In this document: positions 1-64,000 of the stretch, piece by piece
Position numbering within the stretch: position 1 is the stretch's first letter
Layout: each line of letters starts with the position of its first letter
Assembly: GCA_020073665.1 (NCBI GenBank)
Contig: JAIQEU010000017.1
Location: forward strand, 1 to 64,000
Direction: 5' to 3'
From: Terriglobia bacterium
Lineage (GTDB): Bacteria > Acidobacteriota > Terriglobia > Terriglobales > Acidobacteriaceae
Length of the DNA stretch: 64,000 nucleotides
Notes under the pieces: model-generated
Database searches by the model: none
What the model saw: only the letters and a program-made list of their open reading frames with translations
What the model was told of the DNA's origin: nothing
Made by a program: the position numbers and the translations under genes

Positions 1-1
1 T

Positions 2-91
2 GAAGGGCTGCTGCTGGATCGGCTCCACCCGGCATGGAAGCGCGAATATTTCAAGAATCAGCTATCGATGGAAGCGTTCTTCGAGAACTGA
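2..91 (+). CDS. C-terminal end of an unidentified protein (partial)
   Basis: The window opens inside an open frame that gives 29 residues ending in ...SMEAFFEN before a TGA at 89-91. The tail is amphipathic and contains an aromatic/basic stretch (HPAWKREYF). It is too short to assign a family. It runs convergently towards murJ, whose stop lies 38 bases further on. Coding status rests on the open frame up to the window edge and on the absence of any other gene here. Confidence 0.4.
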   Translation, partial: EGLLLDRLHPAWKREYFKNQLSMEAFFEN

Positions 92-128
92 TTCGCCAGC
101 GCCTCTCGATCGAAACTAACGGTTGGAT

Positions 129-1745
129 TTACGGTTCAATTCCTTTGTTGAGTTCTCCTCCGGCTTCGGCCACTCGCGGATACGGCGTGTTCTTCTTGCG
201 GCGCAGATCCTGGGGTAACTTTGATTTCGTCAGCCACAGGCCCGCGGCTACGGCGCCGGCCCACGTCACCGTTACCAATCCGAGCGCTTTCAGGTCGGCG
301 GTGCGGCTTCCATTGACCATGACTACGCGCGCCACTTCGTAACTCAACACTCCGGCTATGGCGGAAGTGATTGCGGCTTTTGCTACTTCTCCCCAAGCCA
401 ATCTTCCAGCGGGTACGAGGTTGCGACGATGGAGCAGGATGGCGAGTGCCAGTGTGTTGCCGACAATCCCGAGATCGGAGGCCATGGTGAGTCCGACGCT
501 CGACAAGTTGCGGAACAGCGCGGAGTAGATGGGCAGCGATAGAACCGTGATCAGGCTGCTAGCGATCATCGGCGTCAAGGTGTTTCCCGCAGCGTAGAAG
601 GCGCGCGAGTACAGACCCTGCGCGGACCAGAACGCCAGCGACAGCGAGAACCAGAAGAAGTAGGTCGCGGTCTGCTGCGAGTCGGAGAACAGGAAGTGTC
701 CGCGACGGTACACCAGGTCAATCAGCGGGAGGGCGGCCGCGGCCATGAAACTGGTGGCCAGCAGTGACGTGGCGAGGATGCGGTAAATGGATCCATTCAC
801 GGTTTCGGCGAACTCGTCCATGCGTTTCTCGCCGAAGAGGCGGGCGAAAAAGGGCAACGACGCCTGGCTGGTGGCTTGTCCCAGAACCGCGATAGGCACG
901 GCAAACAGGCGCTTGGCGTAGTTCAGGCGGGTGATGTCGCCGACGGCGCTGGATGCAAAATAGCGGAGGATCCAGTCATCGGCGGTGACCAGCGAAACTC
1001 CCAGCATCAGCGGGATGGAAAGTTTCACCCATTCGCGAAACGCCGGGTTGCGGATATCGAACGAGATGCTGTAGCCGGTACCGATGCGAGCGGCCCCGAC
1101 GGCGTTGATCAGGAACGGACCGAGGAAACTACCGGCCAGCGCTCCCCAAGCAAGCGAGGCGATGCCTAGCGGACGGGCGGCGATCACGCCTCCCAGAATG
1201 ATGGCGACGTTGTACAGCAGCGGCCCAAATGCAGGGAACAGAAACAGGCGCCGGGAGAGCAGTACGGCGGAAACCACTCCGCCGACGTAAAAGAAAATTT
1301 GTGCCGGGAGCAGGATGCGCGTCAGGTGGACACAGAGGTCGAGTTGCTCGGGGGTGAATCCGCTGAACAGGTGGCGTTCGATCTGGGGGGTGAATATCTC
1401 GGTGAGGATGACGCCTATCCCCAGCACCGCGGTCATGACTGTGATGATGATAGAGAAAGTTTCCTGCGCTTCCTCTTCGCGGTTTTCGGCGAGGAAGCGC
1501 GTGTAGATAGCGACGAACGTGATGGAGGCAGTGCCTCCGGCCACGAGGTAGTTGAGCCAGTCGGGAATGGTAAATCCGGCGACGTAGGCGTCGGTCTGAG
1601 GACCGGCGCCGAAGGCCCAGGCAATGTAGGCCTCGCGGGCGTATCCGATGACTCGAGAGAGCATGACCGCCGTCATCAGCAGCAGGGTGGCGGAGAACGC
1701 GCTGTGCTGGTGGGAGGGGCGGAACAGGCGGAGGAAGCGTTTCAT
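129..1745 (-). CDS. murJ: Lipid II flippase MurJ (MviN family)
   Basis: Inner-membrane flippase that moves lipid-linked peptidoglycan precursor to the periplasmic face. The 538-residue product has the MviN/MurJ opening (SRVIGYAREAYIAWAFG, near residues 29-45) followed by the usual run of about 14 hydrophobic helices, with FGAGPQTDAY and the conserved charged patches in the loops. Family members are usually 500-530 residues. The frame stays open upstream to 1934, but that extension is basic, low-complexity and unlike the family, so the ATG at 1745 (MKRFLRLF...) is preferred. No clear Shine-Dalgarno is seen before it. The gene is divergent from the aminotransferase at 1977, with about 230 bases between them. 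Confidence 0.9.
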   Translation of the reverse strand: MKRFLRLFRPSHQHSAFSATLLLMTAVMLSRVIGYAREAYIAWAFGAGPQTDAYVAGFTIPDWLNYLVAGGTASITFVAIYTRFLAENREEEAQETFSIIITVMTAVLGIGVILTEIFTPQIERHLFSGFTPEQLDLCVHLTRILLPAQIFFYVGGVVSAVLLSRRLFLFPAFGPLLYNVAIILGGVIAARPLGIASLAWGALAGSFLGPFLINAVGAARIGTGYSISFDIRNPAFREWVKLSIPLMLGVSLVTADDWILRYFASSAVGDITRLNYAKRLFAVPIAVLGQATSQASLPFFARLFGEKRMDEFAETVNGSIYRILATSLLATSFMAAAALPLIDLVYRRGHFLFSDSQQTATYFFWFSLSLAFWSAQGLYSRAFYAAGNTLTPMIASSLITVLSLPIYSALFRNLSSVGLTMASDLGIVGNTLALAILLHRRNLVPAGRLAWGEVAKAAITSAIAGVLSYEVARVVMVNGSRTADLKALGLVTVTWAGAVAAGLWLTKSKLPQDLRRKKNTPYPRVAEAGGELNKGIEP

Positions 1746-1976
1746 TATTTCAGCCGAGACAGATGTGGGGTCTTGGTCATGGACGCCGGTTCTTTGCAAG
1801 CGTATCAGAGGCGGGCGGTGAGGGCGGGGGTAAGTCGGGGCGCGTACCTTATTGATGCACAGCCGCAAAGCCCCATCGCCCCGTGGCTCTTGCCGGGCGT
1901 GAGGGTTCCGCGCTGCGCTTGGAATGTCAACCAATGGTTTTGACAGCTTCGCTGGACGCGTCCCATAATCGCAGAT

Positions 1977-3335
1977 GTGACTGACACTCCCGCTGTCGCA
2001 GAATCAATTCGCACTTCCATCCTGAGGCGCTCGTATCGCAAGGCTTTCCCCTCGGCTGTGCGCGGGGAAGGCGTGTATCTGTGGGACTCGGCGGGGAAAC
2101 GGTACCTCGATTTCGCGGGGTCGGCGGCGGTGAACTTCATTGGGCATGGCGTGCAGGAAATCTCGGCGGCCATGGCGGAGCAGGCGCGGCAACTCGAGTT
2201 CGTTCACAGCAGCCAGTTCACCACCCCTGTGGCCGAAGAGTACGCGCAGGCCCTGATCGAGTTTGCGGGGGAGAATTTTCGTGGCGGCGGAGTGTTTTTC
2301 ACCAGCGGCGGCTCGGAAGCTACCGAGACGGCGCTGAAGCTGGCGCGCCAGTACCAAGTGGAAATTGGGCAGGGGAAACGTCACCAGGTGCTCAGCCGGA
2401 CGCAGAGTTATCACGGGGCCACGCTGGGCGCGCTGGCGGTTTCAGGCAACCAGCGGCGGCGGGAGATTTATCTGCCCATGGTGCGGGAGTTCGCGCACAT
2501 CGGGATTCCCTATTGCTATCGCTGCAGCTATGACTGCAAGGATGGTTGCCGGAACTGTGGACAGGAATACGCAGCAGAGCTGGAGCGCGCGGTTCTGGCG
2601 GCGAATGGCGAGGCCGCCGCGTTTATTTTTGAGCCAGTGAGCGGAGCGACGCTCGGTGCGGTCGCGCCGCCGCCGGGGTATCTGGAGAGCGTGGCGGAAA
2701 TCTGCAAACGGCACGGGGTACTGCTGATTGCCGATGAAGTTATGACTGGCATGGGACGCACAGGGCGGAACTTTGCGGTCGAGCATTGGGGCGTGGCACC
2801 GGACATCGTGGTCACGGCCAAGGGAATGTCTAGTGGGTACGCGCCGCTGGGGGCGGTCATTGCCAACAAGAAAGTGGTGGATGCGATTGCCTCGGGATCA
2901 GGGTCGTTGCTGCATGGGTTCACTTACAACGCACATCCGATTTCCATGGCGGCGGGGTTAGCGGTACTGCGATATCTGGGGGAGCGGCAACTGGTGCAGG
3001 CGGCGGAAACCGTGGGGGCGAGTTTGCAATCGGCGCTTGAGGGGCTTCGGGAATTGGAGAGCGTTGGAGATGTGCGTGGCATTGGCTTGTTGTGGGGTGT
3101 GGAGTTTGTATCCGACAAGCGGAGCAAGAAGCCATTTGCGCCGGAATTGAATTTTGCGGGACGCGTGGGGCAAGCCGCGATGAAGCGCGGGCTCATGCTC
3201 TATCCCATGCAAGGCTGCGTGGATGGCGTGGCGGGAGATCATTTGTTGATTGCGCCGCCAGCAGTCATCAGCGAAGAGCAGATTCGGTGGGCGGTGGAGC
3301 AGTTGCGCGCCGCGGTAGTGGAATTGACCACGTAA
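1977..3335 (+). CDS. Class III PLP-dependent aminotransferase with Cys-rich insert
   Basis: A 452-residue fold-type I aminotransferase of the acetylornithine/omega-amino-acid group. It shows the N-terminal GVYLWDSAGKRYLDFAGS block, the cofactor phosphate site TSGGSEATETALK, IADEVMTGMGRTG with the PLP-ring Asp, and the Schiff-base Lys at about residue 282 (TAKGMSSGYAPLG). Residues 180-194 hold five cysteines spaced C-x2-C-x3-C-x3-C-x2-C. Similar enzymes often have one or two CxxC pairs here, so a bound metal or disulfide is possible. The start is a GTG at 1977, directly in frame with the conserved N-terminus. The substrate cannot be told from sequence; an omega-amino acid or diamine is likely. 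This is not the arginine-pathway enzyme, which is argD at 54746-55999. Confidence 0.85.
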   Translation: MTDTPAVAESIRTSILRRSYRKAFPSAVRGEGVYLWDSAGKRYLDFAGSAAVNFIGHGVQEISAAMAEQARQLEFVHSSQFTTPVAEEYAQALIEFAGENFRGGGVFFTSGGSEATETALKLARQYQVEIGQGKRHQVLSRTQSYHGATLGALAVSGNQRRREIYLPMVREFAHIGIPYCYRCSYDCKDGCRNCGQEYAAELERAVLAANGEAAAFIFEPVSGATLGAVAPPPGYLESVAEICKRHGVLLIADEVMTGMGRTGRNFAVEHWGVAPDIVVTAKGMSSGYAPLGAVIANKKVVDAIASGSGSLLHGFTYNAHPISMAAGLAVLRYLGERQLVQAAETVGASLQSALEGLRELESVGDVRGIGLLWGVEFVSDKRSKKPFAPELNFAGRVGQAAMKRGLMLYPMQGCVDGVAGDHLLIAPPAVISEEQIRWAVEQLRAAVVELTT

Positions 3336-3345
3336 CGAAGAACAC

Positions 3346-4905
3346 ATGGCATCCGATCAGCGCCGGACTTGTGAAAGGTGCTCCTCATTGAGACGACCTC
3401 AAAGCTGTGCCTTTTTGTTCTGCTTCTTGCTCCTGCTTCCAATCTCTGCACTCAATTCTGGGGCGCAGACTGGAGGCGCAGTCTCGCCTTCTGAATCGCG
3501 GTTCCGGTTGGTGCGTTCGCTTTCCGGCTCACATGGTTCGCAAAAGGGTGGACGCTACATTATTGACGATCCACGGTCCATCTTTTACATCCCGGCGGAT
3601 AAGAAGGTTGTGGTTTATTTCGAGTGGGACGGGCCCTTGGGAACACATCATGTCGAGGGTTTTTGGAAGAACCCAGAAGGCAAGGCGGTGGTGTTCTCAG
3701 ATTTCAATTTTGAGGCCAAGCAGAGCCGCATGGCCGCTTTTTGGGAACTTGATCTTACCGAGAGCATGACTCCGGGTATGTGGGCACTGGAAGCCCGTAT
3801 TGACGGAGAGAGCGCGGGCACGCACACGTTCCAGATCACGGTGGCACCAAAGCCGGCATCGAGCGAACCAGTCCGCCACATGCTGGAGCCGGCCGAGATT
3901 TATAAGCTGGCATCCGACGCAACTGCGACGATTGAGAAACTCGGCCCCACAGGCGTGCGCCAGAGCAGCGGCTCAGGGTTCTTCGTCACGGAGGGAACGC
4001 TGGTAACAGCATTCCAGCTTATTGATGGCGCCGGCAAAGTGCGAGTGACTTTCCCGGATGGCCACCGGACCGAAACTGACCAGGTGCTCGCCTATGATCG
4101 TCTGCAAGACTGGGCAATTCTCAAAGTGACCGGCAGCGCCCTGTCTAAACTAGTACGCGCCCCGGCCGGTTCGTGGTCGGTTGGGGACCGCTGTTTCACG
4201 CTGAATACTCCGACCGAGGGCAACCGGGTCCTGATCGATGAAAGCATTACTGGGTCCCACACTTTCCCGGTGGTTGGTGATCGGCTGAATTTGGCTAACC
4301 TGGAGGCAGCCTCAGCTGTGGGTTCACCTCTCGTCAACGAGTACGGAGAGCTGATTGGCATTCTGGGTGGGAGTTTGTTTCCCGGCATCCCATCCCGCGG
4401 GGGATTCATGGGCACACAAACAGTTGCGCAATTGCGCGAAGGCTCCCTGGCAACTCCGATCAGCCTGGTCCCGACACCGGAGGCCGGCGCTCCGGCCCGA
4501 AGCCTTGCTCAATTGCAACAGGCGGGCGACTTCACGCCATCGATCGTGGAGCAACCCGAGTTGATGTACGGCACGATTTCTGCGGCGGTGGCGCACAAAA
4601 AGGGAGAGATCGCGTTCAGCAAGGATTCGAAGACCGAGTTCAACCGTCAGGACCCGCGGTGTTCGGTGTTGCTGGTTTGGAATCCGAAGGCGAAGGCCAA
4701 GGGCGAGATCAAACTGGAAATCTATGACATCTATGGCCATCTCGTAATCCAAAGTAAGCCTAGCGCAGTCGACTTGAGACCTGGGCACCTACTCTCCAGT
4801 TCCTGGAACCTAGACCTCTCTGTGTTGAAGAACGGGACGTATCGAGTTGACGCACTACAGGACAGCAATCCTATTTGGCGGGCATTCTTTAAGCTGACAG
4901 ACTGA
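3346..4905 (+). CDS. Secreted trypsin-fold (S1C-like) pseudoprotease
   Basis: A 519-residue exported protein with an N-terminal hydrophobic segment (residues 20-38) that looks like a signal peptide with a long n-region. Residues 50-165 form a beta-rich domain of unknown type. Residues 205-345 read as a chymotrypsin-like HtrA/S1C domain (GSGFFVTEGTLVTA...LQDWAILKV...VGSPLVNEYGELIGILGG). The catalytic His is Gln (Q224), the Asp is present (D255) and the nucleophile position in the GNSGGP-type motif is Val (V325), so the domain should have no proteolytic activity. The C-terminal third (from about 395) is another beta-rich domain. The gene follows the aminotransferase by 10 bases and may be cotranscribed. 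A binding or scaffold role is inferred. Confidence 0.75.
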   Translation: MASDQRRTCERCSSLRRPQSCAFLFCFLLLLPISALNSGAQTGGAVSPSESRFRLVRSLSGSHGSQKGGRYIIDDPRSIFYIPADKKVVVYFEWDGPLGTHHVEGFWKNPEGKAVVFSDFNFEAKQSRMAAFWELDLTESMTPGMWALEARIDGESAGTHTFQITVAPKPASSEPVRHMLEPAEIYKLASDATATIEKLGPTGVRQSSGSGFFVTEGTLVTAFQLIDGAGKVRVTFPDGHRTETDQVLAYDRLQDWAILKVTGSALSKLVRAPAGSWSVGDRCFTLNTPTEGNRVLIDESITGSHTFPVVGDRLNLANLEAASAVGSPLVNEYGELIGILGGSLFPGIPSRGGFMGTQTVAQLREGSLATPISLVPTPEAGAPARSLAQLQQAGDFTPSIVEQPELMYGTISAAVAHKKGEIAFSKDSKTEFNRQDPRCSVLLVWNPKAKAKGEIKLEIYDIYGHLVIQSKPSAVDLRPGHLLSSSWNLDLSVLKNGTYRVDALQDSNPIWRAFFKLTD

Positions 4906-5104
4906 TTTTCTCCCCTCGAATAGCCAGCTGCGGAGAATCGGATTGCCAACGGGGGTCCGCGACTCGGATTATCCTCACTTGCATCTTGCTGTCCTCCAAT
5001 CCCTTAGCGGTTGATCCCGGTTTGACCCCCGCTTTACCCTCGGTGCATTGCCGGCTTCGGCGTTTCGCGGCAGAGTGGTGCCAGCAACACCCAAGGAGGA
5101 CGTC

Positions 5105-5833
5105 ATGGCAAGTTCCCTGATTGACTTTTGCGAGCAGGCGGATCCAGCGGTCCTGCGCGAGGCGCAACGGTTTCGTCCCTTTCAGAATGCGAACCGGCTG
5201 CACCAGAGCTTCGTGGCGGCAGCGGAGAAGCGAGCGCTGGTCTGGATGGCGGAGCGGACGCCGGCGCGGATCAATTCGGACCACCTTACGGTGTTGGGAT
5301 TTGTAGCCCAGGCCATGGCGGGCGTCAGTTATGCCCTGGCACGCGGAAACCGGTACTGGCTGCTGGGGGTTATTGTTTTCCTGGCGCTGAACTGGCTGGG
5401 CGACAGCCTGGACGGAACGCTGGCGCGGGTGCGGCAGCAACAGCGTCCGCGCTATGGGTTTTACGTGGATCACATCGTGGACAGTTTTGGTGCGCTGTTT
5501 CTGATGGGCGGGCTGGCGCTGTCGGGGTACATGCATCCGTATATTGCGATCGGGCTGCTGCTGGCGTTTCTGCTGCTTTCCATTCAGTCTTACCTGGCTA
5601 CTTATACGCTGGGGGAGTTCCAGCTTTCGTTCTGGAGTTTGGGGCCGACGGAGTTGCGCATCCTGCTGGCCGTGGGGAACCTGGCTCTGCTGCGCTGGCC
5701 GATCGTGCTGAAAGGCCACTACCGCTTGTTTGATGTCGGCGGGATTTGCGGGCTGGTGGGGATGGGGCTGATGCTGGTGTTTTTCACCGCGCGCAATACC
5801 TTCCGGCTTTATCAGCAGGAGCGGGTTCAATGA
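5105..5833 (+). CDS. CDP-alcohol phosphatidyltransferase family membrane protein
   Basis: A 242-residue integral membrane enzyme of the family that moves a phospho-alcohol between CDP-diacylglycerol (or CDP-alcohol) and an acceptor alcohol. The signature D-x2-D-G-x2-A-R-x9-G-x3-D-x3-D is complete: D100, D103, G104, A107, R108, G118, D122, D126. Several hydrophobic helices follow. The start is the ATG at 5105, preceded by the strong Shine-Dalgarno AAGGAGGA at 5093-5100; a TTG start 57 bases upstream is less likely. The last bases overlap the start of the GtrA gene (ATGA), so the two are translationally coupled. The substrate is unknown. The coupling to a GtrA protein suggests lipid or polyprenyl-glycan modification. 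Confidence 0.85.
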   Translation: MASSLIDFCEQADPAVLREAQRFRPFQNANRLHQSFVAAAEKRALVWMAERTPARINSDHLTVLGFVAQAMAGVSYALARGNRYWLLGVIVFLALNWLGDSLDGTLARVRQQQRPRYGFYVDHIVDSFGALFLMGGLALSGYMHPYIAIGLLLAFLLLSIQSYLATYTLGEFQLSFWSLGPTELRILLAVGNLALLRWPIVLKGHYRLFDVGGICGLVGMGLMLVFFTARNTFRLYQQERVQ

Positions 5834-6237
5834 GCGGCGACCGGCGAAATACCGTAGTGCGGTGGCTGAAGTTCAACGCCGTAGGTGTCGTGGGCATTTT
5901 GGTGCAATTGGCCGTGCTCGCTGTGCTCAAGGGCGGGATGCGGGTCGATTATCTGGTGGCAACCGGGCTGGCGGTGGAGGCGGCCGTGGTGCACAACTTT
6001 CTCTGGCACGAACGGTTCACGTGGAAGGACCGTCCGGGGAAGGACAGGCTCTGGCGGCTGATTAAGTTCAATCTGAGCAGTGGCATGATTTCGATCGTGG
6101 GAAATCTGGTTGTGATGAAGTTGCTGGTGGGGGTGGGACACATAAATTACCTGATGGCAAATGCGGTGGCGATTGCGGTTTGCTCCATCGTGAATTTTCT
6201 GATGAGTGACCGGTTTGTGTTTGAGGAAGCCGGCTGA
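5830..6237 (+). CDS. GtrA family membrane protein
   Basis: A 135-residue, four-helix GtrA-like protein. The family is linked to moving or positioning polyprenyl-phosphate sugars for cell-surface glycosylation. Visible features are WLKFNAVGVVGILVQLAVL at the N-terminus, the conserved AVEAAVVHNFLWHERFTW block near residue 60, and the C-terminal VCSIVNFLMSDRFVF ending typical of GtrA. The ATG at 5830 overlaps the TGA of the preceding phosphatidyltransferase, a coupled pair. No glycosyltransferase gene is present nearby, so the lipid-sugar partner is not in this window. Confidence 0.85.
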   Translation: MSGDRRNTVVRWLKFNAVGVVGILVQLAVLAVLKGGMRVDYLVATGLAVEAAVVHNFLWHERFTWKDRPGKDRLWRLIKFNLSSGMISIVGNLVVMKLLVGVGHINYLMANAVAIAVCSIVNFLMSDRFVFEEAG

Positions 6238-6271
6238 GTGCGGCCGGTCGTCAACCAGTTTCGAAAGATGC

Positions 6272-6622
6272 TCATTCGGCGTGTCCGGAAAATCGGCTGA
6301 TTTTCAGCAGGGTGCTGTAGAAATCCTGAAATCGTTTTTCTCCAAGTTCGCGGGCCAACTCGCGTTCGGCGGCCCGGGCGTGGGTGCAGATTGCCGCATC
6401 CAGTTGACGGCCTCGGGAGGTCAAACAAACCAGCCGGGTGCGCTTGTCGCCGGGATCGGGCCGGCATTCCACGTAGCGGCATTGCTCGAGATGGTGAAGC
6501 AGGTCGTTGACAGATTGCTTGGTGATCCGCATGCTTTCAGCCAGTTGGGTCGGCCGTCGCCCATCGAGGCCCTCGTAAGAGTTTTGAGAGGTTTTTCGAA
6601 GAACTAAGCGCGCTACCGCCAA
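6272..6622 (-). pseudogene. MarR-family regulator, 5'-truncated remnant
   Basis: The frame encodes the winged-helix and C-terminal helices of a MarR regulator: LAESMRITKQSVNDLLHHLE (recognition region), then the wing CRPDPGDKRTRLVCLTSRG and a dimerisation helix. The N-terminal helix and first half of the DNA-binding domain (about 40-45 residues) are missing. Homology stops near base 6582. The residues before it (MAVARLVLRKTSQ, from a TTG) are an antisense reading of the neighbouring cupin fragment, not MarR sequence. The gene is therefore most likely dead, or at best makes a protein that cannot dimerise normally. Confidence 0.65.
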
Positions 6623-6702
6623 ATGCGCCGCCCGAACTGGAGAAGATCACAGAGATCTTTGAGCGGTACGGCATGGCGATACTCGCACCCCAACCGGTGT
6701 AG
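6577..6702 (+). pseudogene. Cupin-domain protein, C-terminal remnant only
   Basis: The plus frame ending at the TAG 6700-6702 reads KSFERFFEELSALPPNAPPE and continues to a RYGMAILAP-like end. This is the typical tail that follows the beta-barrel in small cupin proteins (a helix, a Pro-rich linker, then an ERYG/ARHG helix and a short hydrophobic end). No barrel is encoded upstream: within about 20 bases the sequence becomes the MarR remnant read on the other strand. No start codon or ribosome site belongs to it. It is a fragment left by a deletion that removed the 5' ends of two divergent genes. Confidence 0.55.
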
Positions 6703-6722
6703 GCGGTCGGCAGGGTGGAACC

Positions 6723-7496
6723 TTATTGTCCGTGCGTGTGCATCTGGCGTTCCACTGACCAGATGTCTTCCGGTTTTTGCTCGAAGGGGTAGACGTGAAC
6801 CATCCAGCCGAAGATCTGGGGCATGAACCGGCCGCCGGCAGCGGTACATTCTTCCTTGGTTGCGATTGAGCCAGCGAGGCCGAATTTCGGGTGCGGTCCC
6901 CACATCTCACGTTTCTGGTCGTCGGGGGGAACGCACATGTTGACGTGGGCATGCCACTGGGCCACGCTCAGCGGAATGCGCGCGTTGAGGTCGTCTTCCG
7001 TGGCGGTCTTGCGGGCGGTGTACATCACGCCAATCAGCTTGTAGTCATCGCCATTCTTCTGGTAGAGGAGTGACGTGGGATGCTCGGGATTGAAGTGCAT
7101 GCCGGCTTCGAAGCCATACCAGTAGTTGGTGAAGTGATACTGCTTTTGCTCAAGATTGGGTAGAAAGATCTTGTAGCCGTCGGCCAGGGCGGCTTTGTAG
7201 TCCTTGTATTTCTCGGCAGCTTTGCGGGCAGCTTCGACGACCTGGGCGGCTTTTTCTTCATCGCCGGGCTGCGGGTCTCGCAACGCGGTCATCTTCATGT
7301 GAGGCCCCATGTCCATGTGCTGGTCTTCCATGGAACGCATGGCGTGGGCGCTGCCGTCATTACCCATGCCGGGCATATCGTGCATGGCGGACATGTCGTG
7401 GGTGTCCGCGTCGGCCTGCGATTTTTGATCTTGTGCCGCGGCCACAGTAAGCAGCAGGATTGCCGCGGCGGCCAGCGTCATCAGTGTTTTGTGCAC
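6723..7496 (-). CDS. Periplasmic Met/His-rich protein of unknown function, probable metal binder
   Basis: A 257-residue protein with a clear signal peptide (MHKTLMTLAAAAILLLTVAAA). Residues 30-70 are very rich in Met, His and Asp (HDMSAMHDMPGMGNDG, MEDQHMDMGPHMKM), like the copper-handling stretches of CopC- and PcoE-type proteins. The folded domain that follows has conserved-looking blocks QYHFTNYWYGFEAGMHFNPE, LIGVMYTA and QWHAHVNMCVP. I do not recognise the family. Periplasmic copper or similar metal binding is an inference from composition only. It stands alone, between the MarR/cupin scar and the heme operon. Confidence 0.7.
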   Translation of the reverse strand: MHKTLMTLAAAAILLLTVAAAQDQKSQADADTHDMSAMHDMPGMGNDGSAHAMRSMEDQHMDMGPHMKMTALRDPQPGDEEKAAQVVEAARKAAEKYKDYKAALADGYKIFLPNLEQKQYHFTNYWYGFEAGMHFNPEHPTSLLYQKNGDDYKLIGVMYTARKTATEDDLNARIPLSVAQWHAHVNMCVPPDDQKREMWGPHPKFGLAGSIATKEECTAAGGRFMPQIFGWMVHVYPFEQKPEDIWSVERQMHTHGQ

Positions 7497-7606
7497 ACCG
7501 GGTCTCCCAGAATCTAGTTGTATTAACCCTGCGGGAACGCAGTTGTTTCTGCAACCAAAGAGGGATTACCCCGGGTTACGGGAGTAATTGCCTGGGGTGG
7601 CGGCAT

Positions 7607-9028
7607 CTACGCGGGGCTGAGTTGGGGCCGCTTGAAGCCCAATACCGACAGGCTCTTGCTGGCGGCGGCCGTGCCGGAGCGGACGCAGTCGGGCACCCCG
7701 ATGCCGCGGTAGCCGTTTCCCGCGAGGGCGAGGCCCGGCAGTTGATCGCTGAGGCGTTCGATCCGCTCCAGTCGCTCCAGGTGGCCAACGCTGTATTGCG
7801 CCATTGCTCTCGGCCATTTGTAGACGCGTGCGAACAAAGGCTCGGTGGTCAGTCCGATAATTTGGTGAAGTTCCTCGCGAGCGATGCGCAGGATTTCTTC
7901 GTCCCTGAACTGCAAGATGGCCTCATCGCGCGCGCCGCCCAGGAAGCAGCGGAGCAACGCCCGGTCCTCGGGAGCGCGATGGGGGAACTTGTTGTGCACA
8001 AAGGTGGCGGCCAGCATGCGCTTGCCTTCGCTGCGCGGCACCAGGAATCCGAATCCAGGCGGCAACGCGGCGCGCACACTCTGGTCATAGCCAAGAGCGA
8101 CGGTGACGGACGAACTGTAGTTGATGCTGCGGAGTTCTGCCGCAATTTCAGGGCTGGTGATTTCCAGCAGCTTAGAGCCAGACTGCGTGGAGGTAGCAAC
8201 AATCACCGCGTCAAACTGGTCACTACCGTAACCGGCGGAGACCACCCATCCAGGGGCCTGAGGTTGAATGGATTGCACCACGGTGCCTGGCCGAAGCGAT
8301 GCCGCGGGAAGGCGGGCGAGGAGCGCGTCCACCATCTGCTGCATTCCCTGTTTGAGCGAGGTAAACAGCGGCCGGGCGGGGTTTGGGCTGGCGTGCATCT
8401 TGCGGCGGGCTGCCAGCATGGCGCGACCCAGGCTGCCGTGTTGTGATTCCATATCCGAAAAGCGCGGCAAAACGGCGCGTACGCTGAGTTGCGAAGCTTC
8501 CCCGCCGTAGACGCCGGAGAGCAGTGGGTCGGCGAGGCGGTCTACCATCTCGGGGCCGTAGTGTCGCTCCACCAGTGAGGCAACGGTTTCGTCGCCGTTG
8601 GCTTTGTGCGGAGGATGGAACCACTCCCGCGCCATGCGCAGCTTGGTGCTGAAGGAAAACAGTGGAGAAAGGACAGTCGGCAGAATTTTTGTCGGGACCA
8701 TGAACATCAGGCCGTCGGGAATTACCACCAGTTTGCCGTTGACCAGGATGTAGGTCTTGCGTTCCGCGTCGTTCGAACCGATAAGCTCGTCCGCCAAGCC
8801 CAGCTCGCGACAGAGATCCGAAGCCCAGGGTTTTTCCGTCAGGAAGGAATCAGGGCCGGCTTCGACCAGGCAGCCATTTACGTGGTCGGTGACCAGCACG
8901 CCACCCAGGCGCGAGCTGGATTCAAATACGACGTAGTCCAGCGCGGCGCCGGCCCGGCGTTCCTGTTCAAGCGCGAAGGCGGCGGAGAGCCCGGAAATGC
9001 CTCCGCCGATGATGGCGATGCGTTTCAT
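7607..9028 (-). CDS. hemY: Protoporphyrinogen/coproporphyrinogen oxidase, HemY type
   Basis: A 473-residue FAD enzyme that oxidises the porphyrinogen ring in late heme synthesis. The Rossmann motif is at the very N-terminus (IIGGGISGLSAAFALE), followed by the family blocks FESSSRLGGVL and EAGPDSFLTEKPWA, and near the C-terminus ALAGNGYRGIGVPDCVRSG, the second FAD-contacting motif. Length matches HemY/PPOX (450-480). It is the last gene of hemE-hemH-hemY, 18 bases after hemH. Whether it uses protoporphyrinogen or coproporphyrinogen is not readable here; in Firmicutes and actinobacteria the homologue works on coproporphyrinogen. Confidence 0.92.
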   Translation of the reverse strand: MKRIAIIGGGISGLSAAFALEQERRAGAALDYVVFESSSRLGGVLVTDHVNGCLVEAGPDSFLTEKPWASDLCRELGLADELIGSNDAERKTYILVNGKLVVIPDGLMFMVPTKILPTVLSPLFSFSTKLRMAREWFHPPHKANGDETVASLVERHYGPEMVDRLADPLLSGVYGGEASQLSVRAVLPRFSDMESQHGSLGRAMLAARRKMHASPNPARPLFTSLKQGMQQMVDALLARLPAASLRPGTVVQSIQPQAPGWVVSAGYGSDQFDAVIVATSTQSGSKLLEITSPEIAAELRSINYSSSVTVALGYDQSVRAALPPGFGFLVPRSEGKRMLAATFVHNKFPHRAPEDRALLRCFLGGARDEAILQFRDEEILRIAREELHQIIGLTTEPLFARVYKWPRAMAQYSVGHLERLERIERLSDQLPGLALAGNGYRGIGVPDCVRSGTAAASKSLSVLGFKRPQLSPA

Positions 9029-9046
9029 GGTGAACCTGGCGCGCCC

Positions 9047-9952
9047 CTAACCCAGCCGCGATCTGGCGATGTCGGCTAACGCGGCGGTAAGCAACCGTGA
9101 GCCATTCAAAGACTCGGCTCGCCATAAGCGCATGCCTTGGGCATCCGCGAATTGTTTGAAGCCAATGTCGATGTCGTACAGGACTTCCACGTGGTCGCAG
9201 AGGAATCCAATAGGCTGAATAAATACCTCCCGGTGCCCTTTTTCTTTCAAAGCCTGAATCGTGCTCTCCACCGTAGGTCCGAGCCAGGTGCCGCCCGACA
9301 TGCCCTGGCTTTGGAAAGCGAAGGTAAACTCGGCGGCGGCCAGACCCACCTCTCGCGCCACCAGGGCTGCGGTTTCCTTAGACTGGGCTTCGTAGGGATC
9401 GCCTTCGGTGATAGTGCGTTCGGGAACGCTATGGGCGGTGAAGATGACCGAAACTTTGGTTCCGGCCTCGCTGCAAGCGCGATCCCATCCGGTACGGAAT
9501 TTCTCGGCGAATGCTTTGATCAGCAATGGATGATCATGCCAGGCTTCCACAAAGTCAGTCGCGAACGGGACTCCGCTCTCGCCGTTCAACGCTGCACGGT
9601 AGAGGCCAACACTGGTGCGGGAATTCTGCGGCGCCAGGCAGATGACTGCGGCACGGGCAATGCCATCGGCGGTCATGGCGCGAACGGTGTCAGCTACGAA
9701 GGGCTTCCAATTGCGCATGCCGACGTACACCGGGAGCCCGAGTTCGCGGGAGAGCAGGTCACGCTGCTCCATGGTCCAGCAAGTCAGGGGCGACTGCCCA
9801 ATCAGTCCGTAGCGGTGCTTCACTTCCTCAATCACCTGCGGAGACATGGGGCGCCCGCGCGAAATCAACTGGAGAAACTCGGGGACCTCTGCGACCGTTT
9901 CGGGGCTGCCGTGGGCCAGGAGCAAAACTGCGTTTTTGTGAGACGAGGTCAA
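9047..9952 (-). CDS. hemH: Ferrochelatase
   Basis: Inserts ferrous iron into the porphyrin ring. The frame shows LLLAHGSP at the N-terminus, YVGMRNWKP, the catalytic His in FTAHSVPERTITEGDPY, SQGMSGGTWLGP and the acidic C-terminal block QPIGFLCDHVEVLYDIDI. The open frame runs far upstream into hemE, but the family begins at KNAVLLLAHG, so the best start is the TTG at 9952, with GGAG six bases before it. This gives 301 residues, slightly shorter than average. The gene begins 14 bases after the hemE stop. The GMRNW and single-domain form resemble the coproporphyrin ferrochelatase branch, but this is not decisive. Confidence 0.9.
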   Translation of the reverse strand: MTSSHKNAVLLLAHGSPETVAEVPEFLQLISRGRPMSPQVIEEVKHRYGLIGQSPLTCWTMEQRDLLSRELGLPVYVGMRNWKPFVADTVRAMTADGIARAAVICLAPQNSRTSVGLYRAALNGESGVPFATDFVEAWHDHPLLIKAFAEKFRTGWDRACSEAGTKVSVIFTAHSVPERTITEGDPYEAQSKETAALVAREVGLAAAEFTFAFQSQGMSGGTWLGPTVESTIQALKEKGHREVFIQPIGFLCDHVEVLYDIDIGFKQFADAQGMRLWRAESLNGSRLLTAALADIARSRLG

Positions 9953-9966
9953 TTCACGCTCCAGAT

Positions 9967-11019
9967 TTATTGTGAAGCAGCAGTAATGGCAGCCGAGCGT
10001 TCTTGGACAAATCTGGCCAAGGCTTTCACGTTGTCCACCGGCGTCTCCGGCAGGATACCGTGACCAAGATTGAAGATGTGGCCGGGACGTCCGGCGGCGC
10101 GGCGGAGAATGTCTTCCGCGCGTGATTTCAATTCTTTCCAGTCGGCGAACAGCAGAACCGGGTCGAGATTTCCCTGCACCGCGCCCGCCGAGCCCAGGGT
10201 CTTCCAACCTTCATCGAGGGGAATCCGCCAGTCGAGGCCGATGACTTCGGCGCCGGTTTCTTTCATCGAGCGCAGCAGAGTCGCGCTGTCGGTACCGAAA
10301 TAGATGATGGGCACGCCGGTCTTCTGCAGGCTTTTCACCAGTTCGGTGGTGCGGGGAAGAACATACTTGCGGTAGTCCTCGACACTGAGGCAGCCTACCC
10401 AGCTATCGAAAATCTGGATGACGTCGGCTCCAGCGCGCGCCTGCTCGGCCGCATACTCGGCGACTACTGATACGAGTTTGTGCATCAACTCGTCCCAAGC
10501 GGCGGGCGAGGAGTACATCATCTTCTTGGCGTGAACGTAATTGCGCGAGCCACCGCCTTCAATCATGTAGCTGGCGAGGGTAAAAGGTGCGCCGCAGAAA
10601 CCGATGACCGGCAGGCGGGCACCAAAATGCTTGCACACCAGACGCACGGCCTCAGCAACGTAACCCAGGTCGGCGGCGCGATCGGTGCGCAGGCGGGCGA
10701 CGTCGGCTTGGTCACGAACTGGCTTCTCGATGACTGGGCCTTCACCAGTGGAAAAATGGAAGGGCAACCCCATAACTTCAAGCGGCAATAGCAGGTCGGC
10801 AAAGATGATGGCCGCATCGACATTGAGGGCCTCGGCCGCGGTGATGGTGACATCCGCCGCAACGGCGGGCTTCTTGCAGATCTCGATGAGCGAATACTGT
10901 TTGCGGACAGCGCGATATTCAGCCATATAGCGGCCAGCCTGGCGCATGAACCAGACCGGGGTCCGGTCCACAGGTTGCGCCTTGCAAGCCTTCACGAAAC
11001 GGGAATCGGGGGCAGACAT
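9967..11019 (-). CDS. hemE: Uroporphyrinogen decarboxylase
   Basis: Converts uroporphyrinogen III to coproporphyrinogen III in the cytoplasm. The 350-residue product has the signature RTPVWFMRQAGRYMAEYR near residues 19-36, IIFADLLLPLEVMG, GFCGAPFTLASYMIEGGGS and the C-terminal NLGHGILPETP block. Length and all conserved blocks are normal. It is the first gene of a heme operon transcribed leftwards (hemE-hemH-hemY). The 154 bases between its ATG and the small gene at 11174 must hold its promoter. Confidence 0.95.
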   Translation of the reverse strand: MSAPDSRFVKACKAQPVDRTPVWFMRQAGRYMAEYRAVRKQYSLIEICKKPAVAADVTITAAEALNVDAAIIFADLLLPLEVMGLPFHFSTGEGPVIEKPVRDQADVARLRTDRAADLGYVAEAVRLVCKHFGARLPVIGFCGAPFTLASYMIEGGGSRNYVHAKKMMYSSPAAWDELMHKLVSVVAEYAAEQARAGADVIQIFDSWVGCLSVEDYRKYVLPRTTELVKSLQKTGVPIIYFGTDSATLLRSMKETGAEVIGLDWRIPLDEGWKTLGSAGAVQGNLDPVLLFADWKELKSRAEDILRRAAGRPGHIFNLGHGILPETPVDNVKALARFVQERSAAITAASQ

Positions 11020-11173
11020 GAACTTTTAACTTTAACATTTTCAGCAGGAAGGCGGGAAAATGCTGCGGGGCGGATTCCCCTGCCCTTCCGCGTGGAGATG
11101 CACCAAAAGAGTACCCTCAGGCGCGGCCGGAATCGGCCTATCATTTTCAAGTTGACGTTGGCAGGAGGTGCGC

Positions 11174-11371
11174 ATGGCAGCCAGCCAGGTGGTGCTTTAT
11201 TTCGACAATCAGGAAGACGCTCTGCTCTTTACTCTGGCTGCCAGTTCGGTGATCTCCGATGGGCCGGTGCGTACCAATGCTGCTGTGGAAAAGATCGCAG
11301 ATGAAATCTGCAAAGCCAGCCGGATTACGACTGAGGGAGTTCTGAACCCTGCCAGCCCACCACAACAGTAG
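11174..11371 (+). CDS. Small protein of unknown function (65 aa)
   Basis: An ATG at 11174 follows AGGAGG (11163-11168) at five bases, an ideal ribosome site. The 65-residue product (MAASQVVLYFDNQEDALLFT...) is soluble, with a beta-strand-like start, a central Val/Ala-rich stretch and a helix KIADEICKASR. It begins like a small alpha/beta domain. I do not recognise a family. The strong ribosome site, absence of a competing gene and a composition unlike random frames in this GC-rich DNA support it as real. It is divergent from hemE. Confidence 0.6.
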   Translation: MAASQVVLYFDNQEDALLFTLAASSVISDGPVRTNAAVEKIADEICKASRITTEGVLNPASPPQQ

Positions 11372-11437
11372 TGCCCTAGTCAGCCGACAAAAATCTTGAA
11401 CCACAGAGGGCACAGAAGTCTTAGAGAAAACCACGCA

Positions 11438-13606
11438 TCACGTGCTGGTCGGCGCCACCGTCCAGGGCTTGCCGTCGAAGTGGCCGGGCAGGCTTAAGCC
11501 AAAGAGCTTCAGGATGGTGGGGGCCACGTCCACAATAGCTGGCTTTTCTTCCGCGATTTTCTGGTTGGAGAAGAGCACACCCGGCACCAGGCGGGGATCG
11601 ATGCAGTGGTCGCCGCTCCAGGCCTTGATGTTGTCCTCAAAAATCGCGCTCGTGACTCTGCCAGTAACTGAGTCCCACGAAGCGCGGAACCCGGCGCCGT
11701 AGCCGACGATCAAATCGGGAGCGTTGTCGACGTAGGGTCCGGCATAAACTGCGTCGCAATCGAAGACTCCCGTGATTCCCACCGTGCCGGACGCGGGATC
11801 GACCAGGCCGTTGAGCTTGCTGCGGAGTTCTCCTTTCAGCGCTTCGGCCTCCGCGCCGGGATCAACAATGCCTTCGCGCTCGCGGCCCTTCAGGTTCAGA
11901 TAAAGACCGTTCAGGCCCATGGTGTAGGCGCGGGTGCGGGACCAATCTACGTCTTCGAACCAGTCGCGGCTTTCGGTGACGCCCGGCTTCAGGGCCAAGT
12001 ATCCGTTCTGATGCAACCAGGCGTTCAGGTTCACGCAGCGGGCAAATGACTTGAATCCGTGGTCGGAGACAATCATCAGCAGCGATTCTTTGCCGACCTG
12101 TTCCATGACACGGCCAATCAGCGTGTCCATGCGCTGGTACAGGTCCTGGATCACCTGGGGACGCTCGCCGCGTGGGACTTCACGCGCGGCGGGATGGTCG
12201 TCGTCGAGATAGCGCCAGAACATGTGCTGCACGCGGTCGGTGGTGTCGAACACGCAAGCGCAGAGACCCTGCGGGGTTTTCTCCAGGGCGTCGAACAGCA
12301 TGCGCTCGCGGTCTTCGTGGTTGCCGTAGGCTTGGGCGAGGAAGGCGTCGTCATCGAGGACTTCTTCGTTCAGCGCCCAAGTGTCTTCGGCGAGGCCGAG
12401 CGTGGCGTAGGGGCCAAAGAGTTTGGCGAGATAGATGGAGTAGGTCACGGGATGGGAAATGGGCAAGTCGGGATGTCCGGGGTCGATGTTGACCGGTGTG
12501 ACATAGACACCCACCTCGGGCGAAAGCTCTTTCAAGTAGAAACGGCAGATGCCGCGCGCGGTGAAGCCCAAGCCCGCTTTGAACTTGATTGGGATCCACT
12601 CGGAGTATTCGCCGACTTTCAGGGTGAACTTTTCTCCGTCAACTTCGATCTGGGCCTGGTTGCGGGGCAGGTCGGGGCGAATCTCAAAGTTGACCCGCAT
12701 TTCTTTTTCCGCCGCTAACGGATCTTCGGGGCCGGGGATGTACGAGCGACACACGCTCCCGTTGCGTTTGACCGGAACCCGCACGCCGCCTTCACGGAAC
12801 TTGTCGCCGGTGCTGCGGGTGGTACAGAAACAGAATGTGCCCTGGCTGCCCTTCAAATCTGGAACGCACATGCCCGAAAGCAGAACGCCGGAGAATTTTT
12901 CCGGCGGGAAAGTAACCGGAATGCGGATGACGGAGCAGAAGATTCCCGCCTGTCCTAACCAATGCCAGAAGGGCGTGCCCTTGCGCATGCCTTTGATCTG
13001 GGGCTTGCCCAGCGGAATGGTGTACTTGCCGATCTTCACCTGCCGCTTCGGGCCTTTGATTTCAGCCGACGAAAGAAACGGCAGATAGTTGTTCAGGTCG
13101 CGAGCCAGAAAATCGTAGATGTTGTGCTTGCCGGGATTCACTCCGGTCATGAACGTGGACCAGGCCACCGGGGATATCGCTGGGCAAGTAGTGCGAAGCT
13201 TGCGGAAGGTACCATTTTCACGAAGCTTGGCCAGGTTGGGCAGGCGGCCTTCGTTGATAAAGCGCTCGGCGAGTTCGGGGTCCATGCCGTCGAAGCCGAG
13301 GATGACGGCGCGCTTGAACTGGGCATCGCCGGGGGCTTTCCGGCGGCGCAGCAGGCGCAGAAGATGGCGCAGCGGCCAGGTCAGGAAGGCGTATAGCGAG
13401 TAGAGAAAGGCGACGAAGAGCGTCCAGAAGGAGGAGAGGACAGCGAAGCCCGCGCCGGGGCCAGCGTAGGCGTGGGCCAGGGATGGGAGCAGAACTATGG
13501 CCAGGCATACAAAGACCGCCATTCTGATGCTCGGCTTTATATTCGGTGTATGCCCTGCGCGGGCGGCCCCGCCCGCGCCACACGGGTAACTTGGTCCCAA
13601 CTTCAT
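11438..13606 (-). CDS. Type I phosphodiesterase/nucleotide pyrophosphatase-like membrane enzyme
   Basis: A 722-residue alkaline-phosphatase-superfamily hydrolase. After a signal-like segment (VFVCLAIVLLPSLAHA) and a second hydrophobic stretch with a Leu/Arg-rich end (about residues 60-95) comes the catalytic domain: metal ligands in VILGFDGMDPE, probable Ser nucleophile in AISPVAWSTFMTG, VFDTTDRVQHMFW, IVSDHGFK and WSGDHCIDP. The ATG at 13606 overlaps the TGA of the gene upstream (ATGA). An alternative ATG at 13522 sits right at the signal peptide and avoids a strong palindrome, so the start is uncertain. It shares architecture with the gene at 14670-16658. The substrate is unknown; a phosphodiester or phospho-glycan at the cell surface is likely. 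Confidence 0.8.
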   Translation of the reverse strand: MKLGPSYPCGAGGAARAGHTPNIKPSIRMAVFVCLAIVLLPSLAHAYAGPGAGFAVLSSFWTLFVAFLYSLYAFLTWPLRHLLRLLRRRKAPGDAQFKRAVILGFDGMDPELAERFINEGRLPNLAKLRENGTFRKLRTTCPAISPVAWSTFMTGVNPGKHNIYDFLARDLNNYLPFLSSAEIKGPKRQVKIGKYTIPLGKPQIKGMRKGTPFWHWLGQAGIFCSVIRIPVTFPPEKFSGVLLSGMCVPDLKGSQGTFCFCTTRSTGDKFREGGVRVPVKRNGSVCRSYIPGPEDPLAAEKEMRVNFEIRPDLPRNQAQIEVDGEKFTLKVGEYSEWIPIKFKAGLGFTARGICRFYLKELSPEVGVYVTPVNIDPGHPDLPISHPVTYSIYLAKLFGPYATLGLAEDTWALNEEVLDDDAFLAQAYGNHEDRERMLFDALEKTPQGLCACVFDTTDRVQHMFWRYLDDDHPAAREVPRGERPQVIQDLYQRMDTLIGRVMEQVGKESLLMIVSDHGFKSFARCVNLNAWLHQNGYLALKPGVTESRDWFEDVDWSRTRAYTMGLNGLYLNLKGREREGIVDPGAEAEALKGELRSKLNGLVDPASGTVGITGVFDCDAVYAGPYVDNAPDLIVGYGAGFRASWDSVTGRVTSAIFEDNIKAWSGDHCIDPRLVPGVLFSNQKIAEEKPAIVDVAPTILKLFGLSLPGHFDGKPWTVAPTST
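13557..13578. repeat. 22-bp GC palindrome (10-bp stem)
   Basis: A perfect inverted repeat, GCGCGGGCGG facing CCGCCCGCGC with a 2-base loop. It lies in what would be the first codons of the phosphodiesterase gene if translation began at 13606. Such a palindrome is more usual in noncoding DNA, which argues for the later start at 13522, or for a dispersed element inserted at the gene boundary. Confidence 0.6.
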
Positions 13607-14421
13607 ATCTCGATCCCCAGTACTTCTTTGAAAATGAAACCTGCCACCATGGACAGGACAAAGAACAGCACGATCCAGTTCCATTCCATCCAAGCGAATT
13701 CGATCACACGCGGCGGATAGGTCACAGCGATCGACTCGATGGGGCTCTTATCCGGCAGCGCGGGCTCTGCGGAAATGAACATCCGTTCCCAGAAGTGGTC
13801 GCGCAAACGGACCGTCGACACCCGGCTGACGTCTGGTGACACCAGGACGTGCTTGGCCACCGTCTGCCCCGCAGCGGCAATATTGATGTCATACGTACCG
13901 TCTTTCTCTGCCACCACGCGCCACACAACTTCATTATCCGCCAAAACATGCACGGCCGGCGCGGTCATCGCCAGTTCTGGCGGCAACTGCAGCGCGACGT
14001 CGTTGAGCACATCCGGCTCCGCGGTCCGGACCGTCACCAGAAACGGTTGTGCTGTTTGCAGCGGCGTCGTGCCCAGGTAGCGGTCCAACTGCACGACCAA
14101 CAGCGTGATCGGAATAATGACGTACAGCAGCGGCATGAACGCCAGCCGCAGGTAGCGGCCGGTGCCGCGCAGGATCCGACCGTACGTCCGGATCACCACC
14201 GGCAACTGGTCTTGATAGAGCCGAACCGCCAGCAGATGTGCCTTGAGCTGGTCTTTGGCGACGTGAATTGCTTTCTGGTCGGAGGTGTAGCCGAACAGCA
14301 GCACCATGAGCAGACCAACCACCACCGAAACTACCAGCACGATGACCACGGGACTATTGAACCCAAGCAGCGCCAGGGCAAGACTGGAGGGCACGCAGCC
14401 CGGAATGAGGGATGGTTTCAT
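13603..14421 (-). CDS. Membrane protein of unknown function, possibly Oxa1/DUF106-like
   Basis: A 272-residue protein with hydrophobic segments near residues 24-44, 95-112 and 247-265. Between the first two lies a charged helical region (TSDQKAIHVAKDQLKAHLLAVRLYQDQ), and between the last two a beta-rich domain of about 130 residues, probably extracytoplasmic. The order helix, cytoplasmic amphipathic hairpin, helix resembles the core of the Oxa1/EMC3/DUF106 group, but I cannot see diagnostic residues, so this is only a suggestion. The gene lies between a ribbon-helix-helix-like protein and a phosphodiesterase and overlaps the latter by 4 bases. Confidence 0.7.
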   Translation of the reverse strand: MKPSLIPGCVPSSLALALLGFNSPVVIVLVVSVVVGLLMVLLFGYTSDQKAIHVAKDQLKAHLLAVRLYQDQLPVVIRTYGRILRGTGRYLRLAFMPLLYVIIPITLLVVQLDRYLGTTPLQTAQPFLVTVRTAEPDVLNDVALQLPPELAMTAPAVHVLADNEVVWRVVAEKDGTYDINIAAAGQTVAKHVLVSPDVSRVSTVRLRDHFWERMFISAEPALPDKSPIESIAVTYPPRVIEFAWMEWNWIVLFFVLSMVAGFIFKEVLGIEI

Positions 14422-14437
14422 GCCAGGGACGGAAATC

Positions 14438-14647
14438 CTATTCGATATACCCCAGTCCTTGCAGCCGCTTCTTCACCATCTCCTTGGACGTGGAGTCGCC
14501 TTCTTCGGGGGGCATAATCTTCTTTATTTCTTTCTCCAGCATGTGAATCACGAACTCGTCCACCGACTCGTACCCCGCGACTTCCGCGCACTTCTGGGCT
14601 TTCTCCAGCAGTTCACCTTCAATTTTCACCTTGTGAGAACCAAACAT
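14438..14647 (-). CDS. Small ribbon-helix-helix-like protein
   Basis: A 69-residue protein: a short beta segment (KVKIEGELLEKA) followed by AGYESVDEFVIHMLEKEIKK, which fits the strand-helix-helix pattern of ribbon-helix-helix proteins (SVDEFV...LLE is a common helix-2 form). A charged tail (SKEMVKKRLQGLGYIE) follows. It may be a DNA-binding regulator or an antitoxin-like protein, but no toxin is adjacent. Its neighbours are two surface phosphodiesterases and a membrane protein, with 16 and 22 base gaps, so it is probably in their operon. Confidence 0.65.
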   Translation of the reverse strand: MFGSHKVKIEGELLEKAQKCAEVAGYESVDEFVIHMLEKEIKKIMPPEEGDSTSKEMVKKRLQGLGYIE

Positions 14648-14669
14648 CCCATGCCTCCGGGGTTGCGCT

Positions 14670-16658
14670 TCAATGGCTTGCTTTGTCGGGCTGAAACACG
14701 GATTGTCCCATCATACCCTTTGCTTTGGCGATTCCAAACTCGGCGAGGATGGTGGGAGCGATGTCGGTAAGCGCCGGATTTTGCGCCTCAATCTTGCGGT
14801 TGCTCAGGAGGACGCCCGGCACCAAGGTGTAGTCCATGCAATGATCGCCGCTCCAGGGATTGGAGTTGTCCTCGAGCACGTCGGGTGGAAACGCGCCGAG
14901 AATGGTCTTCCATCCCGCGCGGTATCCGCGGTTGTAACCAACTAACGCATCCGGGCCCGATTGCGCGTAGGGGCCTTGGTACACCTCGCTGGCCAGGTCC
15001 ACGCGAGTGATCACGGGAAGATTGTTCTTGGGATCGCGCACGGCTAGCAGCTTGTCTTTGATTTCCTTGAGCAGTGCAGCGGCGTCCGCTCCGGGTGGAA
15101 CGATGCCGTCGCGCTCGCGGCCGTGGACATTCAGGTACAGCCCATTGAGGCCCAAACCGTAAGCGCGGGTGCGGCTCCAGTCCACGTTTGCAAGAGGCTG
15201 GCTATCGTCCGCTGCCACGCCGGGCTTCAACGCTATGTAGCCGTTGTCCAGCAGCCAGGTGTTCAGATTGAACGAGCGATAGTAGGGAGCGAATCCGTGG
15301 TCGGACATCACCAGCAAGGTGGTGTGGTCGTCGAGCTTGGGCAGCACCTCGCCGAGCACCTGGTCCATCTGCTGGTAGAACTCCTCGATGGCGGACCCGT
15401 ACTGCGCGGCACTGGCGGCGTCGTATTCGGGATGCTGCGGATCGGTAAGACGCCACATCATGTGCGAGTTGAGATCGAGGCTGGAGAAATAAAAGAAGAA
15501 GAGGCCGCGCCGGAACTTGGGAAACTCGGCGTCGAAGACGCGGCGGTGCTCGGCCAGCACGGTGTGGGACTGCTCGAGAAATTCCTTGTCGTCGAGCACG
15601 CCAGCAGAGAGCGCCTTGGTGTCTTCCGCAATTCCCTGGGTGTGGAACTCGCCGACCTCTTGCGTGAGTTGCTTGGAGTAGTTCGCAGGCGTCGAGATTG
15701 GCAATGCCGGGTCGGCCGGATCAATGTTAATGGGGGAGACATACAGCTCGAAACGCGGATGCGCCTGCTTCAGATAAAAGCGGCAGATTCCTCTCACGTT
15801 GACGAACGGCATCAGGTTGAACTCGACCGGCTTCCATCCGCTCCACTCGCTTTCGCGCAGCACGAACTCCTGCTCTTCAAACTTGATATGGGCAACCGGC
15901 TCCAGGGGATCGACGGAAACCGTGAACGGTTCGGTCGCGGCCGGAGATCCCTTGCGGAAGGAATTGGACGGGCCGATCAGTTGCGAGGTGACTTGCGAGT
16001 TCTGCACCTGGACCGAAATAGTCTGCCCGCCTTCGACCATGCCGGCTGTGGCCATGGGGTCGTCGGTGTAGAAAGTGAATGTACCGTAGGTGCCGCGCAG
16101 GTCGGGCGTGCCCATGCCGGAGAGTGTGAATCCCTTGGCGGGAATGGGCGGAAAGTTCGACGGAATGCGGTAGACCGTGTTGGGAATGCCGTGCTGGTCG
16201 AGGATTTCCCAGAAAGCCGTGCCGTGGCGCAGCTGCTCTGCCGTCCCGCCGCCCAGGGGAATGACCCAACTGCCGATGTGAATCGCGTGCTTGGGAGCCT
16301 CTACGCGCGAAGCAGAGAAGTAGAGATCAAATGTGGCGGGATCGCGATGAATGAAATCGAAAATGCCGTGTCCGCCGGCGTTCATGCCGGTAATCATGTT
16401 GGACCACGCCACCGGGCTCTGCGGCGGGATGCTCGTGGTCAGCGTGTGATACGAGCCTTTCTGCACCAGCCGGGAAAAGTTCGGCATCTTCCCTTCCTGC
16501 ATGAATTTGTTCAGGAGTTGGGGATCCATGCCGTCGATGCCGAGAATGATGAGCTTGTGCTCGCCGTCCCAGTCGCCGCTGGCGCGCTGGCAGGAATAGA
16601 GCAGCAGTGTTGCCAGCAACAGCAGCAACGCGGCTAGGATCGTGACAAACTTCTTCAG
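14670..16658 (-). CDS. Alkaline-phosphatase-superfamily lipoprotein (phosphodiesterase-like)
   Basis: A paralogue of the product of 11438-13606. Catalytic motifs: LIILGIDGMDPQLL, PPQSPVAWSNMITGMN (probable Ser nucleophile), the LDLNSHMMW block, LVMSDHGFAPYYRSFN and WSGDHCMDYTLVPGVLLSN. The best signal peptide is KKFVTILAALLLLLATLLLYSC, with lipobox LYSC, which suggests a lipid-anchored enzyme. No ATG, GTG or TTG lies upstream of this signal peptide; the codon before KK is CTG at 16656-16658, preceded by GGGAG (16666-16670) at seven bases. I take that CTG as start (662 aa); a TTG at 16628 would cut away the basic n-region. Substrate unknown. Confidence 0.78.
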   Translation of the reverse strand: MKKFVTILAALLLLLATLLLYSCQRASGDWDGEHKLIILGIDGMDPQLLNKFMQEGKMPNFSRLVQKGSYHTLTTSIPPQSPVAWSNMITGMNAGGHGIFDFIHRDPATFDLYFSASRVEAPKHAIHIGSWVIPLGGGTAEQLRHGTAFWEILDQHGIPNTVYRIPSNFPPIPAKGFTLSGMGTPDLRGTYGTFTFYTDDPMATAGMVEGGQTISVQVQNSQVTSQLIGPSNSFRKGSPAATEPFTVSVDPLEPVAHIKFEEQEFVLRESEWSGWKPVEFNLMPFVNVRGICRFYLKQAHPRFELYVSPINIDPADPALPISTPANYSKQLTQEVGEFHTQGIAEDTKALSAGVLDDKEFLEQSHTVLAEHRRVFDAEFPKFRRGLFFFYFSSLDLNSHMMWRLTDPQHPEYDAASAAQYGSAIEEFYQQMDQVLGEVLPKLDDHTTLLVMSDHGFAPYYRSFNLNTWLLDNGYIALKPGVAADDSQPLANVDWSRTRAYGLGLNGLYLNVHGRERDGIVPPGADAAALLKEIKDKLLAVRDPKNNLPVITRVDLASEVYQGPYAQSGPDALVGYNRGYRAGWKTILGAFPPDVLEDNSNPWSGDHCMDYTLVPGVLLSNRKIEAQNPALTDIAPTILAEFGIAKAKGMMGQSVFQPDKASH

Positions 16659-16876
16659 ATGCGTGCTCCCTTCACCTTTCCAGGCTCTGGCGAAAATCGG
16701 TCCCTGTATACCCAGATCGTGGTGGCGGAAAATACCACGGAACGCAAGAGTGGAATACCCAGAAATGTAGGTAGGTATTGATTTTGGCTTGGTGGGAAGA
16801 AGGTGTCAAGCCGGGAGGCATCAACCACGGGCTACCAGCTTTTAGAAGCACCTCGGAAAGAATTAGACTGATTCTT

Positions 16877-18598
16877 ATGCGCCGCTTACTCTCCTTATGG
16901 CTTCTTCCACTGCTCCTGGTTGCCTTCAAGGCTTCTTCGGTAGCAGCCGCCAAACCGAACGTGGTGCTGATAACGCTCGATTCCACCCGCGCCGATCGCA
17001 TGGGCTTTCTCGGTTCTCACGGCAAACTCACACCCAACCTGGACGCATTGGCCCGCGATAGCGTGGTTTTCGAGCGAGCCTACGCGCAGGCGCCGCTGAC
17101 GGTGGTTTCGCATGCCACTATTCTTTCGGGGACGTATCCACAGACGCACAAGGTCACCGAGTTTGCGGCGCCGCTGGCGGGTTCGCTTCCTTATCTGCCC
17201 GACTTGCTTCACGGCAAGGGCTATCACACGGCCGCCTTCGTGGGAGCGATGGCGCTTGATCCGAAAAATGGCGGGGCCCCGGGCTTTGACCGCGGCTTTG
17301 ACGTTTACGACGCCGGGTTTCATCTGCCGCAGAAGGGCGAGGGCCGCTACCAGTCGGTGGCGCGGCGTGGCGACCAGGTGGTGGCGCGCGCCCTCGCATG
17401 GATGGCCGCGAACTCGCGGGGACCGTTCTTCCTGTGGGTACACCTTAACGATGCGCACGCGCCTTATGGGGCGTCTTACGATGCTGGGGTGCGAGCGACG
17501 GACGCGGCTGTGGGCAAGCTCGTGGCGGCCCTGCGGGCGCAGAAGCTTTACGACGACACCGTGATCACGGTGGCGGCAGACCACGGAGAGAGTCTCGGGG
17601 CGCATGGCGAAGACACTCACGGCGTCTTTCTGTACGACGAAACTATCCACGTACCCCTGGTGGTGAAATTGCCGCACCAGCAGATGGCGGGAAAGCAGGT
17701 CCCGGCCAGAGTGCGGCTGGTGGATGTCGCTCCCACGATGCTCGAAGCTGCGGAGGTTCCGGTGCCCTCGCAGATGCAGGGACAGTCGCTATTGCGCGTG
17801 GCCAGGTCGAATCCCAACGCCGACCAGCCGGTGTATGTGCGTAGCGACTTTCCGCAACGGGCCTTTGGCTGGAGCGGGCTGCAGGCGTGGATGGCCGGAA
17901 AGTATCTCTACGTCCGCGCGCCCAAGCCGGAACTGTACGACTTGACGGCTGATCCCGGCGCCACCCATAGCCTGGCGCAGACGTCGAAGGCGACTCTGGA
18001 CACCATCGCCGGGCAACTGGAGGCTTTCGACTCGCGGTTCAGTCAAGGCGGAAAAACTGCTGGACCTGAACTTAGTTCGAGCGAAATGCAAAAGCTGGCG
18101 TCGCTGGGCTATGTCGGTCTGCAGAAATCGGCGGGGACGAGCACGGCGGCGAGTGGAACTGATCCCAAGGACGAGATCAAGACTGCGAACAAGATCCAAA
18201 ATGCGATGCTCGATCTGGAGGCGGGGCAAGTGGAAAAAGTGATAGCGGCGCTGCAGCCCATCGTCGCCAAACAGCCGGACATGTACCTGGCACAGTACGC
18301 GCTGGGAGTCGCGCTGAACCAGCAACAACGCTATCCGCAAGCCATTGAACGCCTGCATAAAGCCATTGAGTTGCAGCCGGACTCTTCGTGGGCGCATTAC
18401 TACATGGGCGTCAGCCTGCTGAAGACCGGGGATTTCAAGACAGCCACGGTTCATCTGGAGATTGCAGCGGGTCGTCTGACGGAATGCGTGGCGGCGCACG
18501 CTGGTTTGGCCGAGGCCTACGAGCACACTGGGCGCGTGGATGATGCGAAGCGGGAGAGGGCTAAGGCGGGAACTCCGGGAAAGGGTTCAAAAAGCTAA
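16877..18598 (+). CDS. Sulfatase-fold hydrolase with C-terminal TPR repeats
   Basis: A 573-residue exported protein: signal peptide MRRLLSLWLLPLLLVAFKASSVAA, then a sulfatase/phosphoglycerol-transferase-type domain (NVVLITLDSTRADRMG with metal Asp residues; FFLWVHLNDAHAPY; TVITVAADHGESLGAHGE). At the position of the formylglycine Cys in C-x-P-S-R sulfatases it has Thr (PLTVVSHATILSGTYP), so it cannot be matured as a classical sulfatase. Residues 450-560 hold about three TPR units (YLAQYALGVALNQQQRYPQAIE; WAHYYMGVSLLKTGDFKTA). The start is the ATG at 16877; the open frame upstream lacks a signal sequence. It is divergent from the lipoprotein phosphodiesterase and belongs to the same functional neighbourhood. 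Confidence 0.85.
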   Translation: MRRLLSLWLLPLLLVAFKASSVAAAKPNVVLITLDSTRADRMGFLGSHGKLTPNLDALARDSVVFERAYAQAPLTVVSHATILSGTYPQTHKVTEFAAPLAGSLPYLPDLLHGKGYHTAAFVGAMALDPKNGGAPGFDRGFDVYDAGFHLPQKGEGRYQSVARRGDQVVARALAWMAANSRGPFFLWVHLNDAHAPYGASYDAGVRATDAAVGKLVAALRAQKLYDDTVITVAADHGESLGAHGEDTHGVFLYDETIHVPLVVKLPHQQMAGKQVPARVRLVDVAPTMLEAAEVPVPSQMQGQSLLRVARSNPNADQPVYVRSDFPQRAFGWSGLQAWMAGKYLYVRAPKPELYDLTADPGATHSLAQTSKATLDTIAGQLEAFDSRFSQGGKTAGPELSSSEMQKLASLGYVGLQKSAGTSTAASGTDPKDEIKTANKIQNAMLDLEAGQVEKVIAALQPIVAKQPDMYLAQYALGVALNQQQRYPQAIERLHKAIELQPDSSWAHYYMGVSLLKTGDFKTATVHLEIAAGRLTECVAAHAGLAEAYEHTGRVDDAKRERAKAGTPGKGSKS

Positions 18599-18606
18599 AC
18601 CTCAAC

Positions 18607-18662
18607 GGCTGAAGCCATGCTCCCTCTGCGCCTTGCGGCAGGGCTGAAGCCGTGCCCTTCCC
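18607..18662. repeat. Two copies of a GGCTGAAGCC-type intergenic repeat
   Basis: GGCTGAAGCCATGCTCCCT at 18607-18625 and GGCTGAAGCCGTGCCCTTCC at 18642-18661 are near-identical direct repeats about 35 bases apart. They lie in the 121-base gap between the sulfatase and amidase genes. Related copies occur at 23791-23856. I remember this kind of element as common between acidobacterial genes, but that was not checked. Confidence 0.6.
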
Positions 18663-18719
18663 TCTTCTCGCAGAGCAGGCGAGACAATCTGCTATATTTT
18701 CCACTCTCGGAGGCACCCC

Positions 18720-19613
18720 ATGTCTCGAATCGTGCGCTGTGGCCTTATCCAGGCGAGGAACGTGCTTGATAGCGGCCATTCCCTGGCTGCAATCAAGAAA
18801 GCCATGATCGACAAGCACCTCAAGCTGATCGAGCAGGCAGCGCGCAAGAAGGTCAAGATTCTTTGCCTGCAGGAACTGTTTTACGGACCTTATTTTTGCG
18901 CCGAGCAGAATATTCGCTGGTACGAACTCACGGAGCGCGTGCCCGACGGGCCCACCATCAAGCTGATGCAGAAAGTTGCCGCGAAACACCGCATGGTGAT
19001 CGTGGTTCCGGTTTACGAGGAAGAGATGGCCGGGCTGTATTTCAACACCGCCGCGGTCATCGACGCCGATGGCCGATACCTCGGCAAGTACCGTAAGCAC
19101 CACATTCCTCATGTGCATCCCGGATTCTGGGAGAAGTTCTACTTCACGCCCGGGGACCTTGGCTACACGGTCTTCGAGACCAAGTACGCTCGCGTCGGAG
19201 TGTACATCTGCTATGACCGCCATTTTCCGGAAGGCGCGCGCGTCCTGGGGCTGAACGGAGCGGAAATCGTGTTCAATCCTTCCGCGACCGTCGCTGGATT
19301 GTCAGAATACTTGTGGGAACTGGAGCAGCCCGCGCATGCGGTGGCGAATGGGTATTTTGTCGGGGCCATCAACCGGGTGGGCACGGAGAAGCCTTGGAGC
19401 ATTGGCGAGTTCTATGGCAAGAGTTACTTCTGCAATCCGCGCGGGAAGATCATGGCGCAGGCGAGCCGGGACAAAGACGAGGTGGTGGTCGCCGATCTGG
19501 ATCTCGACATGATTCAAGAGGTGCGAAGGGTGTGGCAGTTTTTCCGTGACCGCCGCCCTGAGACCTACGCTCCGCTCACAACGCAGACTGGACGAACTGC
19601 GGCTGCGGATTGA
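18720..19613 (+). CDS. Beta-ureidopropionase-like nitrilase (N-carbamoyl-beta-alanine amidase)
   Basis: A 297-residue carbon-nitrogen hydrolase. The Glu-Lys-Cys triad is E52 (CLQELFYGPYF), K126 (GKYRKHHIP) and C164 (YICYDRHFPEG). The blocks NGAEIVFNPSATVAGLSEYLW, ANGYFVGAINRVGTE and VRRVWQFFRDRRPETY match the eukaryotic-type beta-ureidopropionase closely. It would hydrolyse N-carbamoyl-beta-alanine to beta-alanine, CO2 and ammonia, the third step of reductive pyrimidine breakdown. N-carbamoylputrescine amidase is the main alternative. GGAGG (18709-18713) precedes the ATG. The next gene is an NCS1 permease, and dihydropyrimidinase lies at 28095, which supports the pyrimidine role. Confidence 0.85.
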   Translation: MSRIVRCGLIQARNVLDSGHSLAAIKKAMIDKHLKLIEQAARKKVKILCLQELFYGPYFCAEQNIRWYELTERVPDGPTIKLMQKVAAKHRMVIVVPVYEEEMAGLYFNTAAVIDADGRYLGKYRKHHIPHVHPGFWEKFYFTPGDLGYTVFETKYARVGVYICYDRHFPEGARVLGLNGAEIVFNPSATVAGLSEYLWELEQPAHAVANGYFVGAINRVGTEKPWSIGEFYGKSYFCNPRGKIMAQASRDKDEVVVADLDLDMIQEVRRVWQFFRDRRPETYAPLTTQTGRTAAAD

Positions 19614-19648
19614 ATCCGCAGAGAATCACCCGCAAAGCAAGGACGCCA

Positions 19649-21076
19649 ATGTCCATCGCCCCAGAGTCGTTGCATTCTCGCATTGAATCCAGCCCGCTCT
19701 ACAACCCCGACCTTGCGCCAGCCGGCCCGGAGCGCCGTCACTGGGGAACCTACAATTACGCCGTGCTGTGGGTATCGATGTCGGTCAATATTCTCACCTA
19801 CATGCTGGCCGCAAGCCTGATCCAGGGAGGCGTGAACTGGAAACAGGCGGCGGCGACGGTGTTCCTGGGCAATACCATCGTGCTGGTCCCCATGCTGCTG
19901 AATTCGCATCCGGGGGCGCGTTATGGAATTCCGTTTCCAGTGCTGGCGCGGGCATCGTTTGGGGTGTTGGGCGCAAATGTGGCTGCAGTTTTACGTGCAC
20001 TAGTGGCGTGCGGATGGTTTGGCATCCAGACCTGGATCGGCGGCGAAGCCATCAGTACGCTGCTCGGAGTATTAGCCCCGGGGTGGGGACAGTTCGCGCA
20101 CCGCACCGCAATTTGTTTCCTCGCCTTCTGGCTCATCAACCTGGCGGTCATTCTCAAGGGGATTGAGTACATCCGTTTCCTGCAAGGCATCAGTGCACCA
20201 GTTTTGTTGGCCGTGGGTCTGCTGTTGCTGGCGTGGGCGTATCACAGCGCGGGCGGTTTCGGACCCATGTTGTCGGCGCCTTCGCGGCTCGCGAACTTCG
20301 CGGACTTCTTGAAATTCCTGGTGCCGGCGCTGAATGCCACCGTGGGCTTCTGGGCGACCGTGTCTCTGAATATCCCCGACTTCACGCGTTTTGCGCGCAG
20401 CCAACGGCAACAGATGATTGGGCAGGCATTGTCTCTGCCCACCACCATGACGCTGTATTCGCTGATCGGGATCCTTGTAACTTCGGCGACGGTGGTTATC
20501 TACGGGACGGCGATCTGGGACCCGGTTCAACTGCTCAGCCGGTTTCATTCGCCCGTGGCGGTGGTGATTTCCCTGGTGGCGATTCTGCTGGCCACACTAA
20601 ATGTGAATATCGGGGCCAACGTGGTTTCGCCGGCGAACGATTTCTCCAACTTGTGGCCGCGAAGGATCAGTTTTCGGACCGGAGGCGTGATTACTTGCTT
20701 CATGGGAATCGCCCTGATGCCGTGGAAAATGCTGGCCAACTATCGGACGTTTATCCTGGGGTGGCTGGGCGGTTACGCCGCGTTGTTGGGACCAGTGGCG
20801 GGCATCATGATTTGCGACTACTTCCTGGTGCGCCGGCGAGTGCTGCTGTTGGATGACCTCTACCTGCGCCGGTGTGCTTACGAGTATTCCCATGGTTTCA
20901 ACTGGCGGGCGCTGGCGGCGCTGGCCGCGGGAGCAGGGACCGCACTGGTCGGGCTCGTAGTTCCCCAGGTTCGGGTGCTCTACGACTATTCGTGGTTCGT
21001 GGGGTTTGTGGTTGCCTTCGTGGCGTATTACGTCCTGATGGGGTCTCAGCGCGCAACAGCGCCAGCCAGTGCCTGA
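19649..21076 (+). CDS. NCS1 family nucleobase/hydantoin:cation symporter
   Basis: A 475-residue transporter with about 12 hydrophobic helices. It has the family's N-terminal motif ERRHWGTYNYAVLWVSMSVNI, the RYGIPFPVLARASFG block, the GWFGIQTWIGGEA motif of helix 3, WATVSLNIPDFTRFA and NFSNL-like VSPANDFSNLWPRRISF. This is the PucI/FurE/Mhp1 group that imports uracil, allantoin or hydantoins. The ATG at 19649 with AAGGA ahead is chosen; an earlier TTG would place the start in the preceding gene. It follows the amidase by 35 bases, so uptake and breakdown of a pyrimidine or hydantoin are probably cotranscribed. Confidence 0.87.
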   Translation: MSIAPESLHSRIESSPLYNPDLAPAGPERRHWGTYNYAVLWVSMSVNILTYMLAASLIQGGVNWKQAAATVFLGNTIVLVPMLLNSHPGARYGIPFPVLARASFGVLGANVAAVLRALVACGWFGIQTWIGGEAISTLLGVLAPGWGQFAHRTAICFLAFWLINLAVILKGIEYIRFLQGISAPVLLAVGLLLLAWAYHSAGGFGPMLSAPSRLANFADFLKFLVPALNATVGFWATVSLNIPDFTRFARSQRQQMIGQALSLPTTMTLYSLIGILVTSATVVIYGTAIWDPVQLLSRFHSPVAVVISLVAILLATLNVNIGANVVSPANDFSNLWPRRISFRTGGVITCFMGIALMPWKMLANYRTFILGWLGGYAALLGPVAGIMICDYFLVRRRVLLLDDLYLRRCAYEYSHGFNWRALAALAAGAGTALVGLVVPQVRVLYDYSWFVGFVVAFVAYYVLMGSQRATAPASA

Positions 21077-21100
21077 CTTTAGGGCTATAATGCGCCAACC

Positions 21101-23743
21101 ATGGGACTCGCCAACGGCACCAAACTCGGTCCCTACGAAATCCAATCGCCGCTCGGCGCAGGTGGCATGGGAGAGGTGTATCGCGCCCGCGATACCCGGC
21201 TCGAGCGCGAGGTAGCGGTCAAAGTTCTCCCAGCCAACTTGTCCACAGATCCGTCTTTGCGGCAACGGTTGGAGCGGGAAGCCAAAGCGGTTTCGAAACT
21301 ATCTCATCCTCACATCTGCACCCTGCACGACATCGGCCAGCAGAATGGCGTGGACTTTCTGGTCATGGAACTGCTCGAAGGCGAGACCCTGGAGCAGCGG
21401 CTGATGAGAGGGGCGTTGCCGCCGGAGCACGTGATCCGTTACGCGGCGCAGATTGCCGATGCGCTGGCCAAAGCCCACAAGCTTGGCATCACCCATCGCG
21501 ACCTGAAACCTTCGAACGTCATGCTGACCAAGAGCGGTGCCAAGCTTATGGACTTTGGCTTGGCAAAGCAGTCGGGGCCCGCTCCGCTGGCGGCGGCGCT
21601 GACGGCGATGACCATGGACCAGGCAAAGCTGACCAGTGAAGGCATGCTGGTGGGCACCTTCCAATACATGGCGCCGGAACAGTTGGAAGGAAAAGAAGCC
21701 GACCCGCGGACCGATATTTTTGCCTTGGGCGAACTGATTCATGAGATGGCGACGGGCAAAGCGGCGTTCACGGGAAACAGCCGCGCCAGTCTGATTGCAG
21801 CCATCTTGACCACGGATCCTCCTCCTATCAGCCAGTTGCAGCCTTTGACCCCGCCTGCGCTGGAGCGGGTAGTCAAGAAATGTCTGGCCAAGGACCCCGA
21901 CGCTCGCTGGCAGAGTGCCAGCGATCTGGCCAGTGAGTTGAACTGGATTGCCGAAGCGGGGTCGCAGGCGGCAGGGCGCGGGTCGCAGGCGGTAGTCTCC
22001 AGCAGATGGCTGCGTGCGGGCTGGCTGGTGGCCGCCGCGTTCTTTTTGCTGATGCTGGCAGCCGGCGTGGCCTGGTGGCAGGCAGGCGACCGGCATCTGC
22101 CGGCGATGTATTTCCACACGGCCGTGCCGTTTCCCACCAATGACCTGGCGCTGTCTCCCGATCAGCGGACCGTCGCGATGGTCGCGTATTCGGCGCAGGC
22201 CAACGACTACGTGCTATGGACCTACGAGGTTGGGGGCCGGCGGAGCACTCCTGTCGAGGGGACGCAAGGCGCTTCGTACCCGTTCTGGTCGCCGGACAGC
22301 CGTTCGATAGGGTTCTTCGCCGACGGCAAACTCAAGAAGGTAGACGTTACGGGTGGGCAGTCGCAGGTGGTCTGCGACGCGCCCAACGGACGTGGGGGCG
22401 CGTGGAACCGGGACGGAGTGATCGTGTTCTCGCCCGACGCGCTGGGCGGGTTGTTCCGCGTGTCCGCCACGGGAGGCTCTCCGATTGAATTGACCAAGCT
22501 GGACAAGTCACGATTCGAATCCAGCCATCGCTGGCCGGTGTTCCTGCCGGACGGAAAACATCTTATCTATCTGGCCGCCAACTTCAGTGGAAAACCGGAG
22601 ATGAACGCGATTTTTCTGGGCTCGCTGGATTCTACCGATAGACGCCTGCTGGTGAGCAGCACCGCCAACGCGGCCTATGCAGATCCTGGCTATCTGGTTT
22701 ACCTGCGCGACAAGACCCTGGTCGCGCAGCCGTTCGATCGGCGCAGCTACGCTCTGAGCGGCGAGGCGCACGCCTTGAGCGATGAAGTTCTCTTTCTCCC
22801 GCAGGTGGACAGGGCGATTTTCAGTGTGTCCAGCGAGGTGCTGGTCACACAAACCGGAAAAGGCGCATACCTGTCGCAGTTGACGTGGTTTGACCGCAGC
22901 GGTAAGCCGGTGGGCACGGTCGGTCAACCTGGGTGGTACGACAACGTGCGCCTTTCGCCCGACGGTCGCCGGGTAGCGGCCGACCAGACCGATCCGGACG
23001 GGCGAAACATAGATGTTTGGGTCCATGAACTGGCCCGTGGCACTGCGACCCGCATGACATTCCATCCGGCTCTGGATCAATCGCCGGTGTGGAGTGCCGA
23101 TAGTCAGAAAATCCTGTTCGCCTCCAACCGCACCGGCAACTTCAGCTTATATCTGAAAAATGCAGATGGCTCCGGCTCCGAAGAGCAGTTGGCCGACCTG
23201 GGCGCTGCCTTGTTCAACCCCTGGGACTGGTCGCGTGACGGCAAGTACATACTTTTCAGGAAGGCAAACGAACTGGGGTATTTCACCTGGCCAGAGCGGG
23301 TGGCGACCACGCTGATGCAGGCAAAGTGGACGGTGCGGGGGGCACAGTTCTCCCCGGATGGCCGCTGGATCGCATACGCCTCGAATGAGACCGGCAACAT
23401 GGAGGTCTACGTCTCGCCATTCCCCAGTATCAACGGCAAGTGGCAAGTGTCGAGCGCCGGCGGGCAGGAGCCGAAGTGGCGAAACGACGGCAAGGAATTG
23501 TTCTACGTATCAGCCGACGGAAAGATCATGGCGGTCCCGGTGTCAGCCGGCGCCAGCTTCGAGGCGGGCACAGCGGTGGCGCTGTTTCAAACCCACCGCC
23601 GGCAGCCCATGTCTTCGCAGGACCTTTTCTCTTACGACGTGAGCGGCGACGGGCAGAAATTTCTGGTCGCCACCAAGCTCGACGAACCCAGCGCCGCCCC
23701 CCTGTCGGTTCTTCTCAACTGGACGGCAGAGATAGAGAAATAG
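21101..23743 (+). CDS. Ser/Thr protein kinase with C-terminal TolB-like beta-propeller
   Basis: An 880-residue membrane kinase. Kinase domain at residues 12-285: glycine loop GAGGMGEVY (19-27), Lys41, catalytic HRDLKPSN with D134, DFG at 151-153 and APEQ at 191-194. A single transmembrane helix at 306-326 separates it from about 540 extracytoplasmic residues with repeated propeller blades (SPDQRTVAMV, SPDSRSIGFFADGKL, SPDGRRVAADQ, SPDGRWIAYASNETG). This is a large family in Acidobacteriota, generally of unknown ligand. No paired ECF sigma factor is adjacent. It begins 24 bases after the permease, so may be cotranscribed by read-through. Confidence 0.92.
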   Translation: MGLANGTKLGPYEIQSPLGAGGMGEVYRARDTRLEREVAVKVLPANLSTDPSLRQRLEREAKAVSKLSHPHICTLHDIGQQNGVDFLVMELLEGETLEQRLMRGALPPEHVIRYAAQIADALAKAHKLGITHRDLKPSNVMLTKSGAKLMDFGLAKQSGPAPLAAALTAMTMDQAKLTSEGMLVGTFQYMAPEQLEGKEADPRTDIFALGELIHEMATGKAAFTGNSRASLIAAILTTDPPPISQLQPLTPPALERVVKKCLAKDPDARWQSASDLASELNWIAEAGSQAAGRGSQAVVSSRWLRAGWLVAAAFFLLMLAAGVAWWQAGDRHLPAMYFHTAVPFPTNDLALSPDQRTVAMVAYSAQANDYVLWTYEVGGRRSTPVEGTQGASYPFWSPDSRSIGFFADGKLKKVDVTGGQSQVVCDAPNGRGGAWNRDGVIVFSPDALGGLFRVSATGGSPIELTKLDKSRFESSHRWPVFLPDGKHLIYLAANFSGKPEMNAIFLGSLDSTDRRLLVSSTANAAYADPGYLVYLRDKTLVAQPFDRRSYALSGEAHALSDEVLFLPQVDRAIFSVSSEVLVTQTGKGAYLSQLTWFDRSGKPVGTVGQPGWYDNVRLSPDGRRVAADQTDPDGRNIDVWVHELARGTATRMTFHPALDQSPVWSADSQKILFASNRTGNFSLYLKNADGSGSEEQLADLGAALFNPWDWSRDGKYILFRKANELGYFTWPERVATTLMQAKWTVRGAQFSPDGRWIAYASNETGNMEVYVSPFPSINGKWQVSSAGGQEPKWRNDGKELFYVSADGKIMAVPVSAGASFEAGTAVALFQTHRRQPMSSQDLFSYDVSGDGQKFLVATKLDEPSAAPLSVLLNWTAEIEK

Positions 23744-23790
23744 AGTCAGCATTGGCCACCGAGGCCGCTGAGGAAAAGCTGGGCCTCGGT

Positions 23791-23856
23791 CGCTAAAGCC
23801 ATGCCCTTCCCGAAAACCGTTAATTGACTGCCCGGCTGAAACGGTGCCCTGTCCTT
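23791..23856. repeat. Two degenerate copies of the GGCTGAAGCC-type repeat
   Basis: CGCTAAAGCCATGCCCTTCC at 23791-23810 and CGGCTGAAACGGTGCCCTGT at 23833-23852 resemble the copies at 18607-18662. They lie in the 176-base gap between the kinase gene and the AmgK-like gene. Together the four copies mark a short dispersed intergenic element. Confidence 0.5.
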
Positions 23857-23919
23857 AGCCCGTTCGAATCGCGGGCGCGATGGTATCTTGTTGGTGAGCG
23901 GAGGCTGGACACCATATTC

Positions 23920-25377
23920 ATGGACGTTCTCCAAAAACTATTTGAGCAGCATTTCCGCTCCCCGGTGTTGCGGATGCAGCCGCTGCAGGGTCAGCTGGGC
24001 GGATCAGGGCGTAACATCGTCCGGCTGGTCGGAGACAGATTCAGCGCAATCGGCATTCGCTACGACGTGCGCGAAGAGAACGTAGCGTTCCTTGAATTTT
24101 CCCGGCATTTTCGGGGGCACGGCCTGCCGGTGCCGGAAATCTATGCGGAAGATCTGAGCCAGGGCGCTTATCTGGAAGAGGATCTGGGCGATACCACGCT
24201 TTTCGAGTTTCTCTCGAATAATCGTTCCGGAGAGAATATCGCTCCTCAGGCCGTAGACGCGTATCGCAAGGTTGTGGCCGTGTTGCCGCGCTTTCAGGTC
24301 GAGGCCGGCCGTGATTTGAATTACAAGGTGTGCTACCCGCGGGCCAGCTTCGACAGGCAGTCCATCGCCTGGGATTTGAACTACTTCAAATACTATTTTC
24401 TGAGGCTGGCAGGAATTCCTTTCAACGAGCAGGCTCTGGAGGACGATTTCAGCCGCTTGACGAAATTTCTACTGAGTGCCGCGCACGATTACTTTCTCTA
24501 CCGTGATTTCCAATCCCGCAACATCATGTTGCGCGACGGCCAGCCGTTTTTCCTCGACTATCAAGGCGGCCGCAAAGGCGCGCTGCAGTACGACATTGCC
24601 TCTCTCCTATATGACGCAAAGGCCGATCTACCACCGGAGTTGCGGCAGCAACTGCTCGATCACTATCTGGACAGCCTGTCCGGTTTCATCAGGCTGGAGC
24701 GCGCGGCGTTCATGCAGCACTACTACGCCTACGTGTATGTCCGCATCATGCAGGCCATGGGGGCTTACGGGTTTCGCGGGTTCTACGAGCGCAAGACTCA
24801 TTTTCTCCAGAGCGTGCCGTATGCGCTGACCAATCTACGCTGGCTGCTGCACAACGTGGAGTTGCCGATCACGCTGCCTACGCTTTTGGACGCGTTCAAG
24901 AGCATGCTGGGCTCGGAGAAACTGCAGGCTCTAGCTTCGGGTGCGGAGGCAGAAAAGGCGACGGCTGCCGAGACAGAAAAGCTGACGGTGCGGATTTTTA
25001 GTTTTTCTTTTCACAAGGGCTTGCCCAAAGACGAGACCGGGCACGGCGGCGGATTCGTGTTTGATGGACGCAGCCTGCCAAACCCAGGTCGCGAGGAGCG
25101 CTTCAAAGCGCTCACGGGCAAGGACAGGCCGGTCGCCGATTACCTGGACCAGCAGGCCAGCGTGCACCAGTTTCTGTACAGCGTGCAGTCGCTCGTGGAC
25201 TGCAGCGTGAATGAGTACCAGCGTCGCGGCTTCAAGAACTTGATGGTTTCGTTCGGTTGTACCGGCGGACAACACCGCTCAGTGTACCTGGCAGAGCAAC
25301 TGGCGAAACATTTGCGCAGCCAGAACGGGCTGGAGGTACGGTTGCGGCATCGTGAGTTGGAGACGGCAGGCGAATGA
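23920..25377 (+). CDS. AmgK-like cell-wall sugar kinase fused to a RapZ C-terminal domain
   Basis: A 485-residue two-domain protein. Residues 1-335 are an aminoglycoside-phosphotransferase-fold kinase with YRDFQSRNIML (catalytic D196) and FFLDYQGG (metal Asp 213), as in AmgK, the anomeric MurNAc/GlcNAc kinase. Residues 356-481 match the RapZ C-terminal domain: VRIFSFSFHKGLP, FVFDGRSLPNP, LTGKDRPVADYL, VSFGCTGGQHRSVYLAEQLA and VRLRHREL. In E. coli that domain senses glucosamine-6-phosphate and binds small RNAs. The start is the ATG at 23920; GGAGG lies 15 bases upstream, rather far. Its end overlaps the MurU-like gene by ATGA. An Ala/Glu/Lys linker (340-354) joins the domains. Confidence 0.85.
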   Translation: MDVLQKLFEQHFRSPVLRMQPLQGQLGGSGRNIVRLVGDRFSAIGIRYDVREENVAFLEFSRHFRGHGLPVPEIYAEDLSQGAYLEEDLGDTTLFEFLSNNRSGENIAPQAVDAYRKVVAVLPRFQVEAGRDLNYKVCYPRASFDRQSIAWDLNYFKYYFLRLAGIPFNEQALEDDFSRLTKFLLSAAHDYFLYRDFQSRNIMLRDGQPFFLDYQGGRKGALQYDIASLLYDAKADLPPELRQQLLDHYLDSLSGFIRLERAAFMQHYYAYVYVRIMQAMGAYGFRGFYERKTHFLQSVPYALTNLRWLLHNVELPITLPTLLDAFKSMLGSEKLQALASGAEAEKATAAETEKLTVRIFSFSFHKGLPKDETGHGGGFVFDGRSLPNPGREERFKALTGKDRPVADYLDQQASVHQFLYSVQSLVDCSVNEYQRRGFKNLMVSFGCTGGQHRSVYLAEQLAKHLRSQNGLEVRLRHRELETAGE

Positions 25378-26096
25378 AAGCCATGATTCTGGCGGCCGGC
25401 CTGGGTACGCGCTTGCGGCCGCTGACCGACGACCGCCCCAAGGCGCTGGTGGAAGTCGCTGGCCACACGCTGCTGGAGATCACACTAACCCGCCTGCGCA
25501 GCTTCGGGATTACTGAGGTGATCGTCAACCTGCATCACTTCGCTGACATGGTTGTCGAATATCTCAAAGCCAACCATTATTTCGGCATTCACGTAGAGAT
25601 TTCCCGCGAAGAGATCCTGCTCGACACCGGCGGAGGGTTGAAGAAAGCAGCGTATTTCTTCGGCAAAGAAGACCCGTTCGTTTTGCACAACGTCGATGTG
25701 ATCAGTACCATCGATTTGCGGCGCATGCTGGAAATACATGCGGAGCAACAAGCGCTGGCCACGATGGCGGTGCAAGACCGCGCAACCTCGCGGTATTTGC
25801 TCTTCGATGAGAAGCTTCAGCTTTGCGGCCGGCGGGCGGGGCGCGATGAATTAGTGCGATCGGTGTCGCCAGTGCAGGCTTTGGCGTTTTCAGGAATACA
25901 TGTTATTTCCCCTCGTATTTTTGGTCTGATGAGCGAGGAGGGCGTTTTTTCGATTGTCACGTCCTATTTGCGCCTGGCGGGTCAGGGCGAAAAACTCCTA
26001 GGCTTTCGCGCCGATGAATATTATTGGCGCGACCTGGGGAAGCCGGAGAATGTGGCTCGGGCGGAGGAGGATGTGCGACGATTCGGACTATTGTAG
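25374..26096 (+). CDS. MurU-like sugar-1-phosphate nucleotidyltransferase
   Basis: A 240-residue nucleotidyltransferase with the signature AMILAAGLGTRLRPLTDDRPKALVEV, the second-site ILLDTGGGLKKA, HNVDVIS with the metal Asp, and a C-terminal YYWRDLGKPENV block. Length and form match MurU, which makes UDP-MurNAc from MurNAc-1-phosphate. It is coupled by a 4-base overlap to an AmgK-like kinase, the standard partner in the peptidoglycan-recycling route that bypasses de novo MurNAc synthesis. It could also act on another hexose-1-phosphate, but the partner makes recycling the best reading. Confidence 0.85.
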   Translation: MKAMILAAGLGTRLRPLTDDRPKALVEVAGHTLLEITLTRLRSFGITEVIVNLHHFADMVVEYLKANHYFGIHVEISREEILLDTGGGLKKAAYFFGKEDPFVLHNVDVISTIDLRRMLEIHAEQQALATMAVQDRATSRYLLFDEKLQLCGRRAGRDELVRSVSPVQALAFSGIHVISPRIFGLMSEEGVFSIVTSYLRLAGQGEKLLGFRADEYYWRDLGKPENVARAEEDVRRFGLL

Positions 26097-26194
26097 TAAT
26101 CGATCGCTCACTCGGTCCGTGATCGGTGCGAATCGTGGCCACTCGCGGCGCTTTCGCTCCTGCGCCCTGCTTCAACCGCGTTGGGCGGATCATC

Positions 26195-26926
26195 CTACTT
26201 GGGTGCAGATAGCGATTCTAGCTGGCCCTTGGCCCAGGTGTCGTCGGGATGCAGTTCCACTACTTTGCGGTAGTCTGATTTGGCCTTCTCGATCTCTCCA
26301 TTGGCTTGGTGTGACATCGCAAGCATGTGATATGCCCAAACAGATTGCGGACTGTTCGAGGCGAAATTGAGTTCCATGACTGTAACCGCGTCTTTGTTCC
26401 TGCCTTTTGCCAGGAGAAACTCCGCAAGCTGATTCAGGGGCGTCTCGCCAAAGTCGTACTGGCCGGTTCCGTAGTACCGCTTACGTAGATCGCGGTACAT
26501 GTTGATCGCTGCGTCGACGCCTTGTTTGTCGGCAGCCTCAATGAGGAGCGCCCGCAAGGGCTGCGGTTGCGTGAGCCCGCGATGGCAGGTTACGCATTCC
26601 ACCTGGATCGGGCTTGCCTTGCCTATCTTGCCGACGTAATCGCGGTTGATGGTCGCAACCATCTGCAGCATGACCCGCGCGGTTTTCTTGGTGTCGAGGT
26701 CATCAGCCGCGTAGTCAAAGCCCTGACCCGGCCTTTGTACGTGACAATACGGACAACGGACGTCAAGCGCGAAAGCAAAGCCGCGCATCGTGGACTGTAG
26801 ATCAGCCTTCGGGATGTCCTTCGGCAACACCTGCAAATTCGTGAACTTGTCGGGAAACTGCGCTACGGCGGGAAGGGTTAACAGGAGTATCACCAGCACA
26901 GACATTTTTTGAGCTGCGAAGTGCAT
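26195..26926 (-). CDS. Exported dihaem c-type cytochrome with TPR-like C-terminus
   Basis: A 243-residue protein with signal peptide MHFAAQKMSVLVILLLTLPAVAQ, then two haem-attachment motifs: CPYCH at 58-62 and CVTCH at 111-115. The region VLPKDIPKADLQSTMRGFAFALDVRCPYCHV recalls the acidobacterial cytochromes annotated as photosynthetic-reaction-centre-cytochrome-like, but this is from memory. Residues 165-240 are helical and TPR-like (VWAYHMLAMSHQANGEIEKAKSDYRKVVELHPDD). The ATG at 26926 is chosen because it starts the signal peptide; GGAG is about ten bases upstream. Probably a periplasmic electron carrier of unknown partner. Confidence 0.82.
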   Translation of the reverse strand: MHFAAQKMSVLVILLLTLPAVAQFPDKFTNLQVLPKDIPKADLQSTMRGFAFALDVRCPYCHVQRPGQGFDYAADDLDTKKTARVMLQMVATINRDYVGKIGKASPIQVECVTCHRGLTQPQPLRALLIEAADKQGVDAAINMYRDLRKRYYGTGQYDFGETPLNQLAEFLLAKGRNKDAVTVMELNFASNSPQSVWAYHMLAMSHQANGEIEKAKSDYRKVVELHPDDTWAKGQLESLSAPK

Positions 26927-26993
26927 AGGGACTTGGCTCCATCTGGAATTCGACGATGTTTGGGTGCCCGCAGTCGTCATCTCGCATGGCATG

Positions 26994-28001
26994 CTACGGT
27001 TTCGCTACTTCTCGCCGGAACGCAGGCATGATTTCCCGGCGATACAATTCCAGAGTCTGTTCCTCTTCGCCGCACATCAGGTAGACATTGAACTGAGTCA
27101 CTCCTACGCCTGCGAGCGCTCGCAACTTTTCGCGGTGGGCCTCGGCGGGACCGACCAGGCAGAAGCGGTCTACCACTTCGTCGGAGACGAATTTCGAGTT
27201 GCTGCTGTCGACTTCGCAGTGTTGCTGGTAATCGTAGCCGCCGCGATTGCGGACGAACGACGTCAGCATTGGTGGAAGTTCCTCGGGACGGTAGCGCGAG
27301 AGCAGGTCCACGACGTGGTTCGAAACCAACGCGGGGAACCAGCGTACTTGTTTCCTCGCCAGCTCGAGGTCATCGGAAACCCACACCGGCGCCGCTGCCA
27401 TGACTTGAATCGCCCGCGGGTCACGGCCGGCGGCCTCCGCGCCCTTCTTAACGAAGCCCAGACACCAGGCGATAAGGTCGGGATCAGCGAATTGCAAAAT
27501 CACGCCGTCTGCGACCCGGCCCGCCAAGTCGAGCACCTTGGGTCCGTAGCCCGCGATCCATACCGGAGGAGAGCCATTCGCCCAGGACAGCCGGGTCGGC
27601 TGGCCTTCGTAATCAACCTCGCGGCCGGCGGTAAGTTCGCGGAAGGTTTTGACGGCGCGCTCCAGATCTCCGGCTCCGACCGGCTTTTTGCCTAGCACTC
27701 GCCGAGAACTATCGCCGCGGCCAATGCCCAGGTCCATGCGGCCTTCGGAAATTAGGTTCAGCGTGGCGAACAAGCTGGAGGTCACGGTGAGATCGCGCAC
27801 CGCGGGATTGGTCACGCATGTGCCCAGACGCATGTTGCGGGTGTTGGTGGCCATCAGCGTAAGCAGCGGGTACGGCTCCAGCCACAAGACGTGAGAATCG
27901 AAGATCCATCCGTATTGAAATCCTGCCGCTTCGGCTTGGCGGGTGAGGGCCACGATGCGATCCACCGGCATGTCGGGCTTAAGTGTGATACCGAACTGCA
28001 T
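26994..28001 (-). CDS. LLM-class flavin (FMN/F420)-dependent oxidoreductase
   Basis: A 335-residue TIM-barrel luciferase-like enzyme: FGITLKPDMPVDRIVALTRQAEAAGF at the N-terminus, LGTCVTNPAVRDL, SEGRMDLGIGRGDSSRR (the cofactor-binding GRGD block), and PPVWIAGYGPKVLDLAGRVADGVILQF. It belongs near the methylenetetrahydromethanopterin-reductase-like subgroup, for which F420 or FMN is usual. It is divergent from dihydropyrimidinase, with a 93-base shared promoter region. The dehydrogenase expected for the first pyrimidine-reducing step is not seen, so a role in that pathway is suspected but unproven. The ATG at 28001 is the natural N-terminus of the family. Confidence 0.85.
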   Translation of the reverse strand: MQFGITLKPDMPVDRIVALTRQAEAAGFQYGWIFDSHVLWLEPYPLLTLMATNTRNMRLGTCVTNPAVRDLTVTSSLFATLNLISEGRMDLGIGRGDSSRRVLGKKPVGAGDLERAVKTFRELTAGREVDYEGQPTRLSWANGSPPVWIAGYGPKVLDLAGRVADGVILQFADPDLIAWCLGFVKKGAEAAGRDPRAIQVMAAAPVWVSDDLELARKQVRWFPALVSNHVVDLLSRYRPEELPPMLTSFVRNRGGYDYQQHCEVDSSNSKFVSDEVVDRFCLVGPAEAHREKLRALAGVGVTQFNVYLMCGEEEQTLELYRREIMPAFRREVAKP

Positions 28002-28094
28002 GACGTTGGCTCCCCGTCACAATCGAAATCGCCACTCGGAGGAGGGGCAGTTTAGCATAAAATGCGGGCTCGGCTGGTCAGAGGAAACATCCAC

Positions 28095-29486
28095 ATGGGC
28101 TTCGACACCATCATCGTTAATGGCCGGGTAGTCACGGCAACTGACACCTATTTGAGCGATGTCGCCATCAGCCAAGGCAAGATCGCGGCGATCGGGCAGA
28201 GCCTGCCTCGCGAAAACGCCACGCGTGTCATCGACGCCGCGGGAAAGTACGTGCTGCCCGGCGGGATCGACGTGCATACCCATCTCGACATGCCCTTCGG
28301 CGGAACGACTAGCGCGGACGATTTCGAAACTGGTACCCGCGCCGCGGCGTTTGGCGGGACAACCACTCTGATTGATTTTGCCATCCAGTACAAGGGCCAG
28401 ACTCTACGGACGGCGTTCGACGCCTGGATGCAAAAGGCCTCCAGCAAGGCGGTTTTTGATTACGCGTTTCATTGCATCATCACGGAACTGGCTGATGCGC
28501 AATTAGAAGAGATGAACGCGCTCGTTCGAGAAGGCGTCACCAGCTTCAAGCTGTTCATGGCGTATCCCGGTGTATTCATGCTGGACGATGGCAGCATCTT
28601 CAAGGCGCTGCGCACCACGGCGAAGAACGGCGGCCTGGTCTGCATGCATGCGGAAAACGGCAGCGCCATTGACGTCATCGTGCAGCAGGCCCTCGCCGAA
28701 GGCAAGAAAGCTCCGAAGTACCATGCCTTGACCCGGCCCACGACGGCGGAAGCGGAAGCCACCGCACGAGCGATCGCACTGGCAGAGATGGCAGGGGCGC
28801 CAGTTTACATCGTGCATTTGAGTTGTAACGATGCGCTGGAAAAAGTCCGCGAGGCACGCGATCGCGGGCTACCGGTTTATGCCGAGACCTGTCCGCAATA
28901 TCTTTATCTTTCCATCGAAAACTTCGACGTTCCGGGATTCGAAGGAGCGAAATACGTTTTCACTCCGCCGTTGCGGGAGAAATGGCATCAGGAAAAGCTC
29001 TGGAACGGGCTGAAGCAGGACCATCTGCAAGTGGTGTCCACCGATCATTGTCCGTTCTGCTTCAAGGAGCAGAAGGAGTTGGGGCGTGATGACTTCACCA
29101 AGATCCCTAATGGCGGGCCGGGCATTGAGCACCGCATGAGCCTGATCTATTCCGGCGGCGTGGCTGGAGGCCGGTTCAGCGTCAATCGTTTTGTGGAGCT
29201 GGTTTCCACCACTCCCGCGAAACTTTTCGGCCTGTATCCGCGCAAGGGCACGATAGCCGTGGGCAGTGATGCTGACCTGGTAATTTTTGATCCCAATCGC
29301 AAGTACACCATCAGCGCCAAGACCCATCACATGCGGGTGGACTACTCCATGTTCGAAGGAATCCAGGTCACCGGGATGCCGGATGCGGTGCTCTCGCACG
29401 GCCGGGTGATTGTGGACGGGGACAAGTTCTTAGGGCGGGCGGGCGCGGGCGAGTTCATCAAGCGATCGACTTATTCCCAGCCGTGA
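28095..29486 (+). CDS. hydA: Dihydropyrimidinase (D-hydantoinase)
   Basis: Hydrolyses dihydrouracil or hydantoins to N-carbamoyl amino acids. The 463-residue protein has the binuclear-metal ligands H61 and H63 (PGGIDVHTHLDMPFGG), the carbamylated Lys K152 (TSFKLFMAYPG), the HAEN block, VHLSC, and the metal Asp of VVSTDHCPF. The family block IPNGGPGIEHRMSLIY is intact. The ATG at 28095 is preceded by GAGGAAA. Its product would be the substrate of the beta-ureidopropionase at 18720. The two genes are 8.5 kb apart, an unusually split arrangement. Divergent neighbour: LLM oxidoreductase. Confidence 0.93.
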   Translation: MGFDTIIVNGRVVTATDTYLSDVAISQGKIAAIGQSLPRENATRVIDAAGKYVLPGGIDVHTHLDMPFGGTTSADDFETGTRAAAFGGTTTLIDFAIQYKGQTLRTAFDAWMQKASSKAVFDYAFHCIITELADAQLEEMNALVREGVTSFKLFMAYPGVFMLDDGSIFKALRTTAKNGGLVCMHAENGSAIDVIVQQALAEGKKAPKYHALTRPTTAEAEATARAIALAEMAGAPVYIVHLSCNDALEKVREARDRGLPVYAETCPQYLYLSIENFDVPGFEGAKYVFTPPLREKWHQEKLWNGLKQDHLQVVSTDHCPFCFKEQKELGRDDFTKIPNGGPGIEHRMSLIYSGGVAGGRFSVNRFVELVSTTPAKLFGLYPRKGTIAVGSDADLVIFDPNRKYTISAKTHHMRVDYSMFEGIQVTGMPDAVLSHGRVIVDGDKFLGRAGAGEFIKRSTYSQP

Positions 29487-29560
29487 GGGCCATCAAAACA
29501 CAACCAGGAGCGGTTCCCCCCGGAGCCCGCCCCTGTTTGCGTTCCTACAACCTGGTGCGA

Positions 29561-31201
29561 CTATTTCTTGCTGACCTCAGTCAGGACCGAGGTAGCCGCC
29601 TGCTGGAGAAGCGGACTCAACACATCCTCACCGTCCGACTTCGCCTTGGCTTTCAACGTGTTCTGTACAACGGCCGAGGTTTGTCCGGTGGGGACAAGCT
29701 GATACTGCACGGTCACATCGTCCTTGGACTTGATCTGTCCATTGAAACCGGACAACTGGCTCATGGCTTGCTGCTGCGCCGCCTGAGCCGCGACTGAAGC
29801 TGCCATGCCGGCCGTTTGGGCGGCGACGGCGCCACCGGCTCCACCCGCCATGCCGGCCATCGGGACCATACTGGCCATCGGGGCGGCCATCTTCATGAAC
29901 TTGCCGAAGCCGCCGCCGGAGCTGTGTTTCACTGCCACACTCGAATACAGGATGTAATCGCATTGCTTCTGCTGTGCCTCGGCCTGCAGCTGCATGGCGA
30001 TGTGCGAATCCAGGGCTGCGATCTCAACCGCTGGTCCATTCATCAGCGCGACTTCCGCGTTGCGGATGGGCGTGCTGTAATCCGCCCCGGCGTTGTTGCC
30101 CTGGCCCAACTGTGCGTCCGGCGGAGCTACGCCAATACGGATCTTTCCTGCTGCCTTTGGTCCGAGGGCCTGCGGCGCGGCGACCGGCGCGCCAGTGGGC
30201 TGGTTGCCTCCCATGCCGGGCATTCCACCCATGTTGGGCCCCATCGGGGCGCCACCAGTCAGACCCATGGCGGCTGCCTGGTTCCAGGCTGCCTGTTGCC
30301 CCGCGATTTGCTTGCCCACTGGAGTTGAAGCTTGCTGCACTTGATCCATCAGGGCCCTGTTGCCAAACGGGTCGGCCGCCGAACGTCCAGAGTTTGCGGC
30401 CTGAGGCTGCTGCGGCTGGGCGTATGCCACCTGCTGCGGAGCTTGCGGCCTGGAGTTCAACTCGGAGGCTGAATTGACCTGGCGATACTGGGCGGGGATG
30501 TCGAACAGCTCAGCTGGAAGATCCTGTTGCTTAGTCAGTTCGGAAACCTGCGTCGTCACCGTGGTCGTGCTGGTGTCGGCATTATGCATGGTGATGCTTT
30601 CCCGCAGCGGGTAGCCCGGCTTGCCGCTTCCGATGCGGCGCGCAACCACGCGGTCATGGCAGTTTTCACCCTGCTGCACCGGGGGAACAAAGTGTGCGCA
30701 GCCGGCTTGCTCTTTACTCAAGTCAGCGTACCAGCCGTCGATTTCGTATTTCTGCGAGACTTGCGAGCAGGCATTCTTGGAGGATTCCTCGACCACGGTG
30801 GCCTTCAAATGCCGCGCGGTGTATCCGTACATGGGCTTGCGTTCGCCAGTGTCGGTGATGGTGGTGGTCACCAGGATCTGTCCGCCGTTATCGGCGGGCG
30901 CCGCACCCGTCACCAGGGCCGCAGCCCGGGCCGCTGCGTCATCCTGCGGATCATTGGTCACAACATAGGTTTGGGCTTCATCGTTCACCGTCAAGGTGCG
31001 GTTGAGGTCGCACTGCCGGATGGTCACGGTGTTGCCGTTGACATTCCGTTCCCGGGCACCCTTGATGGACGTTTCGGTGGTGGAGACGAAATTCCCGCCC
31101 ACCAGGATGCTTTTCTTAATATGCAGGTCATCGGCCTGGACGGCCATGGGCACGAGCAGGGCGACGATTAAGGAGAGGTACCGCGACGTGTAGGAACGCA
31201 T
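29561..31201 (-). CDS. Exported protein of unknown function, Gln/Pro- and Ala/Gly/Met-rich
   Basis: A 546-residue protein with a signal peptide (MRSYTSRYLSLIVALLVPMAVQA) and AGGAG seven bases before the ATG at 31201. Residues 25-245 are beta-rich, with a few Cys (RQCDLNR, KNACSQ, CAHFVPP, GENCHD) and repeated Thr runs. Residues 250-350 are low-complexity (Gln/Pro, Ala/Gln, Gly/Met-rich, e.g. GGAPMGPNMGGMPGMGG). Residues 365-546 read as a second domain (KIRIGVAPPDAQL...) with an internal Ala/Gly/Met-rich hydrophobic stretch around GMAGGAGGAVAAQ. I do not recognise a family. It stands alone, leftward, between dihydropyrimidinase and an ECF sigma factor. Confidence 0.75.
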   Translation of the reverse strand: MRSYTSRYLSLIVALLVPMAVQADDLHIKKSILVGGNFVSTTETSIKGARERNVNGNTVTIRQCDLNRTLTVNDEAQTYVVTNDPQDDAAARAAALVTGAAPADNGGQILVTTTITDTGERKPMYGYTARHLKATVVEESSKNACSQVSQKYEIDGWYADLSKEQAGCAHFVPPVQQGENCHDRVVARRIGSGKPGYPLRESITMHNADTSTTTVTTQVSELTKQQDLPAELFDIPAQYRQVNSASELNSRPQAPQQVAYAQPQQPQAANSGRSAADPFGNRALMDQVQQASTPVGKQIAGQQAAWNQAAAMGLTGGAPMGPNMGGMPGMGGNQPTGAPVAAPQALGPKAAGKIRIGVAPPDAQLGQGNNAGADYSTPIRNAEVALMNGPAVEIAALDSHIAMQLQAEAQQKQCDYILYSSVAVKHSSGGGFGKFMKMAAPMASMVPMAGMAGGAGGAVAAQTAGMAASVAAQAAQQQAMSQLSGFNGQIKSKDDVTVQYQLVPTGQTSAVVQNTLKAKAKSDGEDVLSPLLQQAATSVLTEVSKK

Positions 31202-31484
31202 AGTCAAACTCCTGAAAGTTGGTCTTGAGGTGTCGTTATCCCGGGTTCCCTGTGTCGTCGGGCTTGGGCGTTCCCTGGATTGCCTCATTTGTTCCTATAG
31301 GCGCAAAGCGATGGAAAATTGGCTCAGCAGGAGTCTGAAATCGGTCGGCAGTTTTTCAAGATGGGTTCGTCCGGAGGGAGCCCGCCGTGCAGGGCGCGCC
31401 ACTATCTCTCCTGTTTTCAACACATTGACAAGCACATGAAGAACCGGATATGCTTCGCCGCAAGTTAATCTGTCCGAGGCGGGC

Positions 31485-32063
31485 GTGCAAGAGGGACCCT
31501 CAACCCAGGTAACGCAGCTGTTGTCCCGCTGGCGGGTGGGAGACCGCGCCGCGCTCGATGAGCTCATGCCCCTGGTCTACGGCGAACTTCGCCGGATCGC
31601 CCAACGCTACCTTTCACAAGAACGGCCCGAACACACTCTGCAGAGCACCGCCCTGGTCAATGAGGCGTATCTCCGGCTGGTGGGACAGGACCTTCCGCAA
31701 TGGCAGAATCGCGCCCATTTCTTCGCGGTGGCTGCCCAACTCATGCGACAGATTCTGGTGGACCATGCCCGCGCCCGTCAAGCCGCCAAACGCGGCGGCG
31801 ATGCCTGCAAACTGACACTCGACGAGTCGGTAGCCATTCACCGGCAAAGAGATGTGGATCTGATCGAACTGGACAACGCGTTGAAGGGACTGGAGCATCT
31901 GGATCCGCAGCAGAGTCGCATCGTTGAACTGCGCTTTTTTGCCGGCTTGTCGATTGAAGACACGTCGGAAGTCCTACGTATTTCTCCAGCCACCGTAAAG
32001 CGTGACTGGACAACTGCACGCGCCTGGTTGTATCGCGCCATGAGCGGAGAGGCACCGGCATGA
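31485..32063 (+). CDS. ECF-type RNA polymerase sigma factor
   Basis: A 192-residue sigma-70-family factor of the extracytoplasmic type. Region 2: ELMPLVYGELRRIAQRYLSQER...LQSTALVNEAYLRLV. Region 4: LDPQQSRIVELRFFAGLSIEDTSEVLRISPATVKRDWTTAR, with the helix-turn-helix. This subgroup is usually followed directly by a Ser/Thr kinase gene starting at an ATGA overlap. Here an ATGA is present at 32060-32063 but the frame after it ends within about 40 codons without kinase sequence. No anti-sigma gene is adjacent. The start is the GTG at 31485 with GAGG just upstream. Confidence 0.9.
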   Translation: MQEGPSTQVTQLLSRWRVGDRAALDELMPLVYGELRRIAQRYLSQERPEHTLQSTALVNEAYLRLVGQDLPQWQNRAHFFAVAAQLMRQILVDHARARQAAKRGGDACKLTLDESVAIHRQRDVDLIELDNALKGLEHLDPQQSRIVELRFFAGLSIEDTSEVLRISPATVKRDWTTARAWLYRAMSGEAPA

Positions 32064-32110
32064 TCTCGGCTGGCAATTCTTCCGCGGCGACGGCCGACCT
32101 GAGCCTTGTC

Positions 32111-33493
32111 TCAACTGGTTTGCCCCGCCGCTACGGCGATGCCCGCGGCTGTCATTGTCTTCATCCTGGATAACATTTCGTAGACTGTCGCGCGACTTAC
32201 GCCGAGGATTTCCGCGGCCCGAGCTTTATTCCCCCCGACCCGGTCCAGCACATATAAGAGATGACGCTGGTTCAGCTGCTCCAGGGTAACTAGACCTGGA
32301 TCTCCTGCGCCCGGTAAAGACGCCGCGCTTCGCACCGACTCGGGCAGATCTCCCACGTCGATCACCCCGCCCTTCACCATCATGCAGGCATTCCCAATAA
32401 CATTCTCCAGCTCTCGTACATTTCCCGGCCACGGGTACTGGGAGAGTAGAAGCTGCGCCCGGCGCGTCAAACCTGTAATCTCCTTCTCATACTGAGCCGC
32501 GAACTTGCGTACAAAATAGCGCTGCAGCAGAGGCATATCCTCGCGCCGCTCGGCCAGGCTGGGCAGTTCCAGTTCGATCATCGACAAGCGGTAGAACAGA
32601 TCCTGGCGGAACTGTTTCTCCGCCACCAAACCGCGCAGATTACGATTGGTCGCCGCAATGACCCGGACGTTGGCGGTGTGGGTCACCGGCGACCCTACGC
32701 GCTGAACCTCTTGATTCTGCAGCACCCGCAGCAGCTTGGATTGGGCAGGAAATGGCAGTTCTCCGATCTCGTCCAGGAACACGGTGCCGCCATTGGCGTA
32801 CTCAAACACGCCCACTTTGTCGGTCACAGCTCCGGTGAATGCTCCCCGCACATGTCCGAACAATTCGCTTTCCAGCAAGGTCTCCACCAGCGCCGAGCAA
32901 TTGCACACCACCAGCGGACCCGCTGCCACCGGGCTCACGCGGTGCAACGCCCTGGCCACCAACTCCTTGCCGACGCCGGTCTCCCCCGTGATCAGGACAG
33001 TCTGGAAGTGAGGGGCAACGCGACGGATCTTGGCGAAGACCTGCAGAATCGCCGGGCTACGGCCAATGATCCCTTCGTACTGGTACGCGCCTACCAGCGC
33101 GCAATCCAGCTCAAATACCTTGTGCCTTTCCTCCGCTTCGGCAATCAGTGCGCCAATTCGCCCTCGCAGCTTTTCCGGATCGAGCGGTTTCGGCAGATAA
33201 TCGTAGGCCCCTTTTTGGATCGCCTCGACCGCTGCTTCGGTTGAGTAGTACAACGCGATCACAATCACCGCGGTTGCCGGGTCCCTGGCGAGGATTGTCT
33301 CCAGCACCTCTACCCAACTTGCCCCCGGAACCCGTTGCGCCAGCAACACAACCTGGGGGCGAAACTCATGCACCACCTGCAAGCCGCTCTCCGCATCAGC
33401 GGCGCTCGCCATCTCTACCTTTTCTGCCGCAAGAATGGCGTGGATTGCGGTCTGGACTTCGGGATCAGGATCAATTGCCAGCACCTTAAGCAT
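32111..33493 (-). CDS. Sigma-54-dependent activator with degenerate receiver domain
   Basis: A 460-residue NtrC-type regulator. Residues 1-115 are a receiver domain in which the acidic pocket (IDPD) and Lys (YLPKP) remain, but the phospho-acceptor Asp is Ala52 ([10 protein letters not shown]), so normal phosphorylation is not possible. The AAA+ core is intact: Walker A GETGVGKE (170-177), GAFTGA (217-222, the sigma-54 contact), FLDEIGELP, and the sensor region with RQDLFYRL. A Fis-type helix-turn-helix ends the protein ([20 protein letters not shown]). The ATG at 33493 has AGGTGA eight bases upstream; the open frame further upstream is not domain-like. Divergent from the FG-GAP gene, its likely target. 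Confidence 0.9.
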
Positions 33494-33764
33494 GGGTACA
33501 CTCACCTTTGACGCCCTGCGATCATGGTGGCAAGAGCCCCCGGCTCGGCGCCGGTCCGAATGTTCGGGCCACAACTCGCGTCGCTTTTGCATACTACCCG
33601 CAACTGCGTTCATCACAATTTCCTCTAATAAGTTCCAAAAAACGAACAACCGTACCGACTATTGGCCAGAGCTGAATACTGAGGCTTTCCCCTGCAGTTC
33701 GTGCTCTAGCCAGGCTAACCCCGCTCGCCTGCAAGTGATCATGTGCCACTCGCTACCGCCCTGC

Positions 33765-33780
33765 TGTGATCTGGGTCACA
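33765..33780. promoter_or_regulatory. CRP/FNR-type palindrome
   Basis: TGTGATCTGGGTCACA is a perfect TGTGA-N6-TCACA palindrome and matches 14 of 16 positions of the core E. coli CRP operator. It lies about 115 bases upstream of the -24 element of the best sigma-54 promoter. That is a usual distance for an enhancer-type activator site, so it could be read by a CRP/FNR-family protein or by the adjacent sigma-54 activator. Confidence 0.6.
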
Positions 33781-33813
33781 CCAGAACATTACCTTCGGGT
33801 GTGTACGTGATTC

Positions 33814-33829
33814 TGGCACCTGTCCGGCA
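33814..33829 (+). promoter_or_regulatory. Weak sigma-54-like promoter
   Basis: TGGCAC, five bases, then CGGCA. The -24 GG and -12 GC have the required ten-base spacing and the -24 box is perfect, but the -12 box lacks TT. It is less convincing than the site 65 bases downstream. Confidence 0.3.
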
Positions 33830-33878
33830 TTCAGACACTCTGGGGTTCCGCCACAATGCAAATTAAGCACTTAGTAAA

Positions 33879-33894
33879 TGGCAGCCCTATTGCA
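33879..33894 (+). promoter_or_regulatory. Sigma-54 (-24/-12) promoter
   Basis: TGGCAG, then CCCTA, then TTGCA. This matches the consensus TGGCAC-N5-TTGCA at all but one position, with GG and GC exactly ten bases apart. Transcription would start near 33905, giving a 90-base leader to the FG-GAP gene at 33995. The divergent neighbour is a sigma-54 activator. Confidence 0.72.
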
Positions 33895-33994
33895 TTGAAC
33901 TGGATAGCCCTCCCCCCTCACTTTGCCAAGCCAACATATCGGGAACAGATCCAGCAGGATCTGAGCAGATATTACATCGAGTAAGAGGTGACTT

Positions 33995-36900
33995 ATGAAC
34001 CGCATAACCATATTAGCGATTGCCAGCCTTCTCCTGGTCTCCGCACATGCTGCCACGGTCGCCTCTCCCGCCAATGATTTTGCCCGGTTCCAAATCTCTA
34101 CCCAGCCGCACCGTGGCCCGGTTTACGCCCAAAAACACGGTCTTGCGACCCCGCGGCCCAGTGTGCACAAGCAGTCGCAGTCGGCTTTGGCGCCGCGTGG
34201 AGGGCTTGCAACGCCTCCCACCAACGTGGGCCTCTTTACCGCTACCGCCCTGTCTGCGGGTGGAAGCAATTACTACGGCGGCGTGGTTGGTGATTACAAC
34301 CACGACGGCAGGATGGATCTAGCTACTGTTGTGTCCAGTAATTTTGGCGCGACTTATTCGTTATCCATTCTGCTCAACCAAGGCAATGGAACCTTTGCGG
34401 TCGCGGGGCCGACTTCGATCCCTTTTGCAGGCACCGATCGCCTGTGCGCTGGCGATCTCAACAAAGATGGCTTTGACGATGTGGTCGTCGTGCACACGGG
34501 GTCAGTAGACGTCCTTATCAACAACGGTATTGGGAGCTTCGCTGCCCCGGTCAACTACCCCGATGGCATTGGCAGCCCCGTTGCTGCCTTCCTGGGTAAC
34601 GTCAATGGCGATGGCAGTATCGACTTGATCGTGACCGATGGGATGACCCAGCCGGACCTGACAGCTCCCAGAGTTTCGACTCTACTCGGCAACGGCAACG
34701 GCACGTTGCAAGCAGCCACGCTAGCTGCCTTTCCAGGACAAGTCATGAGCGCGGTGTTTGCCGATGTGAACCGTGACAACCGGCTGGACATCATCAGCAC
34801 CTCCGAGGTGTTCCTGGCGGATGCATCCGGCGGGTACCTGCCGGGCACCGCTTTGGTCGCTGCGAACGGCCAGCCGAATTCCTGTGAATCAAACGATGGC
34901 GCTATCGCCGTCGCCAATCTCAACAACGATGCCTTCCCGGATATCGTTACGGCAGATTGCGAGAACAACACGGTCACCGTTTTCCTCAACAAGGGCGATG
35001 GCACCTTCTTAACCGGCACATCGTATTTCGCCGGTCATTATCCGCAGGGAATCAGTGTGGCGAATGTTGACGGGGGCAGCGCAGCCGATGTCGTCTCGGC
35101 AAATTCCGATAGCGCCGACATCACCGTCCTGTTGGGAAACGGTGACGGCACTTTCCAGCCCCCTAGTTTCGGCTACTCGGTCGGTGGCAACGCCTGGGCG
35201 CAACCAGCGGTCGCGGACTTTGATGGGGATGGAAAGGCCGACCTCGTCGTGGCCAACGATGTGGAGGGTTTCTCCTTCACGCTTATGCTTCTGCACGGAT
35301 TTGGCGACGGCAGCTTTGCCGCTGCCCGCGACTTTTACTCCCCACTGCCACCCCCAGGAGAATCCGACTATGCCGCCGGCATTGCATCCGCGGACTTCAA
35401 CGGGGATGGCCGGCCCGATTTCGTGGTTGGCAATGCTGCTTCGAGTTCCGCCGGGGTAACGGTGTTCGTGGCCAATGCAGACGGTACCCTGCAGTCCGGC
35501 CTGAACTATGGGGGCTCTGCCAACCTCAACTCAGTTGCTACGGGCGACTTCAATGGCGACAGCAAGCAGGACATCGTCGCCTCCGATGCGCTCACCGGTG
35601 AAGTGGATCTGTTCTTGGGCAAAGGAGATGGAACGTTCAAAAATCCGCAGGTAGTCTCCGCCGTCGCCGGCCCAGCCGGACGCGTGGTAGTCGGCAACTT
35701 CAATGGCGATGGAAAACCCGATGTTGCGGTAGCTGGTTGGATGGGAACGGTGGCCGTCCTTCTGAACAATGGCAGCGGTGTACTGCTGGCTCCGGCAACC
35801 TACTCAGTGACTGGCGGCGGCTTTGAAATGACTGCCACCGACTTGAATGGTGACGGAAACCTCGATCTGCTGATACCCAACCAATCCGGTTCAACGCTCT
35901 CCATTCTCCTGGGAGCCGGCAACGGAACCTTCACCGCGATTGCGGACGCCAACCTGGGTTACAGCTATGTGGGCAGTATCGCGGCCGGCGATTTCAATCA
36001 TGACGGCAAAAAAGACATCGCTATGACCGTGATGAACTTCACCGGAAACAGCGGAATCGAGGTCGCTCTTGGCAACGGCAACGGCACCTTCCAGACTGCA
36101 ACCCTATACCCGTCGACGACCCAGAGCAGCGGCCTGAATCCTTTCACCACGGGAGTGCAGCTGGCTGATCTGAACCTGGATGGAAACCTGGACCTGGTTT
36201 ATGACAATTCTTTCTTTGGCACGGTCGGCGTGATGTTCGGAGACGGCAGTGGCGCTATGTCTTCGCCGGTGGAATTTCCTGCCGCCGGACTCCCCTACGA
36301 ACTGGTCACGGTTGACGTCAATGGCGACGGCGCCCTGGACGTTGTCACCGCAGATCATAATTCCCCGGGAGTCGTCGTAATGCTCAATGCCGGTGGCAAC
36401 GCTAACAATCTTGCCTCGTCATTGAACCCCGCCGCTTCGGGACAAAGTGTCACGTTCACCACAACCTTGTCCGCTACTGTGCGTGGTATAAGCGGCGTCC
36501 CCACGGGCAGCGTCAACTTCATGGAGGGTGCGACCAACCTTGGCACTGGCACGTTAAGCGGCGGCCAGGCTAGTTTGTCGCTATCCAACTTGAGCGTGGG
36601 CAGCCATATCATCACCGCCAACTATTCCGGAGACGCGTCCTTTGTGCCCGGCGTGAGCCTTGGTGTGACACAGGTCGTCACTGCGGGAGGAGGCGCCGCA
36701 CCTGACTACTCTCTCGGTGCCAGCCCTACCAGCGCAACCATCCACCCCGGAGAGAGCGCTAACTTCGCCATCACCGTCACTCCGACGAACGGGTATAACG
36801 GTACGGTGAATTTCGCCTGCGGCGACGTACCGGTGGGCGTGTCCTGTCAATTTTCTACGGCGTCTGTGACCCCGACAAATGGTCCTGTCCAGCTAACCCT

Positions 36901-37246
36901 GACAGTCACGGCCTCGTCTACAGTGGCTTCCGTAGCTCAGACCGAGCACCGATCTGGCCGAAGCCTGCCTCTCTGGGCCAGTGCCATGACTGGATTGTTC
37001 GGATTTGTGCTGGTCGAAGGCCTGAGCAGCCGGCGCCGACGCCTGGTCATGGCTGCAGTCGCCTCACTTGCTCTTCTGGCGATGCTCTCTCTGGTCGGAT
37101 GCGGGGGAGCCAGCGCCCCACCGCCTCCGCCCTCACAGTATCTGTCCCCGTCAAACACGGTCCAAGTGTTGGCAACCGGCACGGGAACCGGCAACGCAAC
37201 TGCGGTTCACGAACTCGATCTCACTGTGACTGTCCAGCAGCGGTAA
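33995..37246 (+). CDS. Secreted FG-GAP/VCBS repeat protein with Ig-like domains
   Basis: A 1083-residue exported protein. Signal peptide MNRITILAIASLLLVSAHAA; residues 85-800 are about a dozen FG-GAP blades, each with a calcium-binding DxNxDGxxD-type loop (DYNHDGRMDL, DLNKDGFDDV, DFDGDGKADL, DFNGDGRPDF, DVNGDGALDV). Then come an Ig-like repeat domain (about 805-895: TGSVNFMEGATNLGTGTLSGG) and a second beta domain (905-975). The end has a hydrophobic segment, an Arg cluster (SSRRRRLVM), another hydrophobic segment with a lipobox-like LSLVGCGG, and a Thr-rich tail. This tail type recurs in acidobacterial surface proteins. An extracellular adhesive or matrix role is inferred. Confidence 0.88.
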   Translation: MNRITILAIASLLLVSAHAATVASPANDFARFQISTQPHRGPVYAQKHGLATPRPSVHKQSQSALAPRGGLATPPTNVGLFTATALSAGGSNYYGGVVGDYNHDGRMDLATVVSSNFGATYSLSILLNQGNGTFAVAGPTSIPFAGTDRLCAGDLNKDGFDDVVVVHTGSVDVLINNGIGSFAAPVNYPDGIGSPVAAFLGNVNGDGSIDLIVTDGMTQPDLTAPRVSTLLGNGNGTLQAATLAAFPGQVMSAVFADVNRDNRLDIISTSEVFLADASGGYLPGTALVAANGQPNSCESNDGAIAVANLNNDAFPDIVTADCENNTVTVFLNKGDGTFLTGTSYFAGHYPQGISVANVDGGSAADVVSANSDSADITVLLGNGDGTFQPPSFGYSVGGNAWAQPAVADFDGDGKADLVVANDVEGFSFTLMLLHGFGDGSFAAARDFYSPLPPPGESDYAAGIASADFNGDGRPDFVVGNAASSSAGVTVFVANADGTLQSGLNYGGSANLNSVATGDFNGDSKQDIVASDALTGEVDLFLGKGDGTFKNPQVVSAVAGPAGRVVVGNFNGDGKPDVAVAGWMGTVAVLLNNGSGVLLAPATYSVTGGGFEMTATDLNGDGNLDLLIPNQSGSTLSILLGAGNGTFTAIADANLGYSYVGSIAAGDFNHDGKKDIAMTVMNFTGNSGIEVALGNGNGTFQTATLYPSTTQSSGLNPFTTGVQLADLNLDGNLDLVYDNSFFGTVGVMFGDGSGAMSSPVEFPAAGLPYELVTVDVNGDGALDVVTADHNSPGVVVMLNAGGNANNLASSLNPAASGQSVTFTTTLSATVRGISGVPTGSVNFMEGATNLGTGTLSGGQASLSLSNLSVGSHIITANYSGDASFVPGVSLGVTQVVTAGGGAAPDYSLGASPTSATIHPGESANFAITVTPTNGYNGTVNFACGDVPVGVSCQFSTASVTPTNGPVQLTLTVTASSTVASVAQTEHRSGRSLPLWASAMTGLFGFVLVEGLSSRRRRLVMAAVASLALLAMLSLVGCGGASAPPPPPSQYLSPSNTVQVLATGTGTGNATAVHELDLTVTVQQR

Positions 37247-37262
37247 CGAGCGGCTGCGTACG

Positions 37263-37289
37263 GCAGGCGGGGCTATGCGCTCCGCCTGC
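37263..37289. terminator. Hairpin between convergent genes, possible terminator
   Basis: GCAGGCGG (37263-37270) pairs perfectly with CCGCCTGC (37282-37289) around an 11-base loop. It sits between the convergent FG-GAP and EF-P-like genes and spans the stop codon of the latter. There is no T-run, so factor-independent activity is uncertain. Confidence 0.35.
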
Positions 37290-37845
37290 GTGCCCGTTCG
37301 ACATAATGGCCGGTTCGCAGATCTACGCGCACTGTTTCGCCTGGACCGATGAACAAGGGAACGCGAATCTCAACCCCGTTGTCGAGGATGGCTGACTTCC
37401 AGGTGCTGTCTTGCTGCGCATGGATAGGCTCTGCTGTCCGGGCTACTTGGGCTTTGAAAATGTCCGGAAACACCACGCTTACGGGCCGGCCTTCGAAGAA
37501 TTCAACCGGCAGTTGCATCCCGGATTGCAGGAATTTCGCCGCTATTCCCAGGAGGGCGCTACGCACTTCAATTTGCTCGAAACTCTCCAGGTCCATGAAG
37601 GTGCAAGTGTCAGCGTCGCTAAATAGGAATTCCATGGTCCGGCGGTCGAGTGCCACGTTCTCCAGACGCTCTTGCAGGCGGAAGTGTGGTTCCCACAGGC
37701 GGCCGCTGTCGACATTGCTCAGCTTGGTCTTCACCAGCCCGCTCAATTTGGCAGCCCCAGCCTTGGATTCCACTTCCAGGACTTTGTAAATCCCGCCCTC
37801 GATGCGGATGGCCATTCCGGCTTTCAATTCTGATGCGATGACCAT
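37273..37845 (-). CDS. Elongation factor P-like protein
   Basis: A 190-residue three-domain EF-P-family protein, of normal length: KOW-like N-terminal domain (ASELKAGMAIRIEGGIYKVLEVE), then two OB-fold domains (TMEFLFSDADTCTFMDLESFEQI and a C-terminal IRVPLFIGPGETVRVDLRTGHYVER, typical of the family end). EF-P relieves ribosome stalling at proline runs. The loop that carries the modified Lys in EF-P (PGKG) reads KAGAAKLSG here; Lys33 falls at the equivalent position, but the PG context is lost. It is either a paralogue with a different role or a lineage-specific EF-P. Start ATG at 37845; upstream in-frame sequence is not family-like. Confidence 0.82.
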   Translation of the reverse strand: MVIASELKAGMAIRIEGGIYKVLEVESKAGAAKLSGLVKTKLSNVDSGRLWEPHFRLQERLENVALDRRTMEFLFSDADTCTFMDLESFEQIEVRSALLGIAAKFLQSGMQLPVEFFEGRPVSVVFPDIFKAQVARTAEPIHAQQDSTWKSAILDNGVEIRVPLFIGPGETVRVDLRTGHYVERARRRSA

Positions 37846-38132
37846 AGGAGTTCTCGTGTGCTGTGCTTTCAACCCAATTCTCACTCTGACAATTTCGTCC
37901 GCGCAGTGATTGAAATCACCCCCGAAGGTACGCAACCATCTCAAGAGCAGGACAGACTGGCTCCCGCAAGCTTCTGTGAAATGCTTTGCTCATGGTCTGC
38001 CCCGCAACTCATCGTGGCCCGAATTCCCGAAGTGGGAAATGCAGGCTGATCCAATACAGAAAACCCACTCCTGCAGCCTGCGGCGGCGTAACTTGAAGGG
38101 AGGGTGTTCATTTTCTCTCTGAGGAGGTTCTT

Positions 38133-38558
38133 ATGAGCACCGCAGTAGTCATCCCCTTCGCTCCGCAACCCACCGAAAACCGCGCCGCCATGGAACGGTA
38201 TCGAGATGCCTACCGAATGGCAGGAACCGCGGCTGATTTTGGCGAAACGGTCAGACTGGGCGGCATCTTTCTCGCGGGCGTCACCTTGGTTGGGTCTCTC
38301 GTAGCGTTTCAAGTAAGCAAAGCAGAGCATTCTGCCTTTCCCGTGGTAACAGTCACGCTGCTTGCGTGCGCAGTCCTGTTGGTGTTGATTGCTCACGTCT
38401 GGAGTATCGTTTTTCGCGCGTTAGGAGAGTTGCTGAAAGTGGCGACCGATTCAGCCGTCAATTCCTCGCCTTTGCTCTCGAATGCACAACGGGCGGAGGC
38501 GATGTCGCTGGCGAGGCAGGTGGCGAACGTGACCAGCATCCAAGGGAACGCAGCGTAG
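38133..38558 (+). CDS. Small membrane protein of unknown function
   Basis: A 141-residue protein with GAGGAGG upstream of the ATG at 38133. Two hydrophobic helices (residues 42-60 and 67-95) are flanked by a charged N-terminal segment (NRAAMERYRDAYRMAGTAADFGETV) and a polar, helical C-terminus (NAQRAEAMSLARQVANVTS). No motif is recognised. It precedes the ligase/ACP cluster by 124 bases on the same strand, so it might share their promoter region. Confidence 0.6.
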   Translation: MSTAVVIPFAPQPTENRAAMERYRDAYRMAGTAADFGETVRLGGIFLAGVTLVGSLVAFQVSKAEHSAFPVVTVTLLACAVLLVLIAHVWSIVFRALGELLKVATDSAVNSSPLLSNAQRAEAMSLARQVANVTSIQGNAA

Positions 38559-38682
38559 GGCGCCGTTTTTTTGCGCTCTCGACCGCTTCTCTGCGGAGCA
38601 ACCTGGCGAATGGTTAGCCTGGAACCTGCGGGTCTACTTCGACTGAAAGCAGAACCCAGGGGCGCCAAGATCGGATATACCG

Positions 38683-40383
38683 ATGGGTAACCCGCCTTCC
38701 TATGAGGAGCTTTCGGCGAACTTCGACTGGGGTGTGGCCGAGCGTGAGTTGGGCCATCGTCAGGGCGCCCCGATCAATATTGGCTGGATGTGCAGCGACC
38801 GCCTTTGCCACCTGGGCCTGGCTAACAAGCTGGCACTGCATTGGGAAGACTACCAGGGCAACCAGAAGCGGTTCACTTTTGATGACCTGCGCGTTCTGTC
38901 CAACACTGTAGCCCACTTCCTCGACGGACTCGGTATCCTGCCCGGCGAACGGGTGTGTCTGTTCATGGACCGGGTGCCCGAGTTGTACATCGGGTTTCTG
39001 GGCGTCCTGAAGATGGGCGCGGTAGCTCAGCCGCTGTTTTCCGCTTTTGGAGATGAGTCGCTCTTCGTACGCCTGCAGAACGCCAACACGTCGGCAATCA
39101 TCACCCAGAAGAAACATCTCCCCAAAGTTCGCAAGATTCGCGAACAACTGCCGAACCTGCGACACATCGTCGTGGTGGACGCAGGCGAATCTCCGCTGCA
39201 GCCGCGCGAAGTGTCTTTCCAGATGGAGCAGGCGCAGCGCGTTGAGGATTTTGCTGTCTATCCGACCACCGCCGAGTCGCCGTCGGTTCTGCATTACACC
39301 TCCGGCACCACCGGCCAGCCCAAGGGTGCGCAGCACGTCCACTATTCGATCATCGCCCAGTACCTCACCGCCAAATGGGTGCTGGACCTGCGGCCCGATG
39401 ACATCTACTGGTGCAATGCCGACCCCGGCTGGGTGACGGGCACTTCGTACGGCATCATTGGCCCCTGGTCGAATGGCATTACGCAGGTAGTGCTCGATTC
39501 CGGCTTCAACGCGGAGCGCTGGTACCAGTTCATGGAAAAGCACCGCGTGACGGTCTGGTATTCAGCACCCACAGCCATCCGCCTGCTCATGAAGGAGGGG
39601 ACCGAGATCGTACAGCGGCACGACTTGTCCAGCCTGCGTTACCTGGCCAGCGTGGGCGAACCGCTCAACGCCGAGGCGGTTTTATGGTCGCAGAAGGTGT
39701 TCGATAAGCCGTTCCATGACACGTTCTGGCAGACGGAAACCGGTTGCATCGTGATCACCAATTTTCCCGGCATGCCGGTCAAACCGGGCTCCATGGGAAA
39801 ACAGTTTCCCGGAATTGTCGCGACGGTGCTGGATGCGAAAACGTATGAGCCGGTGAACCAGCCCGGGATCGCGGGGCTGATTGCGCTGCGCCCAGGGTGG
39901 CCATCGCAGATCCGCAGCTACTGGAACAACGAGGCGGGGTTCAAAGCGAAATTCAAGAATGGATGGTACCTGTGCGGCGACCGCGCCTCGATCGACGCCG
40001 ATGGTTATTACTGGTTCATGGGACGAGACGACGACGTCATCAATACCGGCGGGCACTTGGTCGGCCCATTTGAGATTGAATCGGCCTTGCTGGGATGCCC
40101 GTCCGTGGCCGAGTCTGCCGCGGTTGCAAAGCCCGATCCGGTCAATATGGAAGTGGTCAAGGCGTACGTGACCCTGAAGAAGGGCTTCACGCCTTCCGAC
40201 GATCTCGAGCTCGAAATCATGAACCGTATCCGCAAACGGCTATCGCCGCTGGCGATGCCGCAGGAGATTGAGTTTGTGGACTCCCTGCCCAAGACCCGCA
40301 GTGGCAAGATTGTGCGCCGCATCCTGCGCTGCAAAGAGTTCCACGAGCCGGTAGGAGACCTTTCCACCATCATGGATGACTGA
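38683..40383 (+). CDS. Acetyl-CoA synthetase-like AMP-forming acid ligase
   Basis: A 566-residue ANL-superfamily ligase closest in appearance to AcsA-type acetyl-CoA synthetases: ATP loop HYTSGTTGQPKGAQHVH, IYWCNADPGWVTGTSYGI, VWYSAPTAIRLLM, the DTFWQTETG acyl/adenylate block, WYLCGDRASIDADGYYWFMGRDDDVI and the C-terminal catalytic Lys in PKTRSGKIVRR. It is shorter than AcsA (650) at the N-terminus. The gene is followed after 28 bases by an acyl carrier protein and then an alpha-oxoamine synthase. The acyl group may therefore be loaded onto the ACP instead of, or as well as, CoA. A short-chain acid such as acetate is the likely substrate. Confidence 0.87.
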   Translation: MGNPPSYEELSANFDWGVAERELGHRQGAPINIGWMCSDRLCHLGLANKLALHWEDYQGNQKRFTFDDLRVLSNTVAHFLDGLGILPGERVCLFMDRVPELYIGFLGVLKMGAVAQPLFSAFGDESLFVRLQNANTSAIITQKKHLPKVRKIREQLPNLRHIVVVDAGESPLQPREVSFQMEQAQRVEDFAVYPTTAESPSVLHYTSGTTGQPKGAQHVHYSIIAQYLTAKWVLDLRPDDIYWCNADPGWVTGTSYGIIGPWSNGITQVVLDSGFNAERWYQFMEKHRVTVWYSAPTAIRLLMKEGTEIVQRHDLSSLRYLASVGEPLNAEAVLWSQKVFDKPFHDTFWQTETGCIVITNFPGMPVKPGSMGKQFPGIVATVLDAKTYEPVNQPGIAGLIALRPGWPSQIRSYWNNEAGFKAKFKNGWYLCGDRASIDADGYYWFMGRDDDVINTGGHLVGPFEIESALLGCPSVAESAAVAKPDPVNMEVVKAYVTLKKGFTPSDDLELEIMNRIRKRLSPLAMPQEIEFVDSLPKTRSGKIVRRILRCKEFHEPVGDLSTIMDD

Positions 40384-40411
40384 AGATCACGATCAGAAAC
40401 GGAGAGCGACC

Positions 40412-40669
40412 ATGGACGACATCAGCAAAGTAGTTCTTGATTACGTGGCCCGGGAATACCTGGAAGAGGGGGACGAACGGAAGATTACCGAGACTACGCC
40501 GCTGATTTCGGGCGGGATCGTGGATTCCTTCTCCATGGTATCTCTCCTGCGGTTTTTGGAGAAAAAGTACTCGATCCACATTCCTGACGAGGCCGCCACT
40601 CCGGACGCCTTCGATACCGTGGAGCGCATCGCGGTGCTGGTACGGCGGTTTCAAAGAGTAGAGGTTTAA
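40412..40669 (+). CDS. Acyl carrier protein
   Basis: An 85-residue, acidic, four-helix carrier protein. The phosphopantetheine Ser is S39 in the DSFS motif (GGIVDSFSMVSLLRFLE), a form of the usual DSL. The helix after it (MVSLLRFLEKKYSIHIPDE) is normal for discrete ACPs. The ATG at 40412 has GGAGAG ahead; a longer in-frame start upstream overlaps the ligase and is unlikely. It sits between an acid:AMP ligase and an oxoamine synthase and is clearly a dedicated carrier, not the housekeeping AcpP, which would be with fab genes. Confidence 0.9.
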   Translation: MDDISKVVLDYVAREYLEEGDERKITETTPLISGGIVDSFSMVSLLRFLEKKYSIHIPDEAATPDAFDTVERIAVLVRRFQRVEV

Positions 40670-40714
40670 AAACGTGCCCGGCGCGGCTTCGAAATTCATC
40701 ACGTGAGGAACGTC

Positions 40715-41974
40715 ATGGCCTTTATCGACATAGTTCGCAACGGCTATCAGACCGAGATCGAGGGAATCAAGACCGCCGGCTTGTTCAAGGGCGAGCGGTA
40801 TATCCACTCCCCGCAAGGGTCAGAGATTGAGGTGGAGTTTCCGGTCGGCTCGGAAATCAGAAAATGCATCAACATCTGCGCCAACAACTACCTGGGGCTC
40901 TCCAGTCATCCCGAGGTCATCGCGGCGGCGCATGCCGGGTTGGACAACCGTGGCTACGGCATGTCATCAGTGCGCTTCATTTGTGGCACGCAGGATATTC
41001 ACCGCGAGCTCGAGAACCGGCTGACGAGGTTTCTCGGGACCGAGGATACCCTCCTGTTTCCTTCCTGCATGGACGCAAACGGCGGCTTCTTCGAAGCTTG
41101 TCTGAACGAGCGGGACGTGATGATCGCCGACCGACTGGTGCACGCCTCCATTGTGGACGGGATGCGCCTGAGCAAGGCCATGCAGGATACGTTCAAGCAT
41201 TCCGACATGGGGCACTTGGAAGAGAAACTGCAAGAGCACCAGGACAAGCGCTACCGGATGGTCATCACCGACGGCGTGTTTTCGATGGACGGTGACATGG
41301 CCAAGCTTGACCAAATCGTGAGCCTGGCCGAGAAGTACAACGCCATGGTGTTCCTGGACGACTCGCACGCCACCGGCTTCATCGGCCGCACCGGGCGTGG
41401 GACCCACGAACACTGCGGCGTGTTGGGAAAGATCGACGTAATCACCACCACCCTGGGGAAGGCGCTGGGCGGAGCGTCCGGCGGGTGCGTGAGTGGGCGC
41501 CGTGAACTGGTGGAGATGTGCCGCCAGCGGGCGCGTCCGTTCCTTTTCTCCAACTCGGTGGCGCCGGTGATTGTAGCGGGCGCGCTGAAGGTACTAGACC
41601 TGATCACGTCCAGCACCGACCGTCGCGACAAGCTGGAGTGGAACGCCAAGTACTGGCGTGGCCTGTTGAAGGACGCCGGTTTCGACATCAAGGAAGGCGA
41701 TAGCCCGATCGTGCCGGTCATGCTCTACGACGCCAAGCTGGCGCAAGACTTTGCCCGTGACCTGTTTGACGAAGGCGTGTATGCGGTGGGCTTCTTCTTC
41801 CCCGTGGTGCCCAAAGGGCAGGCCCGCATCCGCACGCAACTCTCGGCGGCTCACGAACAGCATCACTTGGATACCGCAATCGAGGCCTTCAAGAAGGTTG
41901 GCCGGAAGCACGGCATCCTGGGATTGGGGAAGAAGGAATTGGTCGCCAAGTACGAGATGGAACTAGTGAAGTAG
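40715..41974 (+). CDS. Alpha-oxoamine synthase, 2-amino-3-ketobutyrate CoA ligase (KBL)-like
   Basis: A 419-residue PLP enzyme that condenses an acyl thioester with an amino acid. It follows E. coli Kbl block by block: INICANNYLGLSSHPEVI, GYGMSSVRFICGTQDIHRELE, ITDGVFSMDGDMA, VFLDDSHATGFIGRTGRG, and the Schiff-base Lys K249 in TLGKALGGASGG. RPFLFSNSVAP and the C-terminal PKGQARIRTQLSAAH are also present. Kbl makes 2-amino-3-oxobutyrate from glycine and acetyl-CoA. Here a dedicated ACP and a ligase precede it, so an ACP-bound acyl donor is likely. No threonine dehydrogenase, the usual Kbl partner, is visible. Start ATG 40715 with GAGG six bases ahead. Confidence 0.9.
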   Translation: MAFIDIVRNGYQTEIEGIKTAGLFKGERYIHSPQGSEIEVEFPVGSEIRKCINICANNYLGLSSHPEVIAAAHAGLDNRGYGMSSVRFICGTQDIHRELENRLTRFLGTEDTLLFPSCMDANGGFFEACLNERDVMIADRLVHASIVDGMRLSKAMQDTFKHSDMGHLEEKLQEHQDKRYRMVITDGVFSMDGDMAKLDQIVSLAEKYNAMVFLDDSHATGFIGRTGRGTHEHCGVLGKIDVITTTLGKALGGASGGCVSGRRELVEMCRQRARPFLFSNSVAPVIVAGALKVLDLITSSTDRRDKLEWNAKYWRGLLKDAGFDIKEGDSPIVPVMLYDAKLAQDFARDLFDEGVYAVGFFFPVVPKGQARIRTQLSAAHEQHHLDTAIEAFKKVGRKHGILGLGKKELVAKYEMELVK

Positions 41975-42054
41975 GGCAGACGCAGAGGGCCGCGTCAGGT
42001 GAAAGGACCTCGCGGCCTCGACGAGGAGCCGGAGCTTCGGAAACGGAGGTCAAC

Positions 42055-42237
42055 ATGCTCTGCGCGGAACTCGAGCAAATGGAAGCGCAAATCGACGATA
42101 TTCTGACTGCGCTTGAAAACCCGCAGTTGACCGAGCGGGAGAGAAAGGCTCTGGAGGAAACCTATACCAAGTTGAGCCATTCCATAAAAGAGCACCAAAC
42201 GATTGGGCACCACGGCGGACCCTGTTTCGAAGAATAG
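42055..42237 (+). CDS. Small coiled-coil protein of unknown function (60 aa)
   Basis: GGAGG six bases before the ATG at 42055 and a 60-residue acidic product: MLCAELEQMEAQIDDILTAL..., then a Pro-Gln-Leu turn and a second helix RERKALEETYTKLSHSIKEHQ, ending in a His/Gly tail (GHHGGPCFEE). The heptad pattern suggests a short helical hairpin. Family unknown. It lies 80 bases after the oxoamine synthase in the same direction. A role as adaptor or regulator of the cluster is only a guess. Confidence 0.6.
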   Translation: MLCAELEQMEAQIDDILTALENPQLTERERKALEETYTKLSHSIKEHQTIGHHGGPCFEE

Positions 42238-42291
42238 AAGGAGTGCCGCTTGCCGGAACTCTTTGACTGGCGGCGCTCATGGGAGGTAGGT

Positions 42292-42495
42292 ATGCGCGCG
42301 GATCGTGTGGAAGTTTCATTGGACGCGGACAAGAAGAAATGGGTAGTCCGAATTCAGGTCGGCGAGGAAGTGATTCGCCGAAGTTGTGACGTGCCGAAGG
42401 ATGCCATGGAACCGACCATCCGCTCGGCAGCACAGGAAGCTATACAGAACGAAGGTTACGAAGCGGACGCCACGCAGCTAACGATCCGTCGTTGA
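42292..42495 (+). CDS. Small protein of unknown function (67 or 81 aa)
   Basis: The product MRADRVEVSLDADKKKWVV... has alternating strands and a helix (EPTIRSAAQEAIQNEG), like a compact alpha/beta domain. GGAGG (42282-42286) lies five bases before the ATG at 42292. A second good ribosome site, AAGGAG (42238-42243), lies six bases before an in-frame TTG at 42250, which would add 14 residues (MPELFDWRRSWEVG). Both starts are plausible. It follows the previous small gene and precedes a membrane-anchored protein. Confidence 0.6.
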   Translation: MRADRVEVSLDADKKKWVVRIQVGEEVIRRSCDVPKDAMEPTIRSAAQEAIQNEGYEADATQLTIRR

Positions 42496-42564
42496 CGCGT
42501 GACGACGAGCAAGCCTTCCGCAATGGAGTCGAATCCGAGATCGACAGAAAGGAGGGTGAGGGTC

Positions 42565-43023
42565 ATGAATACTCGGGTTGTGCAGCATGTTGTTTCGAAG
42601 GTGAGCCTGGTGGTCTTGGTAATCCTGGGCGTGGTAGTGCTCACCGCGGGTCTCCTGGTGGCTCAGGCTACGATTTCGGCGGGACCCCTTGCGCTACATC
42701 AGGTCAAGGTCATCTACGTTGCTCCGTCGTCAGCTGAATTTGTGGGTCTCGTCACGTCTCGACTCGAAAAATGGGATGCAATACGGATCACCTCACAACC
42801 GGAAGAAGCCGACGCAATTCTAACTTGTCAAACCGAGAGCAGGATCGTGCCCGCTAAGGTGGTTGTGCGGCTGACGACTGCGGAAGCAACCCTCGTAGAC
42901 CGTCGCTCGCGGAAGCCCATCTGGAGGACTACGAAATCTACGGCTTTGGATACAACCAGACTGGCCGAGGAGATCATTGAGCAACTCAAGAAGGACTGGC
43001 GGAAATCAGCCAGCGAGTTTTGA
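42565..43023 (+). CDS. Membrane-anchored protein of unknown function
   Basis: A 152-residue protein with an N-terminal signal anchor (SLVVLVILGVVVLTAGLLVAQA, residues 12-33) and a soluble domain (VKVIYVAPSSAEFVGLVTSRLEKWDAIRITSQPEEADAILTC...). The pattern of a target-strand, an amphipathic helix and an EEADAIL block recalls bacterial periplasmic domains of the LptE/CsgG-like type, but I do not recognise the family. GGAGG at 42550-42554 precedes the ATG. It is between the small proteins and the MIO lyase on the same strand. Confidence 0.6.
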   Translation: MNTRVVQHVVSKVSLVVLVILGVVVLTAGLLVAQATISAGPLALHQVKVIYVAPSSAEFVGLVTSRLEKWDAIRITSQPEEADAILTCQTESRIVPAKVVVRLTTAEATLVDRRSRKPIWRTTKSTALDTTRLAEEIIEQLKKDWRKSASEF

Positions 43024-43112
43024 GGGGCTGGTTGAGAACTCCCGACTGTTTTCTTGGTTTCAAACAGGGCCCCGTCGGTTCGCCCACCGTGCAATCGCAA
43101 GGAGGTTCAGAT

Positions 43113-44678
43113 ATGCAGGTCGTGGAAGATGTGGCGCCGCTCCACCGTGTGAATGTGAAATTGGTGCTGGATGGCCATTCGCTGAGCATTGAGGATGTCC
43201 GGGACATTGCCCGGAAGCAAGAGCCGGTCGAACTCCACCCCGATGCCATCGCTCGCATCCACAAGTGCCGTGGCCTGCTGGAGCGCAAGATCAAGGCCCG
43301 GGAAATCATGTACGGCGTCAACACCGGCATAGGCGAACTTTCCGAAGTCGTGCTCACCCCGGAGCAGGTCGAAAAGTTTCAGAGATACCTGCTTTATTCC
43401 CATGCCGCAGGCTGCGGAGAAGCCTGCAGCGAAGAAGATGTCCGGGCGGGGATGCTCTCCCGCCTCAACACCCACTGTTGGGGCCATTCCGGGATAAGGC
43501 TCGAAATCGTCCAGACGCAGGTCGAGATGCTCAATCGCGGCGTTACCCCGGTGGTGTGCCAGAAGGGTTCGGTGGGCGCCTGCGGCGATCTTTCACCGAT
43601 GGCCCAGATGGCGATCACCCTCATGGGTGAGGGCGAGGTGTTCTACCAGGGAAGAAGGCTGCCTGCGAAGGAAGGCATGGCGGAAGCTGGAATTCCCACC
43701 GTAGTTTTCCGCGAGAGAGACGGGCTGGCGACCATCAACGGATCCGATCTCATCACCGGGATGGGCTGCCTCGAGTTGTGTGACGCTGAGAGGTGGATCA
43801 GGACGCAGGAAGTGGCATTGGCGATGACACTCGAGGCGCTCAATGCCAACATGAAAGCCTACGATCCCCGGATTCATCTCGTCCGGGGCTATCCCGGCGC
43901 ACAAGAGTGCGCTGAAAACGTGCGCCGGCTGACCGAGGGCTCGGAACTCCTCAACCGGCCGGGGAAGAAGTTGCAGGATGCATACTCTCTGCGCTCCAGC
44001 CCGCAGGTCATCGGCGCCGCACGAGATGCCTGTAAATGGATCCGGCAGATGCTGGAGACGGAACTGAACCATGCCGCCGACAATCCCATCTTCTTTCCTG
44101 ACGAAGACCTGGTGCTGACGGGCGCGAACTTCCAGGGCACGCCGATGGCATTTGCGCTGGAATTGCTTGGCATTTCGCTGACGACCGTCGCGGCGCTCAG
44201 TGAACGTAGGCTCAATCGTCTGATGAATCCCCACTTGTCGGCGGGCCTACCCGCCTTCTTGACGAAGGGTGCCGGGATGTTCTCCGGGCTGATGCTGTCG
44301 CAGTACACCGCGGGGGCGTTGGTCTGCGAGAGCCGGGTACTCAGCCACCCTGCGGCCACTGGATCCATCCCGGCAGCCGCCGATCAGGAAGACTTCGTCT
44401 CCATGGGCATGACCACCGCCATCAAGACGCGGCAGATCATCGAGAACTCTTGGTATGTACTCGCCATCGAACTGATGGCGGCCGCCCAGGCCTTCGACCT
44501 GCGGGAACCGGTCACGCCTTCGCCCGCCACGCAGGCCGCCTACCGAGTCGTCCGCAAGCACGTGGGAAAGTTGGAGGAAGATAGGCCCCTGCACGACGAC
44601 ATCAACAAACTCGCCAGTCTTGCCAAAGCGGGAGAAATCCTGGAAGCCGCCGAGGAGGTCGTCGGAACACTGAAGTGA
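43113..44678 (+). CDS. MIO-type aromatic amino acid/histidine ammonia-lyase with an Ala-Cys-Gly triad
   Basis: A 521-residue member of the HAL/PAL/TAL family, which eliminates or shifts an amino group with a 4-methylideneimidazole-5-one cofactor. Present: Tyr67 loop (YGVNTGIGEL), the selectivity pair Ser96-His97 in LLYSHAAGCGE (as in histidine lyases), SVGACGDLSPMAQ, SSPQVIGAARD and DQEDFVSMG. The cofactor triad reads Ala156-Cys157-Gly158 (TGC at 43581-43583) instead of Ala-Ser-Gly. Known Ser-to-Cys mutants of HAL can still form the cofactor, so activity is possible. No other hut gene is present. GGAGG precedes the ATG. Located after the ligase/ACP/oxoamine-synthase set, so a biosynthetic role is more likely than histidine breakdown. 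Confidence 0.9.
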   Translation: MQVVEDVAPLHRVNVKLVLDGHSLSIEDVRDIARKQEPVELHPDAIARIHKCRGLLERKIKAREIMYGVNTGIGELSEVVLTPEQVEKFQRYLLYSHAAGCGEACSEEDVRAGMLSRLNTHCWGHSGIRLEIVQTQVEMLNRGVTPVVCQKGSVGACGDLSPMAQMAITLMGEGEVFYQGRRLPAKEGMAEAGIPTVVFRERDGLATINGSDLITGMGCLELCDAERWIRTQEVALAMTLEALNANMKAYDPRIHLVRGYPGAQECAENVRRLTEGSELLNRPGKKLQDAYSLRSSPQVIGAARDACKWIRQMLETELNHAADNPIFFPDEDLVLTGANFQGTPMAFALELLGISLTTVAALSERRLNRLMNPHLSAGLPAFLTKGAGMFSGLMLSQYTAGALVCESRVLSHPAATGSIPAAADQEDFVSMGMTTAIKTRQIIENSWYVLAIELMAAAQAFDLREPVTPSPATQAAYRVVRKHVGKLEEDRPLHDDINKLASLAKAGEILEAAEEVVGTLK

Positions 44679-44874
44679 GAAACGGCACCTTTTCGGCATC
44701 ATTCCAGGCCCTCCTAACCGGGCAGTAGAAGAACGATCAAGCCGTGCAGGCCCCGTCTGTAATTAATCCGGCTTTGCAAGAGCACATCCCCCTTGCCAGC
44801 AAGTGGCTTCCCCGGAAGCTGGGCTTCGGATATAAAGGAAAATCACAAAGCTCGCCCGGCGGAGATCAATCCTG

Positions 44875-45747
44875 ATGGAACTGCGAATTGAAGGCTTATC
44901 CAAGGTGTATCCCGGTGGAGTGCACGCGTTGGACAACGTTACTCTCACCATCCGACCCGGAATGTACGGGCTTCTGGGCCCAAACGGTGCCGGCAAATCG
45001 ACGCTGATGCGCACGATCGCCACGCTGCAGGAGCCGGATACGGGGCAGATTCACCTGGGCAACATCGACGTGCTGCGGCAAAAGCAGGAGTTGCGCAAAA
45101 CGCTGGGATATCTGCCGCAGGAGTTTGGCGTATATCCCCGCACTTCGGCGCAGGACATGTTGAGCCACCTGGCGCTGCTTAAGGGGATCGTAGATGCGAA
45201 GCAGCGGAAGACCACGGTGGAGGCGCTGCTGCACCGCACGAACTTGTGGGAGCACCGGAAAAAAGCGCTGACGGGATTTTCCGGCGGCATGCGGCAGCGC
45301 TTCGGGATTGCGCAAGCGCTGCTGGGGAACCCGCAACTGCTGATTGTCGATGAGCCCACCGCCGGGCTCGACCCCGGCGAGCGTAACCGCTTCTACAGCC
45401 TGTTATCCGACATCGGGGAGAACGTTATTGTGATTCTTTCGACGCACATCGTCGAGGACGTGATGGAACTGTGCACCAACATGGCGATCATTCATCAGGG
45501 CAAGGTGCTGTTCTCCGGCGCGCCGGGGGATGCGGTCAAGAGCCTGGACGGACGCATCTGGCAGAAGACCATCGCCAAGGCCGAGATGAAGGACTATGAG
45601 CAACGCTACCGGGTGATCTCCAACAAGTTGATCGCGGGCAAGCCGCTGATTCACGTGCATGCTGAGCAGAACCCGGGAGATGGGTTCCAGCCGGTGGATC
45701 CGGACTTGGAAGATGTGTTCTTCACCCGCATCACGGGAATTCAATAA
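44875..45747 (+). CDS. ABC transporter ATP-binding protein
   Basis: A 290-residue ATPase: Walker A GPNGAGKST, Q-loop region YLPQEFGVYP, signature TGFSGGMRQRF, Walker B LLIVDEPTAGLDP and the switch His in ILSTHIVED. It has the Ile/Lys-rich C-terminal extension of ABC-2-type drug/lipid exporters. It is 12 bases upstream of the peptidase-permease fusion and is clearly its ATPase. GGAG lies before the ATG. Confidence 0.93.
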   Translation: MELRIEGLSKVYPGGVHALDNVTLTIRPGMYGLLGPNGAGKSTLMRTIATLQEPDTGQIHLGNIDVLRQKQELRKTLGYLPQEFGVYPRTSAQDMLSHLALLKGIVDAKQRKTTVEALLHRTNLWEHRKKALTGFSGGMRQRFGIAQALLGNPQLLIVDEPTAGLDPGERNRFYSLLSDIGENVIVILSTHIVEDVMELCTNMAIIHQGKVLFSGAPGDAVKSLDGRIWQKTIAKAEMKDYEQRYRVISNKLIAGKPLIHVHAEQNPGDGFQPVDPDLEDVFFTRITGIQ

Positions 45748-45759
45748 CGGAGCCTATCC

Positions 45760-48700
45760 ATGTTCCTGCACTTCTTCAAGTTTGAACTTCGTTTCTGGCT
45801 CCGCGGGTGGATGGTCTGGATCTTCTTCCTGGTGGTCGGGCTGTTGTTCTTCGGCGCGGTTAGTTCCGACCACGTCACCGTGGGCGGCACCTTGGGCAAC
45901 ACCTACAAGAATGCGCCCTGGGTGATCGAGAATTACTACGCCATCTGCTCGATTCTCACTCTACTGATGACCACAGCCTTCGTGAACTCAGCCGCTTCGC
46001 GCGAGTTCGCCTGCAATACGAATCAGATCGTGTTCGCAACTCCGCTGAACAAGTTCGATTACCTTGCGGGGCGCTTTTTGGGATCCGCTTTGGTCGCCGT
46101 CATTCCACTGCTGGGAGTTTCGGCAGGAATTCTGGCCGGAAAGTACATGCCGTGGATCGACCCCGAGCGCTGGGGCGCTGTGGTGTGGATGGCGCACCTG
46201 AAAGCCATCCTGGTTTTCGCCCTACCCAACACCCTGTTCATCGCGGCGATTATTTTCGCTATTGCCGTGCTGAGCAGGAGCACCGTCATCTCTTTTGTCG
46301 GCGGGCTACTCCTGCTGGTGGGATCGGCAACCTCCCAGGCGCTGACCACGGATCTGCAGAACCAGACCCTAGCTGCGCTGGTTGATCCCTTTGGCGCCGT
46401 GACCTTTAACGTCGCTACCAAGTACTGGACGGTCGCGGACAAAAACAGTTTGACGCTCGGGTACAGCGGACTTCTGTTGTGGAACCGGCTGCTGTGGATG
46501 GTCGTGGGTTTGCTGGTGTTCGCTTTCGCCTATTGGCGATTCAGCTTTGCCGAGAGAAGTGCGAAGCCGAAGAAGGAGCGCAAGGCCGCCGAGACACCTT
46601 CGCTGACCACGACGGTGATTCCCGTGGCCGAGCGCCACTTTGGGCCGGGGGCGCAATGGGCGCAATTCCGGGGAAGTGCGAAGCTCGAGTTTCGCCGCCT
46701 GGTCAAGACCATTCCCTTCGTTGTGATCACCGCGGCGGCACTGCTGAACTGCCTTACATCCCTGATCTTCAATGCAACCGAGGCTTTTGGAAATACTTCG
46801 TTCCCAGTGACGTACCAGATGCTGCAGCTGATTGCAGGGACGTTATACATCTTCCTGATCGCGCTGATCACTTATCATGCTGGGGTCCTGATCTGGGAGG
46901 AACGCGATCACAGCATTGATGAAGTGCAGGATGCGTTGCCGGCACCAGAGTGGCCTGCCTTTGCTGCGAAGTTCCTTGCGCTGATGAGCAGCATCGCGAT
47001 CATCCAGGCAGTCGCCATGGTGACGGCCATCCTGGTGCAGCACTTCCATCATTATTACCGCTACCAGTTGGGGCTGTATGTCGTGACTCTGTTCGGGACC
47101 GACTTCATTTTGTTCATCTTCCTGGCGGTGCTGGCGTTTTTCATCCATGTGCTCTCGCCCAACAAGTACGTCGGATATTTCACCTTTATAGGCTTTGCCA
47201 TCGTCAATGCGTTTATCTGGCGGCCACTGCACGTGGCGACAAACCTGGTGCAGTTCGCGCAGACACCGGACATGGTCTATTCGGATTTCTTCGGCTACGC
47301 GCCGTTCCTCACCGGCTGGGCGTGGTTCGCCGCGTACTGGACGGCATTTTGCGTGGTGCTGGTGGTGGCGACCCTGGTGCTGTGGCCGCGCGGGCGTGAC
47401 ACCCGCTGGAGCAGCCGCCTGCGGATTGCCCGCCTGCGCTTCCAGGGGCCGCTCCGCGCCGTAGCCGCGTTTGGCCTGGTTGCATTCGTCGCCATTGGCA
47501 TTTGGATCTTCTACAACACCAAGGTACTGAACACTGTCCGAAGCGAAAACGATGGCGACACGCTGCAGGCGAATTACGAAAAAGATTACAAGAAGTTCGA
47601 GAAACAGCCGCAACCGCGTGTCACGGACGTGAAATACGCGATCGATATCTACCCGGAAACGCGGGGAATGGAGATGCGCGGCGAGGAAACGATCCTAAAC
47701 AAGACCTCGCAAGCGCTCACCGAAGTCCGCTTCACCCTGGCAGACAATTACGACACGAAGATTGACCTGCAGGGAGCGAGGCTTACCAAAGACGACCCTC
47801 GGCTTCTCTTCCAGACCTACACGCTGGATCCACCCATGCAGCCCGGCGAGTCGCGGGCCTTGCATTTCACGGTCAAGGCTCGCAACCGCGGCTTTGAAAA
47901 CAGCGTCAGCAACCGCGAGATCGTACAGAACGGCACCTTCTTTAGCAGCAGCGTGGCGCCGATGATGGGCTACCAGCCCAGCAATGAGTTGACCGACCGC
48001 AACAAGCGCAAGGACTTCGGGCTGAAAGAGAAGGACCTGATGCCCGCCCTCGAGCAGAACTGTACGGCCGACTGCATGGACACCTATCTGAGCAACAACT
48101 CGGATTGGGTGAACGTAGAGACCGTGATCAGCACCTCGCCTGACCAGATCGCCGTCGCTCCCGGCTCGCTGCAACGGGAGTGGAGCGCGAATGGCCGCCA
48201 TTATTACCAGTACAAGCTCGATCACTACTCGCTGAATTTCTATTCGTTCATCTCGGCGCGATATGAAGTGGCGCGCAGCAACTGGAACGGAATCGACATC
48301 GAGGTGTACTACCTGAAGGAACATCCCTGGAATGTTCCCAAGATGCTGAAGTCGGTGCAGAAGTCGTTTGCGTATTACACGCAGAATTTCGGACCCTACC
48401 CGCACAAGCAAGCGCGGATCATCGAATTTCCGCGGATTGCACGATTCGCGCAGGCTTTTCCAGGGACCATGCCGTACTCGGAGTCCATCGGATTCATAGC
48501 TAACCTTGAGCATCCAGATGACATTGATTTCGTCTTCTACGTCGTCGCCCACGAGATGGCCCACCAGTGGTGGGCCCATCAGGTGGTCGGGGCCAACATG
48601 CAGGGGGCGACCCTGCTTTCGGAAACCCTGGCGCAGTATTCGGCTTTGATGACCATGGAAAAGGAATACGGCCGCGACACCATGCGCAAGTTCATGCAGT

Positions 48701-49338
48701 ACGAAATGGACAACTACCTGCGCTCGCGCGGCACCGAACTGCTGAAGGAGCGTCCTCTGCTGCGGGTGGAGGCCAGCCAGGGATACATTCACTACCGTAA
48801 GGGCAGCGTGGCGCTGTACTACCTGAGGGAGATGATCGGGGAAGAGGCCGTGAACCGTGCGCTGCGCAAGGTGTTAACTCAGTACGGATATCAGGGCCCG
48901 CCGTACCCCACTTCCTACGCGCTGATGGATGCGCTGCGGGAGCAAACGCCGCCGGAGTTGCAATACCTGCTGCAGGATCTCTTTTACGACATCACGCTGT
49001 TTTCGAATCGCGGGCTCAAAGCCACCGCACACAAGCGCAGCGACAGGAAGTACGACGTAACCGTGGAGGTAGAGACGCACAAATACAAAGCCGACGAAAA
49101 AGGAAATGAAACCGAGGTTCCGGTAAATGACTGGATCGAGGTTGGCGCACTGACCGCTCCGGAGAAGGGAGAAAAATTCGGCAAAGTGCTGCATCGCGAG
49201 CGCGTGCACCTGACCACGGGGAAGAGCACCCACACCTTCACCACGGACACGTTGCCGGAGAAGGCGGGTATCGATCCGCTGTTGCTTCTGGTGGATCGAG
49301 TTCCCGATGACAATCTGGCGAAGGTAACAGTGCAGTAG
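45760..49338 (+). CDS. ABC-2 permease fused to an M1-family zinc aminopeptidase
   Basis: A 1192-residue fusion. Residues 1-590 hold about twelve hydrophobic helices in two ABC-2 permease halves (six each, separated by a charged segment near 265-310). Residues 610-1190 form an M1-type peptidase: VRFTLADNYDTKIDL, a beta-rich region, then the zinc site H931-E932-x2-H935 (VAHEMAHQWWAHQ) with the third ligand Glu in LLSETLAQYSALM, followed by the Arg/Tyr-rich ARRVRSRG-type helices. The peptidase lies on the extracytoplasmic side. With its ATPase it forms an exporter with a built-in peptidase, a recurrent architecture in Acidobacteriota. Substrate unknown. Confidence 0.9.
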   Translation: MFLHFFKFELRFWLRGWMVWIFFLVVGLLFFGAVSSDHVTVGGTLGNTYKNAPWVIENYYAICSILTLLMTTAFVNSAASREFACNTNQIVFATPLNKFDYLAGRFLGSALVAVIPLLGVSAGILAGKYMPWIDPERWGAVVWMAHLKAILVFALPNTLFIAAIIFAIAVLSRSTVISFVGGLLLLVGSATSQALTTDLQNQTLAALVDPFGAVTFNVATKYWTVADKNSLTLGYSGLLLWNRLLWMVVGLLVFAFAYWRFSFAERSAKPKKERKAAETPSLTTTVIPVAERHFGPGAQWAQFRGSAKLEFRRLVKTIPFVVITAAALLNCLTSLIFNATEAFGNTSFPVTYQMLQLIAGTLYIFLIALITYHAGVLIWEERDHSIDEVQDALPAPEWPAFAAKFLALMSSIAIIQAVAMVTAILVQHFHHYYRYQLGLYVVTLFGTDFILFIFLAVLAFFIHVLSPNKYVGYFTFIGFAIVNAFIWRPLHVATNLVQFAQTPDMVYSDFFGYAPFLTGWAWFAAYWTAFCVVLVVATLVLWPRGRDTRWSSRLRIARLRFQGPLRAVAAFGLVAFVAIGIWIFYNTKVLNTVRSENDGDTLQANYEKDYKKFEKQPQPRVTDVKYAIDIYPETRGMEMRGEETILNKTSQALTEVRFTLADNYDTKIDLQGARLTKDDPRLLFQTYTLDPPMQPGESRALHFTVKARNRGFENSVSNREIVQNGTFFSSSVAPMMGYQPSNELTDRNKRKDFGLKEKDLMPALEQNCTADCMDTYLSNNSDWVNVETVISTSPDQIAVAPGSLQREWSANGRHYYQYKLDHYSLNFYSFISARYEVARSNWNGIDIEVYYLKEHPWNVPKMLKSVQKSFAYYTQNFGPYPHKQARIIEFPRIARFAQAFPGTMPYSESIGFIANLEHPDDIDFVFYVVAHEMAHQWWAHQVVGANMQGATLLSETLAQYSALMTMEKEYGRDTMRKFMQYEMDNYLRSRGTELLKERPLLRVEASQGYIHYRKGSVALYYLREMIGEEAVNRALRKVLTQYGYQGPPYPTSYALMDALREQTPPELQYLLQDLFYDITLFSNRGLKATAHKRSDRKYDVTVEVETHKYKADEKGNETEVPVNDWIEVGALTAPEKGEKFGKVLHRERVHLTTGKSTHTFTTDTLPEKAGIDPLLLLVDRVPDDNLAKVTVQ

Positions 49339-49355
49339 TGGGCAGGTTGGTGAGG

Positions 49356-49372
49356 GAACGGGCGCCCCGTTC
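49356..49372. terminator. Hairpin between convergent genes, possible terminator
   Basis: GAACGGG (49356-49362) pairs with CCCGTTC (49366-49372) around a CGC loop. It lies between the convergent peptidase fusion and argJ. There is no U-tract, so function is uncertain. Confidence 0.35.
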
Positions 49373-49427
49373 GGAATGCCAAGATTGCGACCACGGATGC
49401 AAGCCACTCGATCGCGACCTCGATCAA

Positions 49428-50645
49428 TCAGGTGGAGTAGTCTGCATTGATCCGAACGTATTCGCTGGTCAGGTCGGTTGTCAAGAAACGCAGAGGCGTG
49501 CCGCCTGGCCCAAGTTGAACGCGAACCTCGCAGGTCGGCAGTGACAGATGCTGGTGCGCCGCTTTCTCGTTGAAGGCAAATGCTTGTCCGCGGTGACAGA
49601 CTCTCTGCTCCCCGATAAAAATAGAGATGCCCTCAGGATTCACCGGCACTCCCGATCTTCCCACCGCCGCCAGGATTCGTCCCCAGTTGGGGTCGGCGCC
49701 CGCCCATGCCGTCTTTACTAATGGGGAATGCGCAATCGCCCTGGCGATCTGCCTAGCATCGTTCCGGGTTCTTGCACCTTCAATGGAAAGTCGGATGACG
49801 TGCCGCACGCCCTCGCCATCACGGACGATCTGCTCAGCAAGCGACTGGCAGATTTCCAGCAGCGCGGCGCGGAGAAGCCTGGTTGCACGGCGATCCTTCA
49901 AGTCAACACCGCTTTCCCCGCTCGCCAACAACAACACCGTATCATTCGTCGACGTGTCGCCGTCCACCGAGATGCAGTTGAAGGTCTCATCGCAAACCGG
50001 AGCGAGCAGTTGCTTCAACTCACGGGCAGTCGCGGCCACATCGGTGAACAGGTACACCAGCATGGTCGCAAGCTGCGGATGAATCATCCCCGAGCCCTTT
50101 GCGATCCCGAGGAGGCGCACCTCGTGGTGCCGAATTTGTAACACGGCCGAGGCTACCTTCGGGTGCGTGTCGGTGGTCATGATGGTCTCGGCGAACTTCC
50201 GCGCTGCCTCAGGTGTGCCCTGCCGTTGGGCAATGAGGTCCGGGACTTGGGCCAGAATTTTTCCCGTCGGCAGTGGAACCCCAATGATCCCAGTCGAGGA
50301 GGGAAATACCTTGTCCGTTCTGGTGCCAAGAATGCGGGCCGTCTCGCGACAGACCGCGTGGCACGCGTGCAAGCCCTGAGGTCCGGTCGCACAATTCGCA
50401 TTGCCGGAGTTAACCACGACTGCCCGTATTTTCCCTCGGCTCTTCCTCAGTGCCTCGCGGCCGATCACGACCGGCGCGGCAACGACGCGATTCTTCGTAA
50501 ATACGGCCGCGGCAGTCGTTCCGGCACAACATTCCACCAGCGCCAGATCGGGCCGACCGCTCACCTTGATTCCCGCAGAAACAGAAGAAAAAGAGAAGCC
50601 GGAGGGCAAGTGAATTTCAACTGACGTTACACCCAGTTCTGTCAT
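49428..50645 (-). CDS. argJ: Bifunctional glutamate N-acetyltransferase/ornithine acetyltransferase
   Basis: ArgJ moves the acetyl group from N-acetylornithine to glutamate, closing the cyclic arginine pathway. The 405-residue product has the autocleavage site GDTSTNDT, the substrate blocks VVVNSGNANC and KGSGMIHPQLATML, and the C-terminal FLTTDLTSEYVRINADYST of the small chain. The ATG at 50645 overlaps the stop of argA (ATGA). It is the last gene of the operon; no argE is present, consistent with the recycling route. Confidence 0.95.
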   Translation of the reverse strand: MTELGVTSVEIHLPSGFSFSSVSAGIKVSGRPDLALVECCAGTTAAAVFTKNRVVAAPVVIGREALRKSRGKIRAVVVNSGNANCATGPQGLHACHAVCRETARILGTRTDKVFPSSTGIIGVPLPTGKILAQVPDLIAQRQGTPEAARKFAETIMTTDTHPKVASAVLQIRHHEVRLLGIAKGSGMIHPQLATMLVYLFTDVAATARELKQLLAPVCDETFNCISVDGDTSTNDTVLLLASGESGVDLKDRRATRLLRAALLEICQSLAEQIVRDGEGVRHVIRLSIEGARTRNDARQIARAIAHSPLVKTAWAGADPNWGRILAAVGRSGVPVNPEGISIFIGEQRVCHRGQAFAFNEKAAHQHLSLPTCEVRVQLGPGGTPLRFLTTDLTSEYVRINADYST

Positions 50646-51151
50646 GCCTCTAGCTTGACCAGTGCGGACATAGGCTGCCGCAGGATGGCGAAATCTGGCA
50701 ACGCTCCACGAACCATAGCGACTTCGTCGCAACAGTGCAGTTTGGGGCAAGCGCAGCAGTCTTTGTAGAGCTTGTCAGGAATGTCATCCCGTGTCGTTAC
50801 CGAAAATCCGAGGCGGGCAAAAAAGTCCGGGATGCGCGTGAACAGGCACACGCTGCTTACCCGCTGTTTTTCGGCCCTCCGCAACAATGATTTGACCAGC
50901 AGCAGCCCGGCACCTTTTCCCTGACTGGCGGAATCGACCATGATGGAACGGATTTCAGCCAGGTGCAGACCATACAGATGCAAGGCGCCGCAGCCAACGA
51001 TCCGGCCCTTGTCTTCGGCCACGACGAAGTCGCGGATGTTCTCGCAGATTTCGGCGAAGCTGCGCGGCAGCAGGGTGCCGGTTTCGAAGTGCGCCGAGAT
51101 CAACCGGTGAATCTGCTCGGCGTCCGGAAGGATCGCATCACGCGTGCGCAT
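50642..51151 (-). CDS. argA: N-acetylglutamate synthase-type GNAT acetyltransferase
   Basis: A 169-residue GNAT enzyme (acetyl-CoA site GKGAGLLLVKSLLRRA; core AEIRSIMVDSASQGKG) lying between argH and argJ. It ends in a Cys cluster (DCCACPKLHCCDEV), typical of short bacterial N-acetylglutamate synthases of this type. It would provide the first acetylglutamate, while ArgJ recycles the group. It overlaps argH by 14 bases and argJ by 4. The name rests on context; the family alone would say only N-acetyltransferase. Confidence 0.82.
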   Translation of the reverse strand: MRTRDAILPDAEQIHRLISAHFETGTLLPRSFAEICENIRDFVVAEDKGRIVGCGALHLYGLHLAEIRSIMVDSASQGKGAGLLLVKSLLRRAEKQRVSSVCLFTRIPDFFARLGFSVTTRDDIPDKLYKDCCACPKLHCCDEVAMVRGALPDFAILRQPMSALVKLEA

Positions 51152-52541
51152 GCACCACCCCCCGCATGGCAGAAATTCTCTGCTTCGCTTCCGTGATGGC
51201 TTGCTTCACCCTTTCCGGAGCCGTGCCCCCCGGCACGTCGTGTATGGCCAGTACGGACTCCACGGTCAGCCGTAAGTAAACATCCCGATCAAACGCCGGG
51301 CTGAATTGCCGCAACTCCTCGATAGATAGATCCTGGAGCTCACAATTCTTCTCCAGGCACAGTTGGACCGCTTTGCCGACCTGCTCATGCGCCAGGCGGA
51401 ACGGGACACCCTTGCCCGTGAGATAAGTGGCAGCCGCAAACGCATTCATGAATCCTGACTCCGCGGCCTTTTGCATCCGGGTGTAATCGAACGCCACCGC
51501 CTTCATCCATTCCGTAGCCAGCGGCACCAGGGCAAGCGCCGTTTCCGAGGCATCGAACAACGGTTCCTGTGTTTCCTGGAGGTCTTTGTTATACGCAAGC
51601 GGAAGGCCTTTCGTGCTAACGGTCAACGCAGTTGCATCTCCCACGATCCGTCCTGCTTTGCCGCGGGTCAACTCCAGAAGATCAGGATTTTTCTTCTGCG
51701 GCATGGCGCTACTGCCGGTGGAAAACGCCTCCGGCAAATGAACAAACCCAAATTCCTGGGTTGCGAACAGGATCATCTCCTCGGCCCAGCGGCTCAGGTG
51801 CACGGCAAGGAGTGAGAGCGAGTTTACGTATTCCCCAGCGAAGTCGCGATCGCTGGTCGCATCGATGCTGTTTGCAGTAGGCGCGTCGAATCCCAAGTCG
51901 GCCGTCATCGCGTCACGATCCAGCGCCAGCGTGCTTCCCGCTACCGCACCCGAACCGAGGGGACACAGGTTCACCCGCCGTCGGCAATCGCCCAGCCGCT
52001 CCGCGTCGCGCAGGAACATCTCAACGTATGCCAACAGCCATTGCGCGACCAGCACAGGTTCGGCACGCTGCAGGTGAGTGTATGCAGGCATGGCCGCATC
52101 GCCGGCCTGCTCAGCCCGGGCCAGCAAGACTTCCGCGAGGTCGGTGAGGAAGGAACGCAGGTGATCGATGCTCTCCCGTGCGTACAAGCGCAGGTCGGTG
52201 GCAATCTGCTCATTACGGCTGCGTCCGCTGTGCAGCTTTAGAGCCACATCTCCGATCAGAGCGGTGAGTTGCTTCTCCACGAAATCGTGGACGTCCTCAG
52301 CTTCTTCGTCTTCAAGAAACGATGTCGAAGCTGCGGCTTTCTCAGCAATCTGGTCGAGCCCGAACAGAATGGACGCCAGTTCCTCCGCGGAAAGTACCTC
52401 GACTTTCCTCAGAGCGCGGGCATAGGCGCGGCTTGCCTCTAATTCATACTTCAGCAGTCGGCGATCAAAAGGGAACGACCGCTGCCAGCGCTCGAATTCC
52501 GGATCCAGCGGCTGCCGGAACCGGCCCGACCACATCTTCAC
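51138..52541 (-). CDS. argH: Argininosuccinate lyase
   Basis: Splits argininosuccinate to arginine and fumarate. A 467-residue fumarase-superfamily enzyme with the signature GSSAMPQKKNPD, the N-terminal MWSGRFRQPLDPEFERWQRSFPFD and the catalytic HLQRAEP block. Length is normal. It overlaps argG by 4 bases and argA by 14. Confidence 0.97.
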   Translation of the reverse strand: MKMWSGRFRQPLDPEFERWQRSFPFDRRLLKYELEASRAYARALRKVEVLSAEELASILFGLDQIAEKAAASTSFLEDEEAEDVHDFVEKQLTALIGDVALKLHSGRSRNEQIATDLRLYARESIDHLRSFLTDLAEVLLARAEQAGDAAMPAYTHLQRAEPVLVAQWLLAYVEMFLRDAERLGDCRRRVNLCPLGSGAVAGSTLALDRDAMTADLGFDAPTANSIDATSDRDFAGEYVNSLSLLAVHLSRWAEEMILFATQEFGFVHLPEAFSTGSSAMPQKKNPDLLELTRGKAGRIVGDATALTVSTKGLPLAYNKDLQETQEPLFDASETALALVPLATEWMKAVAFDYTRMQKAAESGFMNAFAAATYLTGKGVPFRLAHEQVGKAVQLCLEKNCELQDLSIEELRQFSPAFDRDVYLRLTVESVLAIHDVPGGTAPERVKQAITEAKQRISAMRGVVHAHA

Positions 52542-53743
52542 TTCGTCACCTCGATACGCGACTGTGCGCGGGAACGAGACGGCAGACCCAGGATACGGAT
52601 GAACCCTGCCGCATCCTTCTGGTCGTAGCTGTCGCTCATGGTGAAGGACGAGAGATCGGTGCGGTACTGTGAGAACTCCGACCGGCGGCTCGCGACCCCG
52701 ACATTGCCCTTATATAAGGAAAGCGCGACACTGCCCGTGATTTCCCGCTGCGTGCTCTCGACGAAAGCGTCCAACGACTCGCGCAGGGGTGTGAACCACA
52801 ACCCGAAGTACGCCAGTTCGGCATACTTCAATGCGACAAGCTGCTTGAAGTGCATCAGTTCGCGGTCCAGGCAAAGCGCTTCCAGTTCCCGGTGAGCAGT
52901 TAGTAGCAGGGTGCCGCCCGGAGTCTCGTAGCAACCGCGTGACTTGATTCCCACAAACCGGTTCTCGACCAGGTCGATGCGACCGATGGCGTTGCGCCCG
53001 CCAATCTCGTTCAACAACTCGACCAGCGATACTGGCCCCATCTTCATTCCGTCGACAGAAACCGGAACACCCCGTTCAAAACCAATTTCGACCTGCTCCT
53101 CGCGATCGGGTGCATCCTGCGGCGAGCGCGTCAGCTGCCACGTGTCTGGAAACGGAGCATTGGCGGCATCTTCCAGTTCGCCGCCTTCGTGGCTGACGTG
53201 CCACAGATTTCGATCGCGGCTGTGGATTTTTTCGCGGCTGGCAGCTACTGGAATTCCATGCTGCGCGGCGTAATCGAGGCAGTCCTCGCGCGATTTGAGT
53301 TTCCACTCGCGCCAGGGCGCAATCACCTTCAGCTCTGGCGCCAGCGCCTGATAGGCGAGCTCAAAGCGAACCTGATCATTGCCTTTGCCGGTGCATCCGT
53401 GTGCCACCGCCGTCGCCCCTTCGCGCAGTGCGACTTTTACCTGGTGCTTCGCAATGACGGGACGAGCCAGTGACGTGCCGAGCAAATACTTGTGCTCGTA
53501 CACCGCGCCTGCTTTCAGCGCAGGGAATACATAGTCCGTGAGGAACTCTTCGCGCAGATCCTCGACCACCACCTTGCTGGCGCCGGTTTTATAGGCCTTC
53601 TCGATGACAGCGTCAGGATCATCTCCCTGACCCACATCGCCGACCATGGCGATCACTTCGCAGGAATAGTTTTCCTTCAGCCAGGGGATGATGATGGAAG
53701 TGTCGAGACCTCCGGAATAGGCGAGTGCAACCTTCTCAGGCAT
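52538..53743 (-). CDS. argG: Argininosuccinate synthase
   Basis: Joins citrulline and aspartate with ATP. A 401-residue enzyme with the ATP loop LAYSGGLDTSIIIPWL at the N-terminus, CTGKGNDQVRFELAY, and the KSRGCYETPGGTLL block. Length is normal. Overlaps argF by 8 bases and argH by 4, so all arginine enzymes are translated from one closely packed message. Confidence 0.97.
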   Translation of the reverse strand: MPEKVALAYSGGLDTSIIIPWLKENYSCEVIAMVGDVGQGDDPDAVIEKAYKTGASKVVVEDLREEFLTDYVFPALKAGAVYEHKYLLGTSLARPVIAKHQVKVALREGATAVAHGCTGKGNDQVRFELAYQALAPELKVIAPWREWKLKSREDCLDYAAQHGIPVAASREKIHSRDRNLWHVSHEGGELEDAANAPFPDTWQLTRSPQDAPDREEQVEIGFERGVPVSVDGMKMGPVSLVELLNEIGGRNAIGRIDLVENRFVGIKSRGCYETPGGTLLLTAHRELEALCLDRELMHFKQLVALKYAELAYFGLWFTPLRESLDAFVESTQREITGSVALSLYKGNVGVASRRSEFSQYRTDLSSFTMSDSYDQKDAAGFIRILGLPSRSRAQSRIEVTK

Positions 53744-54749
53744 GAGCGCTCCTTACCGGGAAGCGACCTATGCCGCCTCCAAGCAACAACAGCAGAATGG
53801 CCTTCTGGACGTGCAACCGGCTCTCCGCCTGGTCGAATACGACCGAGCGCGAGGAGTCGATGACTCCACCCGTGACTTCCTTGCCGCGATACGCAGGCAA
53901 ACAATGCATGAAAACCGCGTGGGCTGCGGCTTGCGACATCAACTCCTCATTCACCTGGTAGGGCGCGAAAATCTTGATGCGCTGCTCGCTCTCTTTCTCC
54001 TGGCCCATGCTGACCCAGGTGTCCGTGTAGACTGCATCCACGCCGCGCACTGCTTCTGAGGGGTCGTCGAACAGCTCAACGGTTGCGCCGGTCTCCTGCC
54101 CGATCTCCTGCGCGTCCGCCAGGATCTGGGGATCGGGCCCGTAGCCCACCGGTGTTGCCAAGCGGATCCTGGAACCCAGCAATGCACACGCCAGCAGCAG
54201 CGAATGCGCGACGTTGTTGCCATCCCCCACGTAGGCGAGCTGAACATTCTTAAGGTCGCCAAACTTTTCCTGCAAGGTGAAATAGTCGGCGAGAGCCTGG
54301 CAGGGATGTTCCAGGTCACTCAGCGCGTTGACGACTGGAATGTTCGCGTGCTCGGCCATGTGTTCCACCGTGGCGTGCCCGAAGGTACGCAAAACAATGA
54401 TGTCCACCCAGCGCTCCAGGTTGTGCGCTACATCGCTGAGCTTCTCGCGAGCGCCAAGCGGGCTTTGAGTCTGGTCCACGAAGAACGAAACCCCGCCCAA
54501 GCTCGCCATCCCGGTCTCAAACGTAAGGCGTGTACGCAGCGACGGCTTTTCGAAAAACATCACCAGCTGTTTGCCCGCCAGGGCGCCTCGAAAATCCGCC
54601 GGTCGCGCCTTCATCAGCCCCGCGAGTTCCAGAACCGCTTCCACTTCCGGGGGCGCAAGATCGCGAACCGAAACCAAGTCGCGCGACCAGAACCCTTTCG
54701 GACTCGGGATTTCGCCGAGGTGCGGCGCACTGAATTGCTGGCTGTTCAT
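53736..54749 (-). CDS. argF: Ornithine carbamoyltransferase
   Basis: Makes citrulline from ornithine and carbamoyl phosphate. The 337-residue protein has the carbamoyl-phosphate loop FEKPSLRTRLTFE (SLRTR in place of the more common STRTR), DLEHPCQALADYFT, and the ornithine motif MHCLPAYRGKEV. It is about 25 residues longer than E. coli ArgF at the N-terminus, which starts at an ATG overlapping argD by 4 bases. The carAB genes that would supply carbamoyl phosphate are not in the window. Confidence 0.95.
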   Translation of the reverse strand: MNSQQFSAPHLGEIPSPKGFWSRDLVSVRDLAPPEVEAVLELAGLMKARPADFRGALAGKQLVMFFEKPSLRTRLTFETGMASLGGVSFFVDQTQSPLGAREKLSDVAHNLERWVDIIVLRTFGHATVEHMAEHANIPVVNALSDLEHPCQALADYFTLQEKFGDLKNVQLAYVGDGNNVAHSLLLACALLGSRIRLATPVGYGPDPQILADAQEIGQETGATVELFDDPSEAVRGVDAVYTDTWVSMGQEKESEQRIKIFAPYQVNEELMSQAAAHAVFMHCLPAYRGKEVTGGVIDSSRSVVFDQAESRLHVQKAILLLLLGGGIGRFPVRSAHA

Positions 54750-55999
54750 GGCTTGCTCCTTCTTCCAGGTTTAGTCACGAGTGTCGGGGGTGCCTTCAAG
54801 GCGCCCTCGTTTAGAGCCGCGTCGAGGGCGTGAACGACTTCATCGATATGTTTTTTCTCGACGATGTACGGCGGCAGGAAACGCAGGACAGTCTCGTGAG
54901 TTCGATTAATGATGATGCCGTGGTCCAAGAGTTGCCGCGCGACCGCTTTGGCCAGATCGGCCGACTTGAGTTCCAGCGCCAGCATCAGGCCGAGCCCGCG
55001 CACTTGCGCCACCGACGCGTGCTTTCTTGCTAATCCCTCCAGCTCTCCACGGAAGTAGTCGCCCATGTCGCGAATGTGGCCGAGCAAGCGCTCCGCTTGC
55101 TTTAGGACCTCAACGGCCACCGCGCACGAAAGCGGGCCGCCGCCGAAGGTGGTGCCATGTAACCCGGGATGCATGCAGCTCGCAACCTTGTTGGAGGCGA
55201 GAATCGCCCCCAGAGGCAGTCCGGCCGCTAAGGGTTTCGCGACCGTGACGATATCCGGCTGAATGCCGTAGTGCTGGTATGCGAAGTGGCGGCCAGTGCG
55301 CCCCAGTCCGCACTGGATTTCATCCAGAATCAGCAATGCGCCGTGCTTTTCCGTAAGTTCCCGCGCGGCTTGCAGGAATTCCTGGCTGAGCGGATTAATG
55401 CCACCCTCGCCTTGAATAGTTTCCAGGCAAATCGCGCACACACTGGCATCAAACTGCCGCTTCAGATCCTCCACGTTGTTAAATTCAACAAAACCCACTC
55501 CCGGCATGAGCGGCGCGAACGGGGCGCGATACTTCGATTGTCCGGTGGTGGCGAGCGCGCCGAACGTGCGCCCGTGAAACGAATTTTCCAGGGCGAGCAT
55601 CCGCCACTTCGCCTTGTGGCCATTGTGGTTCTGTGCGTGGGCGTAGGCGCGCGCCAGCTTCAACGCGCCTTCCCAAGCCTCGGTCCCGCTGTTACAGAAA
55701 AACGCCTTATCCAATCCTGAGATCTGGATCAGCCGCTTTGCCAGCTTGGCTTGGTATTCATGGAAAAACAGATTCGAGATATGAATCAGCTTTCCTGCCT
55801 GGCCAGAAATAATTTTCTGGATTGCAGGGTGTCCGTATCCCAACGCATTTACCCCGATGCCGCTCAGGAAATCGAGATACTTTTTCCCTGTCGAATCCCA
55901 TAGGTACACGCCTCTTCCGCGGGTAAACATGACGGGATTGCGGTCGTAGGTGGGAAGCAGTAGCGCGGCTTCGGAACGCATCACCAATGAAAGCGTCAT
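54746..55999 (-). CDS. argD: Acetylornithine aminotransferase
   Basis: A 417-residue class III aminotransferase acting on N-acetylornithine (and probably succinyldiaminopimelate). Motifs: GVYLWDSTGKKYLDFLSGIGVNALGYGHP, NSGTEAWEGALKLAR, NSFHGRTFGALATTGQSKYR, LILDEIQCGLGRTG, and the Lys in VTVAKPLAAGLPLGA. It overlaps argB and argF by 4 bases each. It differs clearly from the Cys-insert aminotransferase at 1977. Confidence 0.95.
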   Translation of the reverse strand: MTLSLVMRSEAALLLPTYDRNPVMFTRGRGVYLWDSTGKKYLDFLSGIGVNALGYGHPAIQKIISGQAGKLIHISNLFFHEYQAKLAKRLIQISGLDKAFFCNSGTEAWEGALKLARAYAHAQNHNGHKAKWRMLALENSFHGRTFGALATTGQSKYRAPFAPLMPGVGFVEFNNVEDLKRQFDASVCAICLETIQGEGGINPLSQEFLQAARELTEKHGALLILDEIQCGLGRTGRHFAYQHYGIQPDIVTVAKPLAAGLPLGAILASNKVASCMHPGLHGTTFGGGPLSCAVAVEVLKQAERLLGHIRDMGDYFRGELEGLARKHASVAQVRGLGLMLALELKSADLAKAVARQLLDHGIIINRTHETVLRFLPPYIVEKKHIDEVVHALDAALNEGALKAPPTLVTKPGRRSKP

Positions 56000-56781
56000 G
56001 CGACCAGGACCTCCGTTCCGCAGTCCAGCGCCGCAACACAGAACTGCGGCAGCAGGTGCACCTGCTCAGCGGGCATGATCCGTACGCGCCCGACTCCGTG
56101 CTGCAAAGCGTGCCCGCAGGCTTCGAGTTTGGGAAGCATGCCACCGCCAACGACAGAATCACGCACCAGGCCGGGAACTTGTTTCAACGGGAGGCAATGC
56201 ATTACCGCTCCCTCAGCGTCCTGCACCCCTGGAACGTCAGTCAGGAAGATCAGCACATCGGCGTGACAGGCCACGGCGCAAGCTGCCGCTATCTCGTCCG
56301 CGTTCATGTTGTAGTACTCGCCATCCGTACCGAGGGCAACGCTCGCAATAACCGGAATGCCCGCCTGGGCCCAAATGGCGTCGATCCAGCGTGCATCTGC
56401 GAAGGCAATCTCGCCGACGTAGCCCAGGTCGCGACCGCTCGTATTCTTCTTGCGGGCACGGAATGTCAGACCATCGCCGCCACAGAGCCCGACGGCCGGC
56501 TGACCCGCGCCGCCAATCGCGGCCACCAGGTTCTTGTTGACGATCCCCGCCAGCACCATCAGCGCAACGTCGCGAGTTTCGGCATCAGTGACGCGCAGAC
56601 CATTTACAAAGTCGCTTTGCTTGCCAAGCAATTGGAGCGTGCGCGTAAGGGCAGCGCCGCCGCCGTGCACGACAGCGACCTGGTGTCCATCCTTCGCCAG
56701 ATTGACCACCGCATGCGCGCACCGGTGCAGCATCGACTTCGTTTCGAGCGCCGCGCCCCCGATCTTGACAACTACCTTCAA
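55996..56781 (-). CDS. argB: Acetylglutamate kinase
   Basis: Phosphorylates N-acetylglutamate. A 261-residue amino-acid-kinase fold: KVVVKIGGAALE, VAVVHGGGAALTRTLQ, VGLCGGDGLTFRA and the ATP-site block FLTDVPGVQDAEG. No N-terminal helix like the one that mediates arginine feedback inhibition in hexameric ArgB is present, so feedback control may lie elsewhere. Overlaps argC and argD by 4 bases. Confidence 0.95.
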   Translation of the reverse strand: MKVVVKIGGAALETKSMLHRCAHAVVNLAKDGHQVAVVHGGGAALTRTLQLLGKQSDFVNGLRVTDAETRDVALMVLAGIVNKNLVAAIGGAGQPAVGLCGGDGLTFRARKKNTSGRDLGYVGEIAFADARWIDAIWAQAGIPVIASVALGTDGEYYNMNADEIAAACAVACHADVLIFLTDVPGVQDAEGAVMHCLPLKQVPGLVRDSVVGGGMLPKLEACGHALQHGVGRVRIMPAEQVHLLPQFCVAALDCGTEVLVA

Positions 56782-57824
56782 GTCAGACCCTCCTTTTCAT
56801 TCCACCCGTACATGACATTCATGTTTTGTATCGCCTGTCCGGCTGCCCCTTTCAACAAATTGTCGATACAGGACACGACCACCAATCGCTGGTGATCATC
56901 CGCCAGGCAAAATCCGATATCACAGTAGTTGGTGTGCAGCGAAAACTGGATTTGCGGCAACTGGGGCGGAGAGAATATCCGCACCCAGCACGTCCCCGCA
57001 AAGAATTCACGGAAACACGACTCGACTTGGGCCGGCGACATCGGCCGCGACAGGTGAACGTAGATCGTCGACAAGATCCCCCGCGGGATCGGCACCAGGT
57101 GCGGCGTAAAGATGAGTTCTTGCGAGTGAAGTTGCAGCTGCTCTAGGATTTCGCCGGTGTGACGATGATCAAAGACCGAGTAGGCTGAGAGATTATCGGC
57201 GACGGAAACGAAGTGCGTGCGCGCGCTCGGCTCCTTGCCTGCGCCCGAAACGCCCGACTTCGAGTCAGAGACGACCCCCTTCTGGCGATCAATAACGCCC
57301 GCGCGGATCAGGGGCGCCAGGGCCAGGATGACTGAGGTTGCATAGCAGCCAGGATTTGCGACCAATGACGCATTCGCGATTTGCGCGCGAGCTAATTCGG
57401 GAAGGCCGTACACCGCCTGGCCTGTCAACTGACCGGCGAGTTGCGAATCCTGATCTTCGAAGCCATAGACGGCACGGTTCTGCTCGATTTTCAACCGCCA
57501 CGCACCGCTCAGATCGATAACGCGAACTCCGCGAGCCATTGCCTCTGGGACTAAGGCGCGCGACACGGCGTGTGGGGTCGCTAGGAACAACAAGTCCACC
57601 CCATGCCCGCGCAGCTTGTCCCAAGAGAAAGACTCGAGCGGATAACCACCGTTGCCAGCAAGCGCCGGAAATACTTCGGCCAGGTTGGATGGCCCGCTGG
57701 CATCGCCCTCACGCCGGAGCAGCAGGGGCTTTTCGAGACGAGGATGGCAGGCGAGGAGCCGGGTCAACTCCAAACCGGAATAGCCGGTCGCTCCCAGCAG
57801 CGCGGTTCTTAGTTTCGCCGTCAT
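56778..57824 (-). CDS. argC: N-acetyl-gamma-glutamyl-phosphate reductase
   Basis: Reduces the acyl phosphate with NADPH. A 348-residue enzyme with the Rossmann motif LLGATGYSGLELTRLL at the N-terminus, the catalytic Cys in LVANPGCYATSVILAL, and the substrate block HLVPIPRGILSTIYV. The ATG at 57824 overlaps the argR stop; the frame upstream has no family-like sequence. Overlaps argB by 4 bases. Confidence 0.95.
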   Translation of the reverse strand: MTAKLRTALLGATGYSGLELTRLLACHPRLEKPLLLRREGDASGPSNLAEVFPALAGNGGYPLESFSWDKLRGHGVDLLFLATPHAVSRALVPEAMARGVRVIDLSGAWRLKIEQNRAVYGFEDQDSQLAGQLTGQAVYGLPELARAQIANASLVANPGCYATSVILALAPLIRAGVIDRQKGVVSDSKSGVSGAGKEPSARTHFVSVADNLSAYSVFDHRHTGEILEQLQLHSQELIFTPHLVPIPRGILSTIYVHLSRPMSPAQVESCFREFFAGTCWVRIFSPPQLPQIQFSLHTNYCDIGFCLADDHQRLVVVSCIDNLLKGAAGQAIQNMNVMYGWNEKEGLT

Positions 57825-58267
57825 TTTCCAAGCAATCCTCGAATCCTTTGTTCCAGCTTTCGTGCGGCCTTCTTGTCCGGAGTAACGATCAGAATGGCGT
57901 CGTCGCCCGCGATCGTACCTACCACTTCCGGCCACTGTTCTCCATCCAGCGCGGCGGCCACCGGCTGCGCACTTCCTACGGCTGTCTTAACCACCACGAG
58001 GTTCTGTGCCGGCCGCACGTCCAGGACGAATTCCCTCGCCAGGCGCGAAACAGAAGGCAAAGCACCGTCGACGGCCACTTCCCTGTTCGGAGGCGCGTAA
58101 CCGTCTCCGGTTTTGACCAGACCGAGCTCATGGATGTCGCGAGAGAGGGTCGCTTGGCCTACTCGGAATCCCCGCTTGGCAAGCGCCCGCTGCAGCTCTT
58201 CCTGGCTCGCTACCGGCTTGTCCCCCACGATGTCGACGATTGCCTTCTGCCGGCTTGGTTTCGTCAT
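57821..58267 (-). CDS. argR: Arginine repressor ArgR
   Basis: A 148-residue ArgR/AhrC repressor. It has an N-terminal winged helix (SRQKAIVDIVGDKPVASQEELQRALAKRGF, then VGQATLSRDIHELGLVKT) and a C-terminal arginine-binding domain with the core GTIAGDDAILIVT. The start is taken as the ATG at 58267 because two ARG boxes lie directly upstream; an ATG at 58294 would add nine unlike residues and put the boxes inside the gene. It leads the operon, so it probably represses itself and all arginine genes. Confidence 0.93.
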   Translation of the reverse strand: MTKPSRQKAIVDIVGDKPVASQEELQRALAKRGFRVGQATLSRDIHELGLVKTGDGYAPPNREVAVDGALPSVSRLAREFVLDVRPAQNLVVVKTAVGSAQPVAAALDGEQWPEVVGTIAGDDAILIVTPDKKAARKLEQRIRGLLGK

Positions 58268-58285
58268 CCTGAATAAATATCCAGT
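58268..58285. promoter_or_regulatory. ARG box 1 (ArgR operator)
   Basis: CCTGAATAAATATCCAGT matches the 18-base consensus TNTGAATWWWWATTCANW at 16 positions. It ends immediately before the argR ATG and forms a pair with the next box. Confidence 0.75.
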
Positions 58286-58287
58286 CG

Positions 58288-58305
58288 AGTGCATAGATAT
58301 TCACA
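58288..58305. promoter_or_regulatory. ARG box 2 (ArgR operator)
   Basis: AGTGCATAGATATTCACA matches the consensus at 15 of 18 positions. It follows box 1 after 2 bases, the tandem spacing bound by one ArgR hexamer. It also lies about 225 bases upstream of gltB, so it could influence both directions. Confidence 0.68.
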
Positions 58306-58530
58306 GGATCGTCCCCAGGTGTCAAGTAGTAAATCGGAGACCAACCCTCAAGTGGGCTCTGCGCACAGGGAGGCGTCCGCCAGATGAGGGAACACTCGTA
58401 GACATGCATGAATGAAGGAGTAAACGCATGCAGTGTCGCCAGGAGAATGACGCATCCCGAAAAATCTATCTCTTCCATCGAAATTCTCGATTGTACTTTT
58501 GCCGGTGAAAGAGGTTACAGAAGAAGGACA

Positions 58531-61500
58531 ATGCAGCAGAAGTCCCACAAGTTCTCTACCGATCATGATGCGTGCGGCGTGGGTTTCATCGCACAGCTCG
58601 GTAGTGCCGGGTCGCACGAAGTGGTGCAGCGCGCCCTGACCGCGCTGGTCCGGCTCACCCATCGCGGCGGTGTCGATGCCGATGGGCGTAGCGGTGATGG
58701 CGCCGGATTGCTCACGGCGATCCCGGACCGGTTGATCCGCAACTCGGCTCGCAGCCTCGGCATTGAACTGCCGGAGAGCTTTGGCGTGGGCATGGTGTTC
58801 CTGTCGCCCGAGAAAGAAGCTAGCTGCCGTCTGGCCGTGGAGACTGCCTCCCGAACGCTGGGGCTGCGATGTCTGGGCTGGCGGGACGTTCCGACTGATT
58901 CTTCTATTCTCGGCCCGCGTTCCCTGGAATCTCTGCCCGACGTTCGTCAGTGCTTCTTCACATCGCAGGCAGAGAACTCGGATCTTGAATGCCTTCTCTT
59001 CCGGCTCCGCAAGCACCTTCAGGCCACTGTCCCTGATGTTTACTTCTGCTCTTTATCGTCCCGCACGATCGTTTACAAAGGACTGCTGACGCCCGAGCAG
59101 CTGCCGGCCTTCTATCGGGACCTTGCCGATCCGGATTTTCAAAGCCCGTTCGCAATCTTTCACCAGCGCTACTCGACGAACACGCAACCCAGTTGGGCGC
59201 TGGCGCAACCGTTCCGATTCGTGGCACACAACGGCGAGATCAATACAGTGAGCGGCAACCGGCGTTGGTTGCGCGCGCGCGAATCAGCGTATCTCCGGCG
59301 TCTGGATATTCCTGAGAACTGTTCCCTGTTAGAGCCCGGGATGAGCGACTCCGGCAGCTTGGATAATACGCTCGAGGCCTCTCTACGCCTGAGATGTGGC
59401 TTGGCCGAAAGCGTCCTCCGCCTGGTTCCGCCCGCGTGGGAAAACGACGAGCGCATGGAACTGCCGCTGCGCCGCTGGTTTCAGCACGGCGTCTGCGAGC
59501 AGGAACCCTGGGACGGCCCCGCCGCACTGGCTTTCAGCGATGGGCAGATTGTAGGCGCCAAACTTGACCGCAACGGACTCCGGCCGATGCGCTACACGTT
59601 GACTTCGGATGGCCTGCTGGTGGTTGGCTCCGAGGTGGGCATCGCCGATCTGCACGGCAAGCAGGTGGTGGAGCGCCAGAGGCTTGGCCCAGGCGACATG
59701 TTGCTGGCTGATCTCGGCAGTGGTACTTTCTTCCGCCCGACTGAAATCTCCAAATTGCTGCGACCTGCGGCCGGCGGAACGACCTTCCCACGGATCACCA
59801 TTGTCCCGCCTGAACCCACTTCTCCGACTCCCCGCCCGAAACCGAATCGAGTGTTGGCGGCCCTGGGTTGGACCGAGGATCAATATCGCATGCTGTTCCT
59901 GCCTCTGGTTGAAGAGGGCCAGGAAGCGCTCTGGAGCATGGGCGACGATGCGCCTCCCGCATCCCTCTCCGGACTCCGGCGTCCCCTGTGGGACTACTGC
60001 AAGCAGCGCTTCGCGCAGGTTACCAATCCGCCCATCGATCCTCTACGCGAATCACATGTCATGTCGCTTGACGTTTACTTGAGCAAGCGCACCATGATTT
60101 CGTCGCCGCTGGCGGATGGAGGGCAGCTCCAAAAGTTGGCCGCAACGCTCGCGCCTGTTCACCACATTGATTTCACTTTCGAAGCCACGACGGGGCTGGG
60201 CGGTGCCCGCGCGGCGCTTCAGGTCATACGGAAGCAAGCCCTCGCGGCGGTGGAAGCGAAAGCTGGGTTGGTCATCCTCTCTGATCGCGCGGTAAACGAG
60301 GACCGCGCTGCACTGCCGGCTCTTCTCGCCCTGTCGGCGGTGTGGAATTCGATGGTCGAAGCCGACGGCTGGAATATCCCGCTGGTCATCGAAACTGGCC
60401 AGGTGGTCGACACTCATCATCTTGCGCTTCTGGTCGCCGCGGGCGCCAGCGTCGTTCATCCTTACCTCGCATTGGAGATGGCCGGGGGCACGAGTTCCGG
60501 TGGCGCGGCGCGCTATCGTGCTGCTCTTGAAAAGGGGCTTCGCAAGGTCCTGGCCCGAATGGGCATCTCCACCATCGCGAGCTACCGGAACAGCCAGCTA
60601 TTCGAGACGGTGGGCCTCGATCGCGAAGTCTGCTCTGAGTTCTTCGAAGATGCCGCCCATACCATCGGCGGGAAGAGCTTGCATGACCTGCTGAAAGACT
60701 GCCTTGCATACCACGCGGCCGGGCTCACCGCGTCGAATGCGGAATTTCGCGATTTTGGGCTTTATCGCTTCCGCCACAATGGCGAGCGCCACGCCAATTC
60801 ACCCGAACTGGTCCGCCGGCTGCATCGCTACATCAAATTCCCCAGCCCTGAAAATCATGCCGCCCTGGGACTGTTGGCGAAGGATCGCGCGCCGGTGGCT
60901 GTGCGCGACATGCTCGAGGTTGTACAAAATCAGGCCTTGCCTGTCGAGGAGGTCGAGACCGAGACCTCGGTTCTCAGCCGATTCAGCACGCAAGCCATGT
61001 CGTTGGGAGCAATCTCTCCTGAAGCCCATCGCACGCTTGCGATCGCCATGAACCGGCTCGGGGCCCGCAGCAATACCGGCGAAGGCGGTGAAGACTGTCA
61101 CATCTACTCCGATGCTCCCGAGGCAAACAACCGTGTCAAACAGGTTGCATCCGGACGCTTTGGCGTGACCGCCGAATACCTACTGCATGCCGACGAGATC
61201 GAGATCAAGATGGCGCAGGGCTCGAAGCCCGGCGAGGGCGGGCAACTTCCGGCCGTCAAGGTCACGCCTTACATCGCGCGCCTGCGTCATGCGGTGCCCG
61301 GCACGTCGTTGATTTCGCCGCCGCCGCACCACGACATCTACAGCATCGAGGACCTGGCGCAGTTGATCTATGATCTGCGCGCCGTGAACACGCATGCTCG
61401 CATCGGGGTGAAGCTGGTTTCGAGCTCGGGCGTGGGCATCATTGCGGCAGGCGTGGCCAAAGCCGGGGCGGACGTCATTACCATCAGCGGTCACGATGGG

Positions 61501-62865
61501 GGGACGGGCGCCTCGCCGCTTACTTCGATCAAGAATACGGGGCTGCCCTGGGAAATCGGGCTTCGCGACACGCACACTGCTCTTGTCCGAGCGGGACTCC
61601 GCGCTCGCGTACGGCTACGGGTCGATGGCGGCTTGAAGTTTGCTCGCGATGTCGTGATCGCTGCCTTGCTGGGCGCCGAGGAATTTGGATTTGGCACGGC
61701 CGCATTGCTGGCGATCGGCTGTGTCATGGCTCGCCAGTGCCACCTGAATACCTGCCCGGTCGGGATTGCGACTCAGAACGAGCAACTTCGCGCCCGTTTC
61801 ACCGGTAATCCGGAGATGGTGGAAACGTACTTCCGGGCGTTAGCCAATGATGTCCGTGAGATGCTGGCAACCATGGGCGCGCATTCCATCGACGACGTTG
61901 TAGGCGCGGTCGATCGCCTGCGCCCTCGTACCGAGGAAGGCAAGCGAGCCCTGGAACGCCTGCTTGCGCCGATTGAGGGTGCGCCTTTGCAGTTTCCGTG
62001 CCCGCACGAGGATGCCAGTGAACTACGCCTGGCGCTGAATCGCGTGGCGGAAGAACTCGAGTCTCTCTCTACCCGCTCGCATCGGTTTCGCATCACCAAT
62101 TCCGATCGCGCCGTCGGGGCCCACTTCAGCGGTGAAATCCTGCGCCGTAGGGGCGGTTCCGGCTTGTCGCTCGGTGAAGTGGATTGTGAATTCGTGGGGA
62201 CCGCCGGTCAAAGTTTTGGCGCATTCCTGATTTCGGGCCTCAATTTCCGTCTAACTGGCGAAGCCAATGACTACGTCGGCAAGGGCCTGTGCGGAGGCAC
62301 AATTGCCGTCAGTGCCGGCCCTGAAGCAGCAGAGCGTGGCGATGTACTGGTTGGTAACACCGCGCTCTATGGTGCAACCGGTGGAGAACTCCATGTGGCG
62401 GGACAGGCGGGCGAGCGCTTCGCGGTCCGCAATAGCGGCGCCTTGGCTGTTGTCGAGGGCGTGGGCCAGCACGGATGCGAATACATGACCGCCGGGATCG
62501 TGGTCATCCTCGGCCCAGTCGGGATCAATATGGGCGCGGGTATGACGGGCGGCCTGGCATACGTGTTGCGCGATTGCGCCCGCGATTGTCACGCTCATCA
62601 TTCCGTGCGTTATGCGACCCTCGAAATACAGGAAGAACGGTGGCTGCGTCGCATCCTCCGCCGGCATGTGCAACTGACGGGCAGTCCGCGCGCGGCCCTT
62701 CTCCTGAACAATGCCGGCTTACCGATTCTGCGAGTGGAGCCTTTGCACCCACCCTGCACTGTCGAAGAGACCTGGGCTCCGGTCCTGGCGCGTGTCCGTA
62801 CCGAGGAGGCGCAGACCTTCAAGCAGCGCGACCTCCCTCCTTCCGCAGGGCCGCTGGTGATGTGA
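58531..62865 (+). CDS. gltB: Glutamate synthase, large (alpha) subunit
   Basis: Makes two glutamates from glutamine and 2-oxoglutarate. The 1444-residue protein starts as a 14-residue propeptide followed by the N-terminal amidotransferase Cys15 (DHDACGVGFIAQL). Then come the central domain, the FMN domain (PGEGGQLPAVKVTPYIARLRH; GHDGGTGASPL), the 3Fe-4S cysteines in CVMARQCHLNTCPVG (61720-61764), and the C-terminal beta-helix (NTALYGATGGELHVAGQAGERFAVRNSG). All domains are complete. The ATG at 58531 has AAGGA ahead; a longer frame to 58408 is unlikely. The small subunit gltD is not in the window. Confidence 0.95.
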   Translation: MQQKSHKFSTDHDACGVGFIAQLGSAGSHEVVQRALTALVRLTHRGGVDADGRSGDGAGLLTAIPDRLIRNSARSLGIELPESFGVGMVFLSPEKEASCRLAVETASRTLGLRCLGWRDVPTDSSILGPRSLESLPDVRQCFFTSQAENSDLECLLFRLRKHLQATVPDVYFCSLSSRTIVYKGLLTPEQLPAFYRDLADPDFQSPFAIFHQRYSTNTQPSWALAQPFRFVAHNGEINTVSGNRRWLRARESAYLRRLDIPENCSLLEPGMSDSGSLDNTLEASLRLRCGLAESVLRLVPPAWENDERMELPLRRWFQHGVCEQEPWDGPAALAFSDGQIVGAKLDRNGLRPMRYTLTSDGLLVVGSEVGIADLHGKQVVERQRLGPGDMLLADLGSGTFFRPTEISKLLRPAAGGTTFPRITIVPPEPTSPTPRPKPNRVLAALGWTEDQYRMLFLPLVEEGQEALWSMGDDAPPASLSGLRRPLWDYCKQRFAQVTNPPIDPLRESHVMSLDVYLSKRTMISSPLADGGQLQKLAATLAPVHHIDFTFEATTGLGGARAALQVIRKQALAAVEAKAGLVILSDRAVNEDRAALPALLALSAVWNSMVEADGWNIPLVIETGQVVDTHHLALLVAAGASVVHPYLALEMAGGTSSGGAARYRAALEKGLRKVLARMGISTIASYRNSQLFETVGLDREVCSEFFEDAAHTIGGKSLHDLLKDCLAYHAAGLTASNAEFRDFGLYRFRHNGERHANSPELVRRLHRYIKFPSPENHAALGLLAKDRAPVAVRDMLEVVQNQALPVEEVETETSVLSRFSTQAMSLGAISPEAHRTLAIAMNRLGARSNTGEGGEDCHIYSDAPEANNRVKQVASGRFGVTAEYLLHADEIEIKMAQGSKPGEGGQLPAVKVTPYIARLRHAVPGTSLISPPPHHDIYSIEDLAQLIYDLRAVNTHARIGVKLVSSSGVGIIAAGVAKAGADVITISGHDGGTGASPLTSIKNTGLPWEIGLRDTHTALVRAGLRARVRLRVDGGLKFARDVVIAALLGAEEFGFGTAALLAIGCVMARQCHLNTCPVGIATQNEQLRARFTGNPEMVETYFRALANDVREMLATMGAHSIDDVVGAVDRLRPRTEEGKRALERLLAPIEGAPLQFPCPHEDASELRLALNRVAEELESLSTRSHRFRITNSDRAVGAHFSGEILRRRGGSGLSLGEVDCEFVGTAGQSFGAFLISGLNFRLTGEANDYVGKGLCGGTIAVSAGPEAAERGDVLVGNTALYGATGGELHVAGQAGERFAVRNSGALAVVEGVGQHGCEYMTAGIVVILGPVGINMGAGMTGGLAYVLRDCARDCHAHHSVRYATLEIQEERWLRRILRRHVQLTGSPRAALLLNNAGLPILRVEPLHPPCTVEETWAPVLARVRTEEAQTFKQRDLPPSAGPLVM

Positions 62866-62957
62866 CCACCGGCTTCCCGAATTGGTGTTTGGTTCGGCCC
62901 TTAGATGACATTCCACGTGCATGGCTTGTATGCTTCGCGATAGTCTCGTACTAACCC

Positions 62958-63869
62958 ATGGATTTTGATCAGCTGATAACGTTTCTTGAAGTTGCCAAGC
63001 TGGGAAGCTTTTCCCGCGCCGGTGAAAAAGTCTTCCGCTCACAATCCGCGGTTAGCGCGCAGATCCGTCAACTCGAGCGGGAATACGGGGACCGCCTGCT
63101 GGATCGATCCGGTAAAACCGTCAAACTGACTCCAGCGGGAGAAGTGCTCTATGAATACGCAGAGCGGCTGAAGAACCTCCGGGACGAGTCTTTGATGGCG
63201 GTGGCCGATCACGGCCGCACCCCGCGTGGCACTCTCCGCATCGGGGCGAATGAAGCCACCTGTCTCTACGTTCTGCCCCATGTCTTTGCGGAATATTGTC
63301 GGCTATATCCCGCAGTCCAGATCAGCATCTATCGGAGCTTCACTTACAAGATCGTCGAGAAGCTTGAGAACGGTGCCATTGACGTGGGCATTGTCACGTT
63401 GCCGGTTAAATCGCCCAGCCTGAAAATCCATCCCATCTTCCGCGACAAGCTCATGGTGATGGTCAGCCCAAACAATCCACTGGCCAAGTACAAGGTTATT
63501 CCGGTCAAAGAAGTCGCCAAGCAGCCCCTGCTTTTTCCCAAGACCGGGCACACCCGGCGTCTGCTCGACCGCTTGTTCCGCACCCACAATCCTAACCTGC
63601 ACGTCCGCATGGAACTACCCAGCGTGGGCATGATCAAGAGCTTTGTGGCGGCGGACTTAGGCGTGTCGTTGATCAGCAAATGCTTCGCCGGCGACGACGC
63701 AGCCGCCGGACGGGTCAAGTTGATTGACCTGGAAGACGTCGAACTCTGGCGTGAACTCGGGCTAGCCTACCGGCGGGATCGCACTCTGCCTCGCGCCACC
63801 ACTGCATTCATCGCGACAATTCGTCAGCTGCGGCTAAATGGCAAAAAGGCAGATTCGAGTTGTACTTAG
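62958..63869 (+). CDS. LysR-family transcriptional regulator
   Basis: A 303-residue LysR protein: N-terminal helix-turn-helix DQLITFLEVAKLGSFSRAGEKVFRSQSAVSAQIRQLE, then a two-lobed effector domain (GTLRIGANEATCLYVLPHVFAEY, VGIVTLPV, FVAADLGVSLISK). It begins 92 bases after gltB in the same direction. It may respond to nitrogen or amino-acid status and act on gltB, but no target site could be defined. Confidence 0.9.
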   Translation: MDFDQLITFLEVAKLGSFSRAGEKVFRSQSAVSAQIRQLEREYGDRLLDRSGKTVKLTPAGEVLYEYAERLKNLRDESLMAVADHGRTPRGTLRIGANEATCLYVLPHVFAEYCRLYPAVQISIYRSFTYKIVEKLENGAIDVGIVTLPVKSPSLKIHPIFRDKLMVMVSPNNPLAKYKVIPVKEVAKQPLLFPKTGHTRRLLDRLFRTHNPNLHVRMELPSVGMIKSFVAADLGVSLISKCFAGDDAAAGRVKLIDLEDVELWRELGLAYRRDRTLPRATTAFIATIRQLRLNGKKADSSCT

Positions 63870-64000
63870 CCCCGGACCCGCGGTGACCACAGAGTCGTTC
63901 CGCCAGAGGCGGATCGAGGCCTTCTCCCAGTTTGGGAAACATCTCCCTTGTGGTGACGCAATCTACTGGAAATTCCGTGAAGCGGTAGTGCTACATTCGA
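63870..64000. other. Downstream end of window, no gene seen
   Basis: After the LysR stop the sequence has one short hairpin (CCGCC AGA GGCGG, 63900-63912) and no convincing ribosome site or protein. An open frame from 63838 runs off the window but has no recognisable features. Confidence 0.4.

Follow-up and report, generated by a model that had tools for sequence, protein, structure and literature searches.

What does a domain of the RapZ C-terminal type do when it is joined to a sugar kinase? The question is raised by a gene in the 64,000-nucleotide stretch of DNA analysed here (the window), in which an open reading frame of 485 aa from its ATG (23920-25377) links an APH-fold kinase to a RapZ_C-type domain and runs through an ATGA overlap (25374-25377) into the gene for a MurU-like nucleotidyltransferase. 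All features of this pair lie on the + strand. A preliminary description, made from the letters of the sequence, had named these three parts and the overlap, had linked them to MurNAc recycling and had proposed that the added domain senses GlcN6P within the protein and so controls its kinase; a search with the RapZ profile, a structure prediction and a survey of fusions in Acidobacteriota were its suggested checks. The parts, the overlap and the link to MurNAc recycling are borne out by our analysis, and the domain fusion and the gene pair are certain. The role of the fused domain is the subject of what follows.

The fusion gene and its MurU-like partner

The N-terminal part of the fusion (about residues 1-345; 23920..24954) matches APH (PF01636, Pfam) over residues 52-250 with E=1.6e-13. 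It carries the RDxxxxN motif and the metal-binding Asp of APH-fold kinases as R195-D196-x4-N201 and D213, and D196, N201 and D213 are invariant in the 31 rows of alignment A1, which combines the window with 30 of the 80 loci described below (a second alignment, A2, combines the window with 23). The catalytic roles given to these residues are those usual for the APH fold. In Foldseek, the model of the full fusion matches best to a putative aminoglycoside phosphotransferase, 3csv. Against the AmgK equivalog NF045698 the fusion scores 62.2 bits, below the cut-off of 500, and in a second AmgK equivalog test 47.5 bits, below the cut-off of 550 (both NCBIfam). With scores so far under the cut-offs, "AmgK-like" is the correct strength of name for the fused N-terminus. 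A variable linker follows (about residues 346-352; 24955..24975), delimited by low pLDDT and length variation: pLDDT falls below 50 over residues 341-352, and the other rows of A1 have a shorter linker. The remainder (24976..25377, stop codon included) is the RapZ_C-type domain, a proposed MurNAc-6-P phosphatase, delimited by its model and by RapZ_C (PF22740), which matches residues 356-481 with E=6.9e-37, exactly the span that had been assigned to it from sequence.

The partner (240 aa; 25374..26096) matches NTP_transferase (PF00483, E=3.7e-25, Pfam). MurU (NF045761) is its best-scoring NCBIfam family and matches over the full length, yet the score of 133.3 bits stays below the cut-off of 250, and further nucleotidyltransferase families match the protein too; under that cut-off, "MurU-like" is the name of correct strength. 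By such cut-offs the pair is not AmgK or MurU proper. The pairing recurs among the relatives of the fusion: in 71 of the 77 loci with an intact fusion a MurU-like gene lies at most 400 bases downstream (66 found by motif and 5 by tblastn, one of these 5 cut by a contig end), while 5 loci have no MurU-like match and 1 has no room for the gene.

Beyond MurU, no other neighbour family occurs in more than 6 loci when genes are called as longest open frames. The list of neighbour proteins holds 118 entries, of which 112 were scanned (3 of the 6 omitted are the MurU gene itself), and murQ accounts for 3 of the 112 scanned next-door genes, as counted among the 25 commonest families listed in tallies of 193 and 522 families. 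In three acidobacterial loci (L042:5541-13029, L055:5568-17390 and L056:5477-13454) murA and murQ adjoin the fusion-MurU pair divergently, and a gene with GH3 beta-N-acetylhexosaminidase-like and beta-lactamase domains stands nearby in L042 and L056 and further off in L055. In some Acidobacteriota this neighbourhood thus resembles a small island of MurNAc genes; the murQ-murA adjacency in the three loci may represent one single event. Large genes that follow MurU in three other loci were considered as NagZ and rejected, being a Snf2-type helicase in L086, a PD-(D/E)XK nuclease in L096 and a protein without a match in L093.

The C-terminal domain compared with RapZ

The AlphaFold model of the domain (mean pLDDT 90.9) aligns with E. 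coli RapZ structure 5o5s over 123 residues with Z 20.3 and rmsd 1.5, and the structure prediction thus assigns it the RapZ_C fold, as the profile search did. The next fold matches after RapZ are phosphofructokinases, from Z 6.6, and neither a Cys-dependent (PTP-type) phosphatase nor a PTP or low-molecular-weight PTP fold is among the best 50 matches listed in either fold search. Since the fold is that of RapZ_C, it is not the HAD fold of MupP, with which the domain could have no more than its function in common. The architecture of full-length RapZ is likewise absent, the N-terminus being an APH kinase and not a P-loop domain, and the RapZ equivalog NF003828 reaches 121.2 bits against a cut-off of 244, over the C-terminal half only. 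In a tree of 74 rows and few columns, in which two dense groups were thinned and L002, L065, L071, L126 and L127 were left out, a 100/100 branch separates the fused and split domains from RapZ. The C-terminal domain is therefore RapZ_C by fold but not RapZ, and the fusion is a member of neither RapZ nor MupP. With RapZ and YvcJ it shares the C-terminal domain fold and the C-x5-R-S pocket; unlike them, it has no N-terminal RapZ domain, carries Gly at position 190 and a G[HN]GGG insertion, forms a separate clade, and occurs in its fused form in genomes that have no second RapZ_C.

Residue counts over 80 fusion loci and 30 acidobacterial RapZ loci, with rows chosen without any motif, locate these differences. 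The stretch D371-x2-G-[HN]-G-G-G (residues 371-378; 25030..25053) is specific to the fused and split subfamily: D371, G376-G378, D382, G390 and D402 are present in 80/80 fusion loci, whereas the RapZ loci have D382 and no Gly at 376-378, where they show mostly gaps or A, D. Position 390 corresponds to H190 of E. coli RapZ and is Gly in all 80 fusion loci; the 30 RapZ loci have H (24), Y (5) or F (1). The proposed GlcN6P pocket of E. coli RapZ consists of H190, T248, G249, H252 and R253 (PMC5737377), and H190A is reported to abolish the regulatory activity of the protein (PMC9841335). The preliminary description had named a loss of the GlcN6P-contacting residues as evidence against a sensor, and this loss is found at position 190, the other four of the five being kept in the fusion, which does not have the full RapZ pocket.

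The kept part of the pocket includes the loop C447-T-G-G-Q-H-R453-S454 (25258..25281), a C-x5-R-S pattern, which is the signature of Cys-dependent phosphatases, a likeness also drawn by Khan and Goerke. Its letters C, T, G, G, H, R and S are found in 79/79 fusion loci reaching the loop (1 locus is cut off), and the same C-T-G-G-x-H-R-S loop occurs in 30/30 RapZ loci and 10/10 further Bacteroidota loci. In the domain model, strand 94-101 ends at the Cys and helix 107-120 begins at the Arg, the strand-loop-helix placement of C-x5-R-[ST]. For E. coli RapZ, the loop has been likened to the PTP phosphatase loop (PMC7199280), and C247S is reported to inactivate the protein (PMC9841335). The loop between strand and helix is what the domain has in common with Cys-dependent PTP-type phosphatases, whereas its overall fold is nearer to RapZ and phosphofructokinase. 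Both alignment A1 and the 80-locus count show the invariance centred on the phosphate pocket. The basic positions K170, R238 and K270 of E. coli are occupied by H/K/R/Q, Phe and aliphatic residues, respectively, in 87 fusion rows, which include a few duplicate loci and were found with a pattern that already demands most letters of the loop; acidobacterial RapZ, too, mostly lacks K270.

Distribution, natural splits and co-occurrence with AnmK and MurQ

A scan of genome contigs gave at least 590 stretches, and at least 583 relatives were confirmed by tblastn, some perhaps through one domain only. The 80 loci kept carry titles from Acidobacteria, Elusimicrobia, Calditrichaeota/KSB1, Neomarinimicrobiota, Bacteroidetes, Ignavibacteriales and Opitutae; the RapZ_C part is encoded in all of them, and most match near full length at 49-83% identity. 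The kinase-RapZ_C architecture is thus widespread in several phyla. The suggested survey of Acidobacteriota recovered the full fusion in 5 of 199 genomes, all five from the window's family, and in Bacteroidota a profile match at E<=1e-60 is present in 25 of 198 genomes. Within a literature coverage that leaves out most subscription journals, no title on RapZ with AmgK, phosphotransferase or fusion, Bacteroidetes, phosphatase or cysteine, N-acetylmuramic, or peptidoglycan recycling names the fusion, and the relevant passages of the RapZ and phosphatase papers are silent on it.

The fusion loci led to 40 genomes. A second RapZ_C is present in 17 of them and absent in 23; here, as in the other genome counts, an absence may reflect an assembly gap. 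By title, 6 of the 17 are Acidobacteria(ceae), 8 are Elusimicrobia and 3 are given simply as "bacterium"; in the tree, these 3 group with rows that bear Elusimicrobia titles. The window's own genome has a separate full-length RapZ (356.6 bits, cut-off 244). The 23 genomes without a second copy indicate that the fused form is independent of RapZ.

A closer view comes from a sample of 198 Bacteroidota genomes, drawn from the phylum to which G226 belongs (its locus L096 is titled Bacteroidales) and scored for RapZ_C, the fusion profile, AnmK and MurQ, the last at E<=1e-30. RapZ_C was found in 24 of them, and all 24 have the kinase. In 20 of these genomes the domain is part of a frame of at least 476 aa, and in the other 4 it occupies a separate open frame of 134-149 aa: L112 and L113 have it as a gene of its own between kinase and MurU, in G269 a single stop, possibly a sequencing error, separates it from the kinase ahead, and in G418 its gene, of 133 aa, is on another contig and the kinase stands alone. 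The split domains nest within the fused clade. Working from a gene of its own, such a domain reads more readily as an enzyme than as a sensor built into the kinase, although it might instead be a trans-acting regulator. The sole kinase genome of the sample without RapZ_C is G247, where a kinase-MurU pair (L128, on G247:C44) occurs and neither AnmK nor MurQ was matched.

The search that led to MupP used co-occurrence with amgK and the absence of murQ (PMC5371407). In our Bacteroidota sample, the combination of AnmK present and MurQ absent is found in 8 of the 24 genomes with RapZ_C and in 0 of the 174 without it (Fisher 1.4e-8, genomes counted as independent). These eight genomes are not independent: G250, G333 and G255 cluster in the tree, G226, G243 and G418 stand elsewhere or have no resolved place, and the tree does not include G325 and G366. 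AnmK by itself is no marker of the fusion in Bacteroidota, where its frequency is 16/23 with the fusion and 120/175 without; the 23 match the profile over nearly the full length, three of them being split, and G418 is not counted with them. AnmK is missing from 7 of the 23, and both AnmK and MurQ from 6. The 40 fusion-locus genomes, a set with no fusion-free control, include 37 with AnmK above cut-off, and 11 of these 37 are without MurQ. The stronger notion that the fusion excludes MurQ everywhere is ruled out by the MurQ matches at E<=1e-30 in 27 of the 40 and by the window's family: the window's genome holds AnmK, MurQ and RapZ, and 20/20 sampled genomes of its family, with or without the fusion, hold AnmK and MurQ. 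Across the 199 Acidobacteriota, 43 have AnmK and no MurQ at E<=1e-30 and none of the 43 has the fusion, so other solutions exist. By match counts, 30 of the 43 also match the profile elsewhere than in RapZ_C, as any APH kinase could, and 13 are without a kinase-like match either.

A proposed salvage module and its alternatives

In Pseudomonas, AnmK makes MurNAc-6-P, MupP dephosphorylates it, and AmgK and MurU carry the sugar on to UDP-MurNAc, the etherase MurQ being the alternative outlet (PMC5371407, PMC13046382); E. coli K-12 deleted for murQ accumulates MurNAc-6-P (PMC5371407), and an AmgK from Tannerella forsythia is reported to work together with MurU in E. coli (PMC13041923). The present loci resemble this route, described for Pseudomonas and Caulobacter (PMC5371407, PMC13046382), in that a putative anomeric kinase adjoins a putative MurNAc-1-P uridylyltransferase, AnmK would supply MurNAc-6-P, and MurQ is missing in part of the genomes. 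They differ from it in that MupP is a separate HAD phosphatase, whereas the candidate phosphatase here, of RapZ_C fold, is joined to the kinase or encoded next to it, and in that the present proteins score below the AmgK and MurU equivalog cut-offs. We propose that the fusion and MurU form a two-gene module for direct MurNAc salvage, leading from MurNAc-6-P to UDP-MurNAc. MurNAc-6-phosphate would be made by AnmK, encoded elsewhere in the genome; the RapZ_C-type domain would remove the 6-phosphate by a cysteine mechanism, with C447 as nucleophile, R453 binding the phosphate and an invariant Asp (D371, D382 or D402) acting as general acid; the released sugar would be rephosphorylated at C1 by the AmgK-like domain on that chain; and the overlapping MurU-like enzyme would make UDP-MurNAc. 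The fused domain would thereby stand in for the HAD phosphatase MupP.

A role of the module in amino-sugar salvage is likely. That its RapZ_C-type domain is a MurNAc-6-P phosphatase is the best single explanation of the data, with a probability of roughly 0.58; the domains, the fold, the invariant residues, the gene order, the natural splits and the co-occurrence pattern are observed, and from them we infer the activity, the substrate and the acid residue. The phosphatase reading follows from the retention of C-x5-R-S in fusion and RapZ alike and from its strand-loop-helix placement, and MurNAc-6-P is suggested as the substrate by the pattern of AnmK without MurQ and by murQ-murA beside the fusion. 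Several results count against the proposal: both AnmK and MurQ are present throughout the window's family, the 43 Acidobacteriota with AnmK and no MurQ are without the fusion, AnmK alone shows no association with the fusion in Bacteroidota, where 6 of 23 fusion genomes have neither enzyme, three of the eight genomes with AnmK and no MurQ cluster in the tree, the AmgK and MurU scores stay under their cut-offs, and the 50 fold matches listed include no Cys-dependent phosphatase. A broader claim, to which we give slightly less than even odds, is that the RapZ C-terminal fold constitutes an unrecognised class of cysteine-based sugar-6-phosphate phosphatase, represented here by a MurNAc-6-P phosphatase joined to the next-acting kinase, so that a single chain would shift the MurNAc phosphate from C6 to C1, taking it off and adding it back. 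RapZ itself would in that case be a regulator derived from a phosphatase fold, and both its essential cysteine and the altered GlcN6P reported in RapZ crystals would be accounted for. A phosphatase in the fusion would supply the MurNAc-6-P phosphatase step in genomes of several phyla with AnmK and without MurQ (11/40 fusion genomes), and would offer an enzyme in which the puzzle of the RapZ pocket, with its essential Cys, its PTP-like loop and its transformed ligand, is directly approachable. The MurU route circumvents the de novo synthesis of UDP-MurNAc (PMC5371407), and its spread bears on wall rebuilding in these bacteria.

The idea from which the preliminary description had started, a domain that senses GlcN6P (or another amino-sugar phosphate, or UDP-MurNAc) and tunes the fused kinase allosterically, draws on the nanomolar affinity of the E. 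coli RapZ C-terminal domain for GlcN6P (KD 10 nM by SPR; PMC7073468), on the common fold and on the four kept pocket residues. We consider it unlikely, though it stays in contention. The position of H190 is Gly in every fusion locus and is accompanied by a new, fixed Gly-rich insertion, the linker is variable and of low confidence, and the separate frames in 4/24 Bacteroidota genomes are something that a sensor acting in cis would not need. The feature retained is, moreover, the phosphatase-loop signature, whose cysteine RapZ itself requires, and a sensor leaves the pattern of AnmK without MurQ unexplained. The domain could also serve for RNA binding or protein docking, in common with RapZ, and be free of ligand chemistry, as the binding of GlmY/GlmZ by the E. 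coli C-terminal domain alone would allow (PMC5737377, PMC9841335). We regard this as highly improbable: the RNA-binding part is described as restricted to Enterobacteriaceae (PMC7073468), of the three basic positions, that of K170 is H/K/R/Q and those of R238 and K270 are Phe and aliphatic in the fusion rows, invariance centres on the phosphate pocket, and 23/40 fusion genomes have no second RapZ_C.

A different doubt concerns the sugar. The same order of phosphatase, anomeric kinase and uridylyltransferase could serve a main substrate other than MurNAc, such as GlcNAc-6-P or an exopolysaccharide sugar phosphate. MupP, by comparison, is reported to prefer MurNAc-6-P strongly among sugar phosphates. 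The AmgK and MurU scores far under their cut-offs, the matches of the MurU-like protein to other nucleotidyltransferase families, the paucity of shared neighbours (besides MurU no family in more than 6 loci, and murQ in 3/112 next-door genes among the 25 commonest families listed) and the 7/23 Bacteroidota fusion genomes without AnmK would all fit such a substrate. The association with AnmK in the absence of MurQ and the three loci with murQ-murA beside the fusion speak against it, and we hold it to be quite improbable.

For the window's family, in which AnmK and MurQ occur together, the MurNAc salvage module would be a second outlet and not the only one. The genes around the pair in the window (19610-21076, 21101-23743, 26195-26992, 26994-28001 and 28062-29486) are of other kinds. 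Among them, an NCS1 nucleobase symporter (388 bits) and a dihydropyrimidinase (645.5 bits) score above their cut-offs and a PknB-type Ser/Thr kinase (290 bits) below its own, and two further genes look by inspection like those of a CxxCH/TPR protein and of a luciferase-like protein; the symporter and the dihydropyrimidinase beside the pair suggest the breakdown of pyrimidine or hydantoin.
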